Assembly: GCA_000233775.1 (NCBI GenBank)
Contig: CP003096.1
Location: 1,700,501-1,764,500 of the forward strand
Direction: 5' to 3'
Length of the DNA stretch: 64,000 bases
Source of the DNA: Thermovirga lienii DSM 17291
Lineage (GTDB): Bacteria > Synergistota > Synergistia > Synergistales > Thermovirgaceae
In this document: in pieces, positions 1 through 64,000 of the stretch
Position numbering within the stretch: the first letter of the stretch is position 1
Layout of the letters: every line of letters begins with the position of its first letter
The notes under the pieces: model-generated
The model's input: only the letters and a program-made list of their open reading frames with translations
Database searches by the model: none
What the model was told of the DNA's origin: nothing
Made by a program: the position numbers and the translations under genes

Positions 1-974
1 AGTCCCAAAAGGCCATGGAAGCTTCAATGGCTCAAAAGTATGCTGCCTCTTGCCAACTCGAAAGGAAAAGGCAGGAGATCGTTTACTTGGTCAAACAGGC
101 CTTTTTTGAAACCCTAAAGGCTGAAAAAGCTCTCGATGTGGCAAATATTAGCATGGCATATTACGAAAAAAATCTAAAACAGGCTAAATCCTATCATGAA
201 GCGGGATTAGCAGCCAAATCCGATGTCACCTCTGCCCAGGTAGACCTAAGCCAAGCGAAGATGGAGCTAATAGAAGCTCAAAGTAACTTCAAAGAAGCGA
301 TGGCAAACCTACAAAACGTCCTTGGAATCCAATCACCTCTCAGCGAAATGGAAATAAAAGATTCAGTCCAAGGGAAAGAACTCTCTTCTCTATTGATCTC
401 CAATGAGACCAAAACAATCACACAAGTCATAGAAAACAGACCGGACATAGTTGCCCAAAAGCACTACATTGAGGCAGCAAAACACAATCTAGATCTTCAG
501 GCTCGATCCAACAACATTTCCCTCTCTGCTTATGCCGATTATGGCTTGGACCTTTCTGGAGAAGACCAAGAAGACTACAGTCTAGGAGTAGAACTTTCTG
601 CGACCCTCTGGGACGGAGGGACTCTATCAGGAAAAATCAAAGAGGCAAGGGGGGAACTAGAGTCCGCAATAGCTTCCTACAGAAGTCAGGTAAATTCAGC
701 CTTACTGGAGATAAAAACTTCCTTGTTGGAGCTCGAGGAAGAAAGGCACAACGTGGAGCTTACCAGCCTATTGGTAGAACAGGCCAAGGAAAACCTGGAT
801 TTGGCCTTGGGAAGGTACAAAGCCGAAGTTGGAAGTTCGTTGGAAGTAAGCAAGGCCTTGAAAGATTACCATGAGGCCCTAAAGGAACACAATGAGGCCA
901 TATATAACCTTCGCATAGCTGAAGCGCAGTTGGAATACGCAGCAGGGTTGTGGAAAGGAGCAAATTCAAAATGA
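1..974 (+). CDS. TolC-family outer-membrane efflux protein, 3' part
   Basis: The reading frame is open to the left edge, so this is the C-terminal part (at least 319 residues; full-length TolC proteins are usually 400-480). It is helical and rich in Ala, Glu, Lys and Leu, with repeats of the type 'A..NL..A..RY.AG..S..D...A', as in the TolC/OEP coiled-coil barrel. By family it is the trimeric outer-membrane exit duct of a tripartite efflux pump. The stop overlaps the next start as ATGA, so it is cotranscribed with the adaptor, ATPase and permease that follow, which together form a MacAB-TolC-like pump. Its presence argues for a diderm envelope. The substrate is unknown. Confidence 0.85.
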   Translation, partial: SQKAMEASMAQKYAASCQLERKRQEIVYLVKQAFFETLKAEKALDVANISMAYYEKNLKQAKSYHEAGLAAKSDVTSAQVDLSQAKMELIEAQSNFKEAMANLQNVLGIQSPLSEMEIKDSVQGKELSSLLISNETKTITQVIENRPDIVAQKHYIEAAKHNLDLQARSNNISLSAYADYGLDLSGEDQEDYSLGVELSATLWDGGTLSGKIKEARGELESAIASYRSQVNSALLEIKTSLLELEEERHNVELTSLLVEQAKENLDLALGRYKAEVGSSLEVSKALKDYHEALKEHNEAIYNLRIAEAQLEYAAGLWKGANSK

Positions 975-2155
975 AAAAAAAGCTATTTTTTTGTGGAACT
1001 TTTATAGTGATTGCAACGATCACGTTGGTTTTTGGGAGTTTTATCAAGGCATCTGACAAAAAAGAAACCTCCTACATTACAGCCACTGTAACCCGAGGCG
1101 ACATAATCCAAAGGGTATCCGCAACCGGCACACTGCAAGCTATTAATACGGTCGAGGTCGGAAGTCAAATATCGGGCACCATAGAGAAAATCTTTGTAGA
1201 CTACAACTCCACCGTCAAGGCAGGACAAGTTCTTGCGCAAATAGATCCTTCAACCTTGGAGGCCGCAGTTTTGGAAGCTCAGGCTACACTTGATTCAGCT
1301 GTGGCTGCGCTGACTGAGGCCGAAGCGAAGGATGCTTTGGCCAGAAAAAATTACGAGCGAAAAAAGAAACTCCTGGAGCAAGATTTTATCGCACAGAGTG
1401 ACGTCGACGAGACATATGCAGAATGGCAAAGTGCAAAGGCTGCAGTAGCGTCAGCCAAAGCGAGCATAAAAGGGGCAAAAGCCGCCCTTGAAAAAGCAAA
1501 GAGGAACTTAACCTATGCAACTATAAAATCCCCGGTCAGCGGAGTGGTAATAGATAAGGCAGTAAGTGAAGGCCAAACCGTGGCTGCAAGTCTTGAAGCC
1601 CCTACCCTTTTCACTATAGCAGAAGACTTGACTAACATGCAGGTTGAGGTAACCGTGGATGAGGCGGACATAGGTCAAGTAAAGGAAGGACAGATTGCGA
1701 AGTTCTTCGTGGACTCCTTCCCTGAGGAGACATACTTCGGGAAAGTTCGTCAGATTCGTCTATCTCCAACAGAAGAAGAAAACGTGGTGACCTATACCGT
1801 GATAGTAGATGTACAAAACCCACAACTCAAACTGCTGCCAGGAATGACAGCTAATGTGACCATAGAAATAGCATCCGCAAAGAACGTACTTAAGGTCCCT
1901 TCTGCCGCCTTAACTTTTTCCCCTCAAGACTCACAAAACAACACAACTTTGAGCACCTACACAATCGAACCTAGTCACGTGATATGGGTGCTTGATGAAG
2001 GAAAGCCTAAACCCATCAAAGTAAATGTGGGCTTAAGCGACGGCAATTTCACGGAGATAACGGGAGACGTGGAAGAAGGACAAATAGTCATACTGAGCTC
2101 TTCTGCAACTTCAACAACGTCTAACAAAAGAACACCTATGAGGTTTTTCCCATGA
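971..2155 (+). CDS. MacA-like periplasmic adaptor (HlyD family) of an ABC efflux pump
   Basis: I chose the ATG at 971 over the GTG at 950: it follows AAGGAG at 10 nt, overlaps the upstream stop as ATGA, and gives an N-terminal membrane anchor (MKKKLFFCGTFIVIATITLV). The protein is about 394 residues. A barrel-sandwich part (around residues 45-90, 'GTLQAINTVEVGSQISGTI'), a coiled-coil hairpin (about 90-170), the second lipoyl half ('TYATIKSPVSGVVIDKAVSEGQ') and beta-barrel/membrane-proximal domains follow in the usual MacA order. Members of the family link the inner-membrane MacB to TolC. The pump substrate (macrolide, peptide, lipid) cannot be read from the sequence. Confidence 0.9.
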   Translation: MKKKLFFCGTFIVIATITLVFGSFIKASDKKETSYITATVTRGDIIQRVSATGTLQAINTVEVGSQISGTIEKIFVDYNSTVKAGQVLAQIDPSTLEAAVLEAQATLDSAVAALTEAEAKDALARKNYERKKKLLEQDFIAQSDVDETYAEWQSAKAAVASAKASIKGAKAALEKAKRNLTYATIKSPVSGVVIDKAVSEGQTVAASLEAPTLFTIAEDLTNMQVEVTVDEADIGQVKEGQIAKFFVDSFPEETYFGKVRQIRLSPTEEENVVTYTVIVDVQNPQLKLLPGMTANVTIEIASAKNVLKVPSAALTFSPQDSQNNTTLSTYTIEPSHVIWVLDEGKPKPIKVNVGLSDGNFTEITGDVEEGQIVILSSSATSTTSNKRTPMRFFP

Positions 2156-2856
2156 AAAAAAACATCATAGCGCTTCACAAAATAACTAAGATTTATCGTA
2201 TGGGTGAATTTAAAGTACACGCATTAAAAGGAATAGACCTAAAGGTCGCAGAGGGTGAATTCATCGCCGTGATGGGTCCCTCAGGATCTGGAAAATCCAC
2301 CTTGATGAGTATCTTGGGATGTTTGGACGTGCCGACTTCCGGAGAATATGTGCTCGATGGGAAGGAAGTCAGTAAATTGAGCAAGGATCAGCTGGCGTGC
2401 GTTCGAAACGCCAAAATAGGCTTTGTGTTCCAGAACTTTAACTTGCTTCCGCAGATGTCTGCCATAGAAAACGTGGAGCTTCCCATGATGTATAAAGGAA
2501 TCAAAAAACCATTACGTACTAAAATCGCAAGAGATTGCCTCGCCATGGTGGGGTTACACGGCAGAGAGCACCACAAGCCCACTCAATTGTCGGGAGGGCA
2601 AAGGCAGCGTGTAGCAATAGCAAGGGCCTTGGCCAATAATCCGTCGATCATACTGGCAGACGAACCTACGGGCAATCTGGACAGCGCAGTCAGTCACGAA
2701 ATAATGGAGCTTTTTTCCAGGCTCAACGACGAGGCCAAAGTAACCATAATATTAGTAACCCACGAGCATGACATCGCTTCCTTCGCCAAAAGAACCATAA
2801 CGTTAAGAGATGGAATCATTCTATCGGGGGAGACTGAAAATGATACATCCATTTGA
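2152..2856 (+). CDS. ABC transporter ATP-binding protein, MacB/LolD type
   Basis: 234 residues, the usual size for a LolD/MacB-type ATPase. Visible motifs are Walker [10 protein letters not shown] (about residue 42), Q-loop '[14 protein letters not shown]', signature LSGGQRQR, Walker B '[13 protein letters not shown]' and the H-loop 'LVTHEHD'. The start overlaps the adaptor stop (ATGA) and the end overlaps the permease start by 17 bp, so translation is probably coupled. It should energise the FtsX-type permease that follows. Here ATPase and permease are separate genes, unlike fused E. coli MacB. Confidence 0.93.
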
Positions 2857-4069
2857 AATAATGAGAGCTTCCATACGATCCATAGGAGCAAATAAATTAA
2901 GAACATCCCTGACCGGACTTGGAATCATGATAGGAGTTGCCGCCGTAATAATAATGGTTTCCCTGGGCTATGGAGCCAGTAAGAGGGTAAGTGACACCTT
3001 TTCCAACATGGGCACCAACCTATTGGTCGTATTCCCGGGTTCTGCGCGAAGCGGCGGAGTCCGCCTAGGTTCCTCGACCAAACCAACCTTAACTTTGAGC
3101 GATTGGAAGGCCATCTTGGAGAATTGCACATCGATAGAGGACGCTGCACCCGAGGTCAGGGGCTCCGCCCAGGTAGTTTTTGGAAACTCCAACTGGAACA
3201 CGACAATCAGTGGGACAACGAACTCCATTTTGAATATAAGAAATTGGCACCTTTCTGAAGGTAGAACTTTCACCGATTCGGATTTGAGAAGTAGCGCAAA
3301 GGTCTGCATAATAGGCGAAACGGTAACAAAGGAGCTATTCGGAACATTGAACCCCATAGGCAGAACCATCAGGATAAATAAGATCCCCGTGCTCGTAATC
3401 GGTCTGCTGGAACCTAAGGGAAGCACCGGAATGGGCCAAGACCAGGACGACATCGTATTTGTACCCATAACCACAGCTCAAAAAAGGCTCTTTCCATCCC
3501 CCTTTCCGCAAAACGTGGACGCCATACTTGTAAAAGCTAAAGGAGCAGAATTTATTGACTCAGCAGAGCATGAGGTAGAACAACTACTAATAAAAAGACA
3601 TAAGATCAAAGACCCTTCCCAAAAGGATTTCAATATTCGCAACCTGCAGGAATTCATGGATGCCGCCGAGGAATCTACAAAGACCATGTCTTTATTGCTG
3701 GCTTCAGTGGCTTCGGTATCTCTGATGGTTGGAGGTATAGGCATAATGAACATAATGCTCGTTACCGTTACCGAAAGAACTAGAGAGATCGGAATAAGAA
3801 TGGCCATAGGGGCCCGAACCTCGGACATCTTGGCTCAATTTCTACTGGAGGCCATCTTCGTCTCCTTGATCGGAGGAACCTTGGGGATTATTACGGGCTG
3901 CCTAGGGTCCATAGTGGTGTCCCACTTCACATCCTGGCCTGCCGTTTTATCGATAAAATCCATCTTCCTGGCATTAAGCTTCTCTGTTTCTGTAGGGGTT
4001 TTGTTCGGCTTTTTCCCCGCTTGGAAGGCCTCGTCCCTAAACCCTATAGATGCTCTAAGACACGAATGA
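2840..4069 (+). CDS. MacB-like ABC permease (FtsX family)
   Basis: About 409 residues from the ATG at 2840, which follows a GGGGGAG ribosome site; an in-frame ATG at 2810 lies deep in the ATPase gene and has no such site. One N-terminal membrane helix ('LRTSLTGLGIMIGVAAVIIMVSLG') is followed by a MacB-type periplasmic core domain of roughly 220 residues and three C-terminal helices with the FtsX signature ('IGIMNIMLVTVTERTREIGIRMAIGA'). By family this is a mechanotransmission permease driving TolC-dependent efflux. It ends the four-gene efflux operon. Confidence 0.92.
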   Translation: MIHPFEIMRASIRSIGANKLRTSLTGLGIMIGVAAVIIMVSLGYGASKRVSDTFSNMGTNLLVVFPGSARSGGVRLGSSTKPTLTLSDWKAILENCTSIEDAAPEVRGSAQVVFGNSNWNTTISGTTNSILNIRNWHLSEGRTFTDSDLRSSAKVCIIGETVTKELFGTLNPIGRTIRINKIPVLVIGLLEPKGSTGMGQDQDDIVFVPITTAQKRLFPSPFPQNVDAILVKAKGAEFIDSAEHEVEQLLIKRHKIKDPSQKDFNIRNLQEFMDAAEESTKTMSLLLASVASVSLMVGGIGIMNIMLVTVTERTREIGIRMAIGARTSDILAQFLLEAIFVSLIGGTLGIITGCLGSIVVSHFTSWPAVLSIKSIFLALSFSVSVGVLFGFFPAWKASSLNPIDALRHE

Positions 4070-4085
4070 ACACCCTATTTAAGTC

Positions 4086-4157
4086 CCACGTTGACGCCAT
4101 CCCCTTCCGGTGGTATTATCTTTTCGCAATCTAGTAACACGCGCGTGTGCAACGTGG
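4086..4157 (+). promoter_or_regulatory. Leader with inverted repeats in front of the nickel/cobalt importer
   Basis: Two structures lie between the efflux operon and the importer. CCACGTTG at 4086-4093 is the exact complement of CAACGTGG at 4150-4157, whose last bases run into the GGAGG ribosome site of the next gene (4156-4160). A perfect 12-bp palindrome, ACACGCGCGTGT, sits at 4137-4148. They could be an operator for a metal-responsive repressor or an RNA fold hiding the ribosome site. It does not match the NikR operator or the NiCo riboswitch consensus that I know. Confidence 0.35.
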
Positions 4158-4169
4158 AGGGGATCGAAG

Positions 4170-4958
4170 ATGAAAAGGTTTTCTTTTTCCATATTTGTGA
4201 TTGTAGTAACGACATTTATTCTAAGCATGTGCGGGGTAGCTTTGGCCCACTTCCAGGTCATCAAACCCCAGGATAACATAGTGGAGCAAAAAGAGGACGC
4301 CACTATAGAGATCAAGCTGCTTTTCACCCATCCTTTTGAGCAAAAGCCCATGAACATGAAGAAGCCCGAAGAGTTCGGGGTCGTTGTGCGAGGTCAAAAA
4401 ACGGACCTTTTGAATACGCTCAAAAGTTACGAAGCTGCTCCGAAAGCTACCGCCTGGAAGACTCTCTACTCTATAAAGCGCCCAGGAGATCACATATTCT
4501 ATGTTTCACCCGCACCCTATTGGGAAGAAGCAGAGGAAAAATACATAATCCACTACACTAAAACCGTGGTAAACGCCTTTGGCATGGAAGATGCATGGGA
4601 CAAGCCGGTAGGCTTGAGGGCCGAGGTCATCCCCCTTACGAGGCCCTACGGTCTTTGGGCAGGCAACGTCTTCCAAGGCAAGGTAATAGTGGACGGCAAA
4701 CCTGCAGCGGGAGCCGATGTGGAGGTTGAGTACTATAACACGGATTCCAAGGTAAAAGCACCGAAGGAACCCTACATCACTCAGGTTATAAAGACCGACG
4801 AAAGGGGCGTTTTCACTTACGCCATACCTTGGGCAGGTTGGTGGGGATTTGCTGCCCTAACAGATGCCCCTGAAACCATGAAGTCTCCTTCGGGCCAAGA
4901 TGCGCCAATAGAGATAGGAGCCCTAATCTGGGTATATGCAGAGAAAGCGGAGATGTAA
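4170..4958 (+). CDS. nikK: Extracytoplasmic DUF4198 protein of nickel/cobalt ECF importer (NikK-like)
   Basis: About 262 residues from the ATG at 4170, nine bases after GGAGG; the longer GTG frame from 4110 has no ribosome site. A signal peptide ends '...GVALA' and the mature protein begins HFQVIKP. An N-terminal His next to the cleavage site is typical of NikK/NikL-type accessory proteins and of DUF4198, which end in a beta-sandwich ('[26 protein letters not shown]'). It is followed directly by cbiM-type, nikL-like, nikQ and nikO genes, so it probably binds or delivers Ni2+ or Co2+ to the importer. Choice of metal is inferred from gene order. Confidence 0.75.
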
Positions 4959-4963
4959 TTGTA

Positions 4964-5557
4964 ATGCACATCGCTGAAGGTGTACTATCCTGGCCTGTTT
5001 TAGTTTCTGGTGCCGCTATCGCCACCGCGGGAACGGCGTATGGAATAAAAAAGCTCTCCTTTGAGACGATCCCACGCTGTGGGATCGTCTCCGCCGCCTT
5101 ATTCGTCGCTTCCTTGATACACGTCAATCTCGGAGCTTCAAGCGTTCACCTCATCCTCGGAGGCTTGGGGGGAATTCTGCTGGGCTGGTCCCTCTTTCCC
5201 GCCTTCCTGGTGGCCCTGTTCTTGCAGGCGGTGCTGTTTCAATTTGGAGGCCTTGTAGTCCTAGGGGTAAACGTCACCAACATGGCTCTTTCCGGCGTAT
5301 TGGCTGGCTTTGTAGGACGAGCTCTTTTAAAACGTCTGAAAAGGCCCTTTTTATGCGGCGCAATCTCTGGTGCCCTTGGTGTCTTCGGAGCTGCGGTATT
5401 CGTAGCGGCCTCACTGGCTTTTAGCGGAGAAGCTTTCAGGGCCTCAGCGGTGCTTCTGATTGGTGCCCATTTACCAGTGGCGATAATCGAAGGCATAATA
5501 ACCGGTTTCATAGTTTCTTTCCTATCCAAGACGGACAAGAATTTCCTGGAGGTATGA
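4964..5557 (+). CDS. cbiM: CbiM/NikM-type substrate-specific membrane component of ECF nickel/cobalt transporter
   Basis: 197 residues, starting MHIAEGVLSWPVL. The MHIxEG N-terminus is the hallmark of CbiM/NikM, in which the free amino group, His2 and nearby His coordinate Ni2+ or Co2+ after removal of no more than the formyl group. About six membrane helices follow. The gene starts five bases after the NikK-like stop and is followed after one base by the NikL-like gene. It forms the S component of an energy-coupling-factor importer with the T and A components downstream. Confidence 0.92.
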   Translation: MHIAEGVLSWPVLVSGAAIATAGTAYGIKKLSFETIPRCGIVSAALFVASLIHVNLGASSVHLILGGLGGILLGWSLFPAFLVALFLQAVLFQFGGLVVLGVNVTNMALSGVLAGFVGRALLKRLKRPFLCGAISGALGVFGAAVFVAASLAFSGEAFRASAVLLIGAHLPVAIIEGIITGFIVSFLSKTDKNFLEV

Positions 5558-5558
5558 C

Positions 5559-6161
5559 ATGAAAGGCAAAAGACTAACGTTAACCCTTTTGTTTTGTGGC
5601 ATCCTTTGTCTGGTATTTTTAGCGGGAGCACCTACTGCCCTTGCTCACCGTCTGAACGTCTTCGTTTTACTTGAAGGAGATTGTATCAACGGAGAGGCTT
5701 ATTTCAACGATGGAAGCCCCGCTAAAGATTCGAAAGTTCTGATAAAAAACTCCACAGGGCATGTTTTGGCAGAAGGCAAAACCAATGAAAATGGGCAGTT
5801 CAGTTTAAAGCTGTCCTCACCTCCTACAGAGGCCGTAACGGTGATAGTTGAAGGAGGAGTTGGACACAGGGGGGAAACCACAGTAGAATCTCCGAAGAAT
5901 GGCAAAAAGCTCACTACTACCACCAAGGTGGGTTCAGAAACCCCCGAAAAAACTACAGTACAGGACGTTCCTTCTGCAGCAATAGAAGAAATAATCAAGA
6001 ATGCTGTCAAAGAAGAGATGGAACCTATAAGAAACGAGCTTATCAAAATGAACATGGAGCTTTCGAAACCTAAAGTTACAGAGATCTTAGGAGGTATAGG
6101 ATACATAGTGGGCTTGTTCGGTGTAGCTTTCTGGGTTAAGGGGAGAAGCAAAAATGGCTAA
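5559..6161 (+). CDS. nikL: NikL/CbiN-like accessory protein of nickel/cobalt ECF importer
   Basis: 200 residues: a signal peptide ending 'PTALA', mature N-terminus HRLNVFVLLEG, a carboxypeptidase-regulatory-like beta-sandwich of about 80 residues ('GEAYFNDGSPAKDSKVLIKN'), a helical linker (about 140-170) and a C-terminal membrane helix ('LGGIGYIVGLFGVAFWV'). This layout fits NikL, the two-anchor accessory subunit that replaces CbiN in nikMLQO systems. It overlaps nikQ by eight bases. The 'AH' mature start resembles that of the NikK-like protein, so the two may share metal-binding chemistry. Confidence 0.75.
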   Translation: MKGKRLTLTLLFCGILCLVFLAGAPTALAHRLNVFVLLEGDCINGEAYFNDGSPAKDSKVLIKNSTGHVLAEGKTNENGQFSLKLSSPPTEAVTVIVEGGVGHRGETTVESPKNGKKLTTTTKVGSETPEKTTVQDVPSAAIEEIIKNAVKEEMEPIRNELIKMNMELSKPKVTEILGGIGYIVGLFGVAFWVKGRSKNG

Positions 6162-6915
6162 ACAAATTGATATAGCTCAGGACCCTTCATTATTGAACGG
6201 TTCTTCCTACCTTCACCTCATGGACCCTAGGCTAAAGGTGTTGGCGTCATTCATATTGGCGCTGAGTGTGGCCTTAACGAGAGACTGGGGTTCTCTTGTG
6301 CTGCTATTGGGACTTTCCACACTTTTGGTGTTTTGGAGCCGAATACCTCTGACCAAGGTTATAAGAAGACTTGCCGCCTTTGACAGCGTATTGATTATTC
6401 TATGGCTGACCCTGCCCTTTTCTGCCGGGGGAGAAAAGGTCTACTTAGGGGGAGTGTCCATATACGCCGAGGGGATAAAGTTAGCCCTGGCCATAACCTT
6501 GAGGAGCAACGCAGCCTTTTTGGGCTTTTTGGCCCTTTTGGGAACAACACCAATCCATGAGAACCTGAAGGCACTACGGGCCTTGGGAATACCTCACAAA
6601 CTGGTTTTGCTCTTACATTTCACCTACAGGTATGGACACGTCCTGATGCAAGAAGCCATCAAGGTTCAGCAAGCCATGGCCCTAAGGGGATTTCAACCTG
6701 GATTCAACCTTTTTACTATGAAAACCTATGGCAACTTCGTGGGGGTCATCTTTCTTAAGGCCTTCAAAAGAGCAGAAAGGGTTACTCAAGCAATGGTGTT
6801 AAGAGGGTTTGAAGGTACCTTTCCAGAGCTGGCTGCTCCCAAGAGGATGTCCTTTAAGGAAGTGGCAAGCTGTGCAGTTTTGTGCCTTTTGTTTTGGGGG
6901 TGCACACTAGTATGA
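6154..6915 (+). CDS. nikQ: ECF transporter T component, CbiQ/NikQ type
   Basis: 253 residues with about five or six membrane helices. The two Ala-Arg-Gly coupling motifs of EcfT proteins are visible as 'AMALRGFQPG' (about residue 174) and 'AMVLRGFEGT' (about residue 213); these contact the ATPase subunits. N-terminal 'LHLMDPRLKVLASF' is typical of CbiQ. It overlaps the preceding NikL-like gene and its stop overlaps the nikO start (ATGA). Confidence 0.92.
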   Translation: MAKQIDIAQDPSLLNGSSYLHLMDPRLKVLASFILALSVALTRDWGSLVLLLGLSTLLVFWSRIPLTKVIRRLAAFDSVLIILWLTLPFSAGGEKVYLGGVSIYAEGIKLALAITLRSNAAFLGFLALLGTTPIHENLKALRALGIPHKLVLLLHFTYRYGHVLMQEAIKVQQAMALRGFQPGFNLFTMKTYGNFVGVIFLKAFKRAERVTQAMVLRGFEGTFPELAAPKRMSFKEVASCAVLCLLFWGCTLV

Positions 6916-7589
6916 AGGAACTTCTAGAGCTGCAGAACGTGGTCTTCTCCTACCCCGGGGAGAAAAAGGTCTTGCAAGGTATAAACCTTTCCGTGAAACC
7001 TGGAGAAAAGATAGCTATAATCGGCAAGAACGGCTCCGGCAAAACCACTTTGTTCAACGTGATAATGGGGCTTCTTAAACCCACGGAAGGCAAGATACTA
7101 TTTATGGGCAAAGACATAGAAGACAAGCAAAGTCTTACCTTCCTCAGGCGAAAGGTAGGTTTTCTCTTTCAGGATCCGGAGAACCAGCTTTTCTGCCCCA
7201 CGCTGCTGGAAGACGTAGCCTTTGGTCCTTTAAACATGGGGCTTCCCCCCACAAAGGCTAAAGAAGTAGCCCTTGAGACCTTGGAACTGGTTGGATTGAC
7301 CTCGCTGGCAAGCGCTCCCCCCTACTCACTTTCAGAAGGGCAAAAAAAGATGGGGGCATTGGCCGCCATACTGGCCATGGACCCCGACTTACTGCTGCTG
7401 GACGAACCCACAAGTGGATTAGATGAAACATCCCAATCCAAGTTGGAAAAAATCCTCTCTGAATCGGAGAAAGCCATGCTTATCGCCTCACACGATATGT
7501 CCTTCCTAGCCGAGCACGCATCCAAAAGTTTCGCCCTGTCGAATGGCACATTGACCCCTTATGATTTAGGGGCCCGTACCGATGCTTAA
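6912..7589 (+). CDS. nikO: ECF transporter ATP-binding protein, CbiO/NikO type
   Basis: About 225 residues from the ATG at 6912, which overlaps the nikQ stop and follows a GGGGG run; the TTG at 6882 is inside nikQ. Walker A is GKNGSGKTT (about residue 37), Q-loop 'FLFQDPENQLFCPT' (the ENQ typical of ECF ATPases), signature LSEGQKKMG with Glu in place of the usual second Gly, Walker B 'LLLLDEPTSGLD', H-loop 'IASHDMSFL'. Only one ATPase gene is present, so it probably works as a homodimer. The 3' end overlaps the convergent gene by 24 bp. Confidence 0.92.
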   Translation: MKELLELQNVVFSYPGEKKVLQGINLSVKPGEKIAIIGKNGSGKTTLFNVIMGLLKPTEGKILFMGKDIEDKQSLTFLRRKVGFLFQDPENQLFCPTLLEDVAFGPLNMGLPPTKAKEVALETLELVGLTSLASAPPYSLSEGQKKMGALAAILAMDPDLLLLDEPTSGLDETSQSKLEKILSESEKAMLIASHDMSFLAEHASKSFALSNGTLTPYDLGARTDA

Positions 7590-8450
7590 GATCCTAACTT
7601 TCCCGTCGCTACCCTTAACTAAATAAATAAAATAGGTGGCCGCCCCGGAAAAACCCAAAGACTGGCGCTTGTCCTTGTAATCAGCCTTCAAGGTGACTTG
7701 AAAACATCTTATCCCCAGCATAGCCAACTCCCTGTCAGGTACAGGGACCTCTTTCAGATTGACCAGGTTAGTACTTTTTATATTCTTTATTTCGTTCAAC
7801 CACTGATAGTAATCCTGCCTTGTTCCGAAGGAAACAGAAGAACCATCGACAAAGCTCAATGTCAATTTTTCAGGGAATATAAGCTCAAAAGCTTCCCTGT
7901 ATTTGCCCTCTCCGATCAAATCGTAGTAGCTTTGAATGGCCTGCATAAAGTCATCGTCCGTCTTAGTGACTTTTTCACTATTTTTCCCCTCTCCCTTTAT
8001 GGTGAAATAATCACTCACAACGCTTGTTTTGGGGTCGTCAGCATCGAAAACCATAACTCTTACATTATGGCTTTCTTTCAAACCATAGGAGGTCACAAAT
8101 CCAATAGGTATAGTCCATTCCCAAAGCCCTTTTCTGGCATCTAGAGCGTACTCCCCGTCGCTGAATTCCAAGAGCCCCCTGTCCTTTCCTCCTACAGCGA
8201 CCGCTATAGACACCCTTTCAACTCCTTTAGCTGCCCATTCTATTGGACAAATCTCTCCTTCTTCGTACACAGCACCTGATGCTGGACGTATTATTTCTAT
8301 GCCCTTTTGCTCTGCAGCGCTGCCTGTGCCACAATCGAAAAGAAAAATTAGACATGTCAAACCTAAGAAAATAAATAGAAGCCCCACCCACCGCACTACT
8401 TCTTCGCGCTGCGTCCCTTCCGCCCCTAAGTTTTTTAGGTTATTATGCAC
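7566..8450 (-). CDS. Exported protein of unknown function with N-terminal beta-sandwich and NTF2-like tail
   Basis: About 294 residues from a GTG at 8450, which follows AGGAGG at nine bases; an ATG at 8471 overlaps that ribosome site, and a later GTG would begin right at the hydrophobic segment, so the start is uncertain. A signal or anchor segment ('RWVGLLFIFLGLTCLIFLF') is followed by 'IEIIRPASGAVYEEGEICPIEWAAKGVERVSIAV', which resembles the Ser-Thr-rich/KNH-like beta-sandwich. A C-terminal part ('FMQAIQSYYDLIGEGKYREAFELIFP') looks like an NTF2/SnoaL-type cone domain. No catalytic motif is seen. It converges on nikO and is otherwise isolated. Confidence 0.65.
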   Translation of the reverse strand: MHNNLKNLGAEGTQREEVVRWVGLLFIFLGLTCLIFLFDCGTGSAAEQKGIEIIRPASGAVYEEGEICPIEWAAKGVERVSIAVAVGGKDRGLLEFSDGEYALDARKGLWEWTIPIGFVTSYGLKESHNVRVMVFDADDPKTSVVSDYFTIKGEGKNSEKVTKTDDDFMQAIQSYYDLIGEGKYREAFELIFPEKLTLSFVDGSSVSFGTRQDYYQWLNEIKNIKSTNLVNLKEVPVPDRELAMLGIRCFQVTLKADYKDKRQSLGFSGAATYFIYLVKGSDGKVRILSIGTGP

Positions 8451-8535
8451 GGGTCCGCACCTCCTATTCATCTCGACTAATAGCTACCAGTTTAATTATA
8501 TCAACTTCGCCATGGCTGTTTTTTGGCAAAAGCAT

Positions 8536-8564
8536 TTGCAAAGTTCTTGAGTTTTTGCTATAGT
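8536..8564 (+). promoter_or_regulatory. Predicted sigma-70-type promoter of the trpB leader
   Basis: TTGCAA at 8536-8541 and TATAGT at 8559-8564 are separated by 17 bases. Transcription would begin near 8571, just ahead of the AAGGAG ribosome site of the leader peptide, as expected for an attenuated operon. Confidence 0.55.
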
Positions 8565-8591
8565 CTCCTTCAAATAAGGAGATGAGCCTAG

Positions 8592-8651
8592 ATGAGAAAG
8601 ATTCTAAGAAACACTAGCTACTCTGAAAGAAACTATTGGTGGTGGCGCTAA
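8592..8651 (+). CDS. trpL: Tryptophan leader peptide with three consecutive Trp codons
   Basis: A 19-codon frame: ATG at 8592, ten bases after AAGGAG (8576-8581), ending ...Asn-Tyr-Trp-Trp-Trp-Arg-stop (TGG TGG TGG CGC TAA, 8637-8651). Three Trp codons in a row just before the stop, at the head of a set of competing hairpins and upstream of trpB, are the classic layout of a ribosome-mediated trp attenuator. The peptide itself needs no function: stalling on the Trp codons when charged tRNA-Trp is scarce would favour the antiterminator. It is too short for ordinary gene callers. Confidence 0.85.
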   Translation: MRKILRNTSYSERNYWWWR

Positions 8652-8759
8652 GGCGCCGCAGCCGTCAGCTTGTAGAAGCGGGGCTGCGGGATGTTACTTG
8701 TCCCCAGCCCCTTAACTTTGGAACTTTAGGGGCTTCCCACGGGGAGCCCCTAATTTTTT
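8644..8759 (+). terminator. trp attenuator: alternative hairpins and intrinsic terminator
   Basis: Competing stems can be drawn by eye. Stem A: CCGCAGCC (8656-8663) with GGCTGCGG (8682-8689). Stem B: GGGGCTG (8680-8686) with CAGCCCC (8705-8711), which shares bases with stem A. Terminator: AGGGGCTTCCC (8728-8738) with GGGAGCCCCT (8742-8751), one bulged T and loop ACG, followed by a run of six T at 8754-8759. AGCCCC (8706-8711) could also pair with GGGGCT (8729-8734) to block the terminator. A small hairpin, GGCGC/GCGCC (8644-8657), overlaps the leader-peptide stop. This is standard material for transcription attenuation. Confidence 0.8.
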
Positions 8760-8786
8760 ATCAGAAAAAAGAGGAGGTAGATTAGG

Positions 8787-9989
8787 ATGGAAAAGCTGAG
8801 TGCAGTACATACTAACGCAGCAGGGAAAGGGTTCTACGGAGAATTCGGGGGCAGTTACGTTCCCGAAGAACTTAAGCCTCGCCTTGAAGAGCTAGAAAGG
8901 GCATACGAGAACATCCTGTCCGATCAATCGTTTTTCGAGGAATTTCATAGACTTCTCAAGGAGTACGTAGGAAGGCCGTCGGCCATCACGGAGTGCCAGA
9001 ACATATCGAAGAAGTTCGGAGGGGGCAGACTGTTTCTCAAGCGGGAAGACCTTAATCACACAGGGGCCCACAAGATAAACAACGCGTTGGGGCAAGCCCT
9101 TTTGGCAAAACGCATGGGAAAAAACAGGGTAATTGCCGAAACCGGCGCCGGGATGCATGGAACTGCCACGGCCACTGTTTGCGCTCTTTTAGGACTGCAG
9201 TGCACCATTTACATGGGAGCAGTAGACGTCAAAAGGCAGGCCCCAAACGTGGCACGCATGAAGGTTTTAGGGGCTGAGGTTGTGCCCGTTACTTTCGGCC
9301 AGCAAACACTCAAAGAAGCCGTTGACGCTGCCCTTGCAGAATACGTCAAAGATCCAGATGTGTTCTATCTTTTAGGTTCCGCAGTAGGCCCCCACCCCTA
9401 CCCTGCAATAGTTAGGGAGTTCCAAAGTGTCATTGGAGAGGAGGCAAGAAGACAGTTTATGGAGAGGGAAGGCAAGATGCCAGACTACGTAGTGGCATGC
9501 GTAGGAGGGGGGAGCAATGCTATAGGTCTGTTTTCAGGCTTCATAAATGACCCATCGGTAAAGATAGTGGGAGTAGAACCAGCAGGTAAGGGACTAGACA
9601 CAGGCGAACACGCTGCCACCTTGGTCGCCGGAAAGCCAGGAATAATCCACGGCTTCAAAAGCTACGTCCTAACCGACGAAAAAGGTGAACCGGCAGAAGT
9701 ATACTCCATTTCTGCAGGCTTAGATTATCCTGGAGTAGGTCCTGAGCACGCGTATCTCAAAGAATCAGGTAGGGCCCAATATGTTGCAGTGACCGACCAA
9801 CAGGCCTTGGAAGCCTTTTCCGAGCTATGTAGGCTTGAAGGAATAATACCAGCCCTAGAAAGCTCTCATGCCCTGGCCTATGCGTTGGAACTCCTTCCCA
9901 ATTTGAATGCCGATGAATCGGTGCTCGTGAATCTCTCAGGTAGGGGGGACAAAGATCTAGACACCGTACTACCTATTTTGGGATTATAA
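8787..9989 (+). CDS. trpB: Tryptophan synthase beta chain (TrpB1 type)
   Basis: 400 residues, normal for TrpB1. It catalyses PLP-dependent condensation of indole with serine. Seen: N-terminal '[17 protein letters not shown]', the PLP-lysine motif [20 protein letters not shown], '[16 protein letters not shown]', the phosphate-binding '[10 protein letters not shown]', and a C-terminal 'SGRGDKD'. The start follows AGGAGGTAGATTAGG. No trpA or other trp gene lies next to it; the following genes are a cation transporter and an Fe-S protein. A lone trpB under its own Trp-codon attenuator suggests indole salvage, or a trpA and pathway genes located elsewhere. Confidence 0.95.
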
Positions 9990-10026
9990 TTGTTGGGAAT
10001 AAATATTCAAGTTAGGAGGAAAAAAC

Positions 10027-10968
10027 ATAAACGTCAAGTCTGAACGACAGAATAAAGCCCTGAAGGCCTCGTGGATAGGCCTTGTGGTCAACGTCATCCT
10101 AACCTCGTTAAAGTTTCTAGCCGGCCTAATGGGCAACAGCTCGGCCATGATAGCCGACGCAGTTCATTCGCTCTCTGATTTGATTACCGACGCAGTTGCC
10201 ATCGTGGCCTTCAAGCTTGCAGGAAGGCCAAAAGACGAGACCCACGATTACGGACATGGCAAATTCGAAACCCTAGCATCCGTGATCGTGGGTTTGTCCC
10301 TTGCCGGCGTAGCGATAGCAATATTTTATTGCAACATAATCAAAATATGGAGCACCTTCAAAGGAGAATCCTTGCCTGCCCCAGATACTATCGCCCTGGT
10401 AGCCGCTGTGGTTTCGATTGTCTCCAAGGAATGGTTGTTTCGCTACACCCAAAAGGTAGCTTTAAACATTAAAAGCTCCACTTTGATGGCAAAAGCATGG
10501 GACCATAGATCCGACGCCCTTTCCTCCATAGGCACCCTGGTTGGAATAGCAGGCGCCATATTCATAGGCGGCAAGGGAAGAATCCTGGACCCCATCGCGG
10601 CAATAATAGTGGGTGGGCTGATACTAAAGGTAAGTATAAAGATCTCACTGGATGCTATCCACGAACTAATGGAGGGAGCCCTTCCAGAAAGTGAGAAAAA
10701 ACGGATTCTGGAGGCCATCTTTTCAACCGAAGGGGTCATAGATGCCCATAAACTAAGGACTAGAAGGATAGGTACATCTGTGGGAATAGATGTCCATATT
10801 CTGGTATCCCCTTCCCTTTCTGTCGTAGAGGGACATGATATAGCAACGGCTGTGGAACATAAGATAAGAGAAATTCACGGACACGATGCAGTTATCTCAG
10901 TACACATAGAACCTATCCACGAAGAGGTCAAGGAACCTGGTGGAAAAGACTCCCCCAAGAGGAATTAA
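10027..10968 (+). CDS. Cation diffusion facilitator (CDF) metal efflux protein, apparent AUA start
   Basis: A CDF transporter with six membrane helices, the zinc-type metal site pattern ('DAVHSLSDLITD', 'HDYGHGKFETLAS', 'AWDHRSDALSS') and a C-terminal cytoplasmic domain ('VIDAHKLRTRRIGTSVGIDVHI'). It exports divalent metal in exchange for protons. The first ordinary start in frame is GTG 10084, but that would cut off 'KALKASWIGLV', the usual N-terminal lead into helix 1, and has no ribosome site. An ideal AGGAGG (10014-10019) lies seven bases before ATA at 10027, with no ATG, GTG or TTG between them and an in-frame stop at 10000. Start at AUA, or a mutated/misread ATG, is therefore inferred. 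Confidence 0.85.
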   Translation: MNVKSERQNKALKASWIGLVVNVILTSLKFLAGLMGNSSAMIADAVHSLSDLITDAVAIVAFKLAGRPKDETHDYGHGKFETLASVIVGLSLAGVAIAIFYCNIIKIWSTFKGESLPAPDTIALVAAVVSIVSKEWLFRYTQKVALNIKSSTLMAKAWDHRSDALSSIGTLVGIAGAIFIGGKGRILDPIAAIIVGGLILKVSIKISLDAIHELMEGALPESEKKRILEAIFSTEGVIDAHKLRTRRIGTSVGIDVHILVSPSLSVVEGHDIATAVEHKIREIHGHDAVISVHIEPIHEEVKEPGGKDSPKRN

Positions 10969-10993
10969 CCCAAACATAAAACATTTCAAGGTG

Positions 10994-11028
10994 TTGACAA
11001 GGATGGGTATTTTGGTATTATAATACCA
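10994..11028 (+). promoter_or_regulatory. Promoter with overlapping 16-bp perfect palindrome
   Basis: TTGACA at 10994-10999 is followed at 16-19 bases by TATTAT/TATAAT within TGGTATTATAATACCA (11013-11028), an exact palindrome covering the -10 region. The layout suggests an operator where a dimeric repressor would block the promoter of the Fe-S protein gene that starts at 11058. I do not recognise the regulator. Confidence 0.5.
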
Positions 11029-11057
11029 GTTTTCCTATTAAACCTGGAGGTGCTCAC

Positions 11058-11807
11058 ATGCCCAAAATAATGAGAAAGATAATAAAAATCGACGAGGACA
11101 AGTGTGATGGATGCGGCCTTTGCGCTCAAGCCTGTCACGAAGGGGCAATACAGATTATAGACGGTAAAGCCAAACTCGTATCCGAATCCTACTGCGACGG
11201 TCTAGGAGACTGCATCGGAGAGTGTCCAAGAGGAGCCATTTCCTTTGAGGAGCGCGAGGCCGAACCTTATGATGAGGAAGCAGTGTTGAAAAACAAGGCA
11301 CTAAAGGATTTTCCCCCTTTACCGTGCGGGTGTCCTGGAACGGCAGTCAGAGACCTCAAGGATTCCAATAACGAGAGGCCATCTCACCACACGGAACAGA
11401 AAACGGCCTCACGTTCTGAGCTCGCAAACTGGCCCATACAGCTCATGTTAGTCCCTGTCAACGCCCCATATCTAAAAGGAGCCAACCTTCTCATAGCGGC
11501 TGACTGCGCAGCTGCTGCGTCTTACAACTTTCATGATGCCTTTGTAAAAGGCAACACCCTCCTTTTGGGATGTCCCAAACTTGACGACGCAGGATACTAT
11601 GCGGAGAAGCTTGCCCAGATAATAGAGATCAACTCTCCCCCTCTCATACACGTGGTAATAATGGAGGTTCCTTGTTGTGGTGGTTTGAAATCCCTGACAG
11701 AAAGGGCCATAGAGGCGGCAAAAAAGACATTAACCTTGAGGGTCACAAGGTTGAGCGTCCGTGGAGAGGTACTGGAAGACGAAAAGACAAAGTACGTATT
11801 CTCCTAA
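11058..11807 (+). CDS. Cysteine-rich 4Fe-4S protein with ferredoxin-like N-terminus
   Basis: 249 residues. The N-terminus carries a classical cluster motif 'CDGCGLCAQAC' (about residues 16-26) and an altered second set 'YCDGLGDCIGECP'. A middle part with 'PLPCGCPG' precedes a C-terminal domain with isolated cysteines ('AADCAAAA', 'LLGCPKLDD', 'EVPCCGGL'), which is found with such ferredoxins in anaerobes. It is probably a soluble electron carrier or redox sensor; the partner is unknown. The start follows GGAGGTGCTCAC and lies behind a promoter with a palindromic operator, so it is likely transcribed alone. Confidence 0.75.
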   Translation: MPKIMRKIIKIDEDKCDGCGLCAQACHEGAIQIIDGKAKLVSESYCDGLGDCIGECPRGAISFEEREAEPYDEEAVLKNKALKDFPPLPCGCPGTAVRDLKDSNNERPSHHTEQKTASRSELANWPIQLMLVPVNAPYLKGANLLIAADCAAAASYNFHDAFVKGNTLLLGCPKLDDAGYYAEKLAQIIEINSPPLIHVVIMEVPCCGGLKSLTERAIEAAKKTLTLRVTRLSVRGEVLEDEKTKYVFS

Positions 11808-11826
11808 GGTTTAAGAGAGAAAGGTT

Positions 11827-11860
11827 CCGTGCCTTCTTACTCCTGAAGCAGAAGGCACGG
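11827..11860. terminator. Hairpin between convergent Fe-S protein and comB genes
   Basis: CCGTGCCTTC (11827-11836) pairs exactly with GAAGGCACGG (11851-11860). There is no good T-run on either side, and the right arm lies inside the last codons of comB, so its role as terminator is uncertain. Confidence 0.4.
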
Positions 11861-12574
11861 CCTCCCCTCTAGGAGGACGACAGTAGGCACAACAAAAGAA
11901 CAGTTCACCTTGCAGCAGTATTCAATGTCCTCCTTCATTCCCAGCTCCATCAGGAGCTTGGCACTTTCAGACATATATACCCCTTTTTCCAAATCTTTGC
12001 CGTAAAACTCCCAAAGGGCTGAAACCACCTTCGCTCCATCATCCAAATCTACATTTCCTGCCATTTTCAAAATCTCTTCTAATAAAAGCCCAGCACATAG
12101 ACAATCATCCAAGGCTAGTCTTCCTTCCTTGCCAGCACAAAGAATCCCGACTGTATCTTTCAGCTTTAATGCCCTTCTTGCGGCATGATAAGCGTTTCGT
12201 GCCGCGGCAACGAATACAGCTTTCCCCGTAGAAGCGGCCTTGAGGTACGCCAAAGTTCCATTCGATGTGGTCATCACTGCTCCAGCTTTGTCCTTTAGAT
12301 GGACGTATTCAAAAGCCAAGGGCGAATTACCTAAGTCAAATCCTTCTATGGGAAGGGCTTTTCTTTCGCCCATCAATATCCAGTTATCCCCAAGGTTAGC
12401 CTTCAGGCGCCTAGCCTCCTCCACTGAGGAAACAGGCAGTATCTTTTTCCCCCCATGCTCAAAGAAGGCCACAGCGGTAGATGACGCCCTAAGCAGGTCC
12501 ACTACCAACCAAACGTCTACATCCGGTAACGTTTCCCCGGGAGTCAAGACGATTCTGATCTTTTTACCTCCCAA
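11837..12574 (-). CDS. comB: 2-phosphosulfolactate phosphatase family protein (ComB)
   Basis: About 245 residues. ComB hydrolyses 2-phosphosulfolactate in coenzyme M and sulfolactate synthesis; bacterial members occur without the rest of that pathway. Seen: 'WLVVDLLRASSTAVAFFEHGG' (family motif DVLRAT/S), 'GERKALPIEGFDLGNSP' and 'TTSNGTLA', all in the expected order. I place the start at a TTG at 12574, eight bases after GGAGG and just before the conserved 'KIRIVLTPGE'; the ATG at 12589 contains that ribosome site and has none itself. No other comA/comC-type genes are seen nearby, so the true substrate is open. Confidence 0.8.
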   Translation of the reverse strand: MGGKKIRIVLTPGETLPDVDVWLVVDLLRASSTAVAFFEHGGKKILPVSSVEEARRLKANLGDNWILMGERKALPIEGFDLGNSPLAFEYVHLKDKAGAVMTTSNGTLAYLKAASTGKAVFVAAARNAYHAARRALKLKDTVGILCAGKEGRLALDDCLCAGLLLEEILKMAGNVDLDDGAKVVSALWEFYGKDLEKGVYMSESAKLLMELGMKEDIEYCCKVNCSFVVPTVVLLEGRPCLLLQE

Positions 12575-12745
12575 AACATACACCTCCATAGGTGTTTAAG
12601 GCACAATTTATAAACTATAATAACGATAGATGATGATATTAGACATTGTATGTCAAGATTTTGCAATTAGCCATCCAAAGAATATGGAAGTAAAATATCA
12701 GTGATGCACATCGCAAGAGCACTACACAGAATAGGAGGGATAGCT

Positions 12746-13168
12746 ATGCTTAACATAGGCGAGTTCCTTTCCCCTGGCATCTTTTCAGATGTCAAGTTGA
12801 CGGTAAAGGAAGAAGATACCGTGGGCAACTTCTCCCCAAGGCTGGAGCAGCTATTGTCAACTGCAGCATGTGTCAAGGCTTTCATAAAAGCTGCAACGGA
12901 AGCCACTGACCACCACCTTCCAGATGGGCATTTGACCGTGGGAAGGTCCATCTCCATAGACCACGAAGCCCCATCATATCTTGGGACCACGGTCACCTTT
13001 AGAGCCAAGCTGACACGCATAGAGGGCAACAAGCTTTTCTACGAGCTTTCCGCCTGGGATCATCAGGGGATTATAGCCACCGGCACCCACGTAAGAGCCG
13101 TCGTAAAATGGGAAATACTGATGAACAAAGCGAGGGAACGAGCATTCTCTGAGGAAAGAGGCGTGTAA
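12746..13168 (+). CDS. FlK-like hotdog-fold thioesterase
   Basis: About 140 residues from the ATG at 12746, which follows AGGAGGGATAGCT; the ATG at 12701 has no ribosome site. The sequence 'SPRLEQLLSTAACVKAFIKAATEATDHHLPDGHLTVGRSISIDHEAPSYLG' fits the fluoroacetyl-CoA thioesterase-like family, small dimeric acyl-CoA hydrolases. The family's active site uses Thr, Glu and His; here 'TAACVKAFIKAA' and 'GTHVRAVV' occupy the matching places. The physiological substrate is unknown. It is divergent from comB. Confidence 0.75.
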   Translation: MLNIGEFLSPGIFSDVKLTVKEEDTVGNFSPRLEQLLSTAACVKAFIKAATEATDHHLPDGHLTVGRSISIDHEAPSYLGTTVTFRAKLTRIEGNKLFYELSAWDHQGIIATGTHVRAVVKWEILMNKARERAFSEERGV

Positions 13169-13197
13169 AGACAAAGGCACAAATTAGGACATAAAGC

Positions 13198-13223
13198 GGG
13201 GGAAGGCTAAAAGGCCTTCCCCC
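13198..13223 (+). terminator. Probable terminator after thioesterase gene
   Basis: GGGGGAAGGC (13198-13207) pairs perfectly with GCCTTCCCCC (13214-13223), followed by TTCGATTTTA. The T content is modest. The rest of 13224-13418 shows no gene I can support. Confidence 0.55.
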
Positions 13224-13418
13224 TTCGATTTTAGCTTCATTTATCTTTCGATTCGATCTTGCACGACTTCTATATCTGAGCTTCTTATACTGTTTTGATT
13301 CCCACAACCACGCTCTGCTTTGGGACCTCACCATGGTTGCCTTTTTAATACCGCAACCCATCCTTCATCCAGTGGCAAAACTATGCTCCATCTCCACGAA
13401 GGCAGTTGCGCTAATCGC

Positions 13419-14201
<783 letters not shown>

Positions 14202-14417
14202 CTCTCTCACCCTCTCTTGGCGCAGCAGCACCAATCGGAAACTTCAGCTAACAACTTGTTAATATGTAAATTGGTACCCTTTTGCCTTTTTGTCTAGCCA
14301 AATACATTTGCCGCCTTTCGGCAGCCAAGTTGTTAAGATGTTCAACTGAATAATTTAGCCATACAATTCATTATAGCTCTGTTTTGCCATTCATGCAAAT
14401 ACCAAAATCCAAAATTA

Positions 14418-16232
14418 TTACTCTCCCAGCGCCTGCTGAAGGGCCAAAAGAGCCGAAAGGTTGTGTTGGACGTAATCTATCCGAATATCAAAATTAGCAA
14501 AACTTCTCCTTACTCCTCCGATCGACCTAGAGGGATTCTTCAAATGCATGGCCCATGAAGGCCCTATCTGCATCCTCAACAAAAAACCCCCTCCGAGCCT
14601 GAAGGTTTTCAGAATATCTTTCCCTTCCTCCTCCAATCCAGCCCTTTTAGCCATCCTGTAGGCCGCGCCTATTCCTTCCATCCTAGTTGCAGCCGGAGTA
14701 GACCTGGGATTTTTCCCAAACCCTCCTATCCAGTCGGGATAATATGAATCCTTGTGCTGAGCATCGCTTATGACTTTCGCCAACCTCAAAGCGTGCTTCA
14801 AGAAAACTCCTTCTTTGTCGTAACCACTGCGGGAAAGCTCATCCATTCCGTAAAGCAGCCAGTGGTCATGAGGAAGCTCCATATCCTGTTTCTTGCCATC
14901 CCTTATCTCGATAATATATCTTGCACCCCTTGCTGCCCCTTTAAGCCATTTATCCGAGTTTTCATCGTCCAACCTTCCCAGCATCGCCAACGCAAAAATA
15001 GCTTCGCCAGGGTAGTACACCGAGCGGAAATCAGACACCTCCCCCTCGGGAAAGACTTGCTTGTGTATATAGAACCTACCTGATTCATCTTGAACGGAAA
15101 GTATCCACTCTCCCATCCTCTTTACCAATGGCATGTATCTATTGTCACCTGTGGCCTCCATGTATTTAGCCAAACTCAGGACAGCCAGCCCATTACCCCC
15201 GAGCTTCACATAATCTCCCTCGACCAGGCATGCCATCTCCTCTCCATTTTTTCTGAAGGTTTTCACCTTGCTCAACATGTACTCTATGGCCCTTTTGGCT
15301 CCCTTTAGGACCTTTTTATCTCCAGTTTTCTCATAATACTGAAGCATGGAAAATATGGTCCCAGCATGCCGCAACATGTTATAACCGCCTTTGCTTCTGT
15401 CCTTGATGGGATCATAAACGTAAGTAAATTTACCCTTTGAATCCACGTTCCTTAGCAAGTAGTAAGCCGCAAGCCTTGTGGACTCAGCGATATCTTGATC
15501 TTCATACGAATCATATATTGGGCTTCCCCTGTACAGACGCTGTGCTCTCGAACCATCCCAAAAAACGCTCTCCGTTCTGAAGGCCACATAATCTGCTCTT
15601 TTAATCTCCAACATGGACCTTATCATTTTTTCAGCCGAAAGGTCGCCCCACAGTCCTATGGACGGAGGTTGCAATATTCCCTTATCATTCACTATTTTCT
15701 TTGCCAACACATCTTCTGGCGTAAATATGCAATTATCACAGCCTGGAAAGGCAAGTCCCCAAAGTCCTCTCTCTATGGGCAAGGGCTTTTGAATATTGGC
15801 CATCCTCCTGAACTCCATATCCCTTAAAACGTAGACCTTGAACCACCGAACATCAGACAAGTTGACCTTTTTCTCCCTCAGCCGGTTCACAGCATCTGCC
15901 AGAGCCACATATATATCGCTCCCCACACCGTAAGACGTGACGTTTATGCTTTTTCCGTTGCTGACACTCAAAAGTACCAGTTTTTCACTGCCTTTCTCCT
16001 TGGCCTGTTTTGAGGCGGCACCACCATTCCTCAAAAGCGAAAGAGTTTTTTCAACCAGCTCTTTCTCGTTGAAGAATACCGGTTCTGTGCTTGAGGACAG
16101 AATCTTACCCCAAGGAATGCTACCGCCAGCGAACCCAACACCCACCAAAGGTGTTATCATCATTAGAGACAAAAAAACGACGCTAAACACTACAGCTATT
16201 AAATTGCACCTTGATACTTTCAACCTCATCAC
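14418..16232 (-). CDS. Large exported protein of unknown function with alpha/alpha-toroid-like C-terminal domain
   Basis: 604 residues. A signal peptide ('LIAVVFSVVFLSLMMITPLVGVGFA') precedes an N-terminal domain of about 170 residues ('ALADAVNRLREKKVNLSDVRWFKVYVLRD', 'GLAFPGCDNCIFTPEDVLA') and a C-terminal domain of about 380 residues with repeating helical pairs ('GYNMLRHAGTIFSMLQYYEKTGDKKVLKGAKRAIEYML', 'VYYPGEAIFALAMLGRL', 'LPHDHWLLYGMDELSR'). Such helical-hairpin repeats occur in six-hairpin glycosidases, epimerases and terpenoid-cyclase folds. The Asp/Glu/His residues are suggestive of an enzyme, but I cannot name a substrate. The poly-Asp gene follows about 216 bp downstream on the same strand. 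Confidence 0.75.
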   Translation of the reverse strand: MMRLKVSRCNLIAVVFSVVFLSLMMITPLVGVGFAGGSIPWGKILSSSTEPVFFNEKELVEKTLSLLRNGGAASKQAKEKGSEKLVLLSVSNGKSINVTSYGVGSDIYVALADAVNRLREKKVNLSDVRWFKVYVLRDMEFRRMANIQKPLPIERGLWGLAFPGCDNCIFTPEDVLAKKIVNDKGILQPPSIGLWGDLSAEKMIRSMLEIKRADYVAFRTESVFWDGSRAQRLYRGSPIYDSYEDQDIAESTRLAAYYLLRNVDSKGKFTYVYDPIKDRSKGGYNMLRHAGTIFSMLQYYEKTGDKKVLKGAKRAIEYMLSKVKTFRKNGEEMACLVEGDYVKLGGNGLAVLSLAKYMEATGDNRYMPLVKRMGEWILSVQDESGRFYIHKQVFPEGEVSDFRSVYYPGEAIFALAMLGRLDDENSDKWLKGAARGARYIIEIRDGKKQDMELPHDHWLLYGMDELSRSGYDKEGVFLKHALRLAKVISDAQHKDSYYPDWIGGFGKNPRSTPAATRMEGIGAAYRMAKRAGLEEEGKDILKTFRLGGGFLLRMQIGPSWAMHLKNPSRSIGGVRRSFANFDIRIDYVQHNLSALLALQQALGE

Positions 16233-16345
16233 TCCCAGATGGCTACGGCACCAGATCCCATATGACGCAATGACGTAGCAGCTTTAGTCCACATAATTAT
16301 AATACACCCTGCTAAAGTTTTGACTATAAAAATCAATGACAATAC

Positions 16346-16373
16346 TTGACAAAAACAAAACAAGTGCCATAAT
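16346..16373 (+). promoter_or_regulatory. Promoter of the tandem c-di-GMP riboswitch transcript
   Basis: TTGACA at 16346-16351, a 16-base spacer and CATAAT at 16368-16373. Transcription would start near 16380, shortly before the first aptamer. Confidence 0.6.
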
Positions 16374-16396
16374 TGAACATAGGATTAGTGTTTGTC

Positions 16397-16499
16397 GGAA
16401 TAAGAGAATCCGAAAGGGCAAAACCGCCGAAAGGCGGTGGCGCAAAGCCAAGGGTCTAAAGCCTTTAAAGGCCATGACAGCCAGGCTGCCGAAGATTCC
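16397..16499 (+). ncRNA. Cyclic-di-GMP-I (GEMM-I) riboswitch, first copy
   Basis: The stretch matches the GEMM-I consensus: 'GGGCAAAACC', a GAAA tetraloop in 'CCGCCGAAAGGCGG', 'GGCGCAAAGCC', the tetraloop-receptor strand 'GGGTCTAAAGCC', and 'ATGACAGCCAGGCTGCCGAAG'. The closing stem can form between GAATC (16406-16410) and GATTC (16494-16498). The 5' strand GAATCCGAAAGG (16406-16417) is also the exact complement of 16526-16537 in the terminator downstream. Binding of c-di-GMP would thus hold this strand in the aptamer and release the terminator: an OFF switch. Confidence 0.9.
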
Positions 16500-16522
16500 A
16501 AAATAAGGAATAGTGCGGTGTG

Positions 16523-16558
16523 GCGCCTTTCGGATTCAAATCTGAAAGGCGCTTTTTT
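16523..16558 (+). terminator. Intrinsic terminator acting as expression platform of first riboswitch
   Basis: GCGCCTTTCGGA (16523-16534) pairs with TCTGAAAGGCGC (16541-16552), followed by six T (16553-16558). Its left arm shares twelve perfectly complementary bases with the 5' strand of the first aptamer, so terminator and antiterminator exclude each other. Confidence 0.85.
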
Positions 16559-16607
16559 GAGGCTTTTTGTTAAGAACAGAAAAATTCAACAAAACTGATC
16601 CTTTAGA

Positions 16608-16700
16608 AAAACCCGAAAGGGCAAAACCGTCGAAAGGCGGCGACGCAAAGCCGAGGGTCTAAAGCCTTTAAAGGCCATGACAGCCAGGCTGCCGAAGGTA
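16608..16700 (+). ncRNA. Cyclic-di-GMP-I (GEMM-I) riboswitch, second copy
   Basis: Nearly identical in sequence to the first copy through the core: 'AGGGCAAAACCGTCGAAAGGCGGCGACGCAAAGCC' elements and 'GGGTCTAAAGCCTTTAAAGGCCATGACAGCCAGGCTGCCGAAGG'. It lies between the terminator and the hydrolase gene. No second intrinsic terminator follows. Instead TTTCCTC (16713-16719) is complementary to GAGGAAA (16767-16773), which includes the likely ribosome site and the first base of the start codon, so translational control is possible. Confidence 0.88.
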
Positions 16701-16772
16701 GAGAACATATCCTTTCCTCCCTTCAGGCCGCCTGGCGAGAGAACGAAAAGATCGCTGGGGGGCGACGAGGAA

Positions 16773-17666
16773 ATGAAACACCTCCTTAAGAATAAAACAG
16801 CAAAGTTCGTTGCCACACTTATAATTCTCCTGCTTTTGGTTGCGGAAGCCGCAGAATCCTGCACGCTGTGGGCCGCGACAGGATCTGCAACCAGCGGCAA
16901 TATCACCATATTGGCCAAGAATCGAGACTGGAAGCCTACTCAAAAACATTATTTAAGGAAAGTTACACCAACCCAAGGTTATTCATACGTGGGTCTTTTC
17001 GCGGTGGATGAAAATGGATCAGGTTTAAAGGCTGGGGTCAACGAAAAGGGCTTAGCGGTGGTAACAGCTACCGTTTCCGTTGTACCAAAGGATAAAAGGA
17101 AAACCAAGGACAAGGACGCCCTCTCCTCACACAAGATCCTCACTTCTTTCTCATCGGTGGATGAGGTGCTGGCAAACCTTGACAGGTTCAAAAGAGTTTC
17201 CTTCTACATGATCGCAGACAAAGAAAAGATCGCCGTCGTCGAGGTGGCTCCCGGAGGCAAGAACACCGTAAGAGTAGTGGATGACGGCTTCATAGCCCAA
17301 ACCAATCACTACATCTCGCCAAAAATGCAAAGATACAACATAAAAATCCCATCCAGCAGCAAAACGCGTTACGAACGTATAATAAGCCTATTGCAGGCCA
17401 AGGCGGGAAACTTGACCATGGAGGACTTTGTGGCCTTCAGCAACGACCAAAGCGCAGGCCCCGATGAGAGCATCTTCCGCACCGGAAGCTCTCCTAAAAG
17501 ATCTCAAACCGTGGCCCAATGGATAATCGCCATTCCTAAGGGGGACAGTCCCAGGCTGTATGTAACCATGAAGGACCCAGGGAAGCCCTTCCGAGCGTTT
17601 TCTGGTGCTCTAGAACCCACCTTCTGGAGGGGTGACGTTGCCAAGGCCGCTAAGGTTGACGGCTAA
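16773..17666 (+). CDS. Secreted Ntn hydrolase, linear amide C-N hydrolase/acyltransferase type
   Basis: About 297 residues from the ATG at 16773; the longer frame from 16677 begins inside the second riboswitch. The N-terminus is a signal peptide (MKHLLKNKTAKFVATLIILLLL) ending 'AEAAES', immediately followed by Cys30 in CTLWAATGSATSGNITILAKNRDW. That pattern (a new N-terminal Cys nucleophile, then '..GRNxDW') is that of choloylglycine hydrolase / penicillin-acylase V / AAT relatives that act as N-terminal nucleophile hydrolases. The substrate could be a bile-salt-like amide, an N-acyl amino acid or a signal lactone; the sequence does not decide. Expression is placed under two c-di-GMP riboswitches. 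Confidence 0.85.
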   Translation: MKHLLKNKTAKFVATLIILLLLVAEAAESCTLWAATGSATSGNITILAKNRDWKPTQKHYLRKVTPTQGYSYVGLFAVDENGSGLKAGVNEKGLAVVTATVSVVPKDKRKTKDKDALSSHKILTSFSSVDEVLANLDRFKRVSFYMIADKEKIAVVEVAPGGKNTVRVVDDGFIAQTNHYISPKMQRYNIKIPSSSKTRYERIISLLQAKAGNLTMEDFVAFSNDQSAGPDESIFRTGSSPKRSQTVAQWIIAIPKGDSPRLYVTMKDPGKPFRAFSGALEPTFWRGDVAKAAKVDG

Positions 17667-17673
17667 GCTAACG

Positions 17674-19251
17674 TCAGGACGTAGATTCTATCTCTCTTAT
17701 CTTCTCTTCAAAACCATAGATAGTCCCGTCAAGTTCTTCGACGGTCCTGTCAAGGTACTCCATTCCTAAAAACTCGTATCCTTTTGGTAAATGGTTGGCA
17801 AATCTTTTTACCTTTAACAAGGCCTTCAAATAATTTTTCTCAAAAAGATTTATCACTTCCGCCGCAGTCAAGGCATCAGCCCTACCGTCCCACATAAAGA
17901 GCTGAGCCATCTCCAGGTTTTCCCCTATCTCCATTTCTCCATACCATATATCGGCAAGCACCTTTCTAAACCTTTCTCTTTCTCCAGGAGGCGCCAATTC
18001 CTTTATAGCCCTCTCGATGATCTTGAGGTCTCTCCTCAGCTCCTCCTCGACATATCTTTCATTGACCACGGGAAGAGAGAACCTGGCAATGAACTTTGCC
18101 TCATCCTCCAAGGTCCTCTGTTTTCTCAAAAGTTTCCCGTAATCTGGCATAAGGACTACGGACGCTCTTTCTAACGGCGCCTTCATCAATGCCTTGAATA
18201 TGTTCTTGGTGCTGGCGCTTCGCTGCTCAAAAGGAGAATCCTTTAGCCAGGTTACAAACCCCTTGTCAAAAAGCCCTTTTCTACCTGCTCGACCAGCCAT
18301 CTGCAGAAATTCATTCTTGCTTATAGGCTCTCTGTCGTGATACCTCACAAGCTGTGCAAAGACCGCGTATTTGGCAGGAAGATTAACCCCTAGAGAGAGC
18401 GCGTTGGTTCCTACGACTACGTCCAGAAGTCTCTCCCTGAAAGCAGCCTCGACCAAAAGTTTTTCCTTAGGCAACATCCCACCATGGTACATCCCCACTC
18501 CTCTCAAAAGAGGCATGTGGACTTTATCCACCCCTAGAATCTCGGCTATCTCGTATATTCTCTTCTTTTCTGCCTTGCCCTTGTGCTTCCTGCGCTTCGC
18601 TATCCTGTATGCCAGTTCCATAGTGCCCTTTTGAGAAAAAACGAAAACCAATGCATCCTTGACTTTGTCAATGGTCATCGGCTTCTGAGGCAAAAAAACA
18701 AGTTCTGTCACTCTTTTTTTGCCTTCGTAAAGTTCAAACGTTCGCCCTGTTATCCTGTTCAAGTACTTTCTTACTTCGCTGCTTCCACCAAAGGTAGCGG
18801 ACATAACGAGCATTTTGGAGTCTGGATGGGTACTGCTTACTCCGTCTATGTACGCTCTTGCTCTTTCGGGATCGCCAAAAATGTAGTGAAATTCATCTAT
18901 GACCACCCTGAGGTTCGGCCTGTTGGCATACTTGAGAGTATATATCTCCTGGGTACAGCAAAGCACTGAAGCGTCTTCGTTCTTCTTAAAGTCTCCCGTC
19001 TCTATTCCAACGTCAAAGCCCATTTTGCGCAGGTCAAGGTATCTTTCATTGCTCAGTGCCTTTATCGGCGCAGTGAATATAACTTTTTCTACATTAGGAG
19101 TAGTTGTTTGACCTTCTAAATTAAGCAGGCCAGCCCAAAGATAGGCAACCCACGTTTTGCCCGAACCCGTTGGGGCAGCGACGATTGCATCCTTATCCTT
19201 GATCTTTTCAAAGGCTTCCCGTTGCCACGGGTAGAAATCGAACTTTTCCAT
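17674..19251 (-). CDS. Superfamily 2 DEAD/DEAH-box helicase (Ski2-like)
   Basis: About 525 residues from the ATG at 19251, which directly follows GGGAGGAAAA; the upstream frame to 19326 lacks a ribosome site. Seen: Q-motif-like 'FYPWQREAF', Walker A 'AAPTGSGKT', 'TAPIKALSNERY' (motif Ia), 'DEFHYIFG' (motif II, DEFH), 'VMSATFG' (III), 'VVGTNALSLGVNLPA' (V) and 'QMAGRAGRKG' (VI). The last two are typical of Ski2/Mtr4/Hel308 helicases. It probably unwinds RNA or DNA in an ATP-dependent way; which one is unclear. Transcribed divergently from the threonine dehydrogenase gene. Confidence 0.88.
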   Translation of the reverse strand: MEKFDFYPWQREAFEKIKDKDAIVAAPTGSGKTWVAYLWAGLLNLEGQTTTPNVEKVIFTAPIKALSNERYLDLRKMGFDVGIETGDFKKNEDASVLCCTQEIYTLKYANRPNLRVVIDEFHYIFGDPERARAYIDGVSSTHPDSKMLVMSATFGGSSEVRKYLNRITGRTFELYEGKKRVTELVFLPQKPMTIDKVKDALVFVFSQKGTMELAYRIAKRRKHKGKAEKKRIYEIAEILGVDKVHMPLLRGVGMYHGGMLPKEKLLVEAAFRERLLDVVVGTNALSLGVNLPAKYAVFAQLVRYHDREPISKNEFLQMAGRAGRKGLFDKGFVTWLKDSPFEQRSASTKNIFKALMKAPLERASVVLMPDYGKLLRKQRTLEDEAKFIARFSLPVVNERYVEEELRRDLKIIERAIKELAPPGERERFRKVLADIWYGEMEIGENLEMAQLFMWDGRADALTAAEVINLFEKNYLKALLKVKRFANHLPKGYEFLGMEYLDRTVEELDGTIYGFEEKIREIESTS

Positions 19252-19437
19252 TTTTCCTCCCAAATGAATTTCTCCGCTTTCCATTTTACACGTCTTTTTT
19301 ACAATAGTCTTTTTATCTTGCATCAAGTAGATATAAGGTTTAACATTAAATTACATCTTTCACATCTGCGGAAGGTAATTATAAGGCAGGGAAGAGGTCA
19401 TTTCCACCACACAATTATCTTATTAGGAGGGTAAGCA

Positions 19438-20388
19438 ATGAAAAGGATATTGGTTTCTGGTGGGGCAGGACAGATAGGCTCTGAGTTGGTTCCTGCCCTA
19501 AGAGAAAGGTACGGGGCAGACAACGTAATCTGCGGAGACATCAAGATACCTCAAGGCTCCCTGGCAGAGGATGGGCCCTTCGTCCAGTTGGATTGTCTTG
19601 ACGAAGAAAAAGTCATAGAAACAATAAAAAAATTCAACGTAGGAACCATATACCATCTACCTGCCCTCCTCTCGGCAACAGCGGAGAGGAACCCTCAAAA
19701 AGCGTGGAACATAAACATGAACGGCCTCTTGATAGCATTGGAGGCAGCAAGAGAGTTCAAATGCTCCATTTTCGTGCCTAGCTCCATAGCCGCGTTCGGT
19801 CCCTCGACCCCGAGGGTGAAAACCCCACAAGATACGATCCAGCGGCCGCAAACCATATACGGCATCACCAAGGTAGCAGGAGAACTTTTATGTGACTACT
19901 ACTTCATAAAGTGGGGCGTTGATGCAAGAGGAGTTAGGTATCCTGGGATAATCTCATACAAGACTCCGCCTGGCGGAGGCACCACAGATTACGCAGTGGA
20001 CATTTTCTATGGAGCCATAAAAGAAAAACGCTACGAATGCTTCCTCCGGGAAGATACGAGACTGGACATGATGTACATGCCCGACGCTGTAAAAGCTGCC
20101 ATCTCCCTTATGGAGGCCGATCCAAGCAAGCTCGTACATCGAAACGCCTTCAACATAACAGCCATGTCCTTTACTCCCCACGAACTGGCCCAAGAGATAA
20201 AAAAGCACATACCAGACTTCGTAATAAGTTATTCTGTGGACCCATTGAGGCAAAGCATAGCTGACACCTGGCCTGATTCACTGGACGACACATGCGCCAG
20301 AGAGGAGTGGGGCTGGTCTCCTGATTACGACATCTCCCAAATGACCAAGGACATGCTAGAAAACTTGAAGAAAAAACTTCTAAATTAA
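19438..20388 (+). CDS. L-threonine 3-dehydrogenase, short-chain (epimerase-like) type
   Basis: 316 residues with an NAD-binding Rossmann motif 'SGGAGQIGSELVPALRERYGADNVI' at the N-terminus, the SDR pair 'YGITK' (about 141-145) and the family-specific 'GVRYPGIISYKTPPGGGTTDYAVDIFY', which distinguishes epimerase-type threonine dehydrogenases from UDP-glucose epimerases. It oxidises threonine to 2-amino-3-ketobutyrate, fitting amino-acid fermentation. Start ATG follows TTAGGAGGGTAAGCA. No kbl (ketobutyrate lyase) gene is adjacent. Confidence 0.85.
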   Translation: MKRILVSGGAGQIGSELVPALRERYGADNVICGDIKIPQGSLAEDGPFVQLDCLDEEKVIETIKKFNVGTIYHLPALLSATAERNPQKAWNINMNGLLIALEAAREFKCSIFVPSSIAAFGPSTPRVKTPQDTIQRPQTIYGITKVAGELLCDYYFIKWGVDARGVRYPGIISYKTPPGGGTTDYAVDIFYGAIKEKRYECFLREDTRLDMMYMPDAVKAAISLMEADPSKLVHRNAFNITAMSFTPHELAQEIKKHIPDFVISYSVDPLRQSIADTWPDSLDDTCAREEWGWSPDYDISQMTKDMLENLKKKLLN

Positions 20389-20390
20389 AA

Positions 20391-20428
20391 GAGTGAAGCT
20401 GGAGGAAGTCTCCAGCTTCACTCTTTTC
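20391..20428 (+). terminator. Terminator after threonine dehydrogenase
   Basis: GAGTGAAGCTGGAG (20391-20404) and CTCCAGCTTCACTC (20410-20423) form a perfect 14-bp stem, followed by TTTTCTC. Confidence 0.9.
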
Positions 20429-20450
20429 TCCTCCCTAGGAGCACCTAAAC

Positions 20451-22139
20451 TTAAATGTACTTTTTCTCATATGGCCAAGCCATTATTCCTCCTTCTAAGA
20501 GAGCTACTCTTTCAAAGCCGAGCCTTTTCAAAATGGTGTACCCATCCCAACCTCTTACAGATATCTTGCAGAAGGTAACGATCTCCTTATCTTTGGGAAG
20601 TTCCGAAGCCCTCTCCCAAAGGGCTCCCAGCGGAATGTTGACCACCGTATCATATGGCAGCGTCCCCTGCTCCTTAATCTCCTGAGGTGTCCTGGCGTCC
20701 AGAAGGATCGGCCTTTCTCCCTTGTCAAATTTCGCCTTGAGTTCTGAGGGACTATAGGAACACATTAGGTTATCTATCTTGTTCTTCAAGGTATTTGCAG
20801 CGTGGGTTACAGGGTCAAGGGCGGTAGAATATGGCGGAGCATAGGCCACATCTAGATTGCCCAGCATGTCTATGGTTAGGCCGCCAGTAACCGCCGCAGC
20901 CAGTACATCTAGCCTCTTGTCTGCCCTACCTTTACCGAAGACCTGGGCTCCTAAAACTTTTCTTGTCTTTTTGTCCGCTACTATCCTAATTACTATGGGC
21001 GCAGCACCTGGCATGAAATGGGGGGTATCGGCGTCCACTACCGTGACAGCTTCCGCGTCGAAACCTTCCTCGATGGCCTGCTCCCTGGTGAGCCCTGTCT
21101 TACCGATGGTGTACTCGAAAGCCCTCATTATAGCCGTTCCGGCAACCCCGTGAAATATCGAATTCAGTCCCGCTATGTTGTCGGCTATAACTCTTCCCTG
21201 CCTATTTGCAACTGAACCCATGGGTTGCCACACTTTTTTGCCCGTAAGCACGTGATTTACCTCTACGCAATCCCCTCCCGCATATATGTCCGGATCGGAG
21301 GTCCTCATGTGCTCGTCCACCAGGATTCCTCTCTTTTCACCTATATCAAGCCCAGCCTCTTTCGCAAGAAGGGTATTGGGTCGCACTCCTATGGCCATGA
21401 GCACCATGTCTGCCGGGATCTCCCTCTTATCGGTTTTAACCGCTGTTATCTCCGAGTTGCTGCCCAATATCTCAACAACTTTCTCGCCACCGTAGAACTT
21501 GACCCCTTTCTCTTCCAAAGCCTTTTGGAGCAAAAGGCCAAACTCCGGCTGCATCATTGCCGGTAGAGGTGTCTCCAGAAGATCCACCACTGAAACCTCT
21601 ATGCCCTGATTAACAAGGGCCTCCACCACTTCCATGCCTATTAGTCCTCCGCCTATTATGACCGCCTTCTTTACGTTTCCGCTGTCTATTGCTGCGCGCA
21701 TGGCCAAGGCATCGGGCATGTTCCAAAGGGTGAAGACTCTGGGAAAGTCAGAACCTGGAATGGGGGGCCTTATGGGAGATGCTCCTGTAGCGAGCACCAA
21801 CTTATCGTAATCAAAGACCTTCTGCTCCCCTGAAGCCAAGTCCAAGGCCGTAACCTGTTTCTTTTCCCTATCTATCTTCATTGCCTGGTGTTTTGTGTGA
21901 ACTGTAACGTGCTTTACCTTCCTAAAGAAGGTGGCATCCCTTACCACACCAATAGGGGTAGACATAAGGTCCTTGTATTCCTTGACCACTCCTCCTACGT
22001 AGTAGGGGAGCCCGCACCCTGCATAACTTAGATATTCGCCCTTTTCCAGTATGGTGACCTCCGCATCGGGAGCCACCCTCATCAAGCGAGCCGCCGTCTT
22101 CCCTCCACACGCAACCCCACCTATTATCAGAACCTTCAT
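20451..22139 (-). CDS. CoA-disulfide reductase / NADH oxidase-like flavoprotein fused to rhodanese
   Basis: 562 residues, the normal length of CoADR-rhodanese fusions. The first about 445 residues have FAD- and NAD-binding motifs ('LIIGGVACGGKTAARL', 'VIIGGGLIGMEVVEAL'), the single redox Cys in 'YLSYAGCGLPYYVGG' (Cys42), and 'DIYAGGDCVEVNH'. The C-terminal 90 residues are a rhodanese domain with active Cys in 'VTFCKISVRGW'. Such enzymes reduce CoA disulfide, CoA persulfide or polysulfide with NAD(P)H, useful in oxygen defence or sulfur reduction. Start ATG follows GGGGAGGTATTGAT. Confidence 0.88.
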   Translation of the reverse strand: MKVLIIGGVACGGKTAARLMRVAPDAEVTILEKGEYLSYAGCGLPYYVGGVVKEYKDLMSTPIGVVRDATFFRKVKHVTVHTKHQAMKIDREKKQVTALDLASGEQKVFDYDKLVLATGASPIRPPIPGSDFPRVFTLWNMPDALAMRAAIDSGNVKKAVIIGGGLIGMEVVEALVNQGIEVSVVDLLETPLPAMMQPEFGLLLQKALEEKGVKFYGGEKVVEILGSNSEITAVKTDKREIPADMVLMAIGVRPNTLLAKEAGLDIGEKRGILVDEHMRTSDPDIYAGGDCVEVNHVLTGKKVWQPMGSVANRQGRVIADNIAGLNSIFHGVAGTAIMRAFEYTIGKTGLTREQAIEEGFDAEAVTVVDADTPHFMPGAAPIVIRIVADKKTRKVLGAQVFGKGRADKRLDVLAAAVTGGLTIDMLGNLDVAYAPPYSTALDPVTHAANTLKNKIDNLMCSYSPSELKAKFDKGERPILLDARTPQEIKEQGTLPYDTVVNIPLGALWERASELPKDKEIVTFCKISVRGWDGYTILKRLGFERVALLEGGIMAWPYEKKYI

Positions 22140-22190
22140 ATCAATACCTCCCCGTCAAAACGTATTTACCAATCATGGCAATGCATACAT

Positions 22191-22244
22191 AATACCTAAT
22201 AGCCATTATATATTATAAAAGCTATCCTATTACCTGAATAGGTA
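22191..22244. promoter_or_regulatory. Repeated AATACCTA/TAGGTATT elements between divergent genes
   Basis: AATACCTA (22191-22198) is the complement of TAGGTATT (22240-22247 region), and an internal small palindrome CCTATT-acctg-AATAGG lies at 22226-22242. The region is AT-rich and sits between the divergent flavoprotein and DapF-like genes. An operator is plausible; nothing identifies the regulator. Confidence 0.3.
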
Positions 22245-22351
22245 TTTTCACTACCACACAAAAAGTTTCGATTGCTCCTTTTTCCACTGTTACAATCTAC
22301 CTCAGAAGGGTAAAATAACAAAATATACCCTTGGAGTTAGGAGGAATAATA

Positions 22352-23296
22352 ATGAACCTGGACTATATAAAGGGGCACATGGGCGGCAACCTCATAATCC
22401 TCCTTGATGGCAGGCAGCTTCCACAAGAACCTCAAAGACAGCTTGAAGCAGCTTTAGAGGTTCTAGGACCTCTACGATTGCACGGGCATCAGGCTGGAAT
22501 TTTTACCCCCACTGACAAGCCCAGGACGCTCGGTGTAAAAATAGTGGACATAACCAACAGGGACTTCATACCAGCATGCGGTGGTCTGACGCAGGTGACA
22601 GGAAAGGCCTTGGCCACCACAAATTGGGCAAACCGCTTCAACGTCGAGAACACCTCTGACAACTTCTACGTAATCCTTGAAACGGACGCGGGGGAGACCA
22701 GGTTGGACATAATCACAAAAGAAGAAGGGATAACAACTTACACCGACATGAGCTCTTTTGCAGAGCTGTTGCGCTCCATAGGCATACATAAAATCGAAGT
22801 GGATGGAATTTCGGTATTCCGCTCCGGCTACTATCTGGTGGCGGACGCAGAAGAAATACGCAAAGCCTTCCCCAAGGCCAATTTTGAGAGTATGGACCCC
22901 TTCTCTGTAGAGGTTCTATCCAACCTACAGAGTAAATATCAAGAAGCGACAGGTACCTCTAACTTACATTTTTGCCTTTATGACAACAGGACTGAAAAAG
23001 AGGGACATTTAAGAGCAGTATATCCCCACAGCGTGCAGGAAGGTCATATTGAACCTGCATGCGGAACGGGAAGTGTTGCTTTAGCCATGGCTCTCTTGAT
23101 GACGGACGAAGGACAAAGATTGGGCTTGAGCGATGGTAAATCCATAAATGTGACTCTGGAAACCGGAGGTAAGCCTGTTTTAGGAGGTCCAGACGAAACA
23201 ACCGTTGTAATATCCATTGAAAAAGACTCCCGAATAAAGGCAACCTTCAGTCACAGTCTCGTGGAGATAACCTCACAAGGAGTTGTTTTCGTATGA
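22352..23296 (+). CDS. Diverged DapF-fold (diaminopimelate epimerase-like) protein, copy 1
   Basis: About 314 residues from the ATG at 22352 behind AGGAGGAATAATA. It has the two-Cys pattern of PLP-independent racemases: 'FIPACGGLTQ' (Cys76) in the first half and 'IEPACGTGSVALA' in the second, but the PH and Glu elements of true DapF are absent or moved and the N-terminus lacks 'K..GnGNDF'. It is thus a distant member, an isomerase or racemase of an unknown amino or organic acid. Two closer DapF homologues follow at 41 bp and then 13 bp, so the three are probably one operon. Confidence 0.7.
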   Translation: MNLDYIKGHMGGNLIILLDGRQLPQEPQRQLEAALEVLGPLRLHGHQAGIFTPTDKPRTLGVKIVDITNRDFIPACGGLTQVTGKALATTNWANRFNVENTSDNFYVILETDAGETRLDIITKEEGITTYTDMSSFAELLRSIGIHKIEVDGISVFRSGYYLVADAEEIRKAFPKANFESMDPFSVEVLSNLQSKYQEATGTSNLHFCLYDNRTEKEGHLRAVYPHSVQEGHIEPACGTGSVALAMALLMTDEGQRLGLSDGKSINVTLETGGKPVLGGPDETTVVISIEKDSRIKATFSHSLVEITSQGVVFV

Positions 23297-23336
23297 TCAA
23301 GCAACTCTTGTCGCCTTAGATCATGGAGGTGCACCT

Positions 23337-24182
23337 ATGAAATTCACAAAAATGCAGGGCAATGGCAATGACTTCATAATTTGGGACAACAGGGAAGCAA
23401 AGCTATCCCTGGACGAAATACAAAAGACGGCCATAAAGCTATGCAGGAGGCGCCTCTCTCTTGGTGCCGACGGCCTCGTTGTTATAGACGTTCCCCACAA
23501 TGAAGACTCCTCTTTCAGCATGCGCCTTTTCAACAGGGACGGCTCAGAAAGTTCCTTTTCCGGCAACGCGGCAAGATGCGCTGCGAGGTTCGCCTGTGAA
23601 AATAAAATAGCAGGTGCGGAAATGACCTTCGACACCACGGGAGGCACCATCAAGGCCATTGTCGAGGCTCCTTTCGTAACCCTAGAACTTGGAGAACTGG
23701 ACACGAAAAATATCGTCTTGGACGCAAAGTTCACCTACATGGACGAGACTTTACCAGTAAACTACATGCATCTTGGGTGGCCCAAGAGCGCCCCTCATTG
23801 TGTGGTGTTTTTGGAGAAAAACGACTGGCGCCCCATGGAGAGCCTGGCATCTTTCGCCAGAGCGATACAGAAGGACAAGGAGTTGTTCCCTGAAGGGGTG
23901 AACGTGAACTTCCTAAAAATACTGGATCATTACGCCATGGAAGTCTACACCTACGAAAGAGGGGTAGATGATTTCACCCTTTCTTGCGGGAGCGGCTCCG
24001 TTGCTGCGGCAGTGGCAGGATGGATAAATGGCTGGTGTGATTCTCCAGTAGAGGTTTACAATCCTGGTGGAACGAACATCGTCATAATAGAACCAAAAGA
24101 TAACGATAAACTCCTCTCGGTGAAGCTCAGGGGAAAAGCGTCCTTGATAGCTGAAGGGTCCATATTCCCAGAAGCCTTATAG
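23337..24182 (+). CDS. DapF-like protein, copy 2, with Ser in place of first catalytic Cys
   Basis: 281 residues from the ATG at 23337 (GGAGG nine bases before). The family frame is intact: 'FTKMQGNGNDFIIWDN', 'RRLSLGADGLVVID', 'SAPHCVVFL' (His), 'YERGVDDFTLSCGSGSVAAAV' (Glu and second Cys). The first catalytic motif, CGNGAR in active enzymes, reads SGNAAR, with Ser75 where the base Cys should be. A two-base racemase would be crippled by this, so it may have a one-base reaction, bind without turnover, or work with its paralogue. Confidence 0.85.
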   Translation: MKFTKMQGNGNDFIIWDNREAKLSLDEIQKTAIKLCRRRLSLGADGLVVIDVPHNEDSSFSMRLFNRDGSESSFSGNAARCAARFACENKIAGAEMTFDTTGGTIKAIVEAPFVTLELGELDTKNIVLDAKFTYMDETLPVNYMHLGWPKSAPHCVVFLEKNDWRPMESLASFARAIQKDKELFPEGVNVNFLKILDHYAMEVYTYERGVDDFTLSCGSGSVAAAVAGWINGWCDSPVEVYNPGGTNIVIIEPKDNDKLLSVKLRGKASLIAEGSIFPEAL

Positions 24183-24193
24183 GAGGAAAGGAC

Positions 24194-25015
24194 ATGGAGC
24201 TTAAGTTCTCAAAGATGAACGGAAACGGCAACGATTTCATAGTCATAAACAACATGGACCTATCTGTAGACCCAGCTTACATGGGGTCTTTGGCGAGGCA
24301 ATTGTGCAAAAGAAGGTTCTCCATAGGAGCAGACGGTCTCATATCCATCGAGCCATCAAAAGATGCCCACTTCACCATGCACCTTGTAAACAGCGATGGT
24401 TCCTTGGCTGAAATGTGCGGCAACGGCGCAAGGTGCGCCGCTCTTTACGCCTTCAAAATGGGCATTGCACCTAGAAACATGACCTTTTCAACCCCTGCAG
24501 GCAATATAGAAGCCAGCATCACCCCTAACGGCGTATCTATTTCCATGGGAAGGCTCTCCCTAGAAGGTGTCACACAAGAGCAATCAATGACGGTGGAAGG
24601 GCAAAACATTGTTTACTGGCACCTGACCGTAGGGGTCCCGCATACTGTCATATTCTTACCAACCTCGGCTCCTCAAAGTAAAGAAGCGTTACGAGAACTA
24701 TCCATCGCCATACAGGGCGACATAAAAAGATTTCCTCACAGCACTAACGTAAACTACGTCAAGTTATACAAGGACAGCCTACATACCCTGACCTTCGAAA
24801 GGGGAGTAGGAGATTTCACACTATCCTGCGGGACAGGCTCCATAGCTTCTGCCGTAGTAGCTTGGCTAAGAGGAATGGTAAAGCCGCCTGTTAAGGTACA
24901 AAATCCAGGCGGCGTAAACTTGGTGCACTTCAAAGAAATTCAAAAAAACCTCTTAAAGGTGTCGTTGGAAGGACCTGCTGAATTTTCATTTGAGGGAGTG
25001 GTTACAATAGAGTAA
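24194..25015 (+). CDS. DapF-family amino-acid epimerase/racemase, copy 3, complete active site
   Basis: 273 residues. Both catalytic cysteines are present: 'EMCGNGARCAALYAF' (Cys75) and 'FERGVGDFTLSCGTGSIASAV', with His in 'VGVPHTVIFLP'. It could be the cell's diaminopimelate epimerase (meso-DAP for peptidoglycan and lysine). However, its place in a triple cluster with aminotransferases also allows another amino acid, as in histidine racemases of this fold (CntK, HisR). Start follows TAGGAGGAAAGGAC. Its end overlaps the convergent aminotransferase by 14 bp. Confidence 0.85.
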   Translation: MELKFSKMNGNGNDFIVINNMDLSVDPAYMGSLARQLCKRRFSIGADGLISIEPSKDAHFTMHLVNSDGSLAEMCGNGARCAALYAFKMGIAPRNMTFSTPAGNIEASITPNGVSISMGRLSLEGVTQEQSMTVEGQNIVYWHLTVGVPHTVIFLPTSAPQSKEALRELSIAIQGDIKRFPHSTNVNYVKLYKDSLHTLTFERGVGDFTLSCGTGSIASAVVAWLRGMVKPPVKVQNPGGVNLVHFKEIQKNLLKVSLEGPAEFSFEGVVTIE

Positions 25016-26153
25016 CACGTCCAACGTTTGCTTCCTCCAGCTCTCTCAAGTACGAAGACAGCCCCTCCAGGCCCTTCTTCAGGGTTTCCTTGCCGTAGGC
25101 GTAGCCTATTCTCAGCCAGTTCTCCCTATCAAAACACTTTCCAGGCACCAAGAATGTGCCATTTGTCCTGAAAAGGTCTATGCAGAACTCCTCTGATGGC
25201 TTGGCGTAGTCATAGAACAAAAATCCCGTCGTCCCTGCCTTTGGCCTAACCCACTTGATTCTCTCTTCGCTTTTCACCCAACTATCTACTATCTCAACGC
25301 TTTCTCTAACTATGGAGAGGTTCCTGGCCAAAATTTTCTCCTTGTTCTTTAAGGCCACCAAAGCCAAGGCCTCATCAATCTGGCCACAACTTATGGTAGT
25401 GTAATCTCTCCGCAATGCACACTCCCTTATGAAATCACTGGGCCCCGCCACCCATCCCAATCTCAATCCTGCAAGGGAGAACACCTTTGACATGCTCCCC
25501 GTGACAACTGCTTTTTCATATATGTCAACCATAGAGGGAACTTTATCCTCTTCCTTATGCTCCAACCCTCTGTAAGCCTCGTCGCACAATATCCACGCGC
25601 CTTTCTGTCTTGCCAGCTCAGCTATGTTCTCCATAAGGGCTCGATCAATAAGTGCTCCCGTAGGATTATTGGGATTGTTCAGTATTATTAGGTCCACTCC
25701 GTCCCTGCAAAGTCTTTCTAGCTCCTCCATGTCTGGTAAAAAATTATTTTCTGGCTGCAACTCAAGAAGTTTGACACAAGCTCCAAAAGCCTCCGGCAAG
25801 CTGTAAAGTTGTTGATAAGTGGGAGCCACGCTTACAACCCTGTGCCCCGGCTCGACCAAGGTAAACAGGGCAAGGAAATTAGCTGAAATGCCACCTGTGG
25901 ATGTCAAAATGTTTTCTGGCTTAACGGACTCGTACAGTGAGCTGATTAGCTCCTTGAGTTGCGGATGGCCATGTATATTGCCGTAGGTTACCCGCATGCT
26001 TGTTATATCTTTTAGGATCTTTTCCTTTTCGCCAGAGAGCTCCAACAGTTCCTCCACCGTAAGAGAATCGACGCAGGTCTCTGCGATATTGTAAACTGCC
26101 TCCATCTCGTATTTGTTCATCCACTCTTCGACCCCAAAAGGCTTGATTTTCAT
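25002..26153 (-). CDS. PLP-dependent aminotransferase, class I/II
   Basis: About 383 residues from the ATG at 26153, behind AGGTGGGG; GTG 26165 is possible but worse placed. Fold type I motifs: 'LTSTGGISANFLALF', 'ILNNPNNPTGALID' (Asn binding PLP ring), 'WILCDEAYRG' (Asp), 'VTGSMSKVFSLAGLRLGW' (PLP Lys and phosphate Arg) and 'NWLRIGYAYG' (substrate carboxylate Arg). It transaminates or lyses an amino acid not identifiable here. Convergent with the DapF cluster and divergent from a second aminotransferase. Confidence 0.85.
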   Translation of the reverse strand: MKIKPFGVEEWMNKYEMEAVYNIAETCVDSLTVEELLELSGEKEKILKDITSMRVTYGNIHGHPQLKELISSLYESVKPENILTSTGGISANFLALFTLVEPGHRVVSVAPTYQQLYSLPEAFGACVKLLELQPENNFLPDMEELERLCRDGVDLIILNNPNNPTGALIDRALMENIAELARQKGAWILCDEAYRGLEHKEEDKVPSMVDIYEKAVVTGSMSKVFSLAGLRLGWVAGPSDFIRECALRRDYTTISCGQIDEALALVALKNKEKILARNLSIVRESVEIVDSWVKSEERIKWVRPKAGTTGFLFYDYAKPSEEFCIDLFRTNGTFLVPGKCFDRENWLRIGYAYGKETLKKGLEGLSSYLRELEEANVGRVTLL

Positions 26154-26279
26154 GGTCAACCCCACCTTTTTGCTGTAATATTAGTTATAACAAAGTATGC
26201 ACTATCCCTTCCTTGTGGTCAAGGGTGACAACTTTAAACTCTATAATATGATAAGTTTTTAACAAAGGAGGAGCATGGC

Positions 26280-27512
26280 ATGTCAATAAAATGGGATGAA
26301 CATTTCAATAAAAAAACAAACGAAAGGCTAATCCTTTCCACTATAGGCGAAATGATGCGCCTAGCATCGGAAGAAAACGCCCTATCTCTTACTGCCGGCG
26401 AGCCTTACGACCTTCTCTACCCTTCTGAAGCTCTCAAGAGAGCCTTTGAAAAAACCTTGAACGGCAACCTGGTTTCTCACTTTTCTTATAGCAATGAGAG
26501 AATGGGAATTTACCCCCTTAGAAGCTGGATAAAAAAGTGGATGGCTGATGAGGGGCTCCTTCCTTCTTGGGTGACGGAAGAGAACATATTCATAACCAGC
26601 GGTTCCCAGGAAGGCCTGAACTTCGTAACGGAACTATTGCTGGAGGAAGGACAAACCATTCTTGTAGAATCCCCCACATATCCGGAAGCTTTGCTGGTTT
26701 TCACCAAGGAGGGAGCTCGCTTCCTCGAGGTCCCATTGGAGGAGGACGGTCCAAACATTGAAGCGTTTAAAAATTTGCTCAAAAAAGAAAGAATTTCCTT
26801 TTTCTACTCTATAGTCAACTATCAGAATCCAACAGGATACTCCACTAGCGCACAAAAGAAGAAAGCTATACTGGAATTGGCAAGGGAACACAATTTCTTA
26901 ATAATAGAGGACGACCCGTACCATCACCTTTACTACGATGCGCCACCTGAAAAATCTTACCTTTCCCTAGCGGGTGAAGACTGTCGAGTTATATATCTAG
27001 GAAGCTTTTCCAAGATCGTAGCCCCTGGCCTTCGAACAGGATGGGTAGTAGCTCCAAAGGAAGTCATAGATCAAATGTTGAAGCTGAGGGTTCTATCAAC
27101 CTTGTGCCCCCAGACCCTTCCTCAAGAAGCGCTATTTAATTTCCTCCAAGAGACCAACATACCTGAATACCTGTCTAGTTTGAGGCACGCTTACAGACGG
27201 CACAGGGACGCCATGATAGAGGGCCTCGAAAAGTACGTAAAACCCCTAGGCCTTTCTTTCCAAATCCCAAAAGGAGGCTTTTTCATATGGGGGCGCATAC
27301 CCATGATCAAAGACATGCATGACTTCGCAAGATTTTGCATAATGGAAGAAAAGGTTGCCTTCATCCCTGGAGACATTTTCTTTGCTGAACCTTCCAATGG
27401 GAAGGACACCATAAGGTTTTCCTTCGCCAAAACGCCCCCCGAAAAGGCCATAGAGGGATGCAGGAGACTTGGCTCCGCACTGAAAAAATATCTTGAACAA
27501 CTCCAAAACTGA
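26280..27512 (+). CDS. PLP-dependent aminotransferase, 2-aminoadipate/LysN type
   Basis: 410 residues. Motifs: 'ITSGSQEGLNFVTELLL', 'VNYQNPTGYSTS', 'IIEDDPYHHLYYD', 'YLGSFSKIVAPGLRTGWV' (PLP Lys) and 'TIRFSFAKTPPEKA'. The pattern is that of the MocR-like/LysN aminotransferases, which use aromatic, branched or 2-aminoadipate substrates with 2-oxoglutarate. Start follows AAAGGAGGAGCATGGC. The next gene, a RocB-like peptidase, begins 19 bp after the stop, so the two are probably cotranscribed. Confidence 0.88.
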   Translation: MSIKWDEHFNKKTNERLILSTIGEMMRLASEENALSLTAGEPYDLLYPSEALKRAFEKTLNGNLVSHFSYSNERMGIYPLRSWIKKWMADEGLLPSWVTEENIFITSGSQEGLNFVTELLLEEGQTILVESPTYPEALLVFTKEGARFLEVPLEEDGPNIEAFKNLLKKERISFFYSIVNYQNPTGYSTSAQKKKAILELAREHNFLIIEDDPYHHLYYDAPPEKSYLSLAGEDCRVIYLGSFSKIVAPGLRTGWVVAPKEVIDQMLKLRVLSTLCPQTLPQEALFNFLQETNIPEYLSSLRHAYRRHRDAMIEGLEKYVKPLGLSFQIPKGGFFIWGRIPMIKDMHDFARFCIMEEKVAFIPGDIFFAEPSNGKDTIRFSFAKTPPEKAIEGCRRLGSALKKYLEQLQN

Positions 27513-27531
27513 TACGCAGGAGGCCTCAACC

Positions 27532-29187
27532 ATGAAGGTAAGCACAAAAGGAGAAGATCTTTACCGATTTCTATTGGAGCTTGTCCGTATTCCAAGCGTA
27601 TCCCCCGGAGCGGAGGAAAACAGGATAGCCAACTTCATAAAAGGGGTGCTGCAAGAAACGCCATATTTTAAGGAACATCCCCAGGACTTAATGTTAGTCC
27701 CCATGGAAAGGGATCCCTTCGGAAGACATATCCTCTTTGCCGTTGTAAGGGCCAAACCAGAAACAAGCAATACCCTTATCCTGATGGGACATATGGACGT
27801 AGTGGATACCAGCGCCTGTGGCACTCTCAAAGACCTGGCCTTTGATCCAGAACAATACACCAAGGAAATTAGAAAAATAAATCTTCCGCCAGACGCCAGA
27901 AAAGACTTGGAATCCGGCGAGTGGCTCTTTGGGAGAGGCATCTCAGATATGAAAGGTGGCATTGCCACAGGAGTAGCCATGCTGTGCGAAGCCGCTTGGG
28001 GCAACTTCTCCCCAGGGGTCAACCTTGCGGGGTTGTTCGTCTGTGATGAGGAAAACAACTCCGGAGGTATGTTAAGAGCCGTTTCTCTGCTTGCAGACCT
28101 TCAGGAAGAAGGCCTCAAGTTTTCAGGATGCATAGACCTTGAACCCACCTTTGCAGGGGGAGGCGAAGGAGGACCTTCCATCTACCTGGGCAGTATAGGC
28201 AAGATAAACCCATTTTTCTATTTTGTTGGTAAGGAAACCCACGTGGGAGAGTACTACGAGGGGCTAACCGCTGCTTCAATGGTATCCCAACTGAATGTAA
28301 TCCTAGATGGAAACCCGAAGTTCGCAGACCAACTGGAGGGCATATCCTACCCCCCATATGGGTGTATGCGGCAGGTAGACCTTAGGCGGGAATATTCCGC
28401 GACCATAATGACCAAGGCGATAGCTTTCTACAGCTATCTAACCGCCTCCAAAATGCCCAGAGAGATCATGGAGGAGATACTCCACCTCTCACTTGAGGCA
28501 CAACGCAGGGCCACAGAACAATACGAAAAATATGCAAAGGAGTACATTGAAAGAAACGGATCTGGAGGCACCATAAAAAAATGGGAACCCAAGGCCTTCA
28601 CATATGGGAAGCTTTTTTCCATGGCAAGGGAGAAACTGGGGGAACAAAAATTGAAAAAGCTAATTGAAGAAGCTCTGGGGGGATGCCCCAAAGGCAGCGA
28701 TGAGCGCGAGAAAGCCTTTGCCATGATAGAGGCCATAGCCGAAGAATTGGATATACAACCTCCATTCTCAGTGGTAGGCATCCTTCCGCCATGGTACCCT
28801 CACAGAACTAACCTATGCCGAAACAAGGGGGAAAAGCTTATGCGACAAACCGCCCAGGTCGTGGCTACAGAGGCTCAGAGCAAATTCGGGGTGAATTTGA
28901 AGATAAGAAAAATGTTTGAAGGCGTGTCTGACCTCAGTTACTGCGGCTTCGAGGGATGTGCCGAGGACATGGAAGCGGTAAGAGACAACCTGCCAGGCTG
29001 GGGAGAACTTTACGATTTCCCAGGAGAAGCTCTATTGAAGCTGGATATACCAATTTTGAGCTTCGGTCCCCATGGAAAGGATGCTCATAAGAACACTGAA
29101 CGAATACATGTTCCCTATTTCCTGGAAGTTTATCCCCAATTGTTGAAAAAGGCCATTGATACCATCGCTGAACTGTCAACTGTTTAA
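27532..29187 (+). CDS. M20 metallopeptidase, RocB-like
   Basis: About 551 residues from the ATG at 27532, eight bases after an AGGAGG; the longer ORF starts inside the aminotransferase gene. Metal ligand motifs are intact: 'LILMGHMDVVD' (His, Asp), 'FGRGISDMKGGIATG' (Asp), 'LFVCDEENNSGG' (Glu-Glu) and 'HGKDAHKNTERIH' (last His). Length and order match RocB, tied to arginine/ornithine use in Bacillus. Here it follows an aminotransferase, so a role in amino-acid catabolism is likely, but its substrate is not known. Confidence 0.85.
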   Translation: MKVSTKGEDLYRFLLELVRIPSVSPGAEENRIANFIKGVLQETPYFKEHPQDLMLVPMERDPFGRHILFAVVRAKPETSNTLILMGHMDVVDTSACGTLKDLAFDPEQYTKEIRKINLPPDARKDLESGEWLFGRGISDMKGGIATGVAMLCEAAWGNFSPGVNLAGLFVCDEENNSGGMLRAVSLLADLQEEGLKFSGCIDLEPTFAGGGEGGPSIYLGSIGKINPFFYFVGKETHVGEYYEGLTAASMVSQLNVILDGNPKFADQLEGISYPPYGCMRQVDLRREYSATIMTKAIAFYSYLTASKMPREIMEEILHLSLEAQRRATEQYEKYAKEYIERNGSGGTIKKWEPKAFTYGKLFSMAREKLGEQKLKKLIEEALGGCPKGSDEREKAFAMIEAIAEELDIQPPFSVVGILPPWYPHRTNLCRNKGEKLMRQTAQVVATEAQSKFGVNLKIRKMFEGVSDLSYCGFEGCAEDMEAVRDNLPGWGELYDFPGEALLKLDIPILSFGPHGKDAHKNTERIHVPYFLEVYPQLLKKAIDTIAELSTV

Positions 29188-29208
29188 GGGACTAAGGGAG
29201 GGGGCAAC

Positions 29209-30651
29209 TTGACCTTAAAGCTATTTTTAATATTGCTCCATAACATAGTCTCCTTTGTGATAAGGATTTTTATGCTCGTGAGCGTGCCCAGATGGCACCC
29301 CCCTGCTACTGCCATGGCCTGGCTGCTTGTCATATTTATCTGGCCAGTCCCTGGGTTTCTTTTCTACATACTTCTGAGCAGCCGGAAACTTCCCCAGAAA
29401 CGAACTCAAAGGCACGAAAACTCCATAGCCAAACTCATGGAAGAAAACGATGCCATAGAAAGAATCCGTGAGTATACCATGCCACAATTACCAGAAAAAC
29501 TTGAAAAGTTTGCGCGGCTGGGACAAAGTCTGGCCGACATGCCCGTAATGGGAGGAAATAAAATAAAGCCCATAACCAATACATATAAGCTCTTTGAGAA
29601 CATCGCTCGGGACATAGACAGAGCAAAAGATCATGTTCACCTCCTTTACTTCATAATGAACGAGGACAAGGCAACCGCATGTATCATCCAGGCCTTGGAA
29701 CGAGCAGCAAGAAGGGGCGTATCCTGCAGAATACTCGCAGATTCCATAGGTTCAAAAACTTTTCTGAAGAAGACGGCACCAAGGCTCAGAAAGGCAGGGG
29801 TAAAGGTCGTAGAAGCACTACCTCCTTCCCTATTCCGGCGGTTCAAAGCCAACGCCAGGTTCGACTTGAGGAATCACCGTAAAATTATGGTGATAGACGG
29901 CATAAAGGCTTATACAGGCTCCCATAACCTTATCGAACCCACATATAGACGAAAGGCAAAGGGCTTACCATGGTGCGACATCACCTTGTCCGTAGAAGGG
30001 CCAGTAGTAACCCAAATCCAAAGGGTATTCGTGGAGGACTGGTACGTGGAGACCGGGGAGTTCCTTCAAAATACCATACCTCAGCCGAAGCTTGACCCAA
30101 GGGACGTGCTCATACAAACCGTGCCGAGCGGCCCCTGCTATCCCACTGAGAACTACCAACGTCTCGTTGCTGCGGCTCTACACCAAGCCCAGAGAAGGAT
30201 AGTGATAACTACCCCCTACTTGATTCCCGACGAAGCCCTTCTGGAGGCCATGGAGGTAGCTGTCCTAGGAGGGACACAAGTTCAGCTGGTGGTACCAGAA
30301 AAACCTGACCAGTTCTTGGCAGGAAACGCATCAAAGGCCTACTATGAACAAATCCTGGACATAGGGGTGGAACTCTACCTGTACAAAGAAGGTATCCTTC
30401 ATGCCAAGACCATGACCATTGATGACGACCTTACGTTCTTCGGTACGAGCAATTTTGACATAAGGTCCTTTGAACTCAACTTCGAGATAAACCTGATACT
30501 GTATGGAAGGAACCCCCTGCTGGACATAAGACACATACAGGAAACATACATAGATTCTTCTAGAAAATTGACACTGGATGAATGGAAGAAAAGGCCTTTG
30601 TATGAGGAGACCATACAAAACGTCACTAAACTCTTCAGCCCTTTATTATAA
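29209..30651 (+). CDS. cls: Cardiolipin synthase (phospholipase D family)
   Basis: 480 residues, beginning at a TTG behind GGGAGGGGGCAAC. Two N-terminal membrane helices ('FLILLHNIVSFVIRIFMLVSV', 'AMAWLLVIFIWPVPGFLFYILL') precede two PLD domains with HKD motifs 'NHRKIMVIDGIKAYTGSHNL' (about 224) and 'LHAKTMTIDDDLTFFGTSNFD' (about 397). This is the ClsA architecture, joining two phosphatidylglycerols at the inner membrane. Start is 21 bp after the RocB-like gene. Confidence 0.93.
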   Translation: MTLKLFLILLHNIVSFVIRIFMLVSVPRWHPPATAMAWLLVIFIWPVPGFLFYILLSSRKLPQKRTQRHENSIAKLMEENDAIERIREYTMPQLPEKLEKFARLGQSLADMPVMGGNKIKPITNTYKLFENIARDIDRAKDHVHLLYFIMNEDKATACIIQALERAARRGVSCRILADSIGSKTFLKKTAPRLRKAGVKVVEALPPSLFRRFKANARFDLRNHRKIMVIDGIKAYTGSHNLIEPTYRRKAKGLPWCDITLSVEGPVVTQIQRVFVEDWYVETGEFLQNTIPQPKLDPRDVLIQTVPSGPCYPTENYQRLVAAALHQAQRRIVITTPYLIPDEALLEAMEVAVLGGTQVQLVVPEKPDQFLAGNASKAYYEQILDIGVELYLYKEGILHAKTMTIDDDLTFFGTSNFDIRSFELNFEINLILYGRNPLLDIRHIQETYIDSSRKLTLDEWKKRPLYEETIQNVTKLFSPLL

Positions 30652-30702
30652 TGGTAATATGATCATGAAGTGTAGGGGTGTGAAGCTTGGGGAGGCGATA
30701 GC

Positions 30703-31674
30703 ATGTCAAAGGAAAAAGTGCTCCTTTTGTTCGACAAAAATAGACCCTTTTGGACAAAAAAGCTGGTTGCACTTGCAGGAGAATCCCCTGAGGAACTGGA
30801 CGTCTTAGAATCATTAGGTCTGGTGGCCCCCAGGGGAGATGGTTTCGTGTTGACCGAAAAGGGCAAAGAACAATTTCGCCGGTGGGCAGCGGAGTCATGG
30901 TTGGAAGAAGAACCCGGAGAGGAGCCAGAGGACATTGTCCTGGAGGAAAGACGTTTGGAGCTCGCCCTCCGGTTCGATTTGGGCTTCAAGGGCTTCAAGG
31001 GCCACAAACAAATATTTATAAGGCCCAAGCTGTCATTCTTCCCCAACCTCCCAAAGGATAGGATATATTCCTATACGGCCGGGAACTTTAAATGGCTTTT
31101 CATGAACGACCCCCTGATCCGAAATATGCAGGACCTTTTCCCAAGGGATAGAAAACCCAAGGCTGAAGATCTCAAGACCCTTGAAAAGTGGATTGCCGAA
31201 AGAAAGGTCTCCGTTGGAGAATTCGTCCCTGACCTTCTGTGCCTAAATCAGTGCGATTATGAATATTATTGGAGGGACAACGTACCTACAGACAGGTGGG
31301 GACTCTTGAACAAGGACAGAATATTTATAAGGTACCTTGCCCAACCGGAAAGTGCGACCATCGAGGATTTTGCAGAGGACATAGCCCAATATGCTCTGTT
31401 TCTGCTAGACAACAGGTTAGTATACCTTCCTTCATGCTTTGACATAGACACCCAGCAACAAAGCACTTTCACTTGGTGGATATGGTGCGTAGATACGGTC
31501 TCTCAGGCCAAGGAGCTTTCGCGAAAGCTAAAACCTTTGGCCAATATATTAGCCGCACCGGCATCTCCCACGGACCTTTGGCTCTTGACCATGGAGACCC
31601 TTCGGGCCTACGACAAAAAAGCTGAATCTTTCTATGAATTCGTGGACGAAGTTGCAAGATGCATAACACGCTGA
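30703..31674 (+). CDS. Protein of unknown function with N-terminal winged-helix-like region
   Basis: 323 residues; I do not recognise the family. The first about 60 residues ('KEKVLLLFDKNRPFWTKKLVALAGESPEELDVLESLGLVAPRGDGFVLTEKGKEQFRRWA') read like a winged-helix DNA-binding fold with a final 'LTEKG' wing. The rest is rich in Trp, Tyr and Phe ('DYEYYWRDNVPTDRWGLLNKDRIFIRYL', 'TFTWWIWCVDTVSQAKEL'), without signal peptide or membrane helices. Start ATG follows TGGGGAGGCGATAGC. The next gene, an EamA exporter, starts 13 bp on. Confidence 0.65.
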   Translation: MSKEKVLLLFDKNRPFWTKKLVALAGESPEELDVLESLGLVAPRGDGFVLTEKGKEQFRRWAAESWLEEEPGEEPEDIVLEERRLELALRFDLGFKGFKGHKQIFIRPKLSFFPNLPKDRIYSYTAGNFKWLFMNDPLIRNMQDLFPRDRKPKAEDLKTLEKWIAERKVSVGEFVPDLLCLNQCDYEYYWRDNVPTDRWGLLNKDRIFIRYLAQPESATIEDFAEDIAQYALFLLDNRLVYLPSCFDIDTQQQSTFTWWIWCVDTVSQAKELSRKLKPLANILAAPASPTDLWLLTMETLRAYDKKAESFYEFVDEVARCITR

Positions 31675-31687
31675 GGGAGGCAGACCA

Positions 31688-32572
31688 ATGACTCTTCCCC
31701 AAAGGCCCTCAAAAGTCACTATATTAACTATTCTCTTCATAGGCATAATGGGCATTTCAACGGGCTCCATCTTTGCCAGATACGCCGAGGCTCCCCCCCT
31801 TGTCATATCAGCCTATAGAACGGGCATAGCCGCTTCGGTTATGGCCCCGATAGCGTTCATTTACCACCGCAAGGAGCTTTTGACTATACGAGGAAAGGAC
31901 ATGTTGTACGTTTTCATGGCTGGAACTTTCTTGGCCCTACATTTTGCCACATGGATAACGTCCTTGTTTTATACATCCGTGGCAAGCAGCGTTGTCATAG
32001 TGGAGACCATACCCATTTGGACAGCCTTGCTCTCCCCCCTGGTGACAAAAGACAAAACATCGTTGCTTTCCTGGATCGGCATAGGCTTAAGCTTCGTTGG
32101 AATGCTAATAATAACCACCGGAGATTTCAGCATTGGAGGCAAAGCTTTAATTGGCGACTTGCTTGCCCTGGCTGGTGCTTGGTTTGGAACCTTTTATTTT
32201 TTGGCAGGCCGGGTAGTTAGACCAAGGATGAGCCTTTCAAGCTATAGCTTTATATGCTACGGCACGGCTTGTTTGCTCCTTTTACTTACAAGCTTGGCCT
32301 TGGGCCTTCCACTCAAGGGATTTTCCACGCGCACGTGGTGGGCTTTCGCAGGAATGGGACTGGTCTCCCAAATCATGGGACACAGCAGCTACAATTGGGC
32401 ACTAAAGCACGTCAGCGCAGGGTTAGTGGCAGTGGCTCTGCTGGGAGAACCCCTTGGAGCTACTTTCCTGGCATGGTTGCTGTTCCAAGAGACATTGACT
32501 TTGGGCAAGGTGATAGGAGGGGGCGCCATACTGGCAGGGATAGTTTTGGCAGTAAAAGGAGAAAAATCCTAG
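31688..32572 (+). CDS. DMT-family (EamA) membrane transporter
   Basis: 294 residues with about ten membrane helices in two EamA repeats (about 10-145 and 155-290). Second-repeat end 'ALLGEPLGATFLAWLLFQETLTLGKVIGGGAILAGIVLA' is diagnostic. By family it exports amino acids or other metabolites. Start ATG follows TGAGGGAGGCAGACCA; likely in one unit with the preceding unknown gene. Confidence 0.88.
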   Translation: MTLPQRPSKVTILTILFIGIMGISTGSIFARYAEAPPLVISAYRTGIAASVMAPIAFIYHRKELLTIRGKDMLYVFMAGTFLALHFATWITSLFYTSVASSVVIVETIPIWTALLSPLVTKDKTSLLSWIGIGLSFVGMLIITTGDFSIGGKALIGDLLALAGAWFGTFYFLAGRVVRPRMSLSSYSFICYGTACLLLLLTSLALGLPLKGFSTRTWWAFAGMGLVSQIMGHSSYNWALKHVSAGLVAVALLGEPLGATFLAWLLFQETLTLGKVIGGGAILAGIVLAVKGEKS

Positions 32573-32618
32573 CACCTCTTTTCAGCTTACTCAGCCATCC
32601 AAAAGGAGGTGGGAAAAT

Positions 32619-33173
32619 TTGAACTCCGGCAAAAGCACCAAAACTTTTCTCATCCTAACAGTTCTCTTAGCAAGCTTCTTTCTTGGAACGCTAGCATGGC
32701 CAGCAGAGAAAGGAGGTAAAGATTCCATGGATTTCAGATTGAAGATAAGAGCCTTTGAGTACGGCAGCAAAATACCATCAAAGTACACATGCGAGGGAGA
32801 AGACGTTTCTCCTCCCATTGCGTGGGAAGATCCTCCAGAAGGAACCGAAAGTTTTGTGCTCATCGTAGACGATCCAGATGCGCCATCAGGCACTTTCACC
32901 CACTGGATACTATGGGATATCCCTAAAGACAAAAGGTTTCTCGAAGAGGGCACGCAGGAAGGCACCCCCGGAAGAAACGATTTTGGGAAGATTGGATACG
33001 GAGGACCTTGCCCACCTAGAGGACATGGACCTCACAGGTACTTTTTCAAGCTCTATGCCATCGATACCCCATCACTCAACCTCAAGAAGGGGTCGTCTCG
33101 CTCCAACCTGGAAAAGGCTATGAAGGATCACATAATAAGAGAAGCAGAATACATGGGCATTTATGAAAGATAA
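32619..33173 (+). CDS. YbhB/YbcL-type PEBP (Raf kinase inhibitor-like) protein, exported
   Basis: 184 residues from a TTG behind AAAGGAGGTGGGAAAAT. A signal peptide ('FLILTVLLASFFLGTLAWPA') precedes a PEBP domain with 'SPPIAWEDPPEGTESFVLIVDDPDAPSGTFTHWILWDIP' and 'GYGGPCPPRGHGPHRYFFKLYAID', the ligand pocket motifs DPDAP and GPxxPxGHGxHxY. Function of bacterial members is unclear; a periplasmic ligand-binding role is likely. Confidence 0.88.
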   Translation: MNSGKSTKTFLILTVLLASFFLGTLAWPAEKGGKDSMDFRLKIRAFEYGSKIPSKYTCEGEDVSPPIAWEDPPEGTESFVLIVDDPDAPSGTFTHWILWDIPKDKRFLEEGTQEGTPGRNDFGKIGYGGPCPPRGHGPHRYFFKLYAIDTPSLNLKKGSSRSNLEKAMKDHIIREAEYMGIYER

Positions 33174-33186
33174 GAGCCATCTAGTA

Positions 33187-33208
33187 GGCCAGGGATTTTT
33201 CCCTGGCC
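33187..33208. terminator. Hairpin after PEBP gene
   Basis: GGCCAGGG (33187-33194) pairs with CCCTGGCC (33201-33208) around ATTTTT. No T-run follows. The 33209-33440 stretch up to the OPT gene is AT-rich, probably its promoter region; I see nothing else in it. Confidence 0.45.
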
Positions 33209-33440
33209 TGGCTAAACTCTCAGTATTCCACCCTTCCCCCACTTCAATTAACAATTAACACATTAGATATTCTCCCCATTTTTCTTGAAAAAATAAACCA
33301 ACTATATTAGAATATTCTACTGGTCTGATTACAAAAATTTCAATGTATAATTTAAAAGGGGGGATAATTAAGCATACATTTATATTGTTCTTGTAGCTTT
33401 ACATCAAGTTGATGAATCAAAAAGGGGGATATTATCGAAT

Positions 33441-35327
33441 ATGGATATCAAATCTTACGTACCAGCAGAAAAATCTATGCCTGAGTACACCGTAAAAGCC
33501 TTCGTCATAGGTATTCTTTTGGCAGCCATAATGGGCGCCACCAATGCGTACCTGGGAATGTTCGCTGGGATGACCGTTTCTGCTAGTATTCCTGCAGCGG
33601 TCATATCCATGGCCATTCTAATGGCCTTCAAGGACAAGAACATCCTTGAGAACAACATGGTTCAAACTGCAGCTTCCGCAGGTGAATCCCTTGCAGCGGG
33701 CGTAATATTCACCTTCCCCGCCCTGATAGTCATGGGCAAATATACTCAATTCCCCTATTGGTTGGTAACCATCATTTCAGCTCTGGGGGGCTCCCTAGGG
33801 GTTCTTTTCACCATCGCACTGAGAAGAGCCTTCATATCGGAGGAGAAGCTCCCATATCCTGAAGGCACGGCGTGTGCTGAAGTACTCATAGCAGGAGATA
33901 AGGGAGGAAGCCATGCCAAGCCCATATTCTACGGCGGTTTATTTGGTGGACTCTTTAAGTTCCTAGGAAGTGCAGGACTTTGGTCAAGCACAATAGAGAC
34001 GGCAAAGATGTTGGGATCCAAGGTGCTCTACTTCGGTAGCGACTTGTCGGTTGCTCTGGTAAGCGTAGGATACATAGTGGGCCTCAACATAGGCTTCTTG
34101 GTGTTTCTTGGCGGCGTCATAGCTTGGTTTATAGCCATACCTATTTATGTAGCCAGCACAGGTAATCCCGATGGATTAGGAGCGTTGGACTTGGCATGGA
34201 CGATCTGGAGCACAAAGATACGATACATGGGCGTTGGAGCTATGGTTGTGGGAGGACTTTTCAGCTTGCTTAAGCTAAGATCACCTATATCAAAAGGCAT
34301 CAAAGCCGGCCTAGAAGCTGCAAGACATAGGCAAAGCGGCAAGACCCTCCTCAGGACTGAAGAGGACATGCCCATGAACGTAGTCCTCGTTCTAATAGCG
34401 GCCTTCATAATTCCGCTCTTCTTCCTTTACACTCATGTTATAGGCTCCATGGGCGTAGCCGCCGCCTTGGCAGTAATAATGCTCATAGTAGGATTTTTCG
34501 GAAGCGCCATTGCTGGTTACCTCGCGGGAGTCGTAGGTTCATCCAATAACCCCGTATCTGGAATAACGATAATGAGCCTTCTTTTCACCGCACTGTTGCT
34601 CAAGGCGATAGGCTTGGAAGGATCAGAGGGCATGGAAGCCACGATCTTGGTAGCTGCAGTAATATGCTCCGCTGCCGCCATAGCCGGAGACACCATGCAG
34701 GATTTGGCCACTGGGCACTTGGTGGGGGCAACACCCAAAAGACAGCAGGTTTTCGAGATCGTTGGAACATTTTTCGCAGCCTTGGTGATGTGCCCCGTTC
34801 TTAACCTTCTCATACAGGCCTATGGAATCGCCGGAACTGCGACGGCAAAAGAAGGGGCCCTGGCAGCACCTCAAGCCTTCCTTATGGCAAAGGTCACAGA
34901 AGGGGTGTTCAAAGGCTCCCTTGAGTGGAAGATGGTCTTCTTTGGAGCAGGTATAGCGGTCGCTCTGATAATCATCGACGAGATACTCGCTTCCAAGAAA
35001 GCTAAGTTTAGAACTCCTGTAATGCCTGTAGCCGTTGGTATATATCTCCCCTTGAGCCTTGGCGTCCCCATCTTCTTGGGTGGGCTGGTCAAATACGCCG
35101 TTAACAAGGCCAAAGGTAACGGTTCAGGGGAAGACCTTGCAGATCCGGGAGTTCTCGCAGCAGCAGGATTGATCGCCGGAGAGGCACTGATGGGTATTAT
35201 GTTCGCGGCACTAATCGTCCTTGGCAAAGTTCCATCCATCGGCTTCAGCAACGACCTCATAGGCATAGCGCTCATAGCAGCCATAATCGCCTGGCTATTC
35301 AAAACCGGTAGTAAAAATAATGCCTGA
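33441..35327 (+). CDS. OPT-family oligopeptide transporter
   Basis: 628 residues, about 14-16 membrane helices. Start 'MPEYTVKAFVIGILLAAIMGATNAYLGMFAGMTVSASIPAAVISMAIL', 'EEKLPYPEGTACAEVLIAGD' and 'AAAIAGDTMQDLATGHLVGATPKRQQVFEIVGT' are typical of the prokaryotic OPT family, which imports peptides or siderophore-like compounds with protons. It overlaps by 8 bp a PqqD-like gene and is followed by an M20 peptidase, so uptake and hydrolysis of small peptides is the likely job. Confidence 0.9.
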   Translation: MDIKSYVPAEKSMPEYTVKAFVIGILLAAIMGATNAYLGMFAGMTVSASIPAAVISMAILMAFKDKNILENNMVQTAASAGESLAAGVIFTFPALIVMGKYTQFPYWLVTIISALGGSLGVLFTIALRRAFISEEKLPYPEGTACAEVLIAGDKGGSHAKPIFYGGLFGGLFKFLGSAGLWSSTIETAKMLGSKVLYFGSDLSVALVSVGYIVGLNIGFLVFLGGVIAWFIAIPIYVASTGNPDGLGALDLAWTIWSTKIRYMGVGAMVVGGLFSLLKLRSPISKGIKAGLEAARHRQSGKTLLRTEEDMPMNVVLVLIAAFIIPLFFLYTHVIGSMGVAAALAVIMLIVGFFGSAIAGYLAGVVGSSNNPVSGITIMSLLFTALLLKAIGLEGSEGMEATILVAAVICSAAAIAGDTMQDLATGHLVGATPKRQQVFEIVGTFFAALVMCPVLNLLIQAYGIAGTATAKEGALAAPQAFLMAKVTEGVFKGSLEWKMVFFGAGIAVALIIIDEILASKKAKFRTPVMPVAVGIYLPLSLGVPIFLGGLVKYAVNKAKGNGSGEDLADPGVLAAAGLIAGEALMGIMFAALIVLGKVPSIGFSNDLIGIALIAAIIAWLFKTGSKNNA

Positions 35328-35649
35328 TAAACTTGAGATCTACCTTAACCTTGTGCCAATAAGAAACGAAACAATCAAGCTTGATGAAGAAGAGGGGAGT
35401 CCAGTCCTTTTAGTCCCTATGGACTCCCTCTTTGACTTTTTAGCCATTAGACGCCATGGAAGGTATCGTAGATTGAAATTGGATGACCTAGGAGCCTTCG
35501 TATGGCGGCTGTGCGATGGAGAAAAAACCGTACGGGAAATAGGAGAAGAAGTGCGTAATATCTACGGAGACTCAGCAGAACCTCTGTATGAGAGATTAAT
35601 ATACTTTCTACTTGAGCTTAAAAAAAGGCACCTTCTGGAGCTAAAATAG
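35320..35649 (+). CDS. PqqD-like small protein
   Basis: 109 residues. The C-terminal 70 ('RYRRLKLDDLGAFVWRLCDGEKTVREIGEEV', 'YERLIYFLLELKKRHLLEL') fit the PqqD winged-helix fold, which binds RiPP precursor peptides for radical SAM enzymes. No radical SAM or precursor gene is visible here. It starts inside the end of the OPT gene without a clear ribosome site, so it is probably translationally coupled. The role is unknown; peptide binding next to a peptide transporter would be in keeping. Confidence 0.7.
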   Translation: MPDKLEIYLNLVPIRNETIKLDEEEGSPVLLVPMDSLFDFLAIRRHGRYRRLKLDDLGAFVWRLCDGEKTVREIGEEVRNIYGDSAEPLYERLIYFLLELKKRHLLELK

Positions 35650-35671
35650 ACACGAAAAGGTGGTGCTAAAA

Positions 35672-36925
35672 ATGGAAAGATTTGAGAATGTTTACGGCGA
35701 AGTCGAAAACTTGAAGGGGGCCATGCTGGAAACACTGGCAGAGATGATAAAAATTCCCGCCATAAGCCCTAATTACGGTTACGAAGGAGAATACGACAAA
35801 GCAGAGAAGTTGCTTGAAATAATAAAAGACTGGCCTTTTGACAAGATCGAGCGCTACGATGCTCCCGACGAAAGGGCAAAAAATGGAGTAAGACCCAACA
35901 TCCTGGCATACTATTATGGGAAAGACCACGATGAAAGCTCCAGGTTGTGGGTGTTGTCCCACCTCGACGTCGTCCCGCCAGGAGATTTGGAGAAATGGAC
36001 CATAACTGACCCCTTCACGCCTTTGATCAAGGACGACAAAATCTACGGCAGGGGGAGTGAAGACAACGGCCAAAGCATCGTCTCATCTCTATATGCTGTA
36101 AAAGCGCTGATGAACCTTGGTTTGCGCCCCAAAAAGACTGTGGTGCTCGCCTTCGTGAGCGATGAGGAGACAGGAAGCGAAAAAGGCCTGAAATGGCTAA
36201 TGGAAAACCACTCAGAGCTCTTCAGGAAAGATGACCTAGTTATAGTGCCTGACGGAGGCAACGTCGACGGCTCCTTTATAGAGGTAGCGGAAAAGAGCAT
36301 ACTATGGTTGAGGATCAAGGTGGTGGGCAAACAGGTCCATGCAAGCATGCCACAAAAGGGCATGAATGCCCATAGAATAGCGCTGAACCTCGCCTACAAG
36401 CTAGACAAGGCCTTTCACGAAAAATACAACGCAAAAGATGAACTTTTCGAACCCGCCATCTCAACCTTTGAACCCACTATGGCATCCAATCCAGCGGACT
36501 CACCAAACATTGTGCCAGGAGAACATACTTTCATCTTCGACTGCAGGGTTCTACCTAACTACAAGATAGACGATATCCTCGCAGACGCCCATAACATAGC
36601 GGAAGAACTAAAGAAAGAATTCCAGGATGAAAACCTTCCCGAGATTCACTTTGAAGTGCTTCAGAGGCTGGATGCTCCCATACCAACGGATCCAAACTCC
36701 AAGATTGTCCAATCTCTCAAAGAGGCTTTAATTAATCTGCGGGGCACGAATCCCAAGATAGGGGGAATAGGTGGCGGAACCTTCGCGGCCCACTTCAGAA
36801 AGCTGGGCATTCCTGCCGTGGTGTGGGCGACCTTGGACGAGATGGCCCACCAACCCAATGAATATGCAAAGATTTCAAACATCGTCGAGGACGCAAAAAC
36901 AATAGCCTATCTAGCCATAAATTAA
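35672..36925 (+). CDS. M20 metallopeptidase (dipeptidase type)
   Basis: About 417 residues from the ATG at 35672, behind AAAGGTGGTG; the GTG at 35660 lies in the ribosome site. All M20 ligands are present: 'VLSHLDVVPPGD', 'YGRGSEDNGQSIVS', 'FVSDEETGSEKG', 'VPDGGNVDGSF' and 'WATLDEMAHQPNEY', plus a dimerisation insert with 'VHASMPQKGMNAHRIA'. By family it cleaves dipeptides or N-acyl amino acids. The third gene of an uptake-and-hydrolysis unit with OPT and PqqD. Confidence 0.88.
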   Translation: MERFENVYGEVENLKGAMLETLAEMIKIPAISPNYGYEGEYDKAEKLLEIIKDWPFDKIERYDAPDERAKNGVRPNILAYYYGKDHDESSRLWVLSHLDVVPPGDLEKWTITDPFTPLIKDDKIYGRGSEDNGQSIVSSLYAVKALMNLGLRPKKTVVLAFVSDEETGSEKGLKWLMENHSELFRKDDLVIVPDGGNVDGSFIEVAEKSILWLRIKVVGKQVHASMPQKGMNAHRIALNLAYKLDKAFHEKYNAKDELFEPAISTFEPTMASNPADSPNIVPGEHTFIFDCRVLPNYKIDDILADAHNIAEELKKEFQDENLPEIHFEVLQRLDAPIPTDPNSKIVQSLKEALINLRGTNPKIGGIGGGTFAAHFRKLGIPAVVWATLDEMAHQPNEYAKISNIVEDAKTIAYLAIN

Positions 36926-36952
36926 AGGTGGGGGTACCCCCACCTTTAATTT
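36919..36952. terminator. Bidirectional terminator between M20 peptidase and HU genes
   Basis: A perfect 34-bp palindrome centred between 36935 and 36936 (core GGTGGGGGTACCCCCACC) with AAATTAA/TTAATTT flanks, which supply a T-rich tail on both strands. It includes the stop codon of the peptidase. Confidence 0.85.
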
Positions 36953-36982
36953 CTATAATTTCTACTTAGGATAAAAACTACA

Positions 36983-37258
36983 CTATGAAACCTTGTCTTT
37001 AAGGGCCTTGGCCGGCTTGAAAGCTGGCACTTTCCTAGCAGGAATGCTTATCGTCTTACTGGGATCCTGTGGGTTCCTGCCCTCTCTGGCCGCTCTCTCC
37101 CTAACCTCGAAGGTTCCAAAACCCGCCAGCTGAACCTTCTCCCCTTTTGCCAAGGAAGAAGCTATCTCCTCAAATAAAGCCCCCACGCTCTCTGCTGCTT
37201 TTTTGTTGCTCAGTCCAGTCTTCTTGGCAACAATCTGAATAAGTTCGGTCTTATTCAA
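36983..37258 (-). CDS. hup: HU-family DNA-binding protein
   Basis: 91 residues from a TTG at 37258, behind AAAGGAGGGAAAACT; the ATG at 37276 contains the ribosome site. The protein starts [20 protein letters not shown] and carries the DNA-intercalating arm '[43 protein letters not shown]', with the conserved Pro in 'RNP'. It forms dimers that bend and compact the chromosome. Confidence 0.95.
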
Positions 37259-37370
37259 AGTTTTCCCTCCTTTCAACAGCTAATCGGCGTGATGATTATT
37301 ACAGCTTCGCCTCATTTCTGCAACCATCTATTTTCAAGAGGTTAGGCACACTTATCCTTAGAGTTCCTCT

Positions 37371-38324
37371 TCACACGTAAAGATCAGTGCTCAAATATTT
37401 CAGGCCTGAGTCACAGACTAAAAACGCGATATTGTTCCCCTTTTCTTTCCCTCGCAGGAGACGAGCAGCGGCGAAAACGTGAGCGCCTGTTGAGAATCCT
37501 CCAAAAATACCTTCTATCTCCGCCAAGGCCCTTGCTCCTTCAATGGCCTCGTCATCGGTCACCGTCAAGTACTCATCCACAAGGGAAGGATCCAAAAGAG
37601 GCAAATCTCTGCAGTATCCCCCTCCCTGTATCTTATGGTTAGGGTTTCTAATCTCACCTCCGGCAAGATAAGGGGCTGAAGCTGGCTCGATTAGGTAACA
37701 CCTTATGCCTGGGTCGTGTTTTTTGAGAGCTCTTGCACATCCAACAAAGGTACCTGCAGTGCCCACGAAATCCACGAAGGCATCTATTTGGCCATCAAGG
37801 TCCTGCCACAGTTCCTCTCCCGTATGAAGCTCATGAGCCTTTGCATTGGCCTCAAGCACAAACTGATCCGCTCTGAAGGCCCCTAACTCGTTTACTATCT
37901 CCTGCGTTTTGGCCTCGACCAAAGCCAAATCCTCCCCAGAGACCTGCCCCGGAATGGAGCCAGGTGCCTGATCTACCAAGACCACCTCCGCCCCCAGAGC
38001 CTTCATCATCCTGGCCCTCTCCATTGAGTTACCCTTGGACATGACAGCCACAAAGGGATAACCCTTAACAGCGCAAACAATGGCAAGGCCAGTACCTGTA
38101 TTGCCACTAGTAAGTTCCACTACTGGCTGTCCCGGCGAAAGCATCCCCGAGGCCTCTGCCTCTTCGATTATACTTAAAGCTATCCTGTCCTTCTTGCTAT
38201 AGCCAGGATTTAGGTTTTCCAACTTTGCAAAAAGCTGTCCTTCTAGTTCCCAAGCCTTACAAAGCCTGGAAAGCTTCACCACGGGCGTGTTGCCTATGGC
38301 TCCCAAAACGCTTTCGTACAACAT
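37371..38324 (-). CDS. Cysteine synthase-like PLP enzyme (CysK/CBS family)
   Basis: About 317 residues from the ATG at 38324, right after GGAGGGGATAGGC. Fold type II: 'ESVLGAIGNTPVVKLSRL', PLP Lys in 'NPGYSKKDRIALSII' (usual form NPGGSVKDR), 'VELTSGNTGTGLAIV', 'FVGTAGTFVG' and 'GIFGGFSTGAHVFAA'. It makes cysteine or a related beta-substituted alanine from O-acetylserine or similar. The change of GGS to GYSKK around the Lys and its pairing with a GNAT-nitrilase gene two bases upstream suggest a specialised substrate. Confidence 0.82.
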   Translation of the reverse strand: MLYESVLGAIGNTPVVKLSRLCKAWELEGQLFAKLENLNPGYSKKDRIALSIIEEAEASGMLSPGQPVVELTSGNTGTGLAIVCAVKGYPFVAVMSKGNSMERARMMKALGAEVVLVDQAPGSIPGQVSGEDLALVEAKTQEIVNELGAFRADQFVLEANAKAHELHTGEELWQDLDGQIDAFVDFVGTAGTFVGCARALKKHDPGIRCYLIEPASAPYLAGGEIRNPNHKIQGGGYCRDLPLLDPSLVDEYLTVTDDEAIEGARALAEIEGIFGGFSTGAHVFAAARLLRGKEKGNNIAFLVCDSGLKYLSTDLYV

Positions 38325-38326
38325 GC

Positions 38327-39877
38327 CTATCCCCTCCTTCCTCCTTTTTTCAGCCATTGAACCTTGTAAAGATCGTCCCTTCGGCTCTGTAAGCTTCTTA
38401 CGCTTCCAGAGGTCCTGAGTTCCTTTATCAAATCTATGTCGAGGTCGGCTATCAATGCCATCTCCGTATTGGGAGTGGCTTCCGCCGCAACGGCATCATG
38501 GGGAAAAGCAAAATCGGCTGGGGTAAGGATGGCGGATTGGGAGTACTGAATATCCATGTTCTCCACTTTGGGAATATTTCCAACGCTGCCCGTTATGGCC
38601 ACGTAACACTCGTTCTCTATGGCCCTGGCTTGGGCGCAATGACGCACCCTGAGGTAACCGTTCCTGGTGTCGGTCCAATAAGGCACCAAAAGGATCGTCA
38701 TTCCCATGTCAGCCAGTATCCTAGGAAGCTCTGGGAACTCAACGTCGTAGCACACCAATATGCCTATCTTCCCCACATCGGTGTCAAATACCTTGAGTTC
38801 GTCTCCTCCCTGCAGCCCCCAGGTCATGTACTCATCTGGAGTTATGTGGAGTTTGTACTGCTTATCCCATGTTCCGTCCCTTCTACACAGGAAACACACG
38901 TTGTAGAGGGCTCCGTCCTTATATTCTGGCACGCTTCCGGAGACTATGTTTATGTTGTAGCTCAATGCCATCTTTACGAGGGCCTCTCTCATAGGTTCGG
39001 TGTACTGGGCCAGAAGACGCATGGCCTCAGCGGGATCCTTCTGGTCATAGTGGGCTATCAGGGGAACGTTGAAAAGCTCAGGAAACAGAACCAGGTCGGC
39101 CTTGTAACCCGAGACAGCATCCACGAAAAACTCCACCTGCTGCATGAAATCGTCAAAAGACGCAAAGAGTCGCATCTGCCACTGGACCACACCCAGGCGA
39201 ACATAGGTCTTGACCCTTTTTATAAGGCTTTTCTTTTCCTCGTAGTATATGTTATGCCACTCCAAGATAACTCCGTATCCCTTGGACTTGGTGTCCGCTG
39301 GCCAGTAACCTGGTACTATCCGCTTGACATGAAAGTCATTGCTCAGCTGAAAAGTTAGAACTGGATCGGTTATCTCCCTGTTTTCGACCATCCTAACGTA
39401 CTCTCCAGGCTTCATGGACGAAGCATACTTGGCATACCCGGGGATTCGGCCCCCTATGATTATCCCTTTTAGGTTTAGGGTCTCGCAAAGCTCCTTTCTT
39501 GCATCGTACAACCTCCGACCAAGGCGCATATCCCTGTAGTCAGGGTGCACAAAGACATCTATGCCGTAGAGATAATCTCCGTCCGGATCATGATTTTTAA
39601 GAGTTCCATCCCCCACTATCTGCTTGTAAGTGTGACGATCTCCATATACCGTGGAATCGATGATCAAAGAAAGGGCTGCCGCCACCACGTGCCCCTCATA
39701 CTCTATGCCAAGTTGCCCCTCAGGAAACCTTTCCACCATGCTCTCAAACTGTTTTTTCGTCCACGCTCCCCCCATGTCGGGGTATATAAGATCCATTATC
39801 TTCCTTATGTCTTCGTAGTCCTCAACTCGAAGAGTCCTTAGATTTAGCGTGGAATGATCTTTTTCTCTATTACCCAT
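38327..39877 (-). CDS. GNAT acetyltransferase-nitrilase fusion protein
   Basis: About 516 residues from the ATG at 39877 behind GGAGG. Residues about 12-190 are a GNAT domain ('LYGIDVFVHPDYRDMRLGRRLYDARKEL', the acetyl-CoA loop) and about 225-500 a carbon-nitrogen hydrolase with the complete triad: Glu in 'DLVLFPELFNVP', Lys in 'WDKQYKLHITPDEY' and Cys in 'GILVCYDVEFPELPRIL'. This fusion is known in bacteria but without a settled substrate. Together with the cysteine-synthase-like gene it may form and hydrolyse or acylate an amide or nitrile. Confidence 0.87.
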   Translation of the reverse strand: MGNREKDHSTLNLRTLRVEDYEDIRKIMDLIYPDMGGAWTKKQFESMVERFPEGQLGIEYEGHVVAAALSLIIDSTVYGDRHTYKQIVGDGTLKNHDPDGDYLYGIDVFVHPDYRDMRLGRRLYDARKELCETLNLKGIIIGGRIPGYAKYASSMKPGEYVRMVENREITDPVLTFQLSNDFHVKRIVPGYWPADTKSKGYGVILEWHNIYYEEKKSLIKRVKTYVRLGVVQWQMRLFASFDDFMQQVEFFVDAVSGYKADLVLFPELFNVPLIAHYDQKDPAEAMRLLAQYTEPMREALVKMALSYNINIVSGSVPEYKDGALYNVCFLCRRDGTWDKQYKLHITPDEYMTWGLQGGDELKVFDTDVGKIGILVCYDVEFPELPRILADMGMTILLVPYWTDTRNGYLRVRHCAQARAIENECYVAITGSVGNIPKVENMDIQYSQSAILTPADFAFPHDAVAAEATPNTEMALIADLDIDLIKELRTSGSVRSLQSRRDDLYKVQWLKKGGRRG

Positions 39878-39988
39878 AAGCACAAAACCTCCAAAGCCCT
39901 TTATTTTCCCAGTAATTATAAATCAAAGGCTCTAGTTACACCAATTTAACACGACAATCTCACAAACACACAACGCACTAATCCGGGA

Positions 39989-40031
39989 TTGACAAAATTG
40001 ACAGACATTGTATCCTTGTATGTAAGGATAC
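39989..40031 (+). promoter_or_regulatory. Promoter and inverted-repeat operator upstream of the GntR regulator
   Basis: TTGACA occurs at 39989-39994 and again at 39998-40003. GTATCCTT (40010-40017) and AAGGATAC (40024-40031) form a perfect inverted repeat with a six-base centre that covers the expected -10. GntR/FadR-type dimers bind such sites, so autoregulation is likely. Confidence 0.55.
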
Positions 40032-40058
40032 GCGCATCCGAAACGGAGGGGAAAGTTG

Positions 40059-40757
40059 ATGGATTCCGTGCTGAAAGCCATTCCTGAGGAGACTTACGTA
40101 CCAGTAAGGGTCATAGTCTACGAAACTTTACGAGAGGCCATCTTTCGCCGGGAACTCAAAGACGGCGACAAGCTGGTCGAAAGCGAGCTCGCCGAAAAGT
40201 TGAAGGTCAGCCGCACCCCTGTAAGGGAAGCTTTACGCATGCTTGAGTCAGAAGGACTTGTGGAAAGGATCCCCCGCAAGGGACTTTTCGTGAAAGGATT
40301 GTCCAAGGAGGACATAATAGAGATCTACTCCATAAGGCAGGCGCTGGAAGCCGTTGCCATAAGAGCAGTTTGCAAGAACATCACTGACGAAGAGTTAGCA
40401 GAGCTAAAAAAGCTTTACGCACAAATGGAAGATGCATTCGAAAAAGGCGACGACAACAAACTTTCCGCTCTTTCCCAAAAATTCAACGAGGCCATAGTGG
40501 CCCCTTCCAACATGCCCCGACTACTCAGTCTTATCACCACGTACCACGAGTATTTAAGCAGACTTAGATCCCTGTCCTTCAGCAGATCCTTGAGAAAAGT
40601 TCAAGCCTTGAAAGAGCATGGCCAGATACTCGAGGCAGTATCAGAACGAGACGCTGACAAGGCAGAACGACTGGTAAAAGAACATCTTGAAAACGCCATA
40701 AAGACCCTTACCATAGAATTCCCCCAAACAAAGGAAGAACCGTCGAATAACCTTTAG
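40059..40757 (+). CDS. GntR-family transcriptional regulator with FCD domain
   Basis: About 232 residues from the ATG at 40059 behind GGAGGGGAAAGTTG. N-terminal winged helix ('LVESELAEKLKVSRTPVREALRMLESEGLVERIPRKGLFV') and an all-helical FCD ligand domain ('IYSIRQALEAVAIRAV', 'EHGQILEAVSERDADKAERLVKEHLENA') typical of FadR-subfamily sensors of organic acids. It stands directly before the tricarboxylate transporter and citrate genes, so it probably senses a tricarboxylate or product. The metal-ligating His in the last motif is present. Confidence 0.88.
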   Translation: MDSVLKAIPEETYVPVRVIVYETLREAIFRRELKDGDKLVESELAEKLKVSRTPVREALRMLESEGLVERIPRKGLFVKGLSKEDIIEIYSIRQALEAVAIRAVCKNITDEELAELKKLYAQMEDAFEKGDDNKLSALSQKFNEAIVAPSNMPRLLSLITTYHEYLSRLRSLSFSRSLRKVQALKEHGQILEAVSERDADKAERLVKEHLENAIKTLTIEFPQTKEEPSNNL

Positions 40758-40862
40758 TTTCATCTTTGAATAAATCAAACATCAACCGGAAGGGAGTGAT
40801 GCAAAAAGCAAGTACCTGGAAAAATAGACAAGGAACAAAAAACAAAAAGGGAGGGCGAAGTT

Positions 40863-41855
40863 ATGAAGGGTAATTTCAAGAAATTGGTTTCGTTGATTTT
40901 GATTTCAGCTTTCATGTTATCCCTAGTTGGAGTGGCGAGCGCTGCGTGGAAACCCACCAGGCCCATAGAGATAGTGGCTCCTGCGGGACCTGGTGGCGGT
41001 TGGGACACTCTTGCGCGCGTGGTGAAAAAGGCTCTTGAGGAAGAAAAACTTGTGGACCAGCCCATCATCGTCACCAACATGCCTGGCGGTGGCGGGGCCA
41101 CCGGCTGGACGTACCTAAAGGGCAAAAAAGGTAAAGGAGAATACCTTGCAGTCAACTCCAGCTTGATCCTCCTGAATAACTTGCTTGGTAAAAGCAAATT
41201 AACTTTCAGGGATTTCACTGTTCTGGCAAACTTGCAGGCCGAATGGGAGACCATAGCGGTAAAGAGCGATGCTCCCTACTCCGACCTCAAGAGCTTCTTC
41301 GAAGCTTTGAAGACTAACCCCGACGACATGCCCATAGGCGTTGGCCCTACCCTTGGCAACGACGACCACATCCAGTTTTTGATGCTGGCCAAAAAATACG
41401 GAGTAGATCCAGCTACCGTCAAGTTCGTGGTCTATCCTGAGACCGCAGCTGGCCAGATTCCAGCGCTCCTGGGAGGCCACATAAAAGCCATAACCATAAG
41501 CCTTGGAGAGACGCTAGAGCAAGTAAAAGCCGGCAACTTGAAGCTCTTGGGCGTATCCTCCCCAGAACGCCTGGACATACTCCCTGATGTTCCCACCTAT
41601 AAGGAACAGGGAGTAGATTTAGTGTTCCCCCACTGGCGGGGCATCATGGCCGCCCCTGGCCTTTCCGATGAACAAGTCGCTTTCTGGGATTCAACCCTCA
41701 AGAAGATGGTAGAAAGCAAGACCTGGAAAGAGTCCCTAAAGAACCTGGGTTGGGACCAGTTCTACCAGAACGCAGCAGAGTACAAGGCTTACCTAGAGGA
41801 ACAGGAAAAAGAGATAAAAGACCTTCTGACAAGGGTTGGGTTGATCAAACAGTAA
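40863..41855 (+). CDS. tctC: TctC-type solute-binding protein of a tripartite tricarboxylate transporter
   Basis: 330 residues. Signal peptide 'LVSLILISAFMLSLVGVASA', mature N-terminus 'AWKPTRPIEIVAPAGPGGGWDTLARVV' (the family's P-[IV]-..-G.G.D...R motif) and 'VVYPETAAGQIPALLGGHIKAITI'. It delivers a carboxylate such as citrate in the periplasm to TctAB. Start ATG lies behind AGGGAGGGCGAAGTT. A hairpin between this gene and tctB probably sets its higher expression. Confidence 0.9.
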   Translation: MKGNFKKLVSLILISAFMLSLVGVASAAWKPTRPIEIVAPAGPGGGWDTLARVVKKALEEEKLVDQPIIVTNMPGGGGATGWTYLKGKKGKGEYLAVNSSLILLNNLLGKSKLTFRDFTVLANLQAEWETIAVKSDAPYSDLKSFFEALKTNPDDMPIGVGPTLGNDDHIQFLMLAKKYGVDPATVKFVVYPETAAGQIPALLGGHIKAITISLGETLEQVKAGNLKLLGVSSPERLDILPDVPTYKEQGVDLVFPHWRGIMAAPGLSDEQVAFWDSTLKKMVESKTWKESLKNLGWDQFYQNAAEYKAYLEEQEKEIKDLLTRVGLIKQ

Positions 41856-41873
41856 ACTCAAAAAGAGCATCGA

Positions 41874-41907
41874 CCTGGAGAGGGTCCTCATACCCTCTCC
41901 AGGTTTT
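41874..41907 (+). terminator. Stem-loop between tctC and tctB
   Basis: CCTGGAGAGGG (41874-41884) pairs perfectly with CCCTCTCCAGG (41893-41903), followed by TTTT and then the tctB ribosome site. A leaky terminator or 3' stabiliser here would raise binding-protein levels over the membrane subunits, as is common in binding-protein transport operons. Confidence 0.65.
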
Positions 41908-41923
41908 AAAGGAGGAAAATGCG

Positions 41924-42400
41924 GTGACTAAAAACGAGATTTCAGGACTTATGGCGATAATCATAAGCAGCATATACCTCTTGGCTACTTTGCGACTGCC
42001 CGAAACTGCCATGGGAGATAACATTGGCCCGAAACTCTTCCCCATTCTGGCAGGCGCCTTGGCATTTTTGTGTGGCCTTATTCTTTTACTTAAGGATCTA
42101 AGACAAAAGAAATCCAACAAAGAAATATTTCACCTGGGATTGAAGGAAAACAAGAATATATATATGAAAATAGGAATTACCATATTCCTGGGAATAGCCT
42201 ATGGCTTCGCGCTGGTTCCATTGGGATATGTAATATCTACTGCTCTGTTCATGCTGCTTGTCACCCGACTCATTAACGGCCCGCGGTGGTTAGAGAATTT
42301 ACTTTTAGCCCTTGCCTTTCCCGTGGTAACCTACGTGGTTTTCGCCATAATGCTTGGGCTTAGCCTGCCAAGGGGCTTGCTATCGTTTCTTCCCTTCTAA
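41924..42400 (+). CDS. tctB: TctB-type small membrane subunit of tricarboxylate transporter
   Basis: About 158 residues from a GTG at 41924 behind AAAGGAGGAAAATGCG; the longer frame from 41750 overlaps tctC. Four membrane helices ('LMAIIISSIYLLATL', 'LFPILAGALAFLCGLILLL', 'IGITIFLGIAYGFALVPLGYVISTALFMLLV', 'LALAFPVVTYVVFAIMLGLSL') as in TctB. Together with TctA it forms the membrane part of the carrier. Confidence 0.88.
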   Translation: MTKNEISGLMAIIISSIYLLATLRLPETAMGDNIGPKLFPILAGALAFLCGLILLLKDLRQKKSNKEIFHLGLKENKNIYMKIGITIFLGIAYGFALVPLGYVISTALFMLLVTRLINGPRWLENLLLALAFPVVTYVVFAIMLGLSLPRGLLSFLPF

Positions 42401-42421
42401 CACAAAGAGGAGGTATTTGCT

Positions 42422-43909
42422 ATGGAAAGCATCTTTCATAATCTGTCCATTGGGCTGGACGCAGCTTTAACTCTCACCAACATAACATGGGTATTCATAG
42501 GCGGCCTTTTAGGGACAATCATAGGCATGCTCCCTGGACTGGGCCCCGCAACGGGGGTGGCCATCCTGATACCCATAAGTTACGGCATGAATCCCACGAC
42601 AGCCCTGATAACCATGGCTGCCATCTACTATGGAGCTATGTTCGGAGGTTCCCGTGCATCCATAATGATAAACACCCCAGGGGATGCCTCAGCAATCGTA
42701 TCCTGCTTCGACGGGTACCCCATGACGAAAAACGGAGAGGCGGGAAAAGCCCTTGCTATATCGGCAATAGCATCCTTCATCGGCGGCATAATAGGAATGA
42801 TCTTTTTGATCTTCCTGACCATGCCAGTGGCTAACGCTGCCCTCAAGTTTGGCCCAGCAGAGATGTTCTCGCTGATGATATTTGCCCTTACGGCGACAGT
42901 CACCTTGTCTCAGGGCAATATGCTAAAAGGGTTCATCGCAATGGCCTTCGGGTTCATGCTCAGCACTATAGGGATTGATCCACAAACGGGCATACTGCGG
43001 TTCACCTTTGTGTCAGAGCTGCAAGACGGAATAGACTTCCTGGTCGCCATGATAGGCCTTTATGCCGTAGCTGAGGTATTCAAAAACTATAGCAACCTAG
43101 ACGCCCATTACACCATAGACTCCAAAAGCATAGGAAGGGTTTGGGTACCTTGGGAAGACTTCAAAAAAACCATAAAACCAATACTCAGAAGCTCTCCGCT
43201 AGGATTTCTTATCGGTGTCCTTCCTGGCATGGGTGGAACGGTCGCAACCTTCGTGTCATATGCCCTTGAAAAGACATTGAGCAAACACCCGGAGAAATTT
43301 GGGAAAGGCGCCATAGAAGGGTTGGCGGCACCCGAAGCAGCAAATAACGCATCAAGCTGCGGAGCTTTCGTTCCTCTGCTTACCCTGGGCATACCAGGAA
43401 GCGGAACCACTGCAGTCATGCTGGGAGCCCTCATGATGCTGGGAGTGAGACCAGGTCCCATACTCTTCCAGATGCACCCCGAAATAGCATGGGGAGTCAT
43501 CGCATCCATGCTAATAGGAAACATTATGTTGGTACTCATAAATTTACCCCTCGCGGTTCCTCTGGTACAACTTCTAAAGATCCCTCAGAGGATAATGCTC
43601 CCCTTGATCCTGGGCATGGCCTTCATGGGAACCTATTTCCTAAATTACAGTTCCTTCGACTTCATACTGGTATCTGTCTTTGCCTTGACGGGATACCTGT
43701 TCTGGAAGCTCGAAATACCCATACCACCCCTTGTGCTGGCACTGATCTTGGGAGGTACCACAGAGCAATCCTTCAGAAACGCCATGACAATTGCAGGTAA
43801 CGATTTGATGTTTTTCGTGGAAAAGCCTATATCACTCACGCTGCTACTCCTTGCTGCAGCTTCGATAGTGTTCTCCATATACAAGCAAAGGAAAGTGGCG
43901 AAAAGCTAA
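42422..43909 (+). CDS. tctA: TctA-type large membrane subunit of tricarboxylate transporter
   Basis: 495 residues, about 12 membrane helices, with the family motifs 'GLLGTIIGMLPGLGPATGVAILIPISYGM', 'YYGAMFGGSRASIMINTPGDASAIVSCFDGYPM' and 'GAFVPLLTLGIPGSGTTAVMLGALMMLGVRPGP'. It is the permease of the binding-protein-dependent secondary tricarboxylate carrier. Start follows AAGAGGAGGTATTTGCT. Confidence 0.93.
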   Translation: MESIFHNLSIGLDAALTLTNITWVFIGGLLGTIIGMLPGLGPATGVAILIPISYGMNPTTALITMAAIYYGAMFGGSRASIMINTPGDASAIVSCFDGYPMTKNGEAGKALAISAIASFIGGIIGMIFLIFLTMPVANAALKFGPAEMFSLMIFALTATVTLSQGNMLKGFIAMAFGFMLSTIGIDPQTGILRFTFVSELQDGIDFLVAMIGLYAVAEVFKNYSNLDAHYTIDSKSIGRVWVPWEDFKKTIKPILRSSPLGFLIGVLPGMGGTVATFVSYALEKTLSKHPEKFGKGAIEGLAAPEAANNASSCGAFVPLLTLGIPGSGTTAVMLGALMMLGVRPGPILFQMHPEIAWGVIASMLIGNIMLVLINLPLAVPLVQLLKIPQRIMLPLILGMAFMGTYFLNYSSFDFILVSVFALTGYLFWKLEIPIPPLVLALILGGTTEQSFRNAMTIAGNDLMFFVEKPISLTLLLLAAASIVFSIYKQRKVAKS

Positions 43910-44051
43910 ATGAAGCTGACGAGATAAAGAAAAACAACGTTACCACGTGTATAATGCATAATATTAATTAAAATGTGGAATATATTTATTGTCTATGCTA
44001 TAAAATAACGCAATTTATATGTTTATTTTACACAATTTGGGGGTGGTTGGT

Positions 44052-45986
44052 TTGGGTTACACGGTTTTCGAGAAGGTCTTAAGGTCCCATATTGTATCGG
44101 GGGAACTCGTCCCAGGGAAACGAGTCAAGGTCAAAATTGACCAGACCCTGACCCAGGATGCCACTGGAACCATGGCGTACCTTCAATTTGAGGCTATGGG
44201 GCTTCCAAAAGTAAAGACGGAACTCTCGGTAAGCTACGTAGATCACAACATGATCCAAGGAGATTTTAAAAATCCCGACGACCACCGCTACCTGCAGGAC
44301 ATAGCGGCAAAGTACGGCATACTCTTTTCCAGGCCAGGTAATGGCATATGCCACCAGGTCCATTTGGAGCGATTCGCCGCCCCAGGGAAAACCCTCCTTG
44401 GAAGCGACTCCCATACTCCCACAGCCGGCGGCATAGGAATGGTAGCCATGGGTGCTGGCGGTTTGGACGTGGCCTTGGCTATGGCAGGAGAACCTTTCAC
44501 CATAACGATGCCCAAGATAGTAAGGGTTCTCTTGGCCGGAGAACTCCCACCCTTCGTGTCCGCCAAGGACGTGATCCTTGAAGTGCTTCGCCGTATCTCC
44601 GTCAAAGGCGGGGTGGGCAAGGTTCTGGAATACACCGGGCCTGGAGTGAAATCATTGAGCATACCTGATAGGGCCACCATAGCCAATATGGGTGCAGAAA
44701 CAGGCGCCACGACCTCTATATTTCCAAGCGACGAAGTGACCAGGCAGTGGCTCAGGGCCCAAGCAAGGGAACACCAATGGGTTCTCCTGGAGGCCGATGC
44801 TGATGCTTCGTGGAGTGAGACCATAGAAATAAACCTATCAGAGCTTACCCCCATGGTAGCTCAACCTTTTCAGCCGGATAACGTAGTCCCCATAGAGGAG
44901 CTGGAAGGAATTAAAGTCGACCAAGTTATGTTTGGCTCTTGCACCAACTCCTCTCTGCGTGACATTTTGTCCATCGCGCACATATTAGCGGGTAAAAGAG
45001 TTCATCCTTCCGTGGACGCAGGGATATCACCGGGCAGTAGGCAGGTTATGCTGGAAAGCTGCGCCTGTGGCGCCATGGACGAACTTATATCAGCAGGAGT
45101 AAGAATTTTGGAATCAAGTTGTGGAGCCTGCATAGGTATGGGTTTTGCACCACCGACGGAAGGAGTATCCTTAAGGACCATAAACCGCAACTTCTTTGGG
45201 CGGTGCGGCCACGCATCAGGCAAAGTCTTCCTTGTAAGCCCAGAGGTAGCGGCGGCTTCCGCTATAACCGGCAGGATAGCAGACCCACGAAAACTGGGCA
45301 TTGAACCCTTTGAGTTCCGGCAGCCTGAGCAGTTCATAATAGACGACAGCATGATCATAGCTCCCTCTGCCGAACCAGAAAAAATAGAAATCCGGAGAGG
45401 TCCCAACATTGCTCCACTACCTGAAATGCCGCCCCTTCCAGAAAGCATCGAAGGGGAGATCCTAATAAAGGTAGAGGACAACATAACCACTGACCACATA
45501 ATGCCTGCAGGCGCCAAGATACTGCCATTGCGATCCAACATACCTGAAATATCCAAGCACACCTTTGAGGTATTGGATCCAACGTTCTATCATAGAGCGA
45601 GGGAAAAAGGCGGAGGCTTCATAGTTGGCGGAGAAAATTACGGTCAAGGCTCAAGCAGGGAACACGCTGCCTTAGCCCCCCGATACCTGGGAATCAAGGC
45701 GGTAATAGCCAAAAGCTTTGCCCGAATCCACCTTGCAAATTTGGTGAACTTTGGAATTCTCCCTCTGTTGTTCCATAAGGCTGAGGACTACGAAAAGGTT
45801 GACCCCCAGGACGTGCTCCACATAGACGCTAGCACCATCACGACCGATGGCCCCTTTGAGGTGCATAACAGATCCAAGAACGGGTCCTTCCTCGTAACAT
45901 GCCCACTGTCTGAGGAGGACCTCACGATAGTCAAGATGGGTGGGAAACTCAACTACATAAAAGAAAAGAACAAGTCCAATGCCTAA
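44052..45986 (+). CDS. acnA: Aconitate hydratase
   Basis: About 644 residues. I prefer the TTG at 44052, five bases behind GGGGGTGG, since aconitases begin 'MGxTvfEKil..H'; the ATG at 44019 is possible. Cluster cysteines are in '[14 protein letters not shown]' and '[13 protein letters not shown]', and the swivel domain has '[12 protein letters not shown]'-type '[32 protein letters not shown]' and '[38 protein letters not shown]'. It interconverts citrate and isocitrate. The icd gene follows at once, with tctCBA upstream and citDEF downstream. Confidence 0.93.
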
Positions 45987-46002
45987 GAGGAGGGAGATTG
46001 AA

Positions 46003-47265
46003 ATGACCAGCAAATTTCAAGGATTGAAACTACAGAAAATAAACTATCCCACTGAGGGAGAGGTAATAAAACGAGACGAAAAAGGCAAAATTAATGTCAA
46101 TTTCCCAGTTATTCCTTACATCGAAGGGGACGGCATAGGGCCAGACATAACCAAGGCCATGCAACTTGTAGTGGACACTGCCATAAAGAAGTGTTATGGA
46201 GATTCAAAGAAGATCCACTGGTGGGAAGTTTACGCCGGAGAGAAAAGTTATAACCTCTTCGGAGAGTGGATACCCGAGGACACCATGGAAGCCATCCGCT
46301 ATTTCAAGATAGCCATAAAAGGCCCCCTCACCACACCTGTAGGGGGAGGCATAAGGAGCCTGAACGTAACCTTCAGACAAAAACTGGATCTTTACGCCTG
46401 CGTGAGACCGGTGAGGCACTTTTCAGGAGTTCCCTCTCCCCTTAAAGAACCCAATAAGGTAGACATGGTGGTCTTTAGAGAGAACACAGAGGACGTCTAC
46501 GCCGGTATAGAATGGGAAGCCGAAAGCAAAGAGGCCTTAAAGGTCATAGATTTTTTGGAAAAGGAAATGGGCAAAAGCGTAAGGCCAGATTCAGGCATAG
46601 GGATAAAGCCCATATCCATAACTGGTACCAAGAGACTCATGCGAATGGCTCTGAAATACGCCATTGATAACGGCAAAAAGAGCGTCACCATAGTACATAA
46701 AGGAAACATAATGAAGTTCACCGAAGGTGCCTTCAGGAAGTGGTGTTACGAAACTGCATTGGAGGAATTCAGGGACTTCGTAATAACGGAGGAAGAACTT
46801 TTCAATGAGCACAGAGGCGAAGTTCCGGCAGGAAAGATAGTGATAAAGGACCGAATTGCTGACGCAATGTTCCAGCAGATACTGCTCAGACCGGAGGAGT
46901 ACCATGTGCTTGTGACTCCCAACTTGAACGGAGACTACCTCTCCGATGCTCTGGCAGCGGCGGTGGGAGGCCTGGGACTGGCTCCTGGAGCCAACATGAA
47001 CGACGAGATAGCTTTCTTTGAGGCCACTCACGGCACTGCTCCCAAATACGCTGGGCTGGACAAGGTCAACCCCGGCTCCATGATCCTCTCGGCTGTAATG
47101 ATGCTCCAACATCTGGGTTGGAACGAAGCAGCAGAACTGACGGTCAAAGCCATGGAAGAGACCATAAAATCAGGCATAGTGACCTATGACCTAGCACGCC
47201 AGATGGAAGGCTCAAAAGAAGTATCCTGTTCTGGCTTCGCAAAGGCAATATGCGAAAAAATGTAA
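46003..47265 (+). CDS. icd: Isocitrate dehydrogenase
   Basis: About 420 residues from the ATG at 46003 behind GGAGGGAGATTGAA; an ATG at 45979 overlaps acnA. Motifs: '[17 protein letters not shown]', '[38 protein letters not shown]', '[16 protein letters not shown]', '[16 protein letters not shown]', '[24 protein letters not shown]' and '[21 protein letters not shown]', as in the E. coli-type enzyme, probably NADP-dependent. It turns isocitrate into 2-oxoglutarate, giving glutamate carbon and NADPH. Confidence 0.94.
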
Positions 47266-47283
47266 TCGACGGGAAGTGGTTGA

Positions 47284-47583
47284 ATGGAACGAAAAGACAC
47301 CCCTAATAGCGTTACTGCTCAGTCAGGAACCCTTGAATCCTCGGATTGCTTGGTGACTTGTTCGTTACAGGATCACCTTGAAATAGAGTACAAAGGACCT
47401 GACAAGGCAGATCTGTTAAGGGAAAGAGCAGAACAAATTGTAAGAGAAGCTGTCTTAAAGTACAAACTCAAGGGGGCTTATGTAACCATACAAGACAACG
47501 GGGCCCTAGCCATAACAATGAGAGCCCGTATTGAGACGGCCATAGAAAGATGTCTGGGGGAAAACGACCATGAAGGGCGCTAG
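47284..47583 (+). CDS. citD: Citrate lyase acyl carrier protein (gamma subunit)
   Basis: 99 residues, normal for CitD. The prosthetic-group Ser lies in 'QSGTLESSDCLVTC', the family motif that receives phosphoribosyl-dephospho-CoA, and the end 'VTIQDNGALAITMRARIETAIER' is also conserved. It carries the acetyl/citryl thioester. It overlaps citE by 14 bp. The attachment and acetylation genes (citC, citX, citG) are not in this window. Confidence 0.92.
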   Translation: MERKDTPNSVTAQSGTLESSDCLVTCSLQDHLEIEYKGPDKADLLRERAEQIVREAVLKYKLKGAYVTIQDNGALAITMRARIETAIERCLGENDHEGR

Positions 47584-48490
47584 GATTTATCGAAGTGCAC
47601 TATACATCCCTGGCAACAATCCTGGAATGATCCAGCACTGCCCTTACTTTGGCGCAGATTCTGTGATACTAGACCTGGAGGATGCCGTCGCGACTACGGA
47701 AAAAGACGCCGCCAGAAAGCTGGTTTCTCTTTTCCTTGAAGCTTTGGATTTTAGTGATACCGGGGTCGCAGTAAGGGTAAACGGTGCTCATACTCCATAT
47801 TTTGAAAAGGACCTCTGGGCAGTGGTTCCCAAGGCCCCCGATGCGCTGAGGATCCCCAAATGTGAGTCACCGCAGGACATCAAGGCAGCTGACGATATGA
47901 TAACTGAGATCGAAATCCAATGTGGGATCCCCAAAGGAAAGGTTAAAATTCACGCCATGATAGAATCGGCCCTTGGCGTGGAAAGAGCTTACGAAATAGC
48001 ACAGGCAAGCTCCAGGGTAGAAGCCTTGACCTTGGGAGGACAAGATCTTCTGGCAGATTATGGGGTCCAGAAGACCAAAGAGGGGCACGAACTATTCTAT
48101 CCCAGAACCCGTGTGGTATCAGCGGCGAAAGCCTCTGGCCTCTTGGCTTTCGACACTGTATGGGCGGACATATCCGACCTTGAAGGATTGAAAAAGGAGA
48201 GCAAGATGATCTGCGAGCTGGGCTTCACCGGCAAGGCAGCCATACACCCTTCCCAGGTACCGATCATCCATGACGCCTTCAAGCCCGACTGCAAGGAAGT
48301 GCAGAAAGCCAGAAGAATAGTTGAATCATCCAAACGGGCCCTGTCTTTGGGTATTGGAGTGTTCTCCGTGGATGGACGCATGGTTGACGCTCCTGTAATA
48401 AAAAGGGCTGAACATCTGCTCAAATTGGCCGAACTATATCCAGAGTTTCGCTCAAATGAAAGCCAAGGGGGGCGATGTGACCGTGTCTAG
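47570..48490 (+). CDS. citE: Citrate lyase beta subunit (citryl-ACP lyase)
   Basis: 306 residues, TIM-barrel. 'RSALYIPGNNPGMIQHCPYFGADSVILDLEDAVATTEKDAAR', 'VRVNG', 'IHAMIESALGVERAYEIA', 'LTLGGQDLLADYGVQKT' and 'FTGKAAIHPSQVPIIHDAF' are the usual CitE motifs with Mg-binding acidic residues. It splits citryl-ACP into oxaloacetate and acetyl-ACP. It overlaps citD and citF. Confidence 0.93.
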   Translation: MKGARIYRSALYIPGNNPGMIQHCPYFGADSVILDLEDAVATTEKDAARKLVSLFLEALDFSDTGVAVRVNGAHTPYFEKDLWAVVPKAPDALRIPKCESPQDIKAADDMITEIEIQCGIPKGKVKIHAMIESALGVERAYEIAQASSRVEALTLGGQDLLADYGVQKTKEGHELFYPRTRVVSAAKASGLLAFDTVWADISDLEGLKKESKMICELGFTGKAAIHPSQVPIIHDAFKPDCKEVQKARRIVESSKRALSLGIGVFSVDGRMVDAPVIKRAEHLLKLAELYPEFRSNESQGGRCDRV

Positions 48491-50048
48491 AATCATGAAC
48501 GCCAAGGGAAGAACAGTGCCCACTAGACTCTTCGGCTGGGAGAAGGCCTTTGAACCCTATCAAGGCCCCTTCACCATCGTGGAGAAAAAGCCCATTCGCA
48601 AGAGGGCATCTGCCCCCATGAGGGGATACCTCCCCGGGAGAAACAAGGTGGCAGAGAGCCTTAAAAAGGCCATAGAAGCATCTGGGCTGTCCGACGGCAT
48701 GACCATATCCTTCCACCACCACCTCCGAAACGGCGATGCGGTCCTGCCTATGGTGCTTGATGTAATAGCCTCCATGGGCATAAAAAACCTGACCCTGGCC
48801 CCCAGCTCTCTCACAGACGCCCATCAGTGCGTGGTAGACCACATTCGTTCCGGAGTAATTTCGAGGATCACTACCTCAGGACTTAGAGGCAAGCTAGGAG
48901 AGGCCATATCCTATGGAGAGCTTCCGTGCCCTGTGATAATTCGAAGTCACGGCGGCAGGGCTAGAGCCATAGAGGAAGGTTCCATCAACATAGATGTGGC
49001 ATTCATAGCAGCGCCTTCTGCCGACAGGGAGGGAAACGTCACGGGAGCAATGGGACCGGAAGGCTGCGGTTCCTTGGGGTATGCCATGGTGGATGCCAAA
49101 TACGCAAGGCATGTAATCGCCATAACCGACAACCTAGTACCCTACCCGCTGGTTCCCAAGATCTCCATACCCCAAAACCAGGTGGATCAAGTAGTCGTAG
49201 TGGATAAGATCGGCGATTCAACCAAGATAGCTACTGGCGCTGCAAGGATCACCAAAAACCCGGTGGATCTCAGGATAGCTAAAAATGCTTTCGATCTGAT
49301 ATGCGCCTCAGGCCTTCTCGAAGAGGGTTTTTCCTTTCAGGTCGGAGTTGGAGGCGCTAGTCTGGCTGTTGCATCCTTCTTGAGAGAATACATGATCGAG
49401 AAGAACATAAAAGGTGGCTTCGGATTAGGGGGCATAGGTGGCTACATGGTTGAGCTTTTGAGGGAAGGGTTGTTCGAGGCCCTTTTCGACGTCCAAAGCT
49501 TCGATGCAAGCGTAACAGAGTCCATACTCAATAATCCTCTTCACATTGAGATAGATCAGTCCCAGTACGCCAACCCCTTCGTGGATTGCATGGTAAACCT
49601 CCTGGACGTGGTGGCCCTGGCGGCCCTGGACGTGGACGTAGATTTCAACGTCAACGTCCTCACAGGCAACGATGGAATAATAAGGGGAGCATCGGGAGGG
49701 CATTGCGACACCGCCGCTGGGGCTAAGCTGGCCGTAGTTTTGGCCCCTTCGTTCAGAGGCGGGATCCCAACGATCAAAGATAGGGTGCAAACCATTGTGA
49801 CCCCCGGAGAGACAGTAGACGCGATAGTAACCGAAAGAGGCATATGCATAAACCCAAGACGAGAGGACCTGCTGGAAAGAGCCTTAAAAGCCAACCTCCC
49901 AGTGAAGGACATAGGCAAACTCAAGGAGGAAGTTGAGAGGCTCACAGGCAAACCTAAGACACCGGAGTTTGACGAAGAAAAGATAGTAGCTGTCGTAGAG
50001 TACAGGGATGGCACCCTGATAGATTCCGTATACGCCCGCAAAAGGTGA
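48477..50048 (+). CDS. citF: Citrate lyase alpha subunit (citrate:acetyl-ACP transferase)
   Basis: About 523 residues. A GTG at 48477, six bases behind AAGGGGGG, looks better than the ATG at 48456, which has no ribosome site; both lie in citE. 'RSHGGRARAIEEGSINIDVAFIAAPSADREGNVTGAMGPEGCGSLGYAMVDA', 'GVGGASLAVASFL' and 'GASGGHCDTAAGAKLAVVLAPSFRGGIPTI' are typical of CitF. It exchanges acetate for citrate on the acyl carrier protein. With citDE it gives the complete catalytic citrate lyase. Confidence 0.93.
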   Translation: MTVSRIMNAKGRTVPTRLFGWEKAFEPYQGPFTIVEKKPIRKRASAPMRGYLPGRNKVAESLKKAIEASGLSDGMTISFHHHLRNGDAVLPMVLDVIASMGIKNLTLAPSSLTDAHQCVVDHIRSGVISRITTSGLRGKLGEAISYGELPCPVIIRSHGGRARAIEEGSINIDVAFIAAPSADREGNVTGAMGPEGCGSLGYAMVDAKYARHVIAITDNLVPYPLVPKISIPQNQVDQVVVVDKIGDSTKIATGAARITKNPVDLRIAKNAFDLICASGLLEEGFSFQVGVGGASLAVASFLREYMIEKNIKGGFGLGGIGGYMVELLREGLFEALFDVQSFDASVTESILNNPLHIEIDQSQYANPFVDCMVNLLDVVALAALDVDVDFNVNVLTGNDGIIRGASGGHCDTAAGAKLAVVLAPSFRGGIPTIKDRVQTIVTPGETVDAIVTERGICINPRREDLLERALKANLPVKDIGKLKEEVERLTGKPKTPEFDEEKIVAVVEYRDGTLIDSVYARKR

Positions 50049-50056
50049 AGCCTTCA

Positions 50057-50098
50057 CCAAAGTTAAGGGGGCGGGAATTCCCGCCCCCTTAACTTTGG
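50057..50098. terminator. 42-bp perfect palindrome between citF and cold-shock gene
   Basis: The palindrome is centred on GAATTC at 50075-50080, with arms reading CCAAAGTTAAGGGGGCGG on the left and its exact complement on the right. It can form a long GC-rich hairpin in transcripts from both sides. There is no real T-run, so termination may depend on the hairpin's strength or another factor. Confidence 0.7.
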
Positions 50099-50129
50099 TC
50101 TGCATTACTGAACGAAAACTGGATTTATG

Positions 50130-50327
50130 TTAAACCCTATGTACATTCGCCGCCTGCGGACCCTTTTCCCCCTGGACTACCTCAAACTCAACCCTCTGAC
50201 CTTCGCTAAGGGTCTTAAAGCCATCCATCTGGATCGCGCTGAAATGAACAAATACGTCGTTTCCTTCGTCGCTCGTGATGAACCCATAACCCTTAGACTC
50301 GTTGAACCACTTGACTGTTCCTTGCAT
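50130..50327 (-). CDS. Cold-shock domain protein (CspA family)
   Basis: About 65 residues: [32 protein letters not shown] carries both RNA-binding motifs (KGYGFI, VFVHF). The ATG at 50327 gives the standard family start; a TTG two codons upstream (50333), five bases from AGGAGG, could be used as well. It binds single-stranded RNA and DNA and melts RNA structure. Convergent with citF. Confidence 0.95.
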
Positions 50328-50471
50328 TTCCAATACTGCCTCCTAACATAAAAATACGCCGATGTGCACTATCGACATGGAAACATTAATATAAAACAAG
50401 CACCTTTGTCAATGGACTACAACAAACTTTGCATGCTATCATTGCAAATAACTCAGAACAGGGGGGATAAC

Positions 50472-51233
50472 ATGAAAAAATATCTTAGGTTTCTGCTTGA
50501 CGGAAAGGTAAAGGAAGCTATAAGCCCCGATGGTAAGAACGTCTATGCCCTTGAAGGCAACATATTTGGAGATCACAAAATGGGCGAACTCCTATGCCAA
50601 GTGGATGACATCCAAACATGGCTACCTCCCACAAACCCTACGAAGGTCGTGGCGGTAGGGCTGAACTACAGGGATCACGCAGAGGAAACAGGATACCCCA
50701 TACCTAAGGAACCCTTGCTATTTCTCAAGCCCTCCACCTGCGTGATAGGCCACAAGCAAACTGTGGTACTACCAGAAATGTCCAAAAGGGTAGACTATGA
50801 GGCGGAACTTGCCATAGTGATATCCAAGACCACCAAGGCCATAGAACCCAAGGAGGCAATGGATCATATCCTTGGATACAGCTGCTTCAACGACGTGACC
50901 GCAAGAGACCTTCAAAGCTCTGACGGCCAGTGGACCAGATCCAAGTCTTTCGACACCTTTGGCCCCTATGGCCCTTGGGTGGAAATGGAAATAGACCCGT
51001 CCAATCTAGATATTCAAATGATCAAAAACGGCAATGTGGTTCAAAGTTCTAATACAAGACACTTCATCTTCTCCGTCCCGGAACTTGTTAGCTACATATC
51101 CCAGGTCATGACCCTACTCCCAGGAGACGTGATAATAACAGGAACTCCTTCAGGTATAGGGCCCGTAGAACGTGGCGACGTAATGGAGGTCTATGTAGAA
51201 GAAATTGGAAGGCTTATAAACTTCGTCAGTTGA
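50472..51233 (+). CDS. Fumarylacetoacetate hydrolase (FAH) family protein
   Basis: About 253 residues from the ATG at 50472, behind GGGGGGATAAC; the frame to 50364 has no ribosome site. Motifs: 'KVVAVGLNYRDHAEETGYPIPKEPLLFLKPSTCVIG', 'VDYEAELAIVISKTTK', 'GYSCFNDVTARDLQ' and 'LLPGDVIITGTPSGIGPVERGD'. The Glu/Glu/Asp metal ligands of the family are in 'YEAEL'-type and 'NDVTARD' motifs. Such enzymes hydrolyse or decarboxylate 2,4-dioxo acids (acylpyruvase, oxaloacetate decarboxylase). Oxaloacetate decarboxylation would fit the neighbouring citrate lyase genes, but this is inference. Confidence 0.88.
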   Translation: MKKYLRFLLDGKVKEAISPDGKNVYALEGNIFGDHKMGELLCQVDDIQTWLPPTNPTKVVAVGLNYRDHAEETGYPIPKEPLLFLKPSTCVIGHKQTVVLPEMSKRVDYEAELAIVISKTTKAIEPKEAMDHILGYSCFNDVTARDLQSSDGQWTRSKSFDTFGPYGPWVEMEIDPSNLDIQMIKNGNVVQSSNTRHFIFSVPELVSYISQVMTLLPGDVIITGTPSGIGPVERGDVMEVYVEEIGRLINFVS

Positions 51234-51308
51234 AAAGTCTAGAATACTTTAACTTGTGATAAAATTGAGCCAAAACCTTAGGCAACTAGGTAAAGTGAGG
51301 TCCTATAA

Positions 51309-52892
51309 ATGAGCATGACCCTGCCCCACAGCGAAAACAGTAAGCCCTATAGATCTTATGTATCGAGCAAGTCAAGTGATTACTGGAAGGCTTTTGAAGA
51401 TGTTACAAGCATAATGCAAGCTATGGTACACGGTAAGGATTTCCAGCCTTCCATGATTGAACTGCTTGAAAAAACTGGGCGTTTCCTTGGAGCGGAGAGG
51501 GCTTATCTTTTTTCTTACGATACACACACAAACACAGTATCGTGTATAAGCGAATGGACCGCTTCGGAAGTCCCTCCACAAAAAAGCAGGTTACAGAATG
51601 TTGAAATAACCCCCTACACCTGGGGTTTAGAGCAAATGGAGAAATTAGAATCGGCAGGGGAAATATTCTTATTCAGCACCTCAGAGTTTTCAAGACTCGC
51701 AAAAAAAGATGCAGAAAGCATGAAAAGATTGCTCGCCCATGACACAAAATCCTTAATAGTTGCAAAAGTGGGAAGCAAAACCACTTTAGGCTACATTGCC
51801 TTTTCCTTTATAGAACGAACCAAAGAAGAACTCCAACGGGAAGAAATAGAGCTACTTGCACACGTTAAAAACCTGGCAGAATGTGCTCTAACCTTTAACG
51901 CAACGAAAGATCAAGTTTACAAGAGGGGGCGAAGGCTTGAAACAATAGTGAACAACGCAAACCTTCTAGTTTGTTGTTTTGATAAGGACGGTAAGTTTAC
52001 ATACGTGAACGACGCTTACTGTGAATACTTTGGCATAAAAAAAGATGAAATATTAGGGATAAACGCATTCAACATCATAAGGAACGAGAAAGCAAGACAA
52101 CAAGTGATAGCCAATTTCCTGTCCCTTACACCATCAAACCCTACGATAACCCACGAATACCGGATGCGCCTGAAAGACGGATCCTTGAGATGGCACAAGT
52201 GGATTGACACTGCACTTTTCGATGAACAAGGTAACGTACTAGAGTACCAATCCATAGGGGTGGACATAACAGAAGAGGTAATTGCCCGGCAAAACCTTGC
52301 CAAGGCACTTGAAAAACTTCATCGAACCTATGAAAGAACCATAGAGGCCATGGGTAAAATATTAGAAATCAAGGATCCCTACACTGCATCCCACCAGAAG
52401 AAGGTCGCCCTAATATCAGAAAGCATAGCCAAAGAAATGGGGCTTGGAAAGGAAGAGACAGAACTGATATACCTGGGAGCATTGGTCCACGACATAGGTA
52501 AAATATACATCCCTTCCGAGCTTCTGAGCTAGCCAGGAAAGCTTTCAGAATTGGAGTTTCAATTAATTAAAGACCATACCACCAAGGGGGAAGAGATTTT
52601 ACGCCCTATATCAGAGGATTTACCCATATGGGAAGTGGCTTTATATCACCACGAAAGGATGGATGGAAGCGGTTACCCTCATGGCCTAAAGGGCAAAAAC
52701 ATACCCTTGAGCGCAAGGATCGTGGCCGTGGCGGACGTGGTGGACGCAATGTCGTCCCACCGCCCATACCGTGCAGCCTTCTCTATTGAGCACGCAATTG
52801 AAGAGCTCAAGCAAAATGCAGGTACCAAATACGATCCAGAAGTAGTCAAGATTTTTATAAAACTCTTCGAAGAGGGCAGGCTCCCTCTATAA
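51309..52892 (+). pseudogene. GAF-PAS-HD-GYP c-di-GMP phosphodiesterase gene interrupted by one in-frame TAG
   Basis: One frame of 528 codons is broken only by TAG at 52530-52532 (codon 408). Upstream: a GAF-like region (about 25-195), a PAS domain (about 208-325, 'ANLLVCCFDKDGKFTYVNDAYCEYFGI') and the HD half 'TASHQKKVALISESIAKEMGLGKEE...LGALVHDIGKIYIPSELLS'. Downstream, in the same frame: 'PGKLSELEFQLIKDHTTKGEEIL', 'YHHERMDGSGYPHGLKGKNIPLSARIVAVADVVDAMSSHRPYR', with the GYP motif. In HD-GYP proteins the stopped position is normally Lys ('LSKPGKLS'), one base from AAG. Either a recent nonsense mutation, a read-through amber codon, or two polypeptides. A TTG at 52551 could restart, but I see no ribosome site. 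Confidence 0.8.
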
Positions 52893-52904
52893 ATCCACAA
52901 AAAT

Positions 52905-52940
52905 AAAGGCAAGAGGGAGGAATTTTTCCCTCTTGCCTTT
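52905..52940. terminator. Bidirectional terminator between HD-GYP and RidA genes
   Basis: AAAGGCAAGAGGGA (52905-52918) and TCCCTCTTGCCTTT (52927-52940) form a perfect 14-bp stem with an eight-base loop, with T-rich ends on both strands. Confidence 0.8.
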
Positions 52941-52958
52941 GGCGTACTTATCTTTTTC

Positions 52959-53339
52959 TTAATCCTTATACGCTATTACCTCAATCTCCACCAAGGCGTC
53001 CTTAGGAAGCCTTGCGACTTCCACAAAAGCTCTGGCTGGGAAGTTAGAGGTGAAAAATCTACCATATACTTCGTTCACTGCCTTGAAATCATCCATGTTC
53101 TTGGCAAAAACTGTAGCTTTCACCACGTCCTCAAGACCGTACCCTTCGGCTTCCAGAATGGCCTTTATATTTTTCAGCACCTGTTCAGCCTGAGTTGGAG
53201 CATCGTTTCCTACCATTTCTCCGGTTTTAGGATCCAGCGGCACTTGCCCCGACACAAAAAGGAAATTACCCACCCTTACTGCCTGACTGTAGGGCCCTAG
53301 CGCCGCTGGTGCATTCTCTGTCTTCACTATCTTCTTCAT
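52959..53339 (-). CDS. ridA: RidA (YjgF/YER057c/UK114) family enamine/imine deaminase
   Basis: 126 residues. '[35 protein letters not shown]' and '[24 protein letters not shown]' include the active-site Arg in 'ARAFVEV' and the terminal Glu. RidA hydrolyses reactive 2-aminoacrylate and related imines made by PLP enzymes, of which this window has many. It is the last gene of a three-gene operon with a TIM-barrel protein and a Tm-1-like protein. Confidence 0.93.
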
Positions 53340-53357
53340 CGTATCAATTCCTCCTTT

Positions 53358-54185
53358 TTAAAATTTTAAGTTTACGAACTTCTCCACCTGTGCCTTTATA
53401 GCTTGCTCGGTTGGAAGCCTTTCCATGCTGCTGGCACCATAGAATCCATGAACGTACTTGCAGCGCTTGAATACATAGTCGGCATCCTCCGGCATAGCTA
53501 TAGGACCGCCGTGACACAAAACAATTATATCCTCCCTTACGCTTCTTGCAGCCTCCGCCCACTCGTCTATAAGCTTTACGCACTCATCAAGGGTCTTGGC
53601 CGTCTTGGCGCCTATGCTTCCTTTAGTGGTAAGCCCCATGTGGCACACTATTATATCCGCTCCGGCCTTGGTCATCTCCACTGCATCCTCGGCACTGAAC
53701 ACATACGGTGTGGTTAAAAGGCCCTTCTCGTGGGCCTTCCTTATGGCCTCAACTTCAAGAGCATATCCCATGCCCGTTTCCTCCAGGTTCTGTCTGAACA
53801 CACCATCTATCAGCCCGACAGTTGGGAAGTTCTGCACACCAGCAAAACCTAAGGATACCAGCTCACCTAGAAAGTGGTCCCATATCACAAAGGGATCCGT
53901 TCCATTTATCCCTGCAAGCACGGGAACATTTTTCACTACCGGAATGACCTCCCTAGCCATCTCTTTCACTATCTCATTGGCATTACCATATGCCAGAAGC
54001 CCTGCCAACGACCCCCGCCCCGCCATTCTATAGCGGCCCGAGTTGTATATAACTATCAGGTCTATGCCTCCAGCCTCTTCCCATTTGGCAGATATGCCGG
54101 TTCCGGCTCCCCCACCTATTATGGGCTGCCGTAATTCAACTTTTTTCCTGAGCTTCTCCAGTATTTCCTCTCTTTTAGTTTTCAT
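53358..54185 (-). CDS. TIM-barrel protein of the PEP-hydrolase-like family
   Basis: 275 residues. '[53 protein letters not shown]', 'AGINGTDPF', '[16 protein letters not shown]' and '[24 protein letters not shown]' are typical of the family annotated as phosphoenolpyruvate hydrolase-like or TIM-barrel signal proteins. In many genomes this gene follows a Tm-1-like gene, as it does here. The reaction is not established. Confidence 0.82.
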
Positions 54186-54203
54186 AAGGCATCAAAACCT
54201 CCT

Positions 54204-55400
54204 TTATTTGTTTATTTCCTTAAAATTATCCACTAAAGCCTGGGCAAATTCGGGATCATTTATATGGTAAGGAAGTCTTATAACCTTTCTATTGGGTGTC
54301 TGGACTACGTTCTCCTCAATGGCTTTAAATAGGGCTTCGTCGGCTTCCGGGTCATAGAAAGGCATACCTTCAGCGTCTATCATGGAAACACCTTTCTCTG
54401 GAAGCAAAAACCTAACTGGCCCTTCACATTGATTGAGCTTATTTGCTATCCACTTACCCATCACGGCATTCTCTTCCGGGGTAGTCCTCATTAGCGTGAC
54501 CTGGGGGTTATGAATGTAAAGATTGCGGTTTTTATATTTTTCAGGAACTGTATCCATAGCCCAGAAATTCACCATATCCAGGGCTCCCACTGACCCCACG
54601 TAAGGAATTTTGGTACGTATGATCGCTCCAAGTCTATCCTCTCCAGCGCTCATGACACCACCCATGTGCAGGTCACATACCTCCGTCAAGGTTACGTCTA
54701 TGACACTTTTCATCATCCCTGAATCGATAAGTTTCTCCATGGATTGGCCACCAGTCCCTGTGGCATGAAACACCAGGCAGTCGTACTCATCCTGGAGTTT
54801 CTCCCTGACCATGTTCACACATGGCGTGGTTACTCCAAACATGGTCATGCCAAGAAGAGGTTTGCTGTCTTCTGCTTTTGGGACTTCGTTGGATAACATG
54901 CCCGCCAGGGCATGAGCAGCGTTTCCCAGGACCACCCGAGATATCCTGTTTATCCCAGCGACATCGGTCACCGAGTACATCATGATTATGTCGTTGGGCC
55001 CCACATAGGGAGCTACATTTCCGGAAGCAACAGTGGAGACCATTACCTTAGGTATCCCAACCGGCAGGGCTCTCATGGCCGCGGTAGCGATTGAGGTTCC
55101 TCCTGAACCTCCAAGACCGATTATTCCCCCAAGGTCATCCCTGGTAGCTATAAACCTAGGTAGGGCCTCAGACATAGCACTAACGGCCTGTCCTCTATCT
55201 TTGACTTTCTCAAGGAAATTCTTATCTGTCGGGTGGTAAGAAGCAACGACGCTATTGGGAACATCCACGGGGTTATCATGGGCAAATATTCCGACATCGA
55301 CCAAAACCGTGGGAACCCCTGCCTTTTCTATGAGATCCCTTACGTAAGCCAGTTCTTGGTACTTGGTATCGCAAGTTCCAACCACATAAGCCTTCTTCAT
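54204..55400 (-). CDS. Tm-1-like ATP-binding domain protein (UPF0261)
   Basis: 398 residues. Starts 'KKAYVVGTCDTKYQELAYVRDLIEKAGVPTVLVDVGI' and has 'GGIIGLGGSGGTSIATAAMRALPVGIPKVMVSTVASGNVAPYVG', a glycine-rich nucleotide-binding stretch as in the tomato Tm-1 N-terminal domain. First gene of the operon with the TIM-barrel and RidA genes. Function in bacteria is unknown. Start ATG follows GGGAGGGGTAAGG. Confidence 0.85.
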   Translation of the reverse strand: MKKAYVVGTCDTKYQELAYVRDLIEKAGVPTVLVDVGIFAHDNPVDVPNSVVASYHPTDKNFLEKVKDRGQAVSAMSEALPRFIATRDDLGGIIGLGGSGGTSIATAAMRALPVGIPKVMVSTVASGNVAPYVGPNDIIMMYSVTDVAGINRISRVVLGNAAHALAGMLSNEVPKAEDSKPLLGMTMFGVTTPCVNMVREKLQDEYDCLVFHATGTGGQSMEKLIDSGMMKSVIDVTLTEVCDLHMGGVMSAGEDRLGAIIRTKIPYVGSVGALDMVNFWAMDTVPEKYKNRNLYIHNPQVTLMRTTPEENAVMGKWIANKLNQCEGPVRFLLPEKGVSMIDAEGMPFYDPEADEALFKAIEENVVQTPNRKVIRLPYHINDPEFAQALVDNFKEINK

Positions 55401-55497
55401 CCTTACCCCTCCCTATCTTGACCTTCCTTTCAAACTGCACACTTTTTGCAACCTGGTTAATATAATATCCCTTTACTCAGGCTGGTCAAGGACGCTT

Positions 55498-56046
55498 TCA
55501 CTCATCTGAACTGGAGGGGTCGTCTTTTGGACGTTCTTTTTCAAGTTTCAGTTTTATGGTGTCTGCAGGAATGGTTATTTTGAGCTCCACTCCGCCGTTT
55601 TTAGGCCTCAATTGGGCCTTTTCCGGCTCCATCTCAAGCAGCGGAAGTTTATCCAGGAGTTTTTTAGTGGTTTGCAATGTTTTTTCATCGAAGCTATCCA
55701 CTAAATCCTCGATTTGTTCGGCGACCTCTTTAACTTTAGGGCTTATCTCATCCAGGATGTCGCCTTCAGGCTTATCTTCCTGGACGACTGTTTCCAGTTC
55801 AAGATAAGATGGCTTCTCCAGGGCAAACTCCTTCGGCTTCAGCGGTTCGCCGGTCCCTGCAGCCTTGAATTTGTAAATCGGCTCTTCCTGAAATGGTTCG
55901 GCCGGAGGAAGAAAAAGTTGATCCTTAGGCAAGGCTTGTATCCTCTGGGGAGAGGTTGAGGCTTTATCTTCTGCTCTAAACACTGAAACCAGGATTCCTG
56001 CAGCAAGCGCCAACAAGGTCAGAAAAACGAACACCCGTTTTTTCAT
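55498..56046 (-). CDS. Exported protein of unknown function, charged and low in complexity
   Basis: 182 residues. N-terminal signal or anchor 'KKRVFVFLTLLALAAGILVSVFRA', then a Pro/Glu/Lys-rich part with helical segments ('ILDEISPKVKEVAEQIEDLVDSFDEKTLQTTKKLLDKLP') and a charged end '...KERPKDDPSSSDE'. No known domain seen. Start ATG follows CAGGAGGAAGAT. It is last on the strand after the cupin gene (22 bp gap), so likely in the same transcript. Confidence 0.65.
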   Translation of the reverse strand: MKKRVFVFLTLLALAAGILVSVFRAEDKASTSPQRIQALPKDQLFLPPAEPFQEEPIYKFKAAGTGEPLKPKEFALEKPSYLELETVVQEDKPEGDILDEISPKVKEVAEQIEDLVDSFDEKTLQTTKKLLDKLPLLEMEPEKAQLRPKNGGVELKITIPADTIKLKLEKERPKDDPSSSDE

Positions 56047-56068
56047 ATCTTCCTCCTGAGCCCTTCTT

Positions 56069-56398
56069 TCACTCCTTATAGTCCTCCCTTACAGGATAAA
56101 ATGCATCTATCACTCGGCAGGAGGTCACACCTTTAGCTTCATGGGGAACACCCGAAGGGATCACTAAGACCGAACCTGGAGTAAGTATCCATGTTCTATC
56201 CCCTACGATTACCTGAAGAGTCCCCTCTATAACGTTAACTACTTGTTCGTGGTCATGGGAGTGCATCTTTAAAAGGGCATCCTTCTCTATCTCCCACCAG
56301 GCTATAGTCATTTCTTTGGAATGAGCGAACTTCCCTTTGACACCTGGGGCTACTTCCTTTGAGGGAAGGGATTTCATATCGTAGTACCTTTCTTCCAT
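56069..56398 (-). CDS. Small cupin-domain protein
   Basis: 109 residues, a single cupin: metal motif 1 'MHSHDHEQVVNVIEGTLQVIVG' and motif 2 'LTPGSVLVIPSGVPHEA'. His and Glu ligands are present. It may be a small dioxygenase, isomerase or ligand sensor. Start ATG follows GGGAGGTCGAAGCGA, 34 bp after the M20-like gene. Confidence 0.87.
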   Translation of the reverse strand: MEERYYDMKSLPSKEVAPGVKGKFAHSKEMTIAWWEIEKDALLKMHSHDHEQVVNVIEGTLQVIVGDRTWILTPGSVLVIPSGVPHEAKGVTSCRVIDAFYPVREDYKE

Positions 56399-56432
56399 TC
56401 GCTTCGACCTCCCTTGAAAATATGACTACTTT

Positions 56433-57626
56433 TCAATCAAGTCCTTTAAAAATGGCCTCCAGTAAGGCTTTATACCCCTCAAAAGCCACAAGAAGCTCCT
56501 CTACATCCAGCACGTTGCCAAAACTGTTACTAGCATCCATGCTTCCCGGACCAAACACCACTGTGGGAAGTCCTCCCACTGCAGCGTAATAACCACCTGA
56601 GACAGCTGGACAGTCCCAAAGGGTCCTTGGGGAGAGGCCTTTCTTCGTCAGAGCTTCAAGACACATAGATGAGAACTTTTTATCTTTGCATACCCAGGCA
56701 GGCTCGAAAAATTCTACGGAAGCCTCTGTCCCTGTATATGTGGTTATCCTTTCTTCCCTTATGAACACATCTATATCAAGCTCCAAGTCGAAAGCCGCCA
56801 CTCCATCTGCTATCATCTTAACTTCTCTTACTACTTCCTCTTTATTCTCCCCTGGCAAAAGCCTCCTATGGAAAACCACAGAGCATCTATCTGGAATAAA
56901 GCCTGATTCCTCAGGGGGGGCCACCTCCACATCCATGATCTCCAGGCATCCAGAGCCTAGAAGGGGATCTTTGCGAGGCAAAAACTCCCTTTCTATGGTC
57001 AGAAGCAGAGGAAGCATTTTCTTCAAGGCGTTTATTCCTCGCTCGGAATTTACGAAAAGCTCTCTTTTGCCTCGGTTCTCAACTACTATCTTTGCCTTAC
57101 CCCTCTGGCCGAAGCAGACATCCAAAGCCGTTGGACCAGCCACCAGCACACAATCTGGTTTTACCTCATCTAGAAGCTCTCTAGCAGCCAAGGAGGCGCA
57201 AAAGGACCCCAAAGGAACCGCTGCAACGGTTAACTTCCCCTTAGGGTCTTTGGAGAGGTCTTCCTTCACTGCTCTAACAGCAAACAACGAAGCGGCAAGA
57301 GCACCCTTGTGTTCTGCCACCCCATCCCCTGTTATTTTCCCCTCGCTCACTTCCAAGTTAGGAGGTTTTGCGGCTTCTTCACCCACCACAGAAGAACTTG
57401 TATCCAAATTTGCCACCAATAGGACATGAGGACCTTCGGTTTCTGACAAGACAACCTCACCCATCAGTGTCCCCAAAGGTGTCCTCCGCACCCTATCAAA
57501 GCAAAGATCAACCATAACCGCCTCTAGGAACTTTGAAAGCTCCTTCTCCTTGAAGGGTGGACTAGAAATTTTAGCTAGTTCAAGACAACACTGCAAAAGT
57601 TCTTTGTGATAATCCTTCTGGGTCAC
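56433..57626 (-). CDS. M20-fold protein lacking the peptidase metal ligands (probable pseudoenzyme)
   Basis: 397 residues from a GTG behind GGAGGGATAGGCC. The fold is M20 in outline: 'LAKISSPPFKEKELSKFLEAVM', 'PHVLLVANLDTSSS', 'ITGDGVAEHKGALAASLFAV', 'NSERGINALKKMLPLLL' and 'PTVVFGPGSMDASNSFGNVLDVEELLVA'. Each catalytic site is changed: the His of HxD is Asn73, the Asp of 'GRGxxDxKGG' is Glu105, the Glu-Glu pair is absent ('AVPLGSFC', about 136-143), and the His near the end is missing. It may be a binding or regulatory protein, or an enzyme with a new centre. It follows the amidohydrolase gene by 22 bp. Confidence 0.8.
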   Translation of the reverse strand: MTQKDYHKELLQCCLELAKISSPPFKEKELSKFLEAVMVDLCFDRVRRTPLGTLMGEVVLSETEGPHVLLVANLDTSSSVVGEEAAKPPNLEVSEGKITGDGVAEHKGALAASLFAVRAVKEDLSKDPKGKLTVAAVPLGSFCASLAARELLDEVKPDCVLVAGPTALDVCFGQRGKAKIVVENRGKRELFVNSERGINALKKMLPLLLTIEREFLPRKDPLLGSGCLEIMDVEVAPPEESGFIPDRCSVVFHRRLLPGENKEEVVREVKMIADGVAAFDLELDIDVFIREERITTYTGTEASVEFFEPAWVCKDKKFSSMCLEALTKKGLSPRTLWDCPAVSGGYYAAVGGLPTVVFGPGSMDASNSFGNVLDVEELLVAFEGYKALLEAIFKGLD

Positions 57627-57648
57627 GGCCTATCCCTCCGAGCTACAC

Positions 57649-59241
57649 TTACTTCCCTGCAGAATATATTCTCTCTCCTCCTCTGTACACTTCCCTAACC
57701 CTAACCTTCCCCAGATCCTGTGGGTCAATCTTCCAGGGATCGTCCTCCAACACTACAAAGTCAGCCAATTTGCCTGGTTCCAGCGTGCCTAGGTCCTTGA
57801 ACATGCCAAGCGCCTTGGCTGCATTCTTGGTATATAGAGCTATCGCTTCATCCAGTGTAAGTTTCTGCTCCGGGTGCCAACCTCCTACGGGAGTCCTATC
57901 CTTCGCTCTCAACCTGTTAACCGCTGCGTCTATGCCCAACCAAGGGTTGGGGTGAGCCGCGGGGCAATCTGAACCTCCCGCTAAAAGGACCCCATCATGC
58001 CATAGGGCCTTCCACGCATAGGCATCGCGTAAAAACTCCTGTGGAATCCCAGATTCAGCTATGTCTATCTCGTCTGCCAAAAACCTAGGCTGCACGTCTA
58101 CTATGAGCCCAAGGCTGGCAATCCTTTTCCTTTGATCACTTTTGGCAATATAGCAGTGTATTATACGGTGCCTTAGGTAGGGTTTGGGGACCTCCGTCAT
58201 TACGGTCTCGAATACGTCCAGCACCTGCTCTAATGCTCTATCGCCCACCGTGTGGATAGCCACCTGAACTCCCTGCTTTTGGGCTTCAAGCACTAGTTCG
58301 TACAGTTCCTTATCTGTATAGTTTAGAACACCCTTATGTCCCGGCCTATCCTTGTAATCAAAGGTCATAGCACCAGTCTGCGCGCAAAATCCCCCATCGC
58401 TGAAAAGCTTAAGCCCTCCATAGCGAATCATGGTGTCTCCGAAAAAGGACTGCATACCCTTAGCTGGAAGGTCGTTATAATGCACTGTAACTCTCTGCAG
58501 GAGTTTGCCCATCCTTCTCAAGTCCTGGTATATGCCGAAGTTTTCCACTATACCCAGATGCTCCGCCGATGTGGTATTGAAAGCCGTTATCCCATAAGAG
58601 GCAAATTCCTGCATACATTGGGCCATTCTATCCAGATGAGTTTCGGTATTCCCCATGGCCCTGTGGTAGGCATCGGCTATGCGGTCTATCCCCTTTTCGT
58701 ATATTACTCCTGTGAGTTCGCCATTTGCATCTTTCTCCACTCCGTTGGGAATAGACCACCCTCCCGTGTAGCCTGCGGCTTCCAGCGCCTTGGTGTTTAC
58801 CGAATGGACATGAAAGCACACTCTCGTCAAAAATACCGGGTTCTCTATGACATCCAATTCTTCTTTAGTGGGCATCCGCTTCTCAACAAATTGGGTATGG
58901 TCAAAGTTCATGCCCCTTATCCAGGAGCCGGGGGGGGCATTTTGAGCTTGTGCGCGTAATTTATCAACTACTTCCGATATACTCCTGCACTCCGATAAAT
59001 CTACTGCCCCCTTGCTCTCTGCATAGGCTGCAAAGTGAACATGAGTATCTATAAGCCCGGGCAGAACTCTCTTGCCCTGCAGGTCCACTTTCTGGGCTTC
59101 TGGAGCAAGGGGATGGGCAGCCACCTCCCAGACGGTGCCTACCTCTATTATCCTGTCTCCTGCAACCAACATGGATTCCACCCTGCGCCCCGAACCGTCC
59201 ATCGTAGAAAAAGTGCCGTTAGTAAAAAGAACCAGCTTCAT
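57649..59241 (-). CDS. Amidohydrolase of the YtcJ/AmhX-like family
   Basis: 530 residues, a metal-dependent amidohydrolase barrel: 'VLPGLIDTHVHFAAYAES' (first His pair), 'RGMNFDHTQFVEKRMPTKEELD', 'LFSDGGFCAQTGAM', 'VAIHTVGDRALEQVLDVFE' and 'ASLGLIVDVQPRF...LAGGSDCPAAHPNPWLGIDAAV' (last Asp). YtcJ-like members hydrolyse amides or ureido compounds; the substrate is unknown. First gene of a likely four-gene unit (amidohydrolase, M20-like protein, cupin, exported protein). Start ATG follows GAGGGAGTAATC. Confidence 0.87.
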   Translation of the reverse strand: MKLVLFTNGTFSTMDGSGRRVESMLVAGDRIIEVGTVWEVAAHPLAPEAQKVDLQGKRVLPGLIDTHVHFAAYAESKGAVDLSECRSISEVVDKLRAQAQNAPPGSWIRGMNFDHTQFVEKRMPTKEELDVIENPVFLTRVCFHVHSVNTKALEAAGYTGGWSIPNGVEKDANGELTGVIYEKGIDRIADAYHRAMGNTETHLDRMAQCMQEFASYGITAFNTTSAEHLGIVENFGIYQDLRRMGKLLQRVTVHYNDLPAKGMQSFFGDTMIRYGGLKLFSDGGFCAQTGAMTFDYKDRPGHKGVLNYTDKELYELVLEAQKQGVQVAIHTVGDRALEQVLDVFETVMTEVPKPYLRHRIIHCYIAKSDQRKRIASLGLIVDVQPRFLADEIDIAESGIPQEFLRDAYAWKALWHDGVLLAGGSDCPAAHPNPWLGIDAAVNRLRAKDRTPVGGWHPEQKLTLDEAIALYTKNAAKALGMFKDLGTLEPGKLADFVVLEDDPWKIDPQDLGKVRVREVYRGGERIYSAGK

Positions 59242-59314
59242 GATTACTCCCTCTCTCTTTTTCGTCTCCTGGTTCGCAACTTATTTTTTTATTTTACGCC
59301 ATTTGCAACAAAAG

Positions 59315-59352
59315 TTCACGGGAGGAGACATATTGCCCTCTCCTCCCGTGAA
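59315..59352 (-). terminator. Terminator after TRAP dctP-like gene
   Basis: TTCACGGGAGGAGA and TCTCCTCCCGTGAA form a perfect 14-bp stem (59315-59328 with 59339-59352). Read on the minus strand the stem is followed by CTTTTG. Confidence 0.75.
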
Positions 59353-59391
59353 GTCTCTTACGTATTCAGTTCGTACAATATACCTTTAATG

Positions 59392-60402
59392 CTATTTTTT
59401 CTCAAAGGTGGCAAGTCTTACCTTGGTGTAGAGCTCTTCGCCAAGCATTTCCTTCATCTGGGGCCATACGATCTTCCTGACCCTGTCGGCGCAGGCATTC
59501 AACTCGTCCTGAGTCAACATCACAATGGTCCAGCCAAACTCGTTCTTCAAGACATTGCGGTAATGCTCGTCCTCTGTCTCAACCTGTTTCCATCTGGTGG
59601 CAGATGCCTCTGCGGCGGTGTCCTGAATAACCTTCTGAATGTCCGCGGGGAGGCTATTCCATATATCCTGGTTCATTACGATCCAGTGCTGTTCGAAGTA
59701 GTCGTTATACTGGATCCAAACCTTGTTGACATCGCGGAACTGCCATGCCTGGAAAGGAGGTCCACCCATCTGGCCATCGACTATGCCGGTCTGTATGGCG
59801 CTGTAGCATTCAGCGTAAGGGATAGGAGTAGCTATATAGCCAAGAGCCTCATAGGTTAGCGAGCAAGCCTTAAGAGGCATGACACGGACTTTCATTCCCT
59901 TCTCTACCGTTGGATCTCCTGGAGAAGGTGGCACTTCCTTCAGCGAGACTCCAGCCATGCCGATGGGGTAAACCGCAAGGGCCTTGATTCCGTGTTCCGA
60001 CCAGAGGTCCTTTATGATGTCGTAAGCCCAACCGCCAGGAGCATAAGCCTCTTTTGCCTCCTCGAGGTTGCTTACAACGTAAGGCATGTAATAAGCAAAA
60101 TTAAGCTTTGGGTCGTACTGGGCGTTGGCGATCTGGAAGCCCATCTCAACCACACCACGCTGAATGAGCTCAAAGGTCTCCGTCCAGTCACCGAGCTGGT
60201 TGCTGGGGAATATGTTGATCTTTACCTGTCCATTGGTCCTCTCATAAACGGTGTCCGCAAACCAATGGGCCAACTTATCGTACGGAGTATCTGGGGGGTT
60301 GGCGTGTCCCATCTTGAAGGTCCACTTAGGCCCTGCCCACGCTGCGGCGCTGAGGGAAAGCGCTAGAGCCACAACCATAAACACTGCTAAAAACTTTCTC
60401 AT
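59392..60402 (-). CDS. TRAP transporter solute-binding protein (DctP family)
   Basis: 336 residues. Signal peptide 'KFLAVFMVVALALSLSAAAWA', then 'WTFKMGHANPPDTPYDKLAHWFADTVYERTNGQVKINIFPSNQLGDWTETFELIQRGVVEMGF' and the conserved carboxylate-binding Arg region 'GMKVRVMPLKACSLTYEALG'. It binds a carboxylate, perhaps a keto or amino acid, in the periplasm. The membrane subunits lie upstream on the same strand, with ortB before them. Confidence 0.92.
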   Translation of the reverse strand: MRKFLAVFMVVALALSLSAAAWAGPKWTFKMGHANPPDTPYDKLAHWFADTVYERTNGQVKINIFPSNQLGDWTETFELIQRGVVEMGFQIANAQYDPKLNFAYYMPYVVSNLEEAKEAYAPGGWAYDIIKDLWSEHGIKALAVYPIGMAGVSLKEVPPSPGDPTVEKGMKVRVMPLKACSLTYEALGYIATPIPYAECYSAIQTGIVDGQMGGPPFQAWQFRDVNKVWIQYNDYFEQHWIVMNQDIWNSLPADIQKVIQDTAAEASATRWKQVETEDEHYRNVLKNEFGWTIVMLTQDELNACADRVRKIVWPQMKEMLGEELYTKVRLATFEKK

Positions 60403-60544
60403 CTCCTAAAAACACCTCCTCTAATTTTCCTTTCCTACCTATGGTTCGGCAGAAGGAGTACCCACTCTACATCCTCACGAGCTTCCTTCTCTCTTGACTC
60501 TCTTTGGGCTCCACCTCCCCTCTCAATGGCATTCTTTAAAATAT

Positions 60545-61846
60545 TTACTTTATACCCATTACCAACTTAGGCAACCACATGGAAAGGCCTGGAATATAAG
60601 TAGTCAGTAATATGACAGGAACTTGGGCGAACAACATGAACTTCAACGCTGGCTTGAAATACTGATCCACCGACGCTCCACCTATCCTTCCCGCCAAATA
60701 AAGGATAGGAGCGCATGGAGGCGTTACGTTGCCCAACCCCAAATTGGTTCCCATGATCGCTGCGAAGTGAACGGGATGCACACCTATCTTTATCATAAGG
60801 GGCAAAAGCAACGGGGCAGACAACATGGTTCCGCTAAAATCGTCCATCATCATTCCTATGATTATAAGGAATATATTTACCATCAAAAGCAGGACGTACT
60901 TGTTGTCAGAAACGCTCAAGATGAAGTCCGCCAACTGCTGAGGTATGCGCTGCATGGTGTAGACCTTGGCCAGTATGGATACGAAAAACAACATCAAGAC
61001 AGCAACACCTGTTATCGATGATGAACTGACGAGGGCTTGCCCCAAGATCCTCGGTGTTAGCTCCTTATGAATCAAAAACCCTACCACTATGGCGTATGCC
61101 ACCGCTATGGCAGCCGATTCAGTAGGTGTAGTGATTCCGCCATATATTCCACCGAGAATTATGATAGGCATAAGCAAGCTCCACATGCCATGCTTCGTCG
61201 CTTTGCCTATGACCTTGATCTTTTCATCAAAAGGTATCTGCGGCTCTGTCTTAACTGTCTTCATTTTCCTGACTTCAAACCAGTTCACTATGCACATCAA
61301 GATAGTGGTGAGGATCCCTGGTATGACCGTCGCCAGGAAGCATGCCGCAACCGATTGTTGGGTAACCCAGGCATAAAGTATCATGGGAACACTTGGAGGT
61401 ATTAGCTGACCTAAAACCGAGGCACAGCCCACCATGGCAACAGAATAGTAACGAGGATAACCCAACTCTTCCAGCCTAGGTATCATGATGCCTCCGATGC
61501 ACGCAACCGCCGAGGAACAAGTCCCCGAGATGGCACCAAATATTGCGCAGGCAACTATAGTGGCTGCACCCATACCACCTCTGAGTCTTCCAAGGAAAGC
61601 CTGAGCAAAGGTGGTCAACCTCTCGGCGATACCCGAGGATGACATTAATGCCCCTGCCATGATGAAGAAAGGCACGGAGAGCAAAGTCAAGGAATTAAGG
61701 GCATAGTACCCGCTTGGGAGCAAGAAGGAAAAACTCAAATTGTACACCACGGCCATGTAGATGGCGGCGGTCATGAAACAAAAAGGCACAGGCAACCCGC
61801 TTATAATCAAACCTATTAACAAGATAAGGTTAATCGCTATGACCAT
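60545..61846 (-). CDS. TRAP transporter large permease (DctM family)
   Basis: 433 residues, 11-12 membrane helices. 'LLSVPFFIMAGALMSSSGIAERLTTFAQAFLGRLRGGMGAATIVACAIFGAISGTCSSAVACIGGIMIPRLEELGYPRYYSVAMVGCASVLGQLIPPSVPMILYA' and 'MGTNLGLGNVTPPCAPILYLAGRIGG' are hallmark DctM motifs. It carries out Na+-driven uptake together with DctQ and DctP. Confidence 0.94.
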   Translation of the reverse strand: MVIAINLILLIGLIISGLPVPFCFMTAAIYMAVVYNLSFSFLLPSGYYALNSLTLLSVPFFIMAGALMSSSGIAERLTTFAQAFLGRLRGGMGAATIVACAIFGAISGTCSSAVACIGGIMIPRLEELGYPRYYSVAMVGCASVLGQLIPPSVPMILYAWVTQQSVAACFLATVIPGILTTILMCIVNWFEVRKMKTVKTEPQIPFDEKIKVIGKATKHGMWSLLMPIIILGGIYGGITTPTESAAIAVAYAIVVGFLIHKELTPRILGQALVSSSSITGVAVLMLFFVSILAKVYTMQRIPQQLADFILSVSDNKYVLLLMVNIFLIIIGMMMDDFSGTMLSAPLLLPLMIKIGVHPVHFAAIMGTNLGLGNVTPPCAPILYLAGRIGGASVDQYFKPALKFMLFAQVPVILLTTYIPGLSMWLPKLVMGIK

Positions 61847-61890
61847 TCACATCACTCCTTAAGTAAGTAATGAACAGTAACCTGCCTTCA

Positions 61891-62454
61891 TCAAGGAATG
61901 CAGGAGGCTTCTTCTCCTTCTTTGCACGTCTTTTCTTCCTCGATGAAATCCAGCGGTTTCTTGCCCGTAGCCTGCAGAAAATGGTCCACCAATTCTATTA
62001 TGAAATAGAAGAACATGAGTATAGCTCCCACGAAAACGCTGCTCTGTGAGTAGACCATGGGGATCATCAAGGTGCTTGAAAGTTGCCATCTGGTTATTCC
62101 CCACTTAAAGTAACCCCAACCCCAATAGACCATCATCCCCGATAGAATCACCGATAAGGCAGATATGAAGACTTTGAACCATATGAGCTTTTTGGGATCC
62201 TTTATAATGACCTGCATGAGGTCTGCCTTGATGTGGATCCTTTCCGCCGTCCCCCAAGAAGCCCCCATGAAGTACAGCCAGAAACCTACCATGGTCGCTA
62301 TCTCTTCCACTCCCATCAGGGGCATCACGAAAATGTATCGCAGCGCCACCTGTACTAGGACTAGAGTAAGGATCGTCATGGAAGAAAGGATCATTATGCC
62401 CTTTTGGACATATTCCAGAAACTTCCAAAGCTTAGTGTTCATTATCCAAAGCAT
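61891..62454 (-). CDS. TRAP transporter small permease (DctQ family)
   Basis: 187 residues with four membrane helices and the DctQ motif 'RYIFVMPLMGVEEIATMVGFWLYFMGASWGTAERIHIKADLM' followed by 'YSQSSVFVGAILMFFYFIIELVDHF'. Start ATG follows AAGGGGGCAATTGA. It precedes dctM by 44 bp and lies after ortB. Confidence 0.92.
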   Translation of the reverse strand: MLWIMNTKLWKFLEYVQKGIMILSSMTILTLVLVQVALRYIFVMPLMGVEEIATMVGFWLYFMGASWGTAERIHIKADLMQVIIKDPKKLIWFKVFISALSVILSGMMVYWGWGYFKWGITRWQLSSTLMIPMVYSQSSVFVGAILMFFYFIIELVDHFLQATGKKPLDFIEEEKTCKEGEEASCIP

Positions 62455-62547
62455 TCAATTGCCCCCTTTCTGTTGCTTTAATATAATATCATAATCGCTA
62501 TATAGCCTTACAATATTGTGAAAGACTTAATTTAAACACCCCCTCCA

Positions 62548-63969
62548 TTACTCCACCACAACCTCGTTCTCTGCCAAAAGCCTTAGCACTTCATCTTTGT
62601 CAAGTCTTGAGTCCTCGGCCAAAAATTCCACATCCACTTGAGAAAGCTTCCTCTCCTCTCCCAAGCTCGAACAAGCATGGCGCACGTACGACTCCCTAAG
62701 CTTATTCAAAGAAATCTCCGTGCAGGCTATCTGTTCTGGTCTTTCGGGTATCACTATGTTTTTACCTGGGACCTCATCCTTCGGGTTGCCTCTTTTCACT
62801 TCCACTCCCATCTTTTTGGCGAAGGCCAACTGGGCATAAGGGTGCTTCCCCGCTCCGGTGTACTCCGTCTCGTTTACCACCACAACATGGTCTTCAGGAA
62901 GGGTCCGAGCTAGAGCGAAAGCCGCTGTAAGGGAGGTATTGCCAGCAGGCCCTCTTTCAAGCCCCTCCAGCTGGGCGAGGGCCTCAGTTATATAAAACAC
63001 TGAACCCTGCGTCACAGTCACGTAACCATCCAAGTACCTCAAAACCCTAGCGGCATTGCGGGGCACGTCGGAACGATCTGGCCAAACTGCAAAGGGAATC
63101 CCAAACCCTGTGTGGCCCGTAGTGAAGGACTTCCTGTTGAAGTCCCTATCCGATGCCATGTGGAGGCCCTGGAGGTTCACACTTGCGCCTATGATCTTGG
63201 TGCCAAAACTTCCCGCTTTTAGCACACCCCTGGCTGTGCCAGTCGTTATACCTCCTCCTGCATGGGTGCTGACTATGTAATCAGGATCTTTACCTGTCAG
63301 GTCCCTGACCTGTTCCACTATCTCTGTCCCCAAGGTCTCTATACCGGCAATGGAAAAGGGAGTGTACAAGGAGGCGTTGAAATATCCCGTGTCCTCCAAT
63401 ACCAAAAGGAACATGTAGAAAAGTTCCGGTCCAACGGAAAGCTGCAGCACTTCCGCTCCATAGGCCTCACAAGCTCTTCCCTTCTCGGCTATCTCTGGCT
63501 GCTCATATCCTCTGCTGTCAAACATCTCCTGTACTATGATGCAACCAAGGTTACTTCTCGCAGCCTGGCTTGCCACGGCTGCTCCGTAATTGCCACTGGT
63601 GGCGGCCACCACACCTGGGTAACCTGCTCTTTTGGCGTGAAAAACCGAAAGGGAAGCCCTTCTATCCTTGAAGGATCTAGCGGGGTTGTTGGCTTCATCC
63701 TTTACAAATATTCTTGCTCCATAGCCTGGCTCCGAGAGTTTCCTCACCAATGATGTGAGGTTTTTCAGTTCAATAAGAGGCGTATTGCCGACATTGGCCT
63801 CCTTCTGGATCCTTTTGACTTCCTCCAGGGAGTAGCCTGTTTCCTTCATCATTCTCTCGTAATCGAAGGCAAGGCGGCCTATGCTGTATTTGCTGTAGTC
63901 TATACCTACAGATGCCCGCATTATTTCCCCTCGTCTGGCCATAACGCTCTTGTAATCCCTAGGCTTCAT
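62548..63969 (-). CDS. ortB: 2-amino-4-oxopentanoate thiolase beta subunit (threonine-synthase-like)
   Basis: About 473 residues from the ATG at 63969 behind AAAGGCGGTG. Fold type II PLP enzyme: PLP Lys in 'FVKDEANNPARSFKDRRASLSVFHAK', 'VAATSGNYGAAVASQAA', 'STHAGGGITTGTARG' and 'GPAGNTSLTAAF'. The length and the N-terminus 'YEQPEIAEKGRA..' context match OrtB of the oxidative ornithine pathway in clostridia and Synergistota, where OrtAB cleaves 2-amino-4-ketopentanoate with CoA to alanine and acetyl-CoA. The small OrtA subunit would lie just past the right edge. Confidence 0.87.
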   Translation of the reverse strand: MKPRDYKSVMARRGEIMRASVGIDYSKYSIGRLAFDYERMMKETGYSLEEVKRIQKEANVGNTPLIELKNLTSLVRKLSEPGYGARIFVKDEANNPARSFKDRRASLSVFHAKRAGYPGVVAATSGNYGAAVASQAARSNLGCIIVQEMFDSRGYEQPEIAEKGRACEAYGAEVLQLSVGPELFYMFLLVLEDTGYFNASLYTPFSIAGIETLGTEIVEQVRDLTGKDPDYIVSTHAGGGITTGTARGVLKAGSFGTKIIGASVNLQGLHMASDRDFNRKSFTTGHTGFGIPFAVWPDRSDVPRNAARVLRYLDGYVTVTQGSVFYITEALAQLEGLERGPAGNTSLTAAFALARTLPEDHVVVVNETEYTGAGKHPYAQLAFAKKMGVEVKRGNPKDEVPGKNIVIPERPEQIACTEISLNKLRESYVRHACSSLGEERKLSQVDVEFLAEDSRLDKDEVLRLLAENEVVVE

Positions 63970-63975
63970 CAGCAA

Positions 63976-64000
63976 TCACCGCCTTTCAGGATTTTTCTCA
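63976..64000 (-). CDS. Possible 3' end of ortA, cut by the window edge
   Basis: On the minus strand an open frame enters from the edge and ends at TGA (63976-63978), seven bases ahead of the ortB start, giving a final '...EKNPERR'. Position and spacing fit the OrtA subunit gene that normally precedes ortB, but eight codons do not allow identification. Confidence 0.3.

Follow-up and report, generated by a model that had tools for sequence, protein, structure and literature searches.

Tandem c-di-GMP-I riboswitches are common, and a survey (Sherlock et al. 2022, PMC9481103) counted 347 doublets and 12 triplets. The same survey describes 'bi-mechanism' tandems, chiefly of the SAM-II/SAM-V type, and notes that many doublet SAM-II systems look bi-mechanism; its bi-mechanism table, for which not all tandems were evaluated, lists no c-di-GMP-I pair. 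A literature search yielded nothing relevant on c-di-GMP riboswitches of Thermovirga or the Synergistetes, nor on acylases under their control.

The window analysed here is a stretch of 64,000 nucleotides of Thermovirga lienii DSM 17291 (contig CP003096.1, positions 1,700,501 to 1,764,500), in which two c-di-GMP-I aptamers precede a gene for an exported hydrolase. In the reading that we prefer, with a probability of roughly 60%, these are two complete riboswitches of the c-di-GMP-I class placed in series; each would be an OFF switch, the first acting on transcription and the second on translation. The aptamers, a terminator, the complementarities and the conserved arrangement were seen directly; the directions of both switches were inferred from folding. 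The promoter, the aptamers and the target gene are as follows.

16346-16373, + strand: sigma-70-type promoter (TTGACA, 16-nt spacer, TG and CATAAT; 11 of 12 matches)
16407-16493, + strand: c-di-GMP-I aptamer 1 (RF01051, 89.4 bits)
16406-16410 with 16494-16498, + strand: P1 of aptamer 1 (GAATC/GATTC)
16610-16696, + strand: c-di-GMP-I aptamer 2 (RF01051, 84.9 bits)
16611-16613 with 16697-16699, + strand: P1 of aptamer 2, weak, 3 bp (ACC/GGT)
16773-17666, + strand: 297-aa Ntn hydrolase of the C45/AAT family, exported (signal peptide, residues 1-29; Cys30 predicted as catalytic)

A first-pass annotation of the sequence had called two near-identical GEMM-I aptamers, and had named a covariance-model score below threshold for either copy as grounds for giving up the call. 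Scanning with cmscan bore the call out: both copies are full-length matches to RF01051 (model 1-87 of 87), neither falls below the gathering score of 35 bits, and they are 94% identical to each other. The ligand-contacting G at Rfam position 11, which we take to be position 20 of the Vc2 structure (G20), is kept in both copies and in 14 of 14 aligned aptamers. An A instead of G at that position characterizes cGAMP-type variants (PMC9481103); c-di-GMP rather than cGAMP is therefore the expected ligand of both aptamers. Furthermore, 11 GGDEF matches in the genome make c-di-GMP synthesis plausible. A similar TTGACA/TATAAN promoter is present, by eye, at the equivalent position in the leaders of G005 and of the g6 relatives described below.

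The genome (about 2.0 Mb; 1,999,646 bases in two contigs) contains three RF01051 matches, two of which form the tandem. The third (locus L003, 1501-1590; genome C1:134022-134111) precedes an orphan protein of about 167 aa and has a transposase-like gene just upstream; a similar-looking protein follows the copy of this riboswitch in a congener, G005 (L050).

Relatives of the hydrolase were missed by a single-protein search of the genome contigs and were recovered by a profile search. The protein is present in 8 of 188 Synergistota genomes. Seven of these are close homologues, namely those of the genome of the window (G000) and of the congener G005, which matches Thermovirga sp. GB_MAG10_013 (both genus g1, Thermovirga), and those of five species of genus g6 in another family (G015-G019), whose hydrolases are 46-49% identical over the seven-homologue alignment. 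Tandem c-di-GMP-I aptamers lie directly upstream of the gene in all seven, and the tandem is therefore no recent accident. The eighth Synergistota homologue (G178, 36% identity) has no such aptamer upstream, and no c-di-GMP-I riboswitch was found at the searched hydrolase loci of 23 relatives outside the Synergistota. The patchy distribution suggests either a transfer of gene plus leader, or losses.

The two aptamer copies in Thermovirga show signs of homogenisation: in the P3 region, one indel and two substitutions that are species-specific are common to both copies (window and L005), against one copy-specific site, in P1, whereas copies 1 and 2 of g6 retain copy-specific differences. At other Synergistota loci with c-di-GMP-I riboswitches (L048, L043-L045), the genes downstream appear, in translations judged by eye, to be of the type IV pilus/type II secretion kind (GspF-like, pilin) or to encode polysaccharide-biosynthesis-like membrane proteins. 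Two genomes of another family, G131 and G132 (L054, L055, L052), contain 18 and 14 c-di-GMP-I matches, some of them clustered, which is far above the rest of the phylum.

That the target gene encodes a secreted Ntn hydrolase, as had been proposed from the sequence, is confirmed by its signal peptide and by profile scores of 93.8 bits for PF03417 (cut-off 23.2) and 107.7 bits for NF040521 (cut-off 85). Cys30, Arg51, Asp52, Asn178 and Arg236 are invariant across the seven homologues, all of which have an A-x-A or A-x-S site, its Ala at -3 invariant, and after it a CTLW motif. Since Cys30 stands right after this site, cleavage by signal peptidase would by itself expose the nucleophile. The only solved relative found by sequence is the C45/AAT-like Ntn hydrolase CV2077 of Chromobacterium violaceum (PDB 3GVZ, 162 bits), annotated as uncharacterised, with which the CTLW start of the mature enzyme is shared; unlike at the locus here, no c-di-GMP riboswitch lies close to the gene in its Chromobacterium relatives. 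The further ideas that the hydrolase is shut off during surface growth, and what its substrate might be, are speculation.

Two neighbouring genes on the - strand may be mentioned. The protein encoded at 14418-16232 (604 aa), divergent from the riboswitch leader, has no Pfam/NCBIfam match. The gene at 13419-14234 encodes 52 consecutive aspartates at 13742-13899 (28 GAT and 24 GAC codons), the coding DNA of which is a TCA/TCG-type tandem repeat; its predicted product has an apparent N-terminal membrane/signal segment, and a Gly/Asn-rich tail after the Asp run.

Switch 1 consists of aptamer 1 and the following two elements, which share one strand.

16406-16417, + strand: antiterminator arm, the 5' switching strand of aptamer 1 (GAATCCGAAAGG; 12-bp perfect complement of 16526-16537)
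16522-16558, + strand: intrinsic terminator of switch 1 (left arm 16526-16537, CCTTTCGGATTC, common to the antiterminator)

The 12-base complementarity of the terminator's left arm to the aptamer, pointed out earlier, was perfect as claimed, and the duplex stands out from 500 dinucleotide shuffles (z = -6.4, p 0.002), as does the pairing of the corresponding strands in G005 (z -4.2, p 0.004). When c-di-GMP is absent, the 5' strand of aptamer 1 would pair with the left terminator arm and transcription would continue; when it is present, the aptamer would retain its 5' strand, the terminator would form and transcription would stop. An intrinsic terminator and an antiterminator that excludes the aptamer were found for copy 1 in all seven species, although the terminator script missed that of G017, which is plain in folding. 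Ligand and tertiary contacts lie outside the folding model, and the switch readings are those of sequence and secondary structure. Within the model, P1 is displaced in transcripts ending at the terminator left arm (P <= 0.01 at 37 °C), and the terminator reaches a probability of 0.93-1.00 in aptamer-constrained full transcripts, both in seven of seven species. The full-length transcript of the window's switch 1 already favours the terminator without ligand at equilibrium (0.76 at 37 °C), so the switching must be kinetic.

The strand that serves as antiterminator differs between the two groups, 5' in both Thermovirga genomes and 3' in g6, with the same OFF logic. In the five g6 species the terminator left arm pairs better with the 3' strand of the aptamer (GCCGAAGG), a pairing that is singly weaker against shuffles (p 0.03-0.29). 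The core of the g6 left arm is almost unchanged (4 pairwise differences) and the right arm is more variable (14), the pattern that a left arm with two partners should produce. At other Synergistota c-di-GMP-I loci with a script-found terminator, the left arm usually also pairs better with the 3' strand; L023 is the only other 5'-strand call, a weak one, and a few loci are ambiguous. Folding, complementarity and terminator, with the same logic kept in seven genomes, give good support to the annotation of copy 1 as OFF at the level of transcription and make a convincing case that switch 1 would work in this way.

Switch 2 would be encountered by read-through transcripts only, and is made up of aptamer 2 and three further segments.

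16683-16698, + strand: antisequestor 5' arm, the 3' switching strand of aptamer 2 (GCCAGGCTGCCGAAGG; pairs with 16720-16736)
16713-16738, + strand: SD sequestor 5' arm (TTTCCTC and CCTGGCGA; overlaps the antisequestor 3' arm, 16720-16736)
16752-16773, + strand: SD sequestor 3' arm (TCGCTGGG, GAGGAAA; includes the SD-like GGGGGG, 16757-16762)

The second aptamer had been described as lacking a terminator, and indeed none was found between aptamer 2 and the ATG; an automatic call for copy 2 of G017 (L061), across the start codon and weak (-9.2), was discarded. The pairing of TTTCCTC (16713-16719) with GAGGAAA (16767-16773) proposed for the ribosome site needs qualification: the two are complementary, but the last base of GAGGAAA is also the first of the start codon (16773), its GAGG lies only a few bases from the ATG, and GGGGGG, which aligns with AAGGAGG in G005, is the likelier SD. 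The pairing belongs to a longer hairpin that includes CCTGGCGA/TCGCTGGG and encloses this SD-like stretch. Inside the 5' arm of the sequestor lies the 3' arm of the antisequestor (CCTTCAGGCCGCCTGGC, 16720-16736), complementary to GCCAGGCTGCCGAAGG. If no ligand is bound, the 3' half of the second aptamer would pair with the downstream CCUUCAGGCCGCCUGGC, which would open the SD hairpin so that translation could start; with ligand, the 3' half would stay in the aptamer and the freed strand would close the hairpin over SD and AUG.

In scans of the whole downstream leader, the duplex of the aptamer-2 3' half with the downstream arm has a z of -4.3 (p 0.002) in the window and of -2.9 (p 0.006) in G005. 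The antisequestor hairpin of the window (16683-16698 with 16720-16736) has a z of -5.6 and the SD-sequestering hairpin one of -2.5, against a stronger -5.3 for its G005 homologue, values that are flattered by hand-chosen segment limits. An antisequestor formed by the 5' strand (GAAAGG with CCTTTC) was rejected (z = +1.2 against shuffles). The arms of the sequestor have changed on both sides between the two genomes and still match (UUUCCUC/GAGGAAA and GGCGA/UCGCU in the window, UCCCUUC/GAAGGGA and GGUGA/UCAUC in G005); these two genomes are the Thermovirga sample, in which covariation for switch 2 is minimal and too few sequences are present for covariation statistics. In folding, the truncated transcript of the window without ligand forms the antisequestor with a probability of 1.00, and locking the aptamer in the window's leader at 58 °C lowers the accessibility of the SD from 0.43 to 0.25 and of the start from 0.85 to 0.60. 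A bound aptamer would keep its 3' half and free the sequestor arm, so sequestration should be favoured and the switch would be OFF. The SD hairpin of G005 is so stable that it forms at equilibrium even without ligand, and kinetic control would therefore be needed there.

Mutual exclusion of sequestor and antisequestor was thus found in both Thermovirga genomes. Translational control by copy 2, as annotated earlier, is plausible on complementarity and folding from these two genomes, to which the antisequestor coupled to the aptamer is added here; that copy 2 acts as a translational OFF switch by this route is likewise plausible, with moderate thermodynamic support. The 'different outputs' claimed for the two copies hold for platform and level of control, and not for sign, which is apparently OFF in both.

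The relatives in g6 bear on whether copy 2 does anything at all. Their region before the gene is rich in C, a local CCCCC/GGGGG hairpin lies at the SD, the second platform gave no hairpin signal above shuffles in any of the five species, and folding of free and bound forms changes the SD hardly at all, G019 excepted. Switch 1 might thus work alone, with aptamer 2 a duplicate that binds c-di-GMP with little output beside a constitutive RBS hairpin. A P1 of just 3 bp in the window, an SD that in most species is paired whether the aptamer is free or bound, and reported cases of riboswitch copies that leave their genes unaffected (Bc1, PMC11218506) would fit such a duplicate. A dead copy should decay, however, and aptamer 2 retains the full consensus at similar scores in seven species; in g6 it has conserved features of its own, and in both Thermovirga genomes the antisequestor arm is conserved, so that we regard an idle copy 2 as rather unlikely.

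A second switch could also act through Rho-dependent termination or RNA stability, the ligand freeing a C/U-rich segment as a candidate Rho loading site. All seven leaders are C/U-rich from aptamer 2 to the ATG, the missing intrinsic terminator would suit this route, and riboswitches that join translational and Rho effects have been described (PMC10907184); the changed yet complementary arms of both Thermovirga SD hairpins point to masking of the SD instead, and we consider a Rho-based switch improbable. More improbable still are switches of opposite sign, for example OFF then ON, with a band-pass response to c-di-GMP. Incoherent transcription-translation control has been reported for one c-di-GMP-I riboswitch (PMC11218506), and the signs assigned here come from models; against a positive second switch, SD and AUG are less accessible in the aptamer-locked state of the window than in the antisequestor state, and the antisequestor takes the very arm that the sequestor requires.

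Two OFF switches in series, our preferred reading, would yield the secreted hydrolase at low c-di-GMP, and the dose response would be sharper only if both aptamers bind with similar affinity. We propose more tentatively, at somewhat less than even odds, an opposite-strand homotypic bi-mechanism riboswitch, in which transcription responds to copy 1 by way of its 5' strand and translation to copy 2 by way of its 3' half, keeping the platforms from confusing the copies while gene conversion keeps the cores alike. Readout through opposite strands would help to stop the two platforms from interfering. Because the 3' halves are near-identical, aptamer 1 could possibly cross-pair with the sequestor arm of copy 2. 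If true, the locus would represent transcription-then-translation control made from two copies of one c-di-GMP aptamer, and a natural test of why identical sensors are stacked, for a sharper response or for silencing existing mRNA. In a phylum that has received little study, it would also link c-di-GMP signalling to a family of orphan, secreted Ntn hydrolases and give a handle on the biological role of that family.

Tandem c-di-GMP-I riboswitches and bi-mechanism riboswitches are each already known; the combination proposed here, with opposite-strand readout, would be new. The c-di-GMP-I tandems surveyed so far (PMC9481103, PMC4759541) are likewise complete units in series before one gene, for which a sharper, 'digital' response is expected; in the Bc3-5 triple tandem (PMC4759541) all are transcriptional ON switches, whereas here both are apparently OFF switches and a terminator is missing from the second. 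Cd1 of Clostridioides difficile (PMC9262584) is, like switch 1, a transcriptional OFF switch in which the ligand leads to the terminator fold; its antiterminator uses the aptamer-stabilising 3' strand, as in g6, whereas switch 1 of Thermovirga uses the 5' strand. A parallel in logic is the SAM-II/SAM-V tandem (PMC9481103), in which the first unit also terminates transcription, the second masks the RBS, and both repress for one ligand. The transcriptional level of such a bi-mechanism system is present at the Thermovirga locus, and the translational level is read from anatomy and folding; SAM-II/SAM-V joins two aptamer classes, whereas here two nearly identical copies of one class would do the same.

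What the first reader, a model, noticed from the sequence alone, without database searches (positions are those of the whole stretch)
22352..25015. Three consecutive DapF-fold genes, only one with an intact two-cysteine active site
Seen: copy 1 is distant (CGG and CGTGS cysteines but no DapF His/Glu frame), copy 2 has Ser75 for the first catalytic Cys (SGNAAR), copy 3 is complete (CGNGAR and CGTGS). Known: DapF uses two cysteines as acid and base; relatives racemise histidine (CntK) and other amino acids. Inference: a cluster for amino-acid racemisation beside two aminotransferases and a RocB-like peptidase. Copies 2 and 3 could form a heterodimer, or copy 2 may have a one-base reaction.
Basis: partly seen in the sequence, partly recalled or inferred. 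Interest (0 to 1): 0.7.

Follow-up and report, generated by a model that had tools for sequence, protein, structure and literature searches.

The report
DapF operon with serine-for-cysteine paralogue
A heat-loving bacterium carries, next to its normal cell-wall enzyme DapF, a close but probably inactivated copy and a third, more distant two-cysteine relative of an undescribed family, all three intact and conserved, so this looks like duplication and re-use of a racemase fold rather than decay.

Summary
Three consecutive same-strand genes of the DapF superfamily are real (22352-25015; gaps 40 and 11 bp; each with a GGAGG ribosome site). The genome size, its two contigs and the named sister contig (Thermovirga sp.) point to Thermovirga.
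Copy 3 is the ordinary DapF. The genome has dapB but no detected lysA, so meso-DAP probably serves peptidoglycan.
Copy 2 is a Thermovirga-only DapF paralogue. Ser75 replaces the first catalytic Cys (codon TCC in both species), Cys217 is kept, and most DAP-binding residues are kept. It is under purifying selection.
Copy 1 is not defective, contrary to the finding's title. It belongs to an unnamed racemase-like family (54 loci among 84,980 species) in which both cysteines are invariant (47/47), each at a helix N-terminus as in DapF, but the DAP-specific residues are absent.
Best reading: copy 3 epimerises DAP, copy 1 is a PLP-independent two-Cys racemase for another substrate, and copy 2 is a DapF-derived ligand-binding pseudo-epimerase, perhaps a partner of copy 3. 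The last two are inferred.
Serine-substituted DapF paralogues recur in the phylum, including DapF domains fused to carbamoyl-phosphate synthase. A new variant of a known kind; moderately interesting.

The parts
22352..23296 (+). Copy 1: distant DapF-superfamily protein (314 aa), C76 and C237, undescribed two-Cys racemase-like family
23337..24182 (+). Copy 2: DapF paralogue (281 aa) with Ser75 (TCC) for the first catalytic Cys and Cys217 kept; 4-residue insert before the PH motif
23559..23561 (+). Ser75 codon TCC in SGNAAR (position computed from the start at 23337 and residue 75; codon read)
24194..25015 (+). Copy 3: complete DapF (273 aa; C75, C212)
25002..26165 (-). AT_A: class I/II aminotransferase (NF005593/PRK07324, 492 bits over cut-off 476), next to dapF in relatives
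26280..27512 (+). AT_B: PLP aminotransferase, no equivalog above cut-off among the rows shown
27493..29187 (+).

Best explanation
The three genes form one operon-like unit built from one fold with three fates. Copy 3 is the cell's DAP epimerase: C75 and C212 act as acid and base on LL-/meso-DAP for peptidoglycan (family-level evidence; activity inferred). Copy 1 is a cofactor-independent two-cysteine racemase/epimerase acting on an amino acid or derivative other than DAP, because the thiol pair and carboxylate-binding helix ends are conserved while the DAP distal-end residues are not (substrate unknown, inferred). Copy 2 arose from DapF in the Thermovirga lineage, lost the first catalytic thiol (Cys to Ser) but kept the fold, Cys217 and most of the DAP pocket. 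It most likely no longer epimerises DAP at a useful rate and works as a DAP-binding pseudo-epimerase, for example as a non-catalytic partner that tunes copy 3 in a mixed dimer, as dimers are the active form of DapF (the non-catalytic role is inferred; the partner is a guess).
For: Copy 3: TIGR00652 201 bits, all DapF motifs; dapB present and no lysA detected. Copy 1: invariant C76/C237, GxMxGGN, E234-P and GGP-type motifs in 47 sequences; AF2 pLDDT 96, cysteines at helix N-termini; Z 24-28 to proline racemase, HypE and HisR; profile link to DapF E 6e-8 and to HisR 9cr1 E 4e-4. Copy 2: Ser fixed in both species, purifying selection, pocket residues N13, N68, H156, N191, N193, E209, R210, C219 (numbering of the translated reference, ATG numbering plus 2) kept; long stem (0.85) then short tips in the tree. 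Cys-to-Ser greatly reduces turnover in the relative HisR (PMC11602996). The Asn that positions the catalytic Ser in Ser-type proline racemase superfamily members (+3 from Ser; PMC4113996) is Ala in copy 2 (SGNA). Precedent for non-catalytic DapF: the C73A/C217A E. coli protein still binds and stimulates RppH, and DapF is a dimer (PMC4227774). Ser-substituted DapF domains recur in the phylum.
Against: No activity, binding or complex was measured. A Ser/Cys pair can epimerise in the proline racemase superfamily (a 4-hydroxyproline epimerase; PMC4113996), so lost activity is not proven. No complex prediction was possible. Copy 2 is known from only two genomes. Copy 1's neighbours differ widely between lineages, so no substrate is supported.
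Confidence: 0.45

Rival explanations
1. Copy 2 is an active Ser/Cys epimerase or racemase with its own substrate or direction: Cys217 as one base, and Ser75 or water, helped by the helix dipole, as the other acid/base.
For: Ser/Cys pairs catalyse 4-hydroxyproline epimerisation in the proline racemase superfamily (PMC4113996). Ligand-binding residues are kept and selection is purifying. In the model Ser sits at the same helix N-terminus (helix 78-90).
Against: The Asn +3 motif of Ser-type enzymes is absent (SGNA). Cys-to-Ser mutants of HisR lose most turnover (PMC11602996).
Confidence: 0.3
2. Copy 2 is a one-base elimination or exchange enzyme: Cys217 removes the alpha proton and a beta leaving group departs (dehydratase or lyase), as in the Thr-type hydroxyproline dehydratases.
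For: Cofactor-independent racemases with Cys-to-Ser changes eliminate beta-substituted substrates (glutamate racemase mutants, PMC8142540); t3HypD has one Cys replaced (PMC4113996).
Against: No beta-substituted natural substrate is indicated by the neighbourhood, and the DAP pocket is kept.
Confidence: 0.1
3. Copy 2 (and copy 1) are decaying duplicates.
For: Copy 2 lacks the first Cys and has a long stem branch.
Against: No stops; good ribosome sites; dN 0.13-0.18 with saturated dS; 79% (copy 2) and 74% (copy 1) identity between species, as high as intact copy 3 (74%); copy 1 cysteines invariant across phyla.
Confidence: 0.04
4. Copy 1 is not a racemase but an isomerase or dehydratase of the same superfamily (PrpF, LigU or t3HypD like).
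For: Fold matches also include LigU, PrpF and t3HypD.
Against: Two invariant cysteines at both helix ends fit 1,1-proton transfer; closest sequence match in the PDB is histidine racemase.
Confidence: 0.2

Closest known systems
Diaminopimelate epimerase DapF (TIGR00652; e.g. 8qzy, 1gqz)
   Same: Copy 3 fully; copy 2 in fold, length, Cys217 and most pocket residues
   Different: Copy 2 has Ser for the first catalytic Cys, Ala for Gly at +3, CGSG for CGTG and a 4-residue insert; copy 1 lacks the DAP distal-end residues
Histidine racemase HisR (F. nucleatum, 9cr1) and CntK
   Same: Copy 1: two-Cys, DapF-fold, best PDB sequence match
   Different: Copy 1 is only about 18% identical over the aligned core; it is about 45 residues longer; substrate unknown
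Proline racemase / 4-hydroxyproline epimerase superfamily, including Ser/Cys members
   Same: Copy 1 fold (Z up to 27.8); precedent for Ser in the first Cys position of copy 2
   Different: Copy 1 has no PF05544 hit and its homologues fall below the cut-off; copy 2 is a DapF by sequence and lacks the Asn that positions the catalytic Ser
E. coli DapF as non-catalytic activator of RppH
   Same: Precedent for a DapF role without catalytic cysteines
   Different: There one gene product does both; here a separate Ser paralogue exists

Membership tests
DapF (copy 3) | TIGR00652 equivalog score over cut-off (114.65) | tested here: met
   201.3 bits
DapF (copy 3) | Both catalytic cysteines with CGNGAR and CGTGS | tested here: met
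DapF (copy 3) | DAP epimerase activity | not testable with these tools
   needs assay or complementation
DapF (copy 2) | TIGR00652 score over cut-off | tested here: met
   189.7 bits
DapF (copy 2) | First catalytic Cys (E. coli C73) | tested here: not met
   Ser75, TCC, in both species. Not filed as a functional DapF, only as a DapF-derived paralogue
DapF (copy 2) | Second catalytic Cys and the pocket residues N, N, H, E, R | tested here: met
   the Asn at E. coli 157 is replaced in most DapFs of the phylum aligned here, including copy 3
Ser-type proline racemase superfamily (copy 2) | Asn at +3 that positions the catalytic Ser (PMC4113996) | tested here: not met
   SGNA: Ala at +3
DapF (copy 1) | PF01678 / TIGR00652 match | tested here: not met
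   no match
DapF-fold two-Cys racemase superfamily (copy 1) | DapF-like fold with a Cys at the N-terminus of each central helix | tested here: met
DapF (copy 1) | DAP distal-end residues (E208-R209, N64) | tested here: not met
   not conserved at the aligned positions
Proline racemase PF05544 (copy 1) | score over gathering cut-off (27 bits) | tested here: not met
   no hit for copy 1; three homologues 18.7-22.2 bits
Histidine racemase (copy 1) | racemises histidine | not testable with these tools
   only a weak sequence match, E 4e-4 over partial stretches

The most novel reading that the evidence does not exclude
In Synergistota the DapF fold has repeatedly been turned into a non-catalytic ligand sensor by loss of the thiols: as a free subunit that pairs with and regulates the intact DapF encoded next to it (Thermovirga copy 2), as the separate Ser/Gln paralogue of G015/G032, and as a C-terminal domain of carbamoyl-phosphate synthase; and copy 1 is a new racemase family with an unrecorded substrate.
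Probability: 0.25. Interest if true: 0.7.

Novelty: new variant of a known kind. Interest (0 to 1): 0.45.

Why it matters
Cofactor-independent racemases depend on a thiol pair. A naturally fixed Cys-to-Ser DapF encoded 11 bp upstream of an intact DapF offers a clean test of whether Ser/Cys DapF proteins are enzymes, regulators or mixed-dimer subunits. Copy 1 marks a small, widely scattered family, without a Pfam or NCBIfam model of its own, that should make or use a D-amino acid in anaerobes.

Tried and rejected
Decay of copies 1 and 2: rejected. Copy 1 as a defective DapF: rejected. A second standard dapF elsewhere in the genome: not found. Copy 2 as plain sister of copy 3 by tandem duplication: neither shown nor rejected (the free tree places it elsewhere weakly; AU p 0.31). 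Substrate of copy 1 from gene neighbourhoods: tried on 54 loci; contexts vary (serA-like and threonine synthase-like genes, read by eye from the sequences, in Syntrophomonadaceae bins; peptide ABC transporters, amidohydrolases, Asp/Glu-racemase-like and saccharopine-dehydrogenase-like genes elsewhere; arginine deiminase-like genes in four), so no substrate is claimed. Copy 1 or 2 as the missing glutamate racemase: no MurI above cut-off, only an Asp/Glu-racemase-like gene, and a D-amino-acid-transaminase-like gene below cut-off; left open, since most relatives lack both copies. Tree runs failed twice before FastTree and treekit succeeded. The organism name was inferred, not given by a tool.

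Full report
What is there. The window is 1.70-1.76 Mb on a 1,967,774-base contig of a two-contig, 1,999,646-base genome. Three genes follow one another: copy 1 22352-23296, copy 2 23337-24182 and copy 3 24194-25015. Gaps are 40 and 11 bp, and a GGAGG motif precedes each start. In the sister species (G001) the same order holds, with identities of 74, 79 and 74%.

Is it more than chance. Copies 2 and 3 are the only PF01678 proteins of the genome and both pass the DapF equivalog cut-off. Copy 1 has no family hit, but its homologue profile finds histidine racemase weakly (E 4e-4), aligns to the DapF profile (E 6e-8), and its model (pLDDT 96) matches proline racemase, hydroxyproline epimerase, DapF and HisR at Z 22-28. 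Between the two Thermovirga species dN is 0.18, 0.13 and 0.19 for copies 1-3, while synonymous sites are saturated or nearly so: all three are under purifying selection.

Copy 1. Homologues occur in 14 of 185 genomes of the phylum and at 54 loci in 84,980 species: Synergistota, Syntrophomonadaceae bins, Bipolaricaulota, Chloroflexota, others. In 47 aligned sequences C76 and C237 are invariant, with GxMxGGN, CGG-TQV, EP-CGTG and E-GG. Both cysteines sit at helix N-termini, as in HisR (PMC11602996). So the statement that only one copy has an intact pair is wrong. The DapF residues that hold the far end of DAP are not conserved, so DAP is an unlikely substrate. Gene neighbours vary and give no single substrate.

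Copy 2. It is found only in the two Thermovirga genomes; other genera of the family have a complete DapF at this place, after a PAS/GAF-domain gene that Thermovirga lacks here (G002 on one contig; G003, G006 and G007 in fragments). Ser75 (TCC) is fixed in both species. The pocket is otherwise kept, with Gly-to-Ala at +3, CGSG for CGTG and a four-residue insert before the PH motif. Copies 2 and 3 fall inside the Thermovirgaceae DapF group (99/98, together with one DapF of family f7); a common tandem origin is not rejected (AU p 0.31), and the copy 2 stem is long (0.85) with short tips, which fits a burst of change and then constraint. In the related HisR, Cys-to-Ser mutants lose most turnover (PMC11602996), yet Ser/Cys members of the proline racemase superfamily epimerise hydroxyproline and hold their Ser with an Asn three residues on (PMC4113996). 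Copy 2 has Ala there. This leans towards a non-epimerase role but does not prove it. DapF is known to act without its cysteines as an RppH activator, and to be dimeric (PMC4227774).

Copy 3 and the pathway. Copy 3 has every DapF feature tested. The genome has dapB, DapL-like aminotransferases below cut-off and no lysA hit, so DAP is probably made for peptidoglycan.

A wider pattern. Two other genomes (G015, G032) carry a second DapF with SGNGAR and YQRNV in place of YERGV, on a separate branch. At least 25 genomes carry a carbamoyl-phosphate synthase large subunit (shown by family scan for two, inferred from the long open frame for the rest) with a C-terminal DapF domain, mostly with both cysteines changed to Ser (six with Gly for the first Cys); eight of 17 such genomes tested have no dapB hit (several of them incomplete). 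Loss of catalytic thiols with retention of the fold is thus recurrent in this phylum. A paper search for the two enzyme names with 'fusion' found nothing relevant.

Shown versus inferred. Shown: gene structure, residues, conservation, selection, fold. Inferred: every enzymatic activity, the pseudo-enzyme role of copy 2, any dimer between copies 2 and 3, and any shared pathway with the aminotransferases and M20 peptidase.

Noticed in passing
L092:3052-7143 (+), L093:4061-8218 (-), and loci L170-L176, L178-L196, L198: Carbamoyl-phosphate synthase large subunit fused to a C-terminal DapF domain in at least 25 Synergistota genomes (family scan done for two); catalytic cysteines mostly both Ser (MSASA / ASGSG), in six Gly for the first; several of these genomes have no dapB or separate DapF hit. 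Possibly a repurposed allosteric domain.
   Followed up: partly
L090:6915-7832 and L091:2350-3258: Second DapF paralogue in G015 and G032 with SGNGAR (Cys to Ser) and Gln for Glu in the ERG motif; the next gene on the other strand is a GAF-GGDEF protein.
   Followed up: partly
L081:1519-2616 and L079:203-1282: A PAS/GAF-domain protein sits between copy 1 and dapF in other genera of the family, in the slot taken by copy 2 in Thermovirga.
   Followed up: partly
window 13419-14234 (-): Reading frame with a run of dozens of aspartates followed by a Gly/Asn/Pro-rich tail.
   Followed up: no
L109:6820-7212 and 11 further loci: Small protein with a weak LysW-like zinc ribbon match and a ferredoxin-thioredoxin-reductase beta-like part, just upstream of the copy 1 homologue in Syntrophomonadaceae bins.
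   Followed up: no
own genome C1:1648846-1649817 (L202): A true proline racemase family gene (PF05544, 367 bits) lies about 51 kb upstream of the window start.
   Followed up: no
own genome C1:22993-23382 (L169): No MurI above cut-off; the only Asp/Glu-racemase-like gene has NTAH (Thr) at the first catalytic site, so the source of D-glutamate is unclear.
   Followed up: partly
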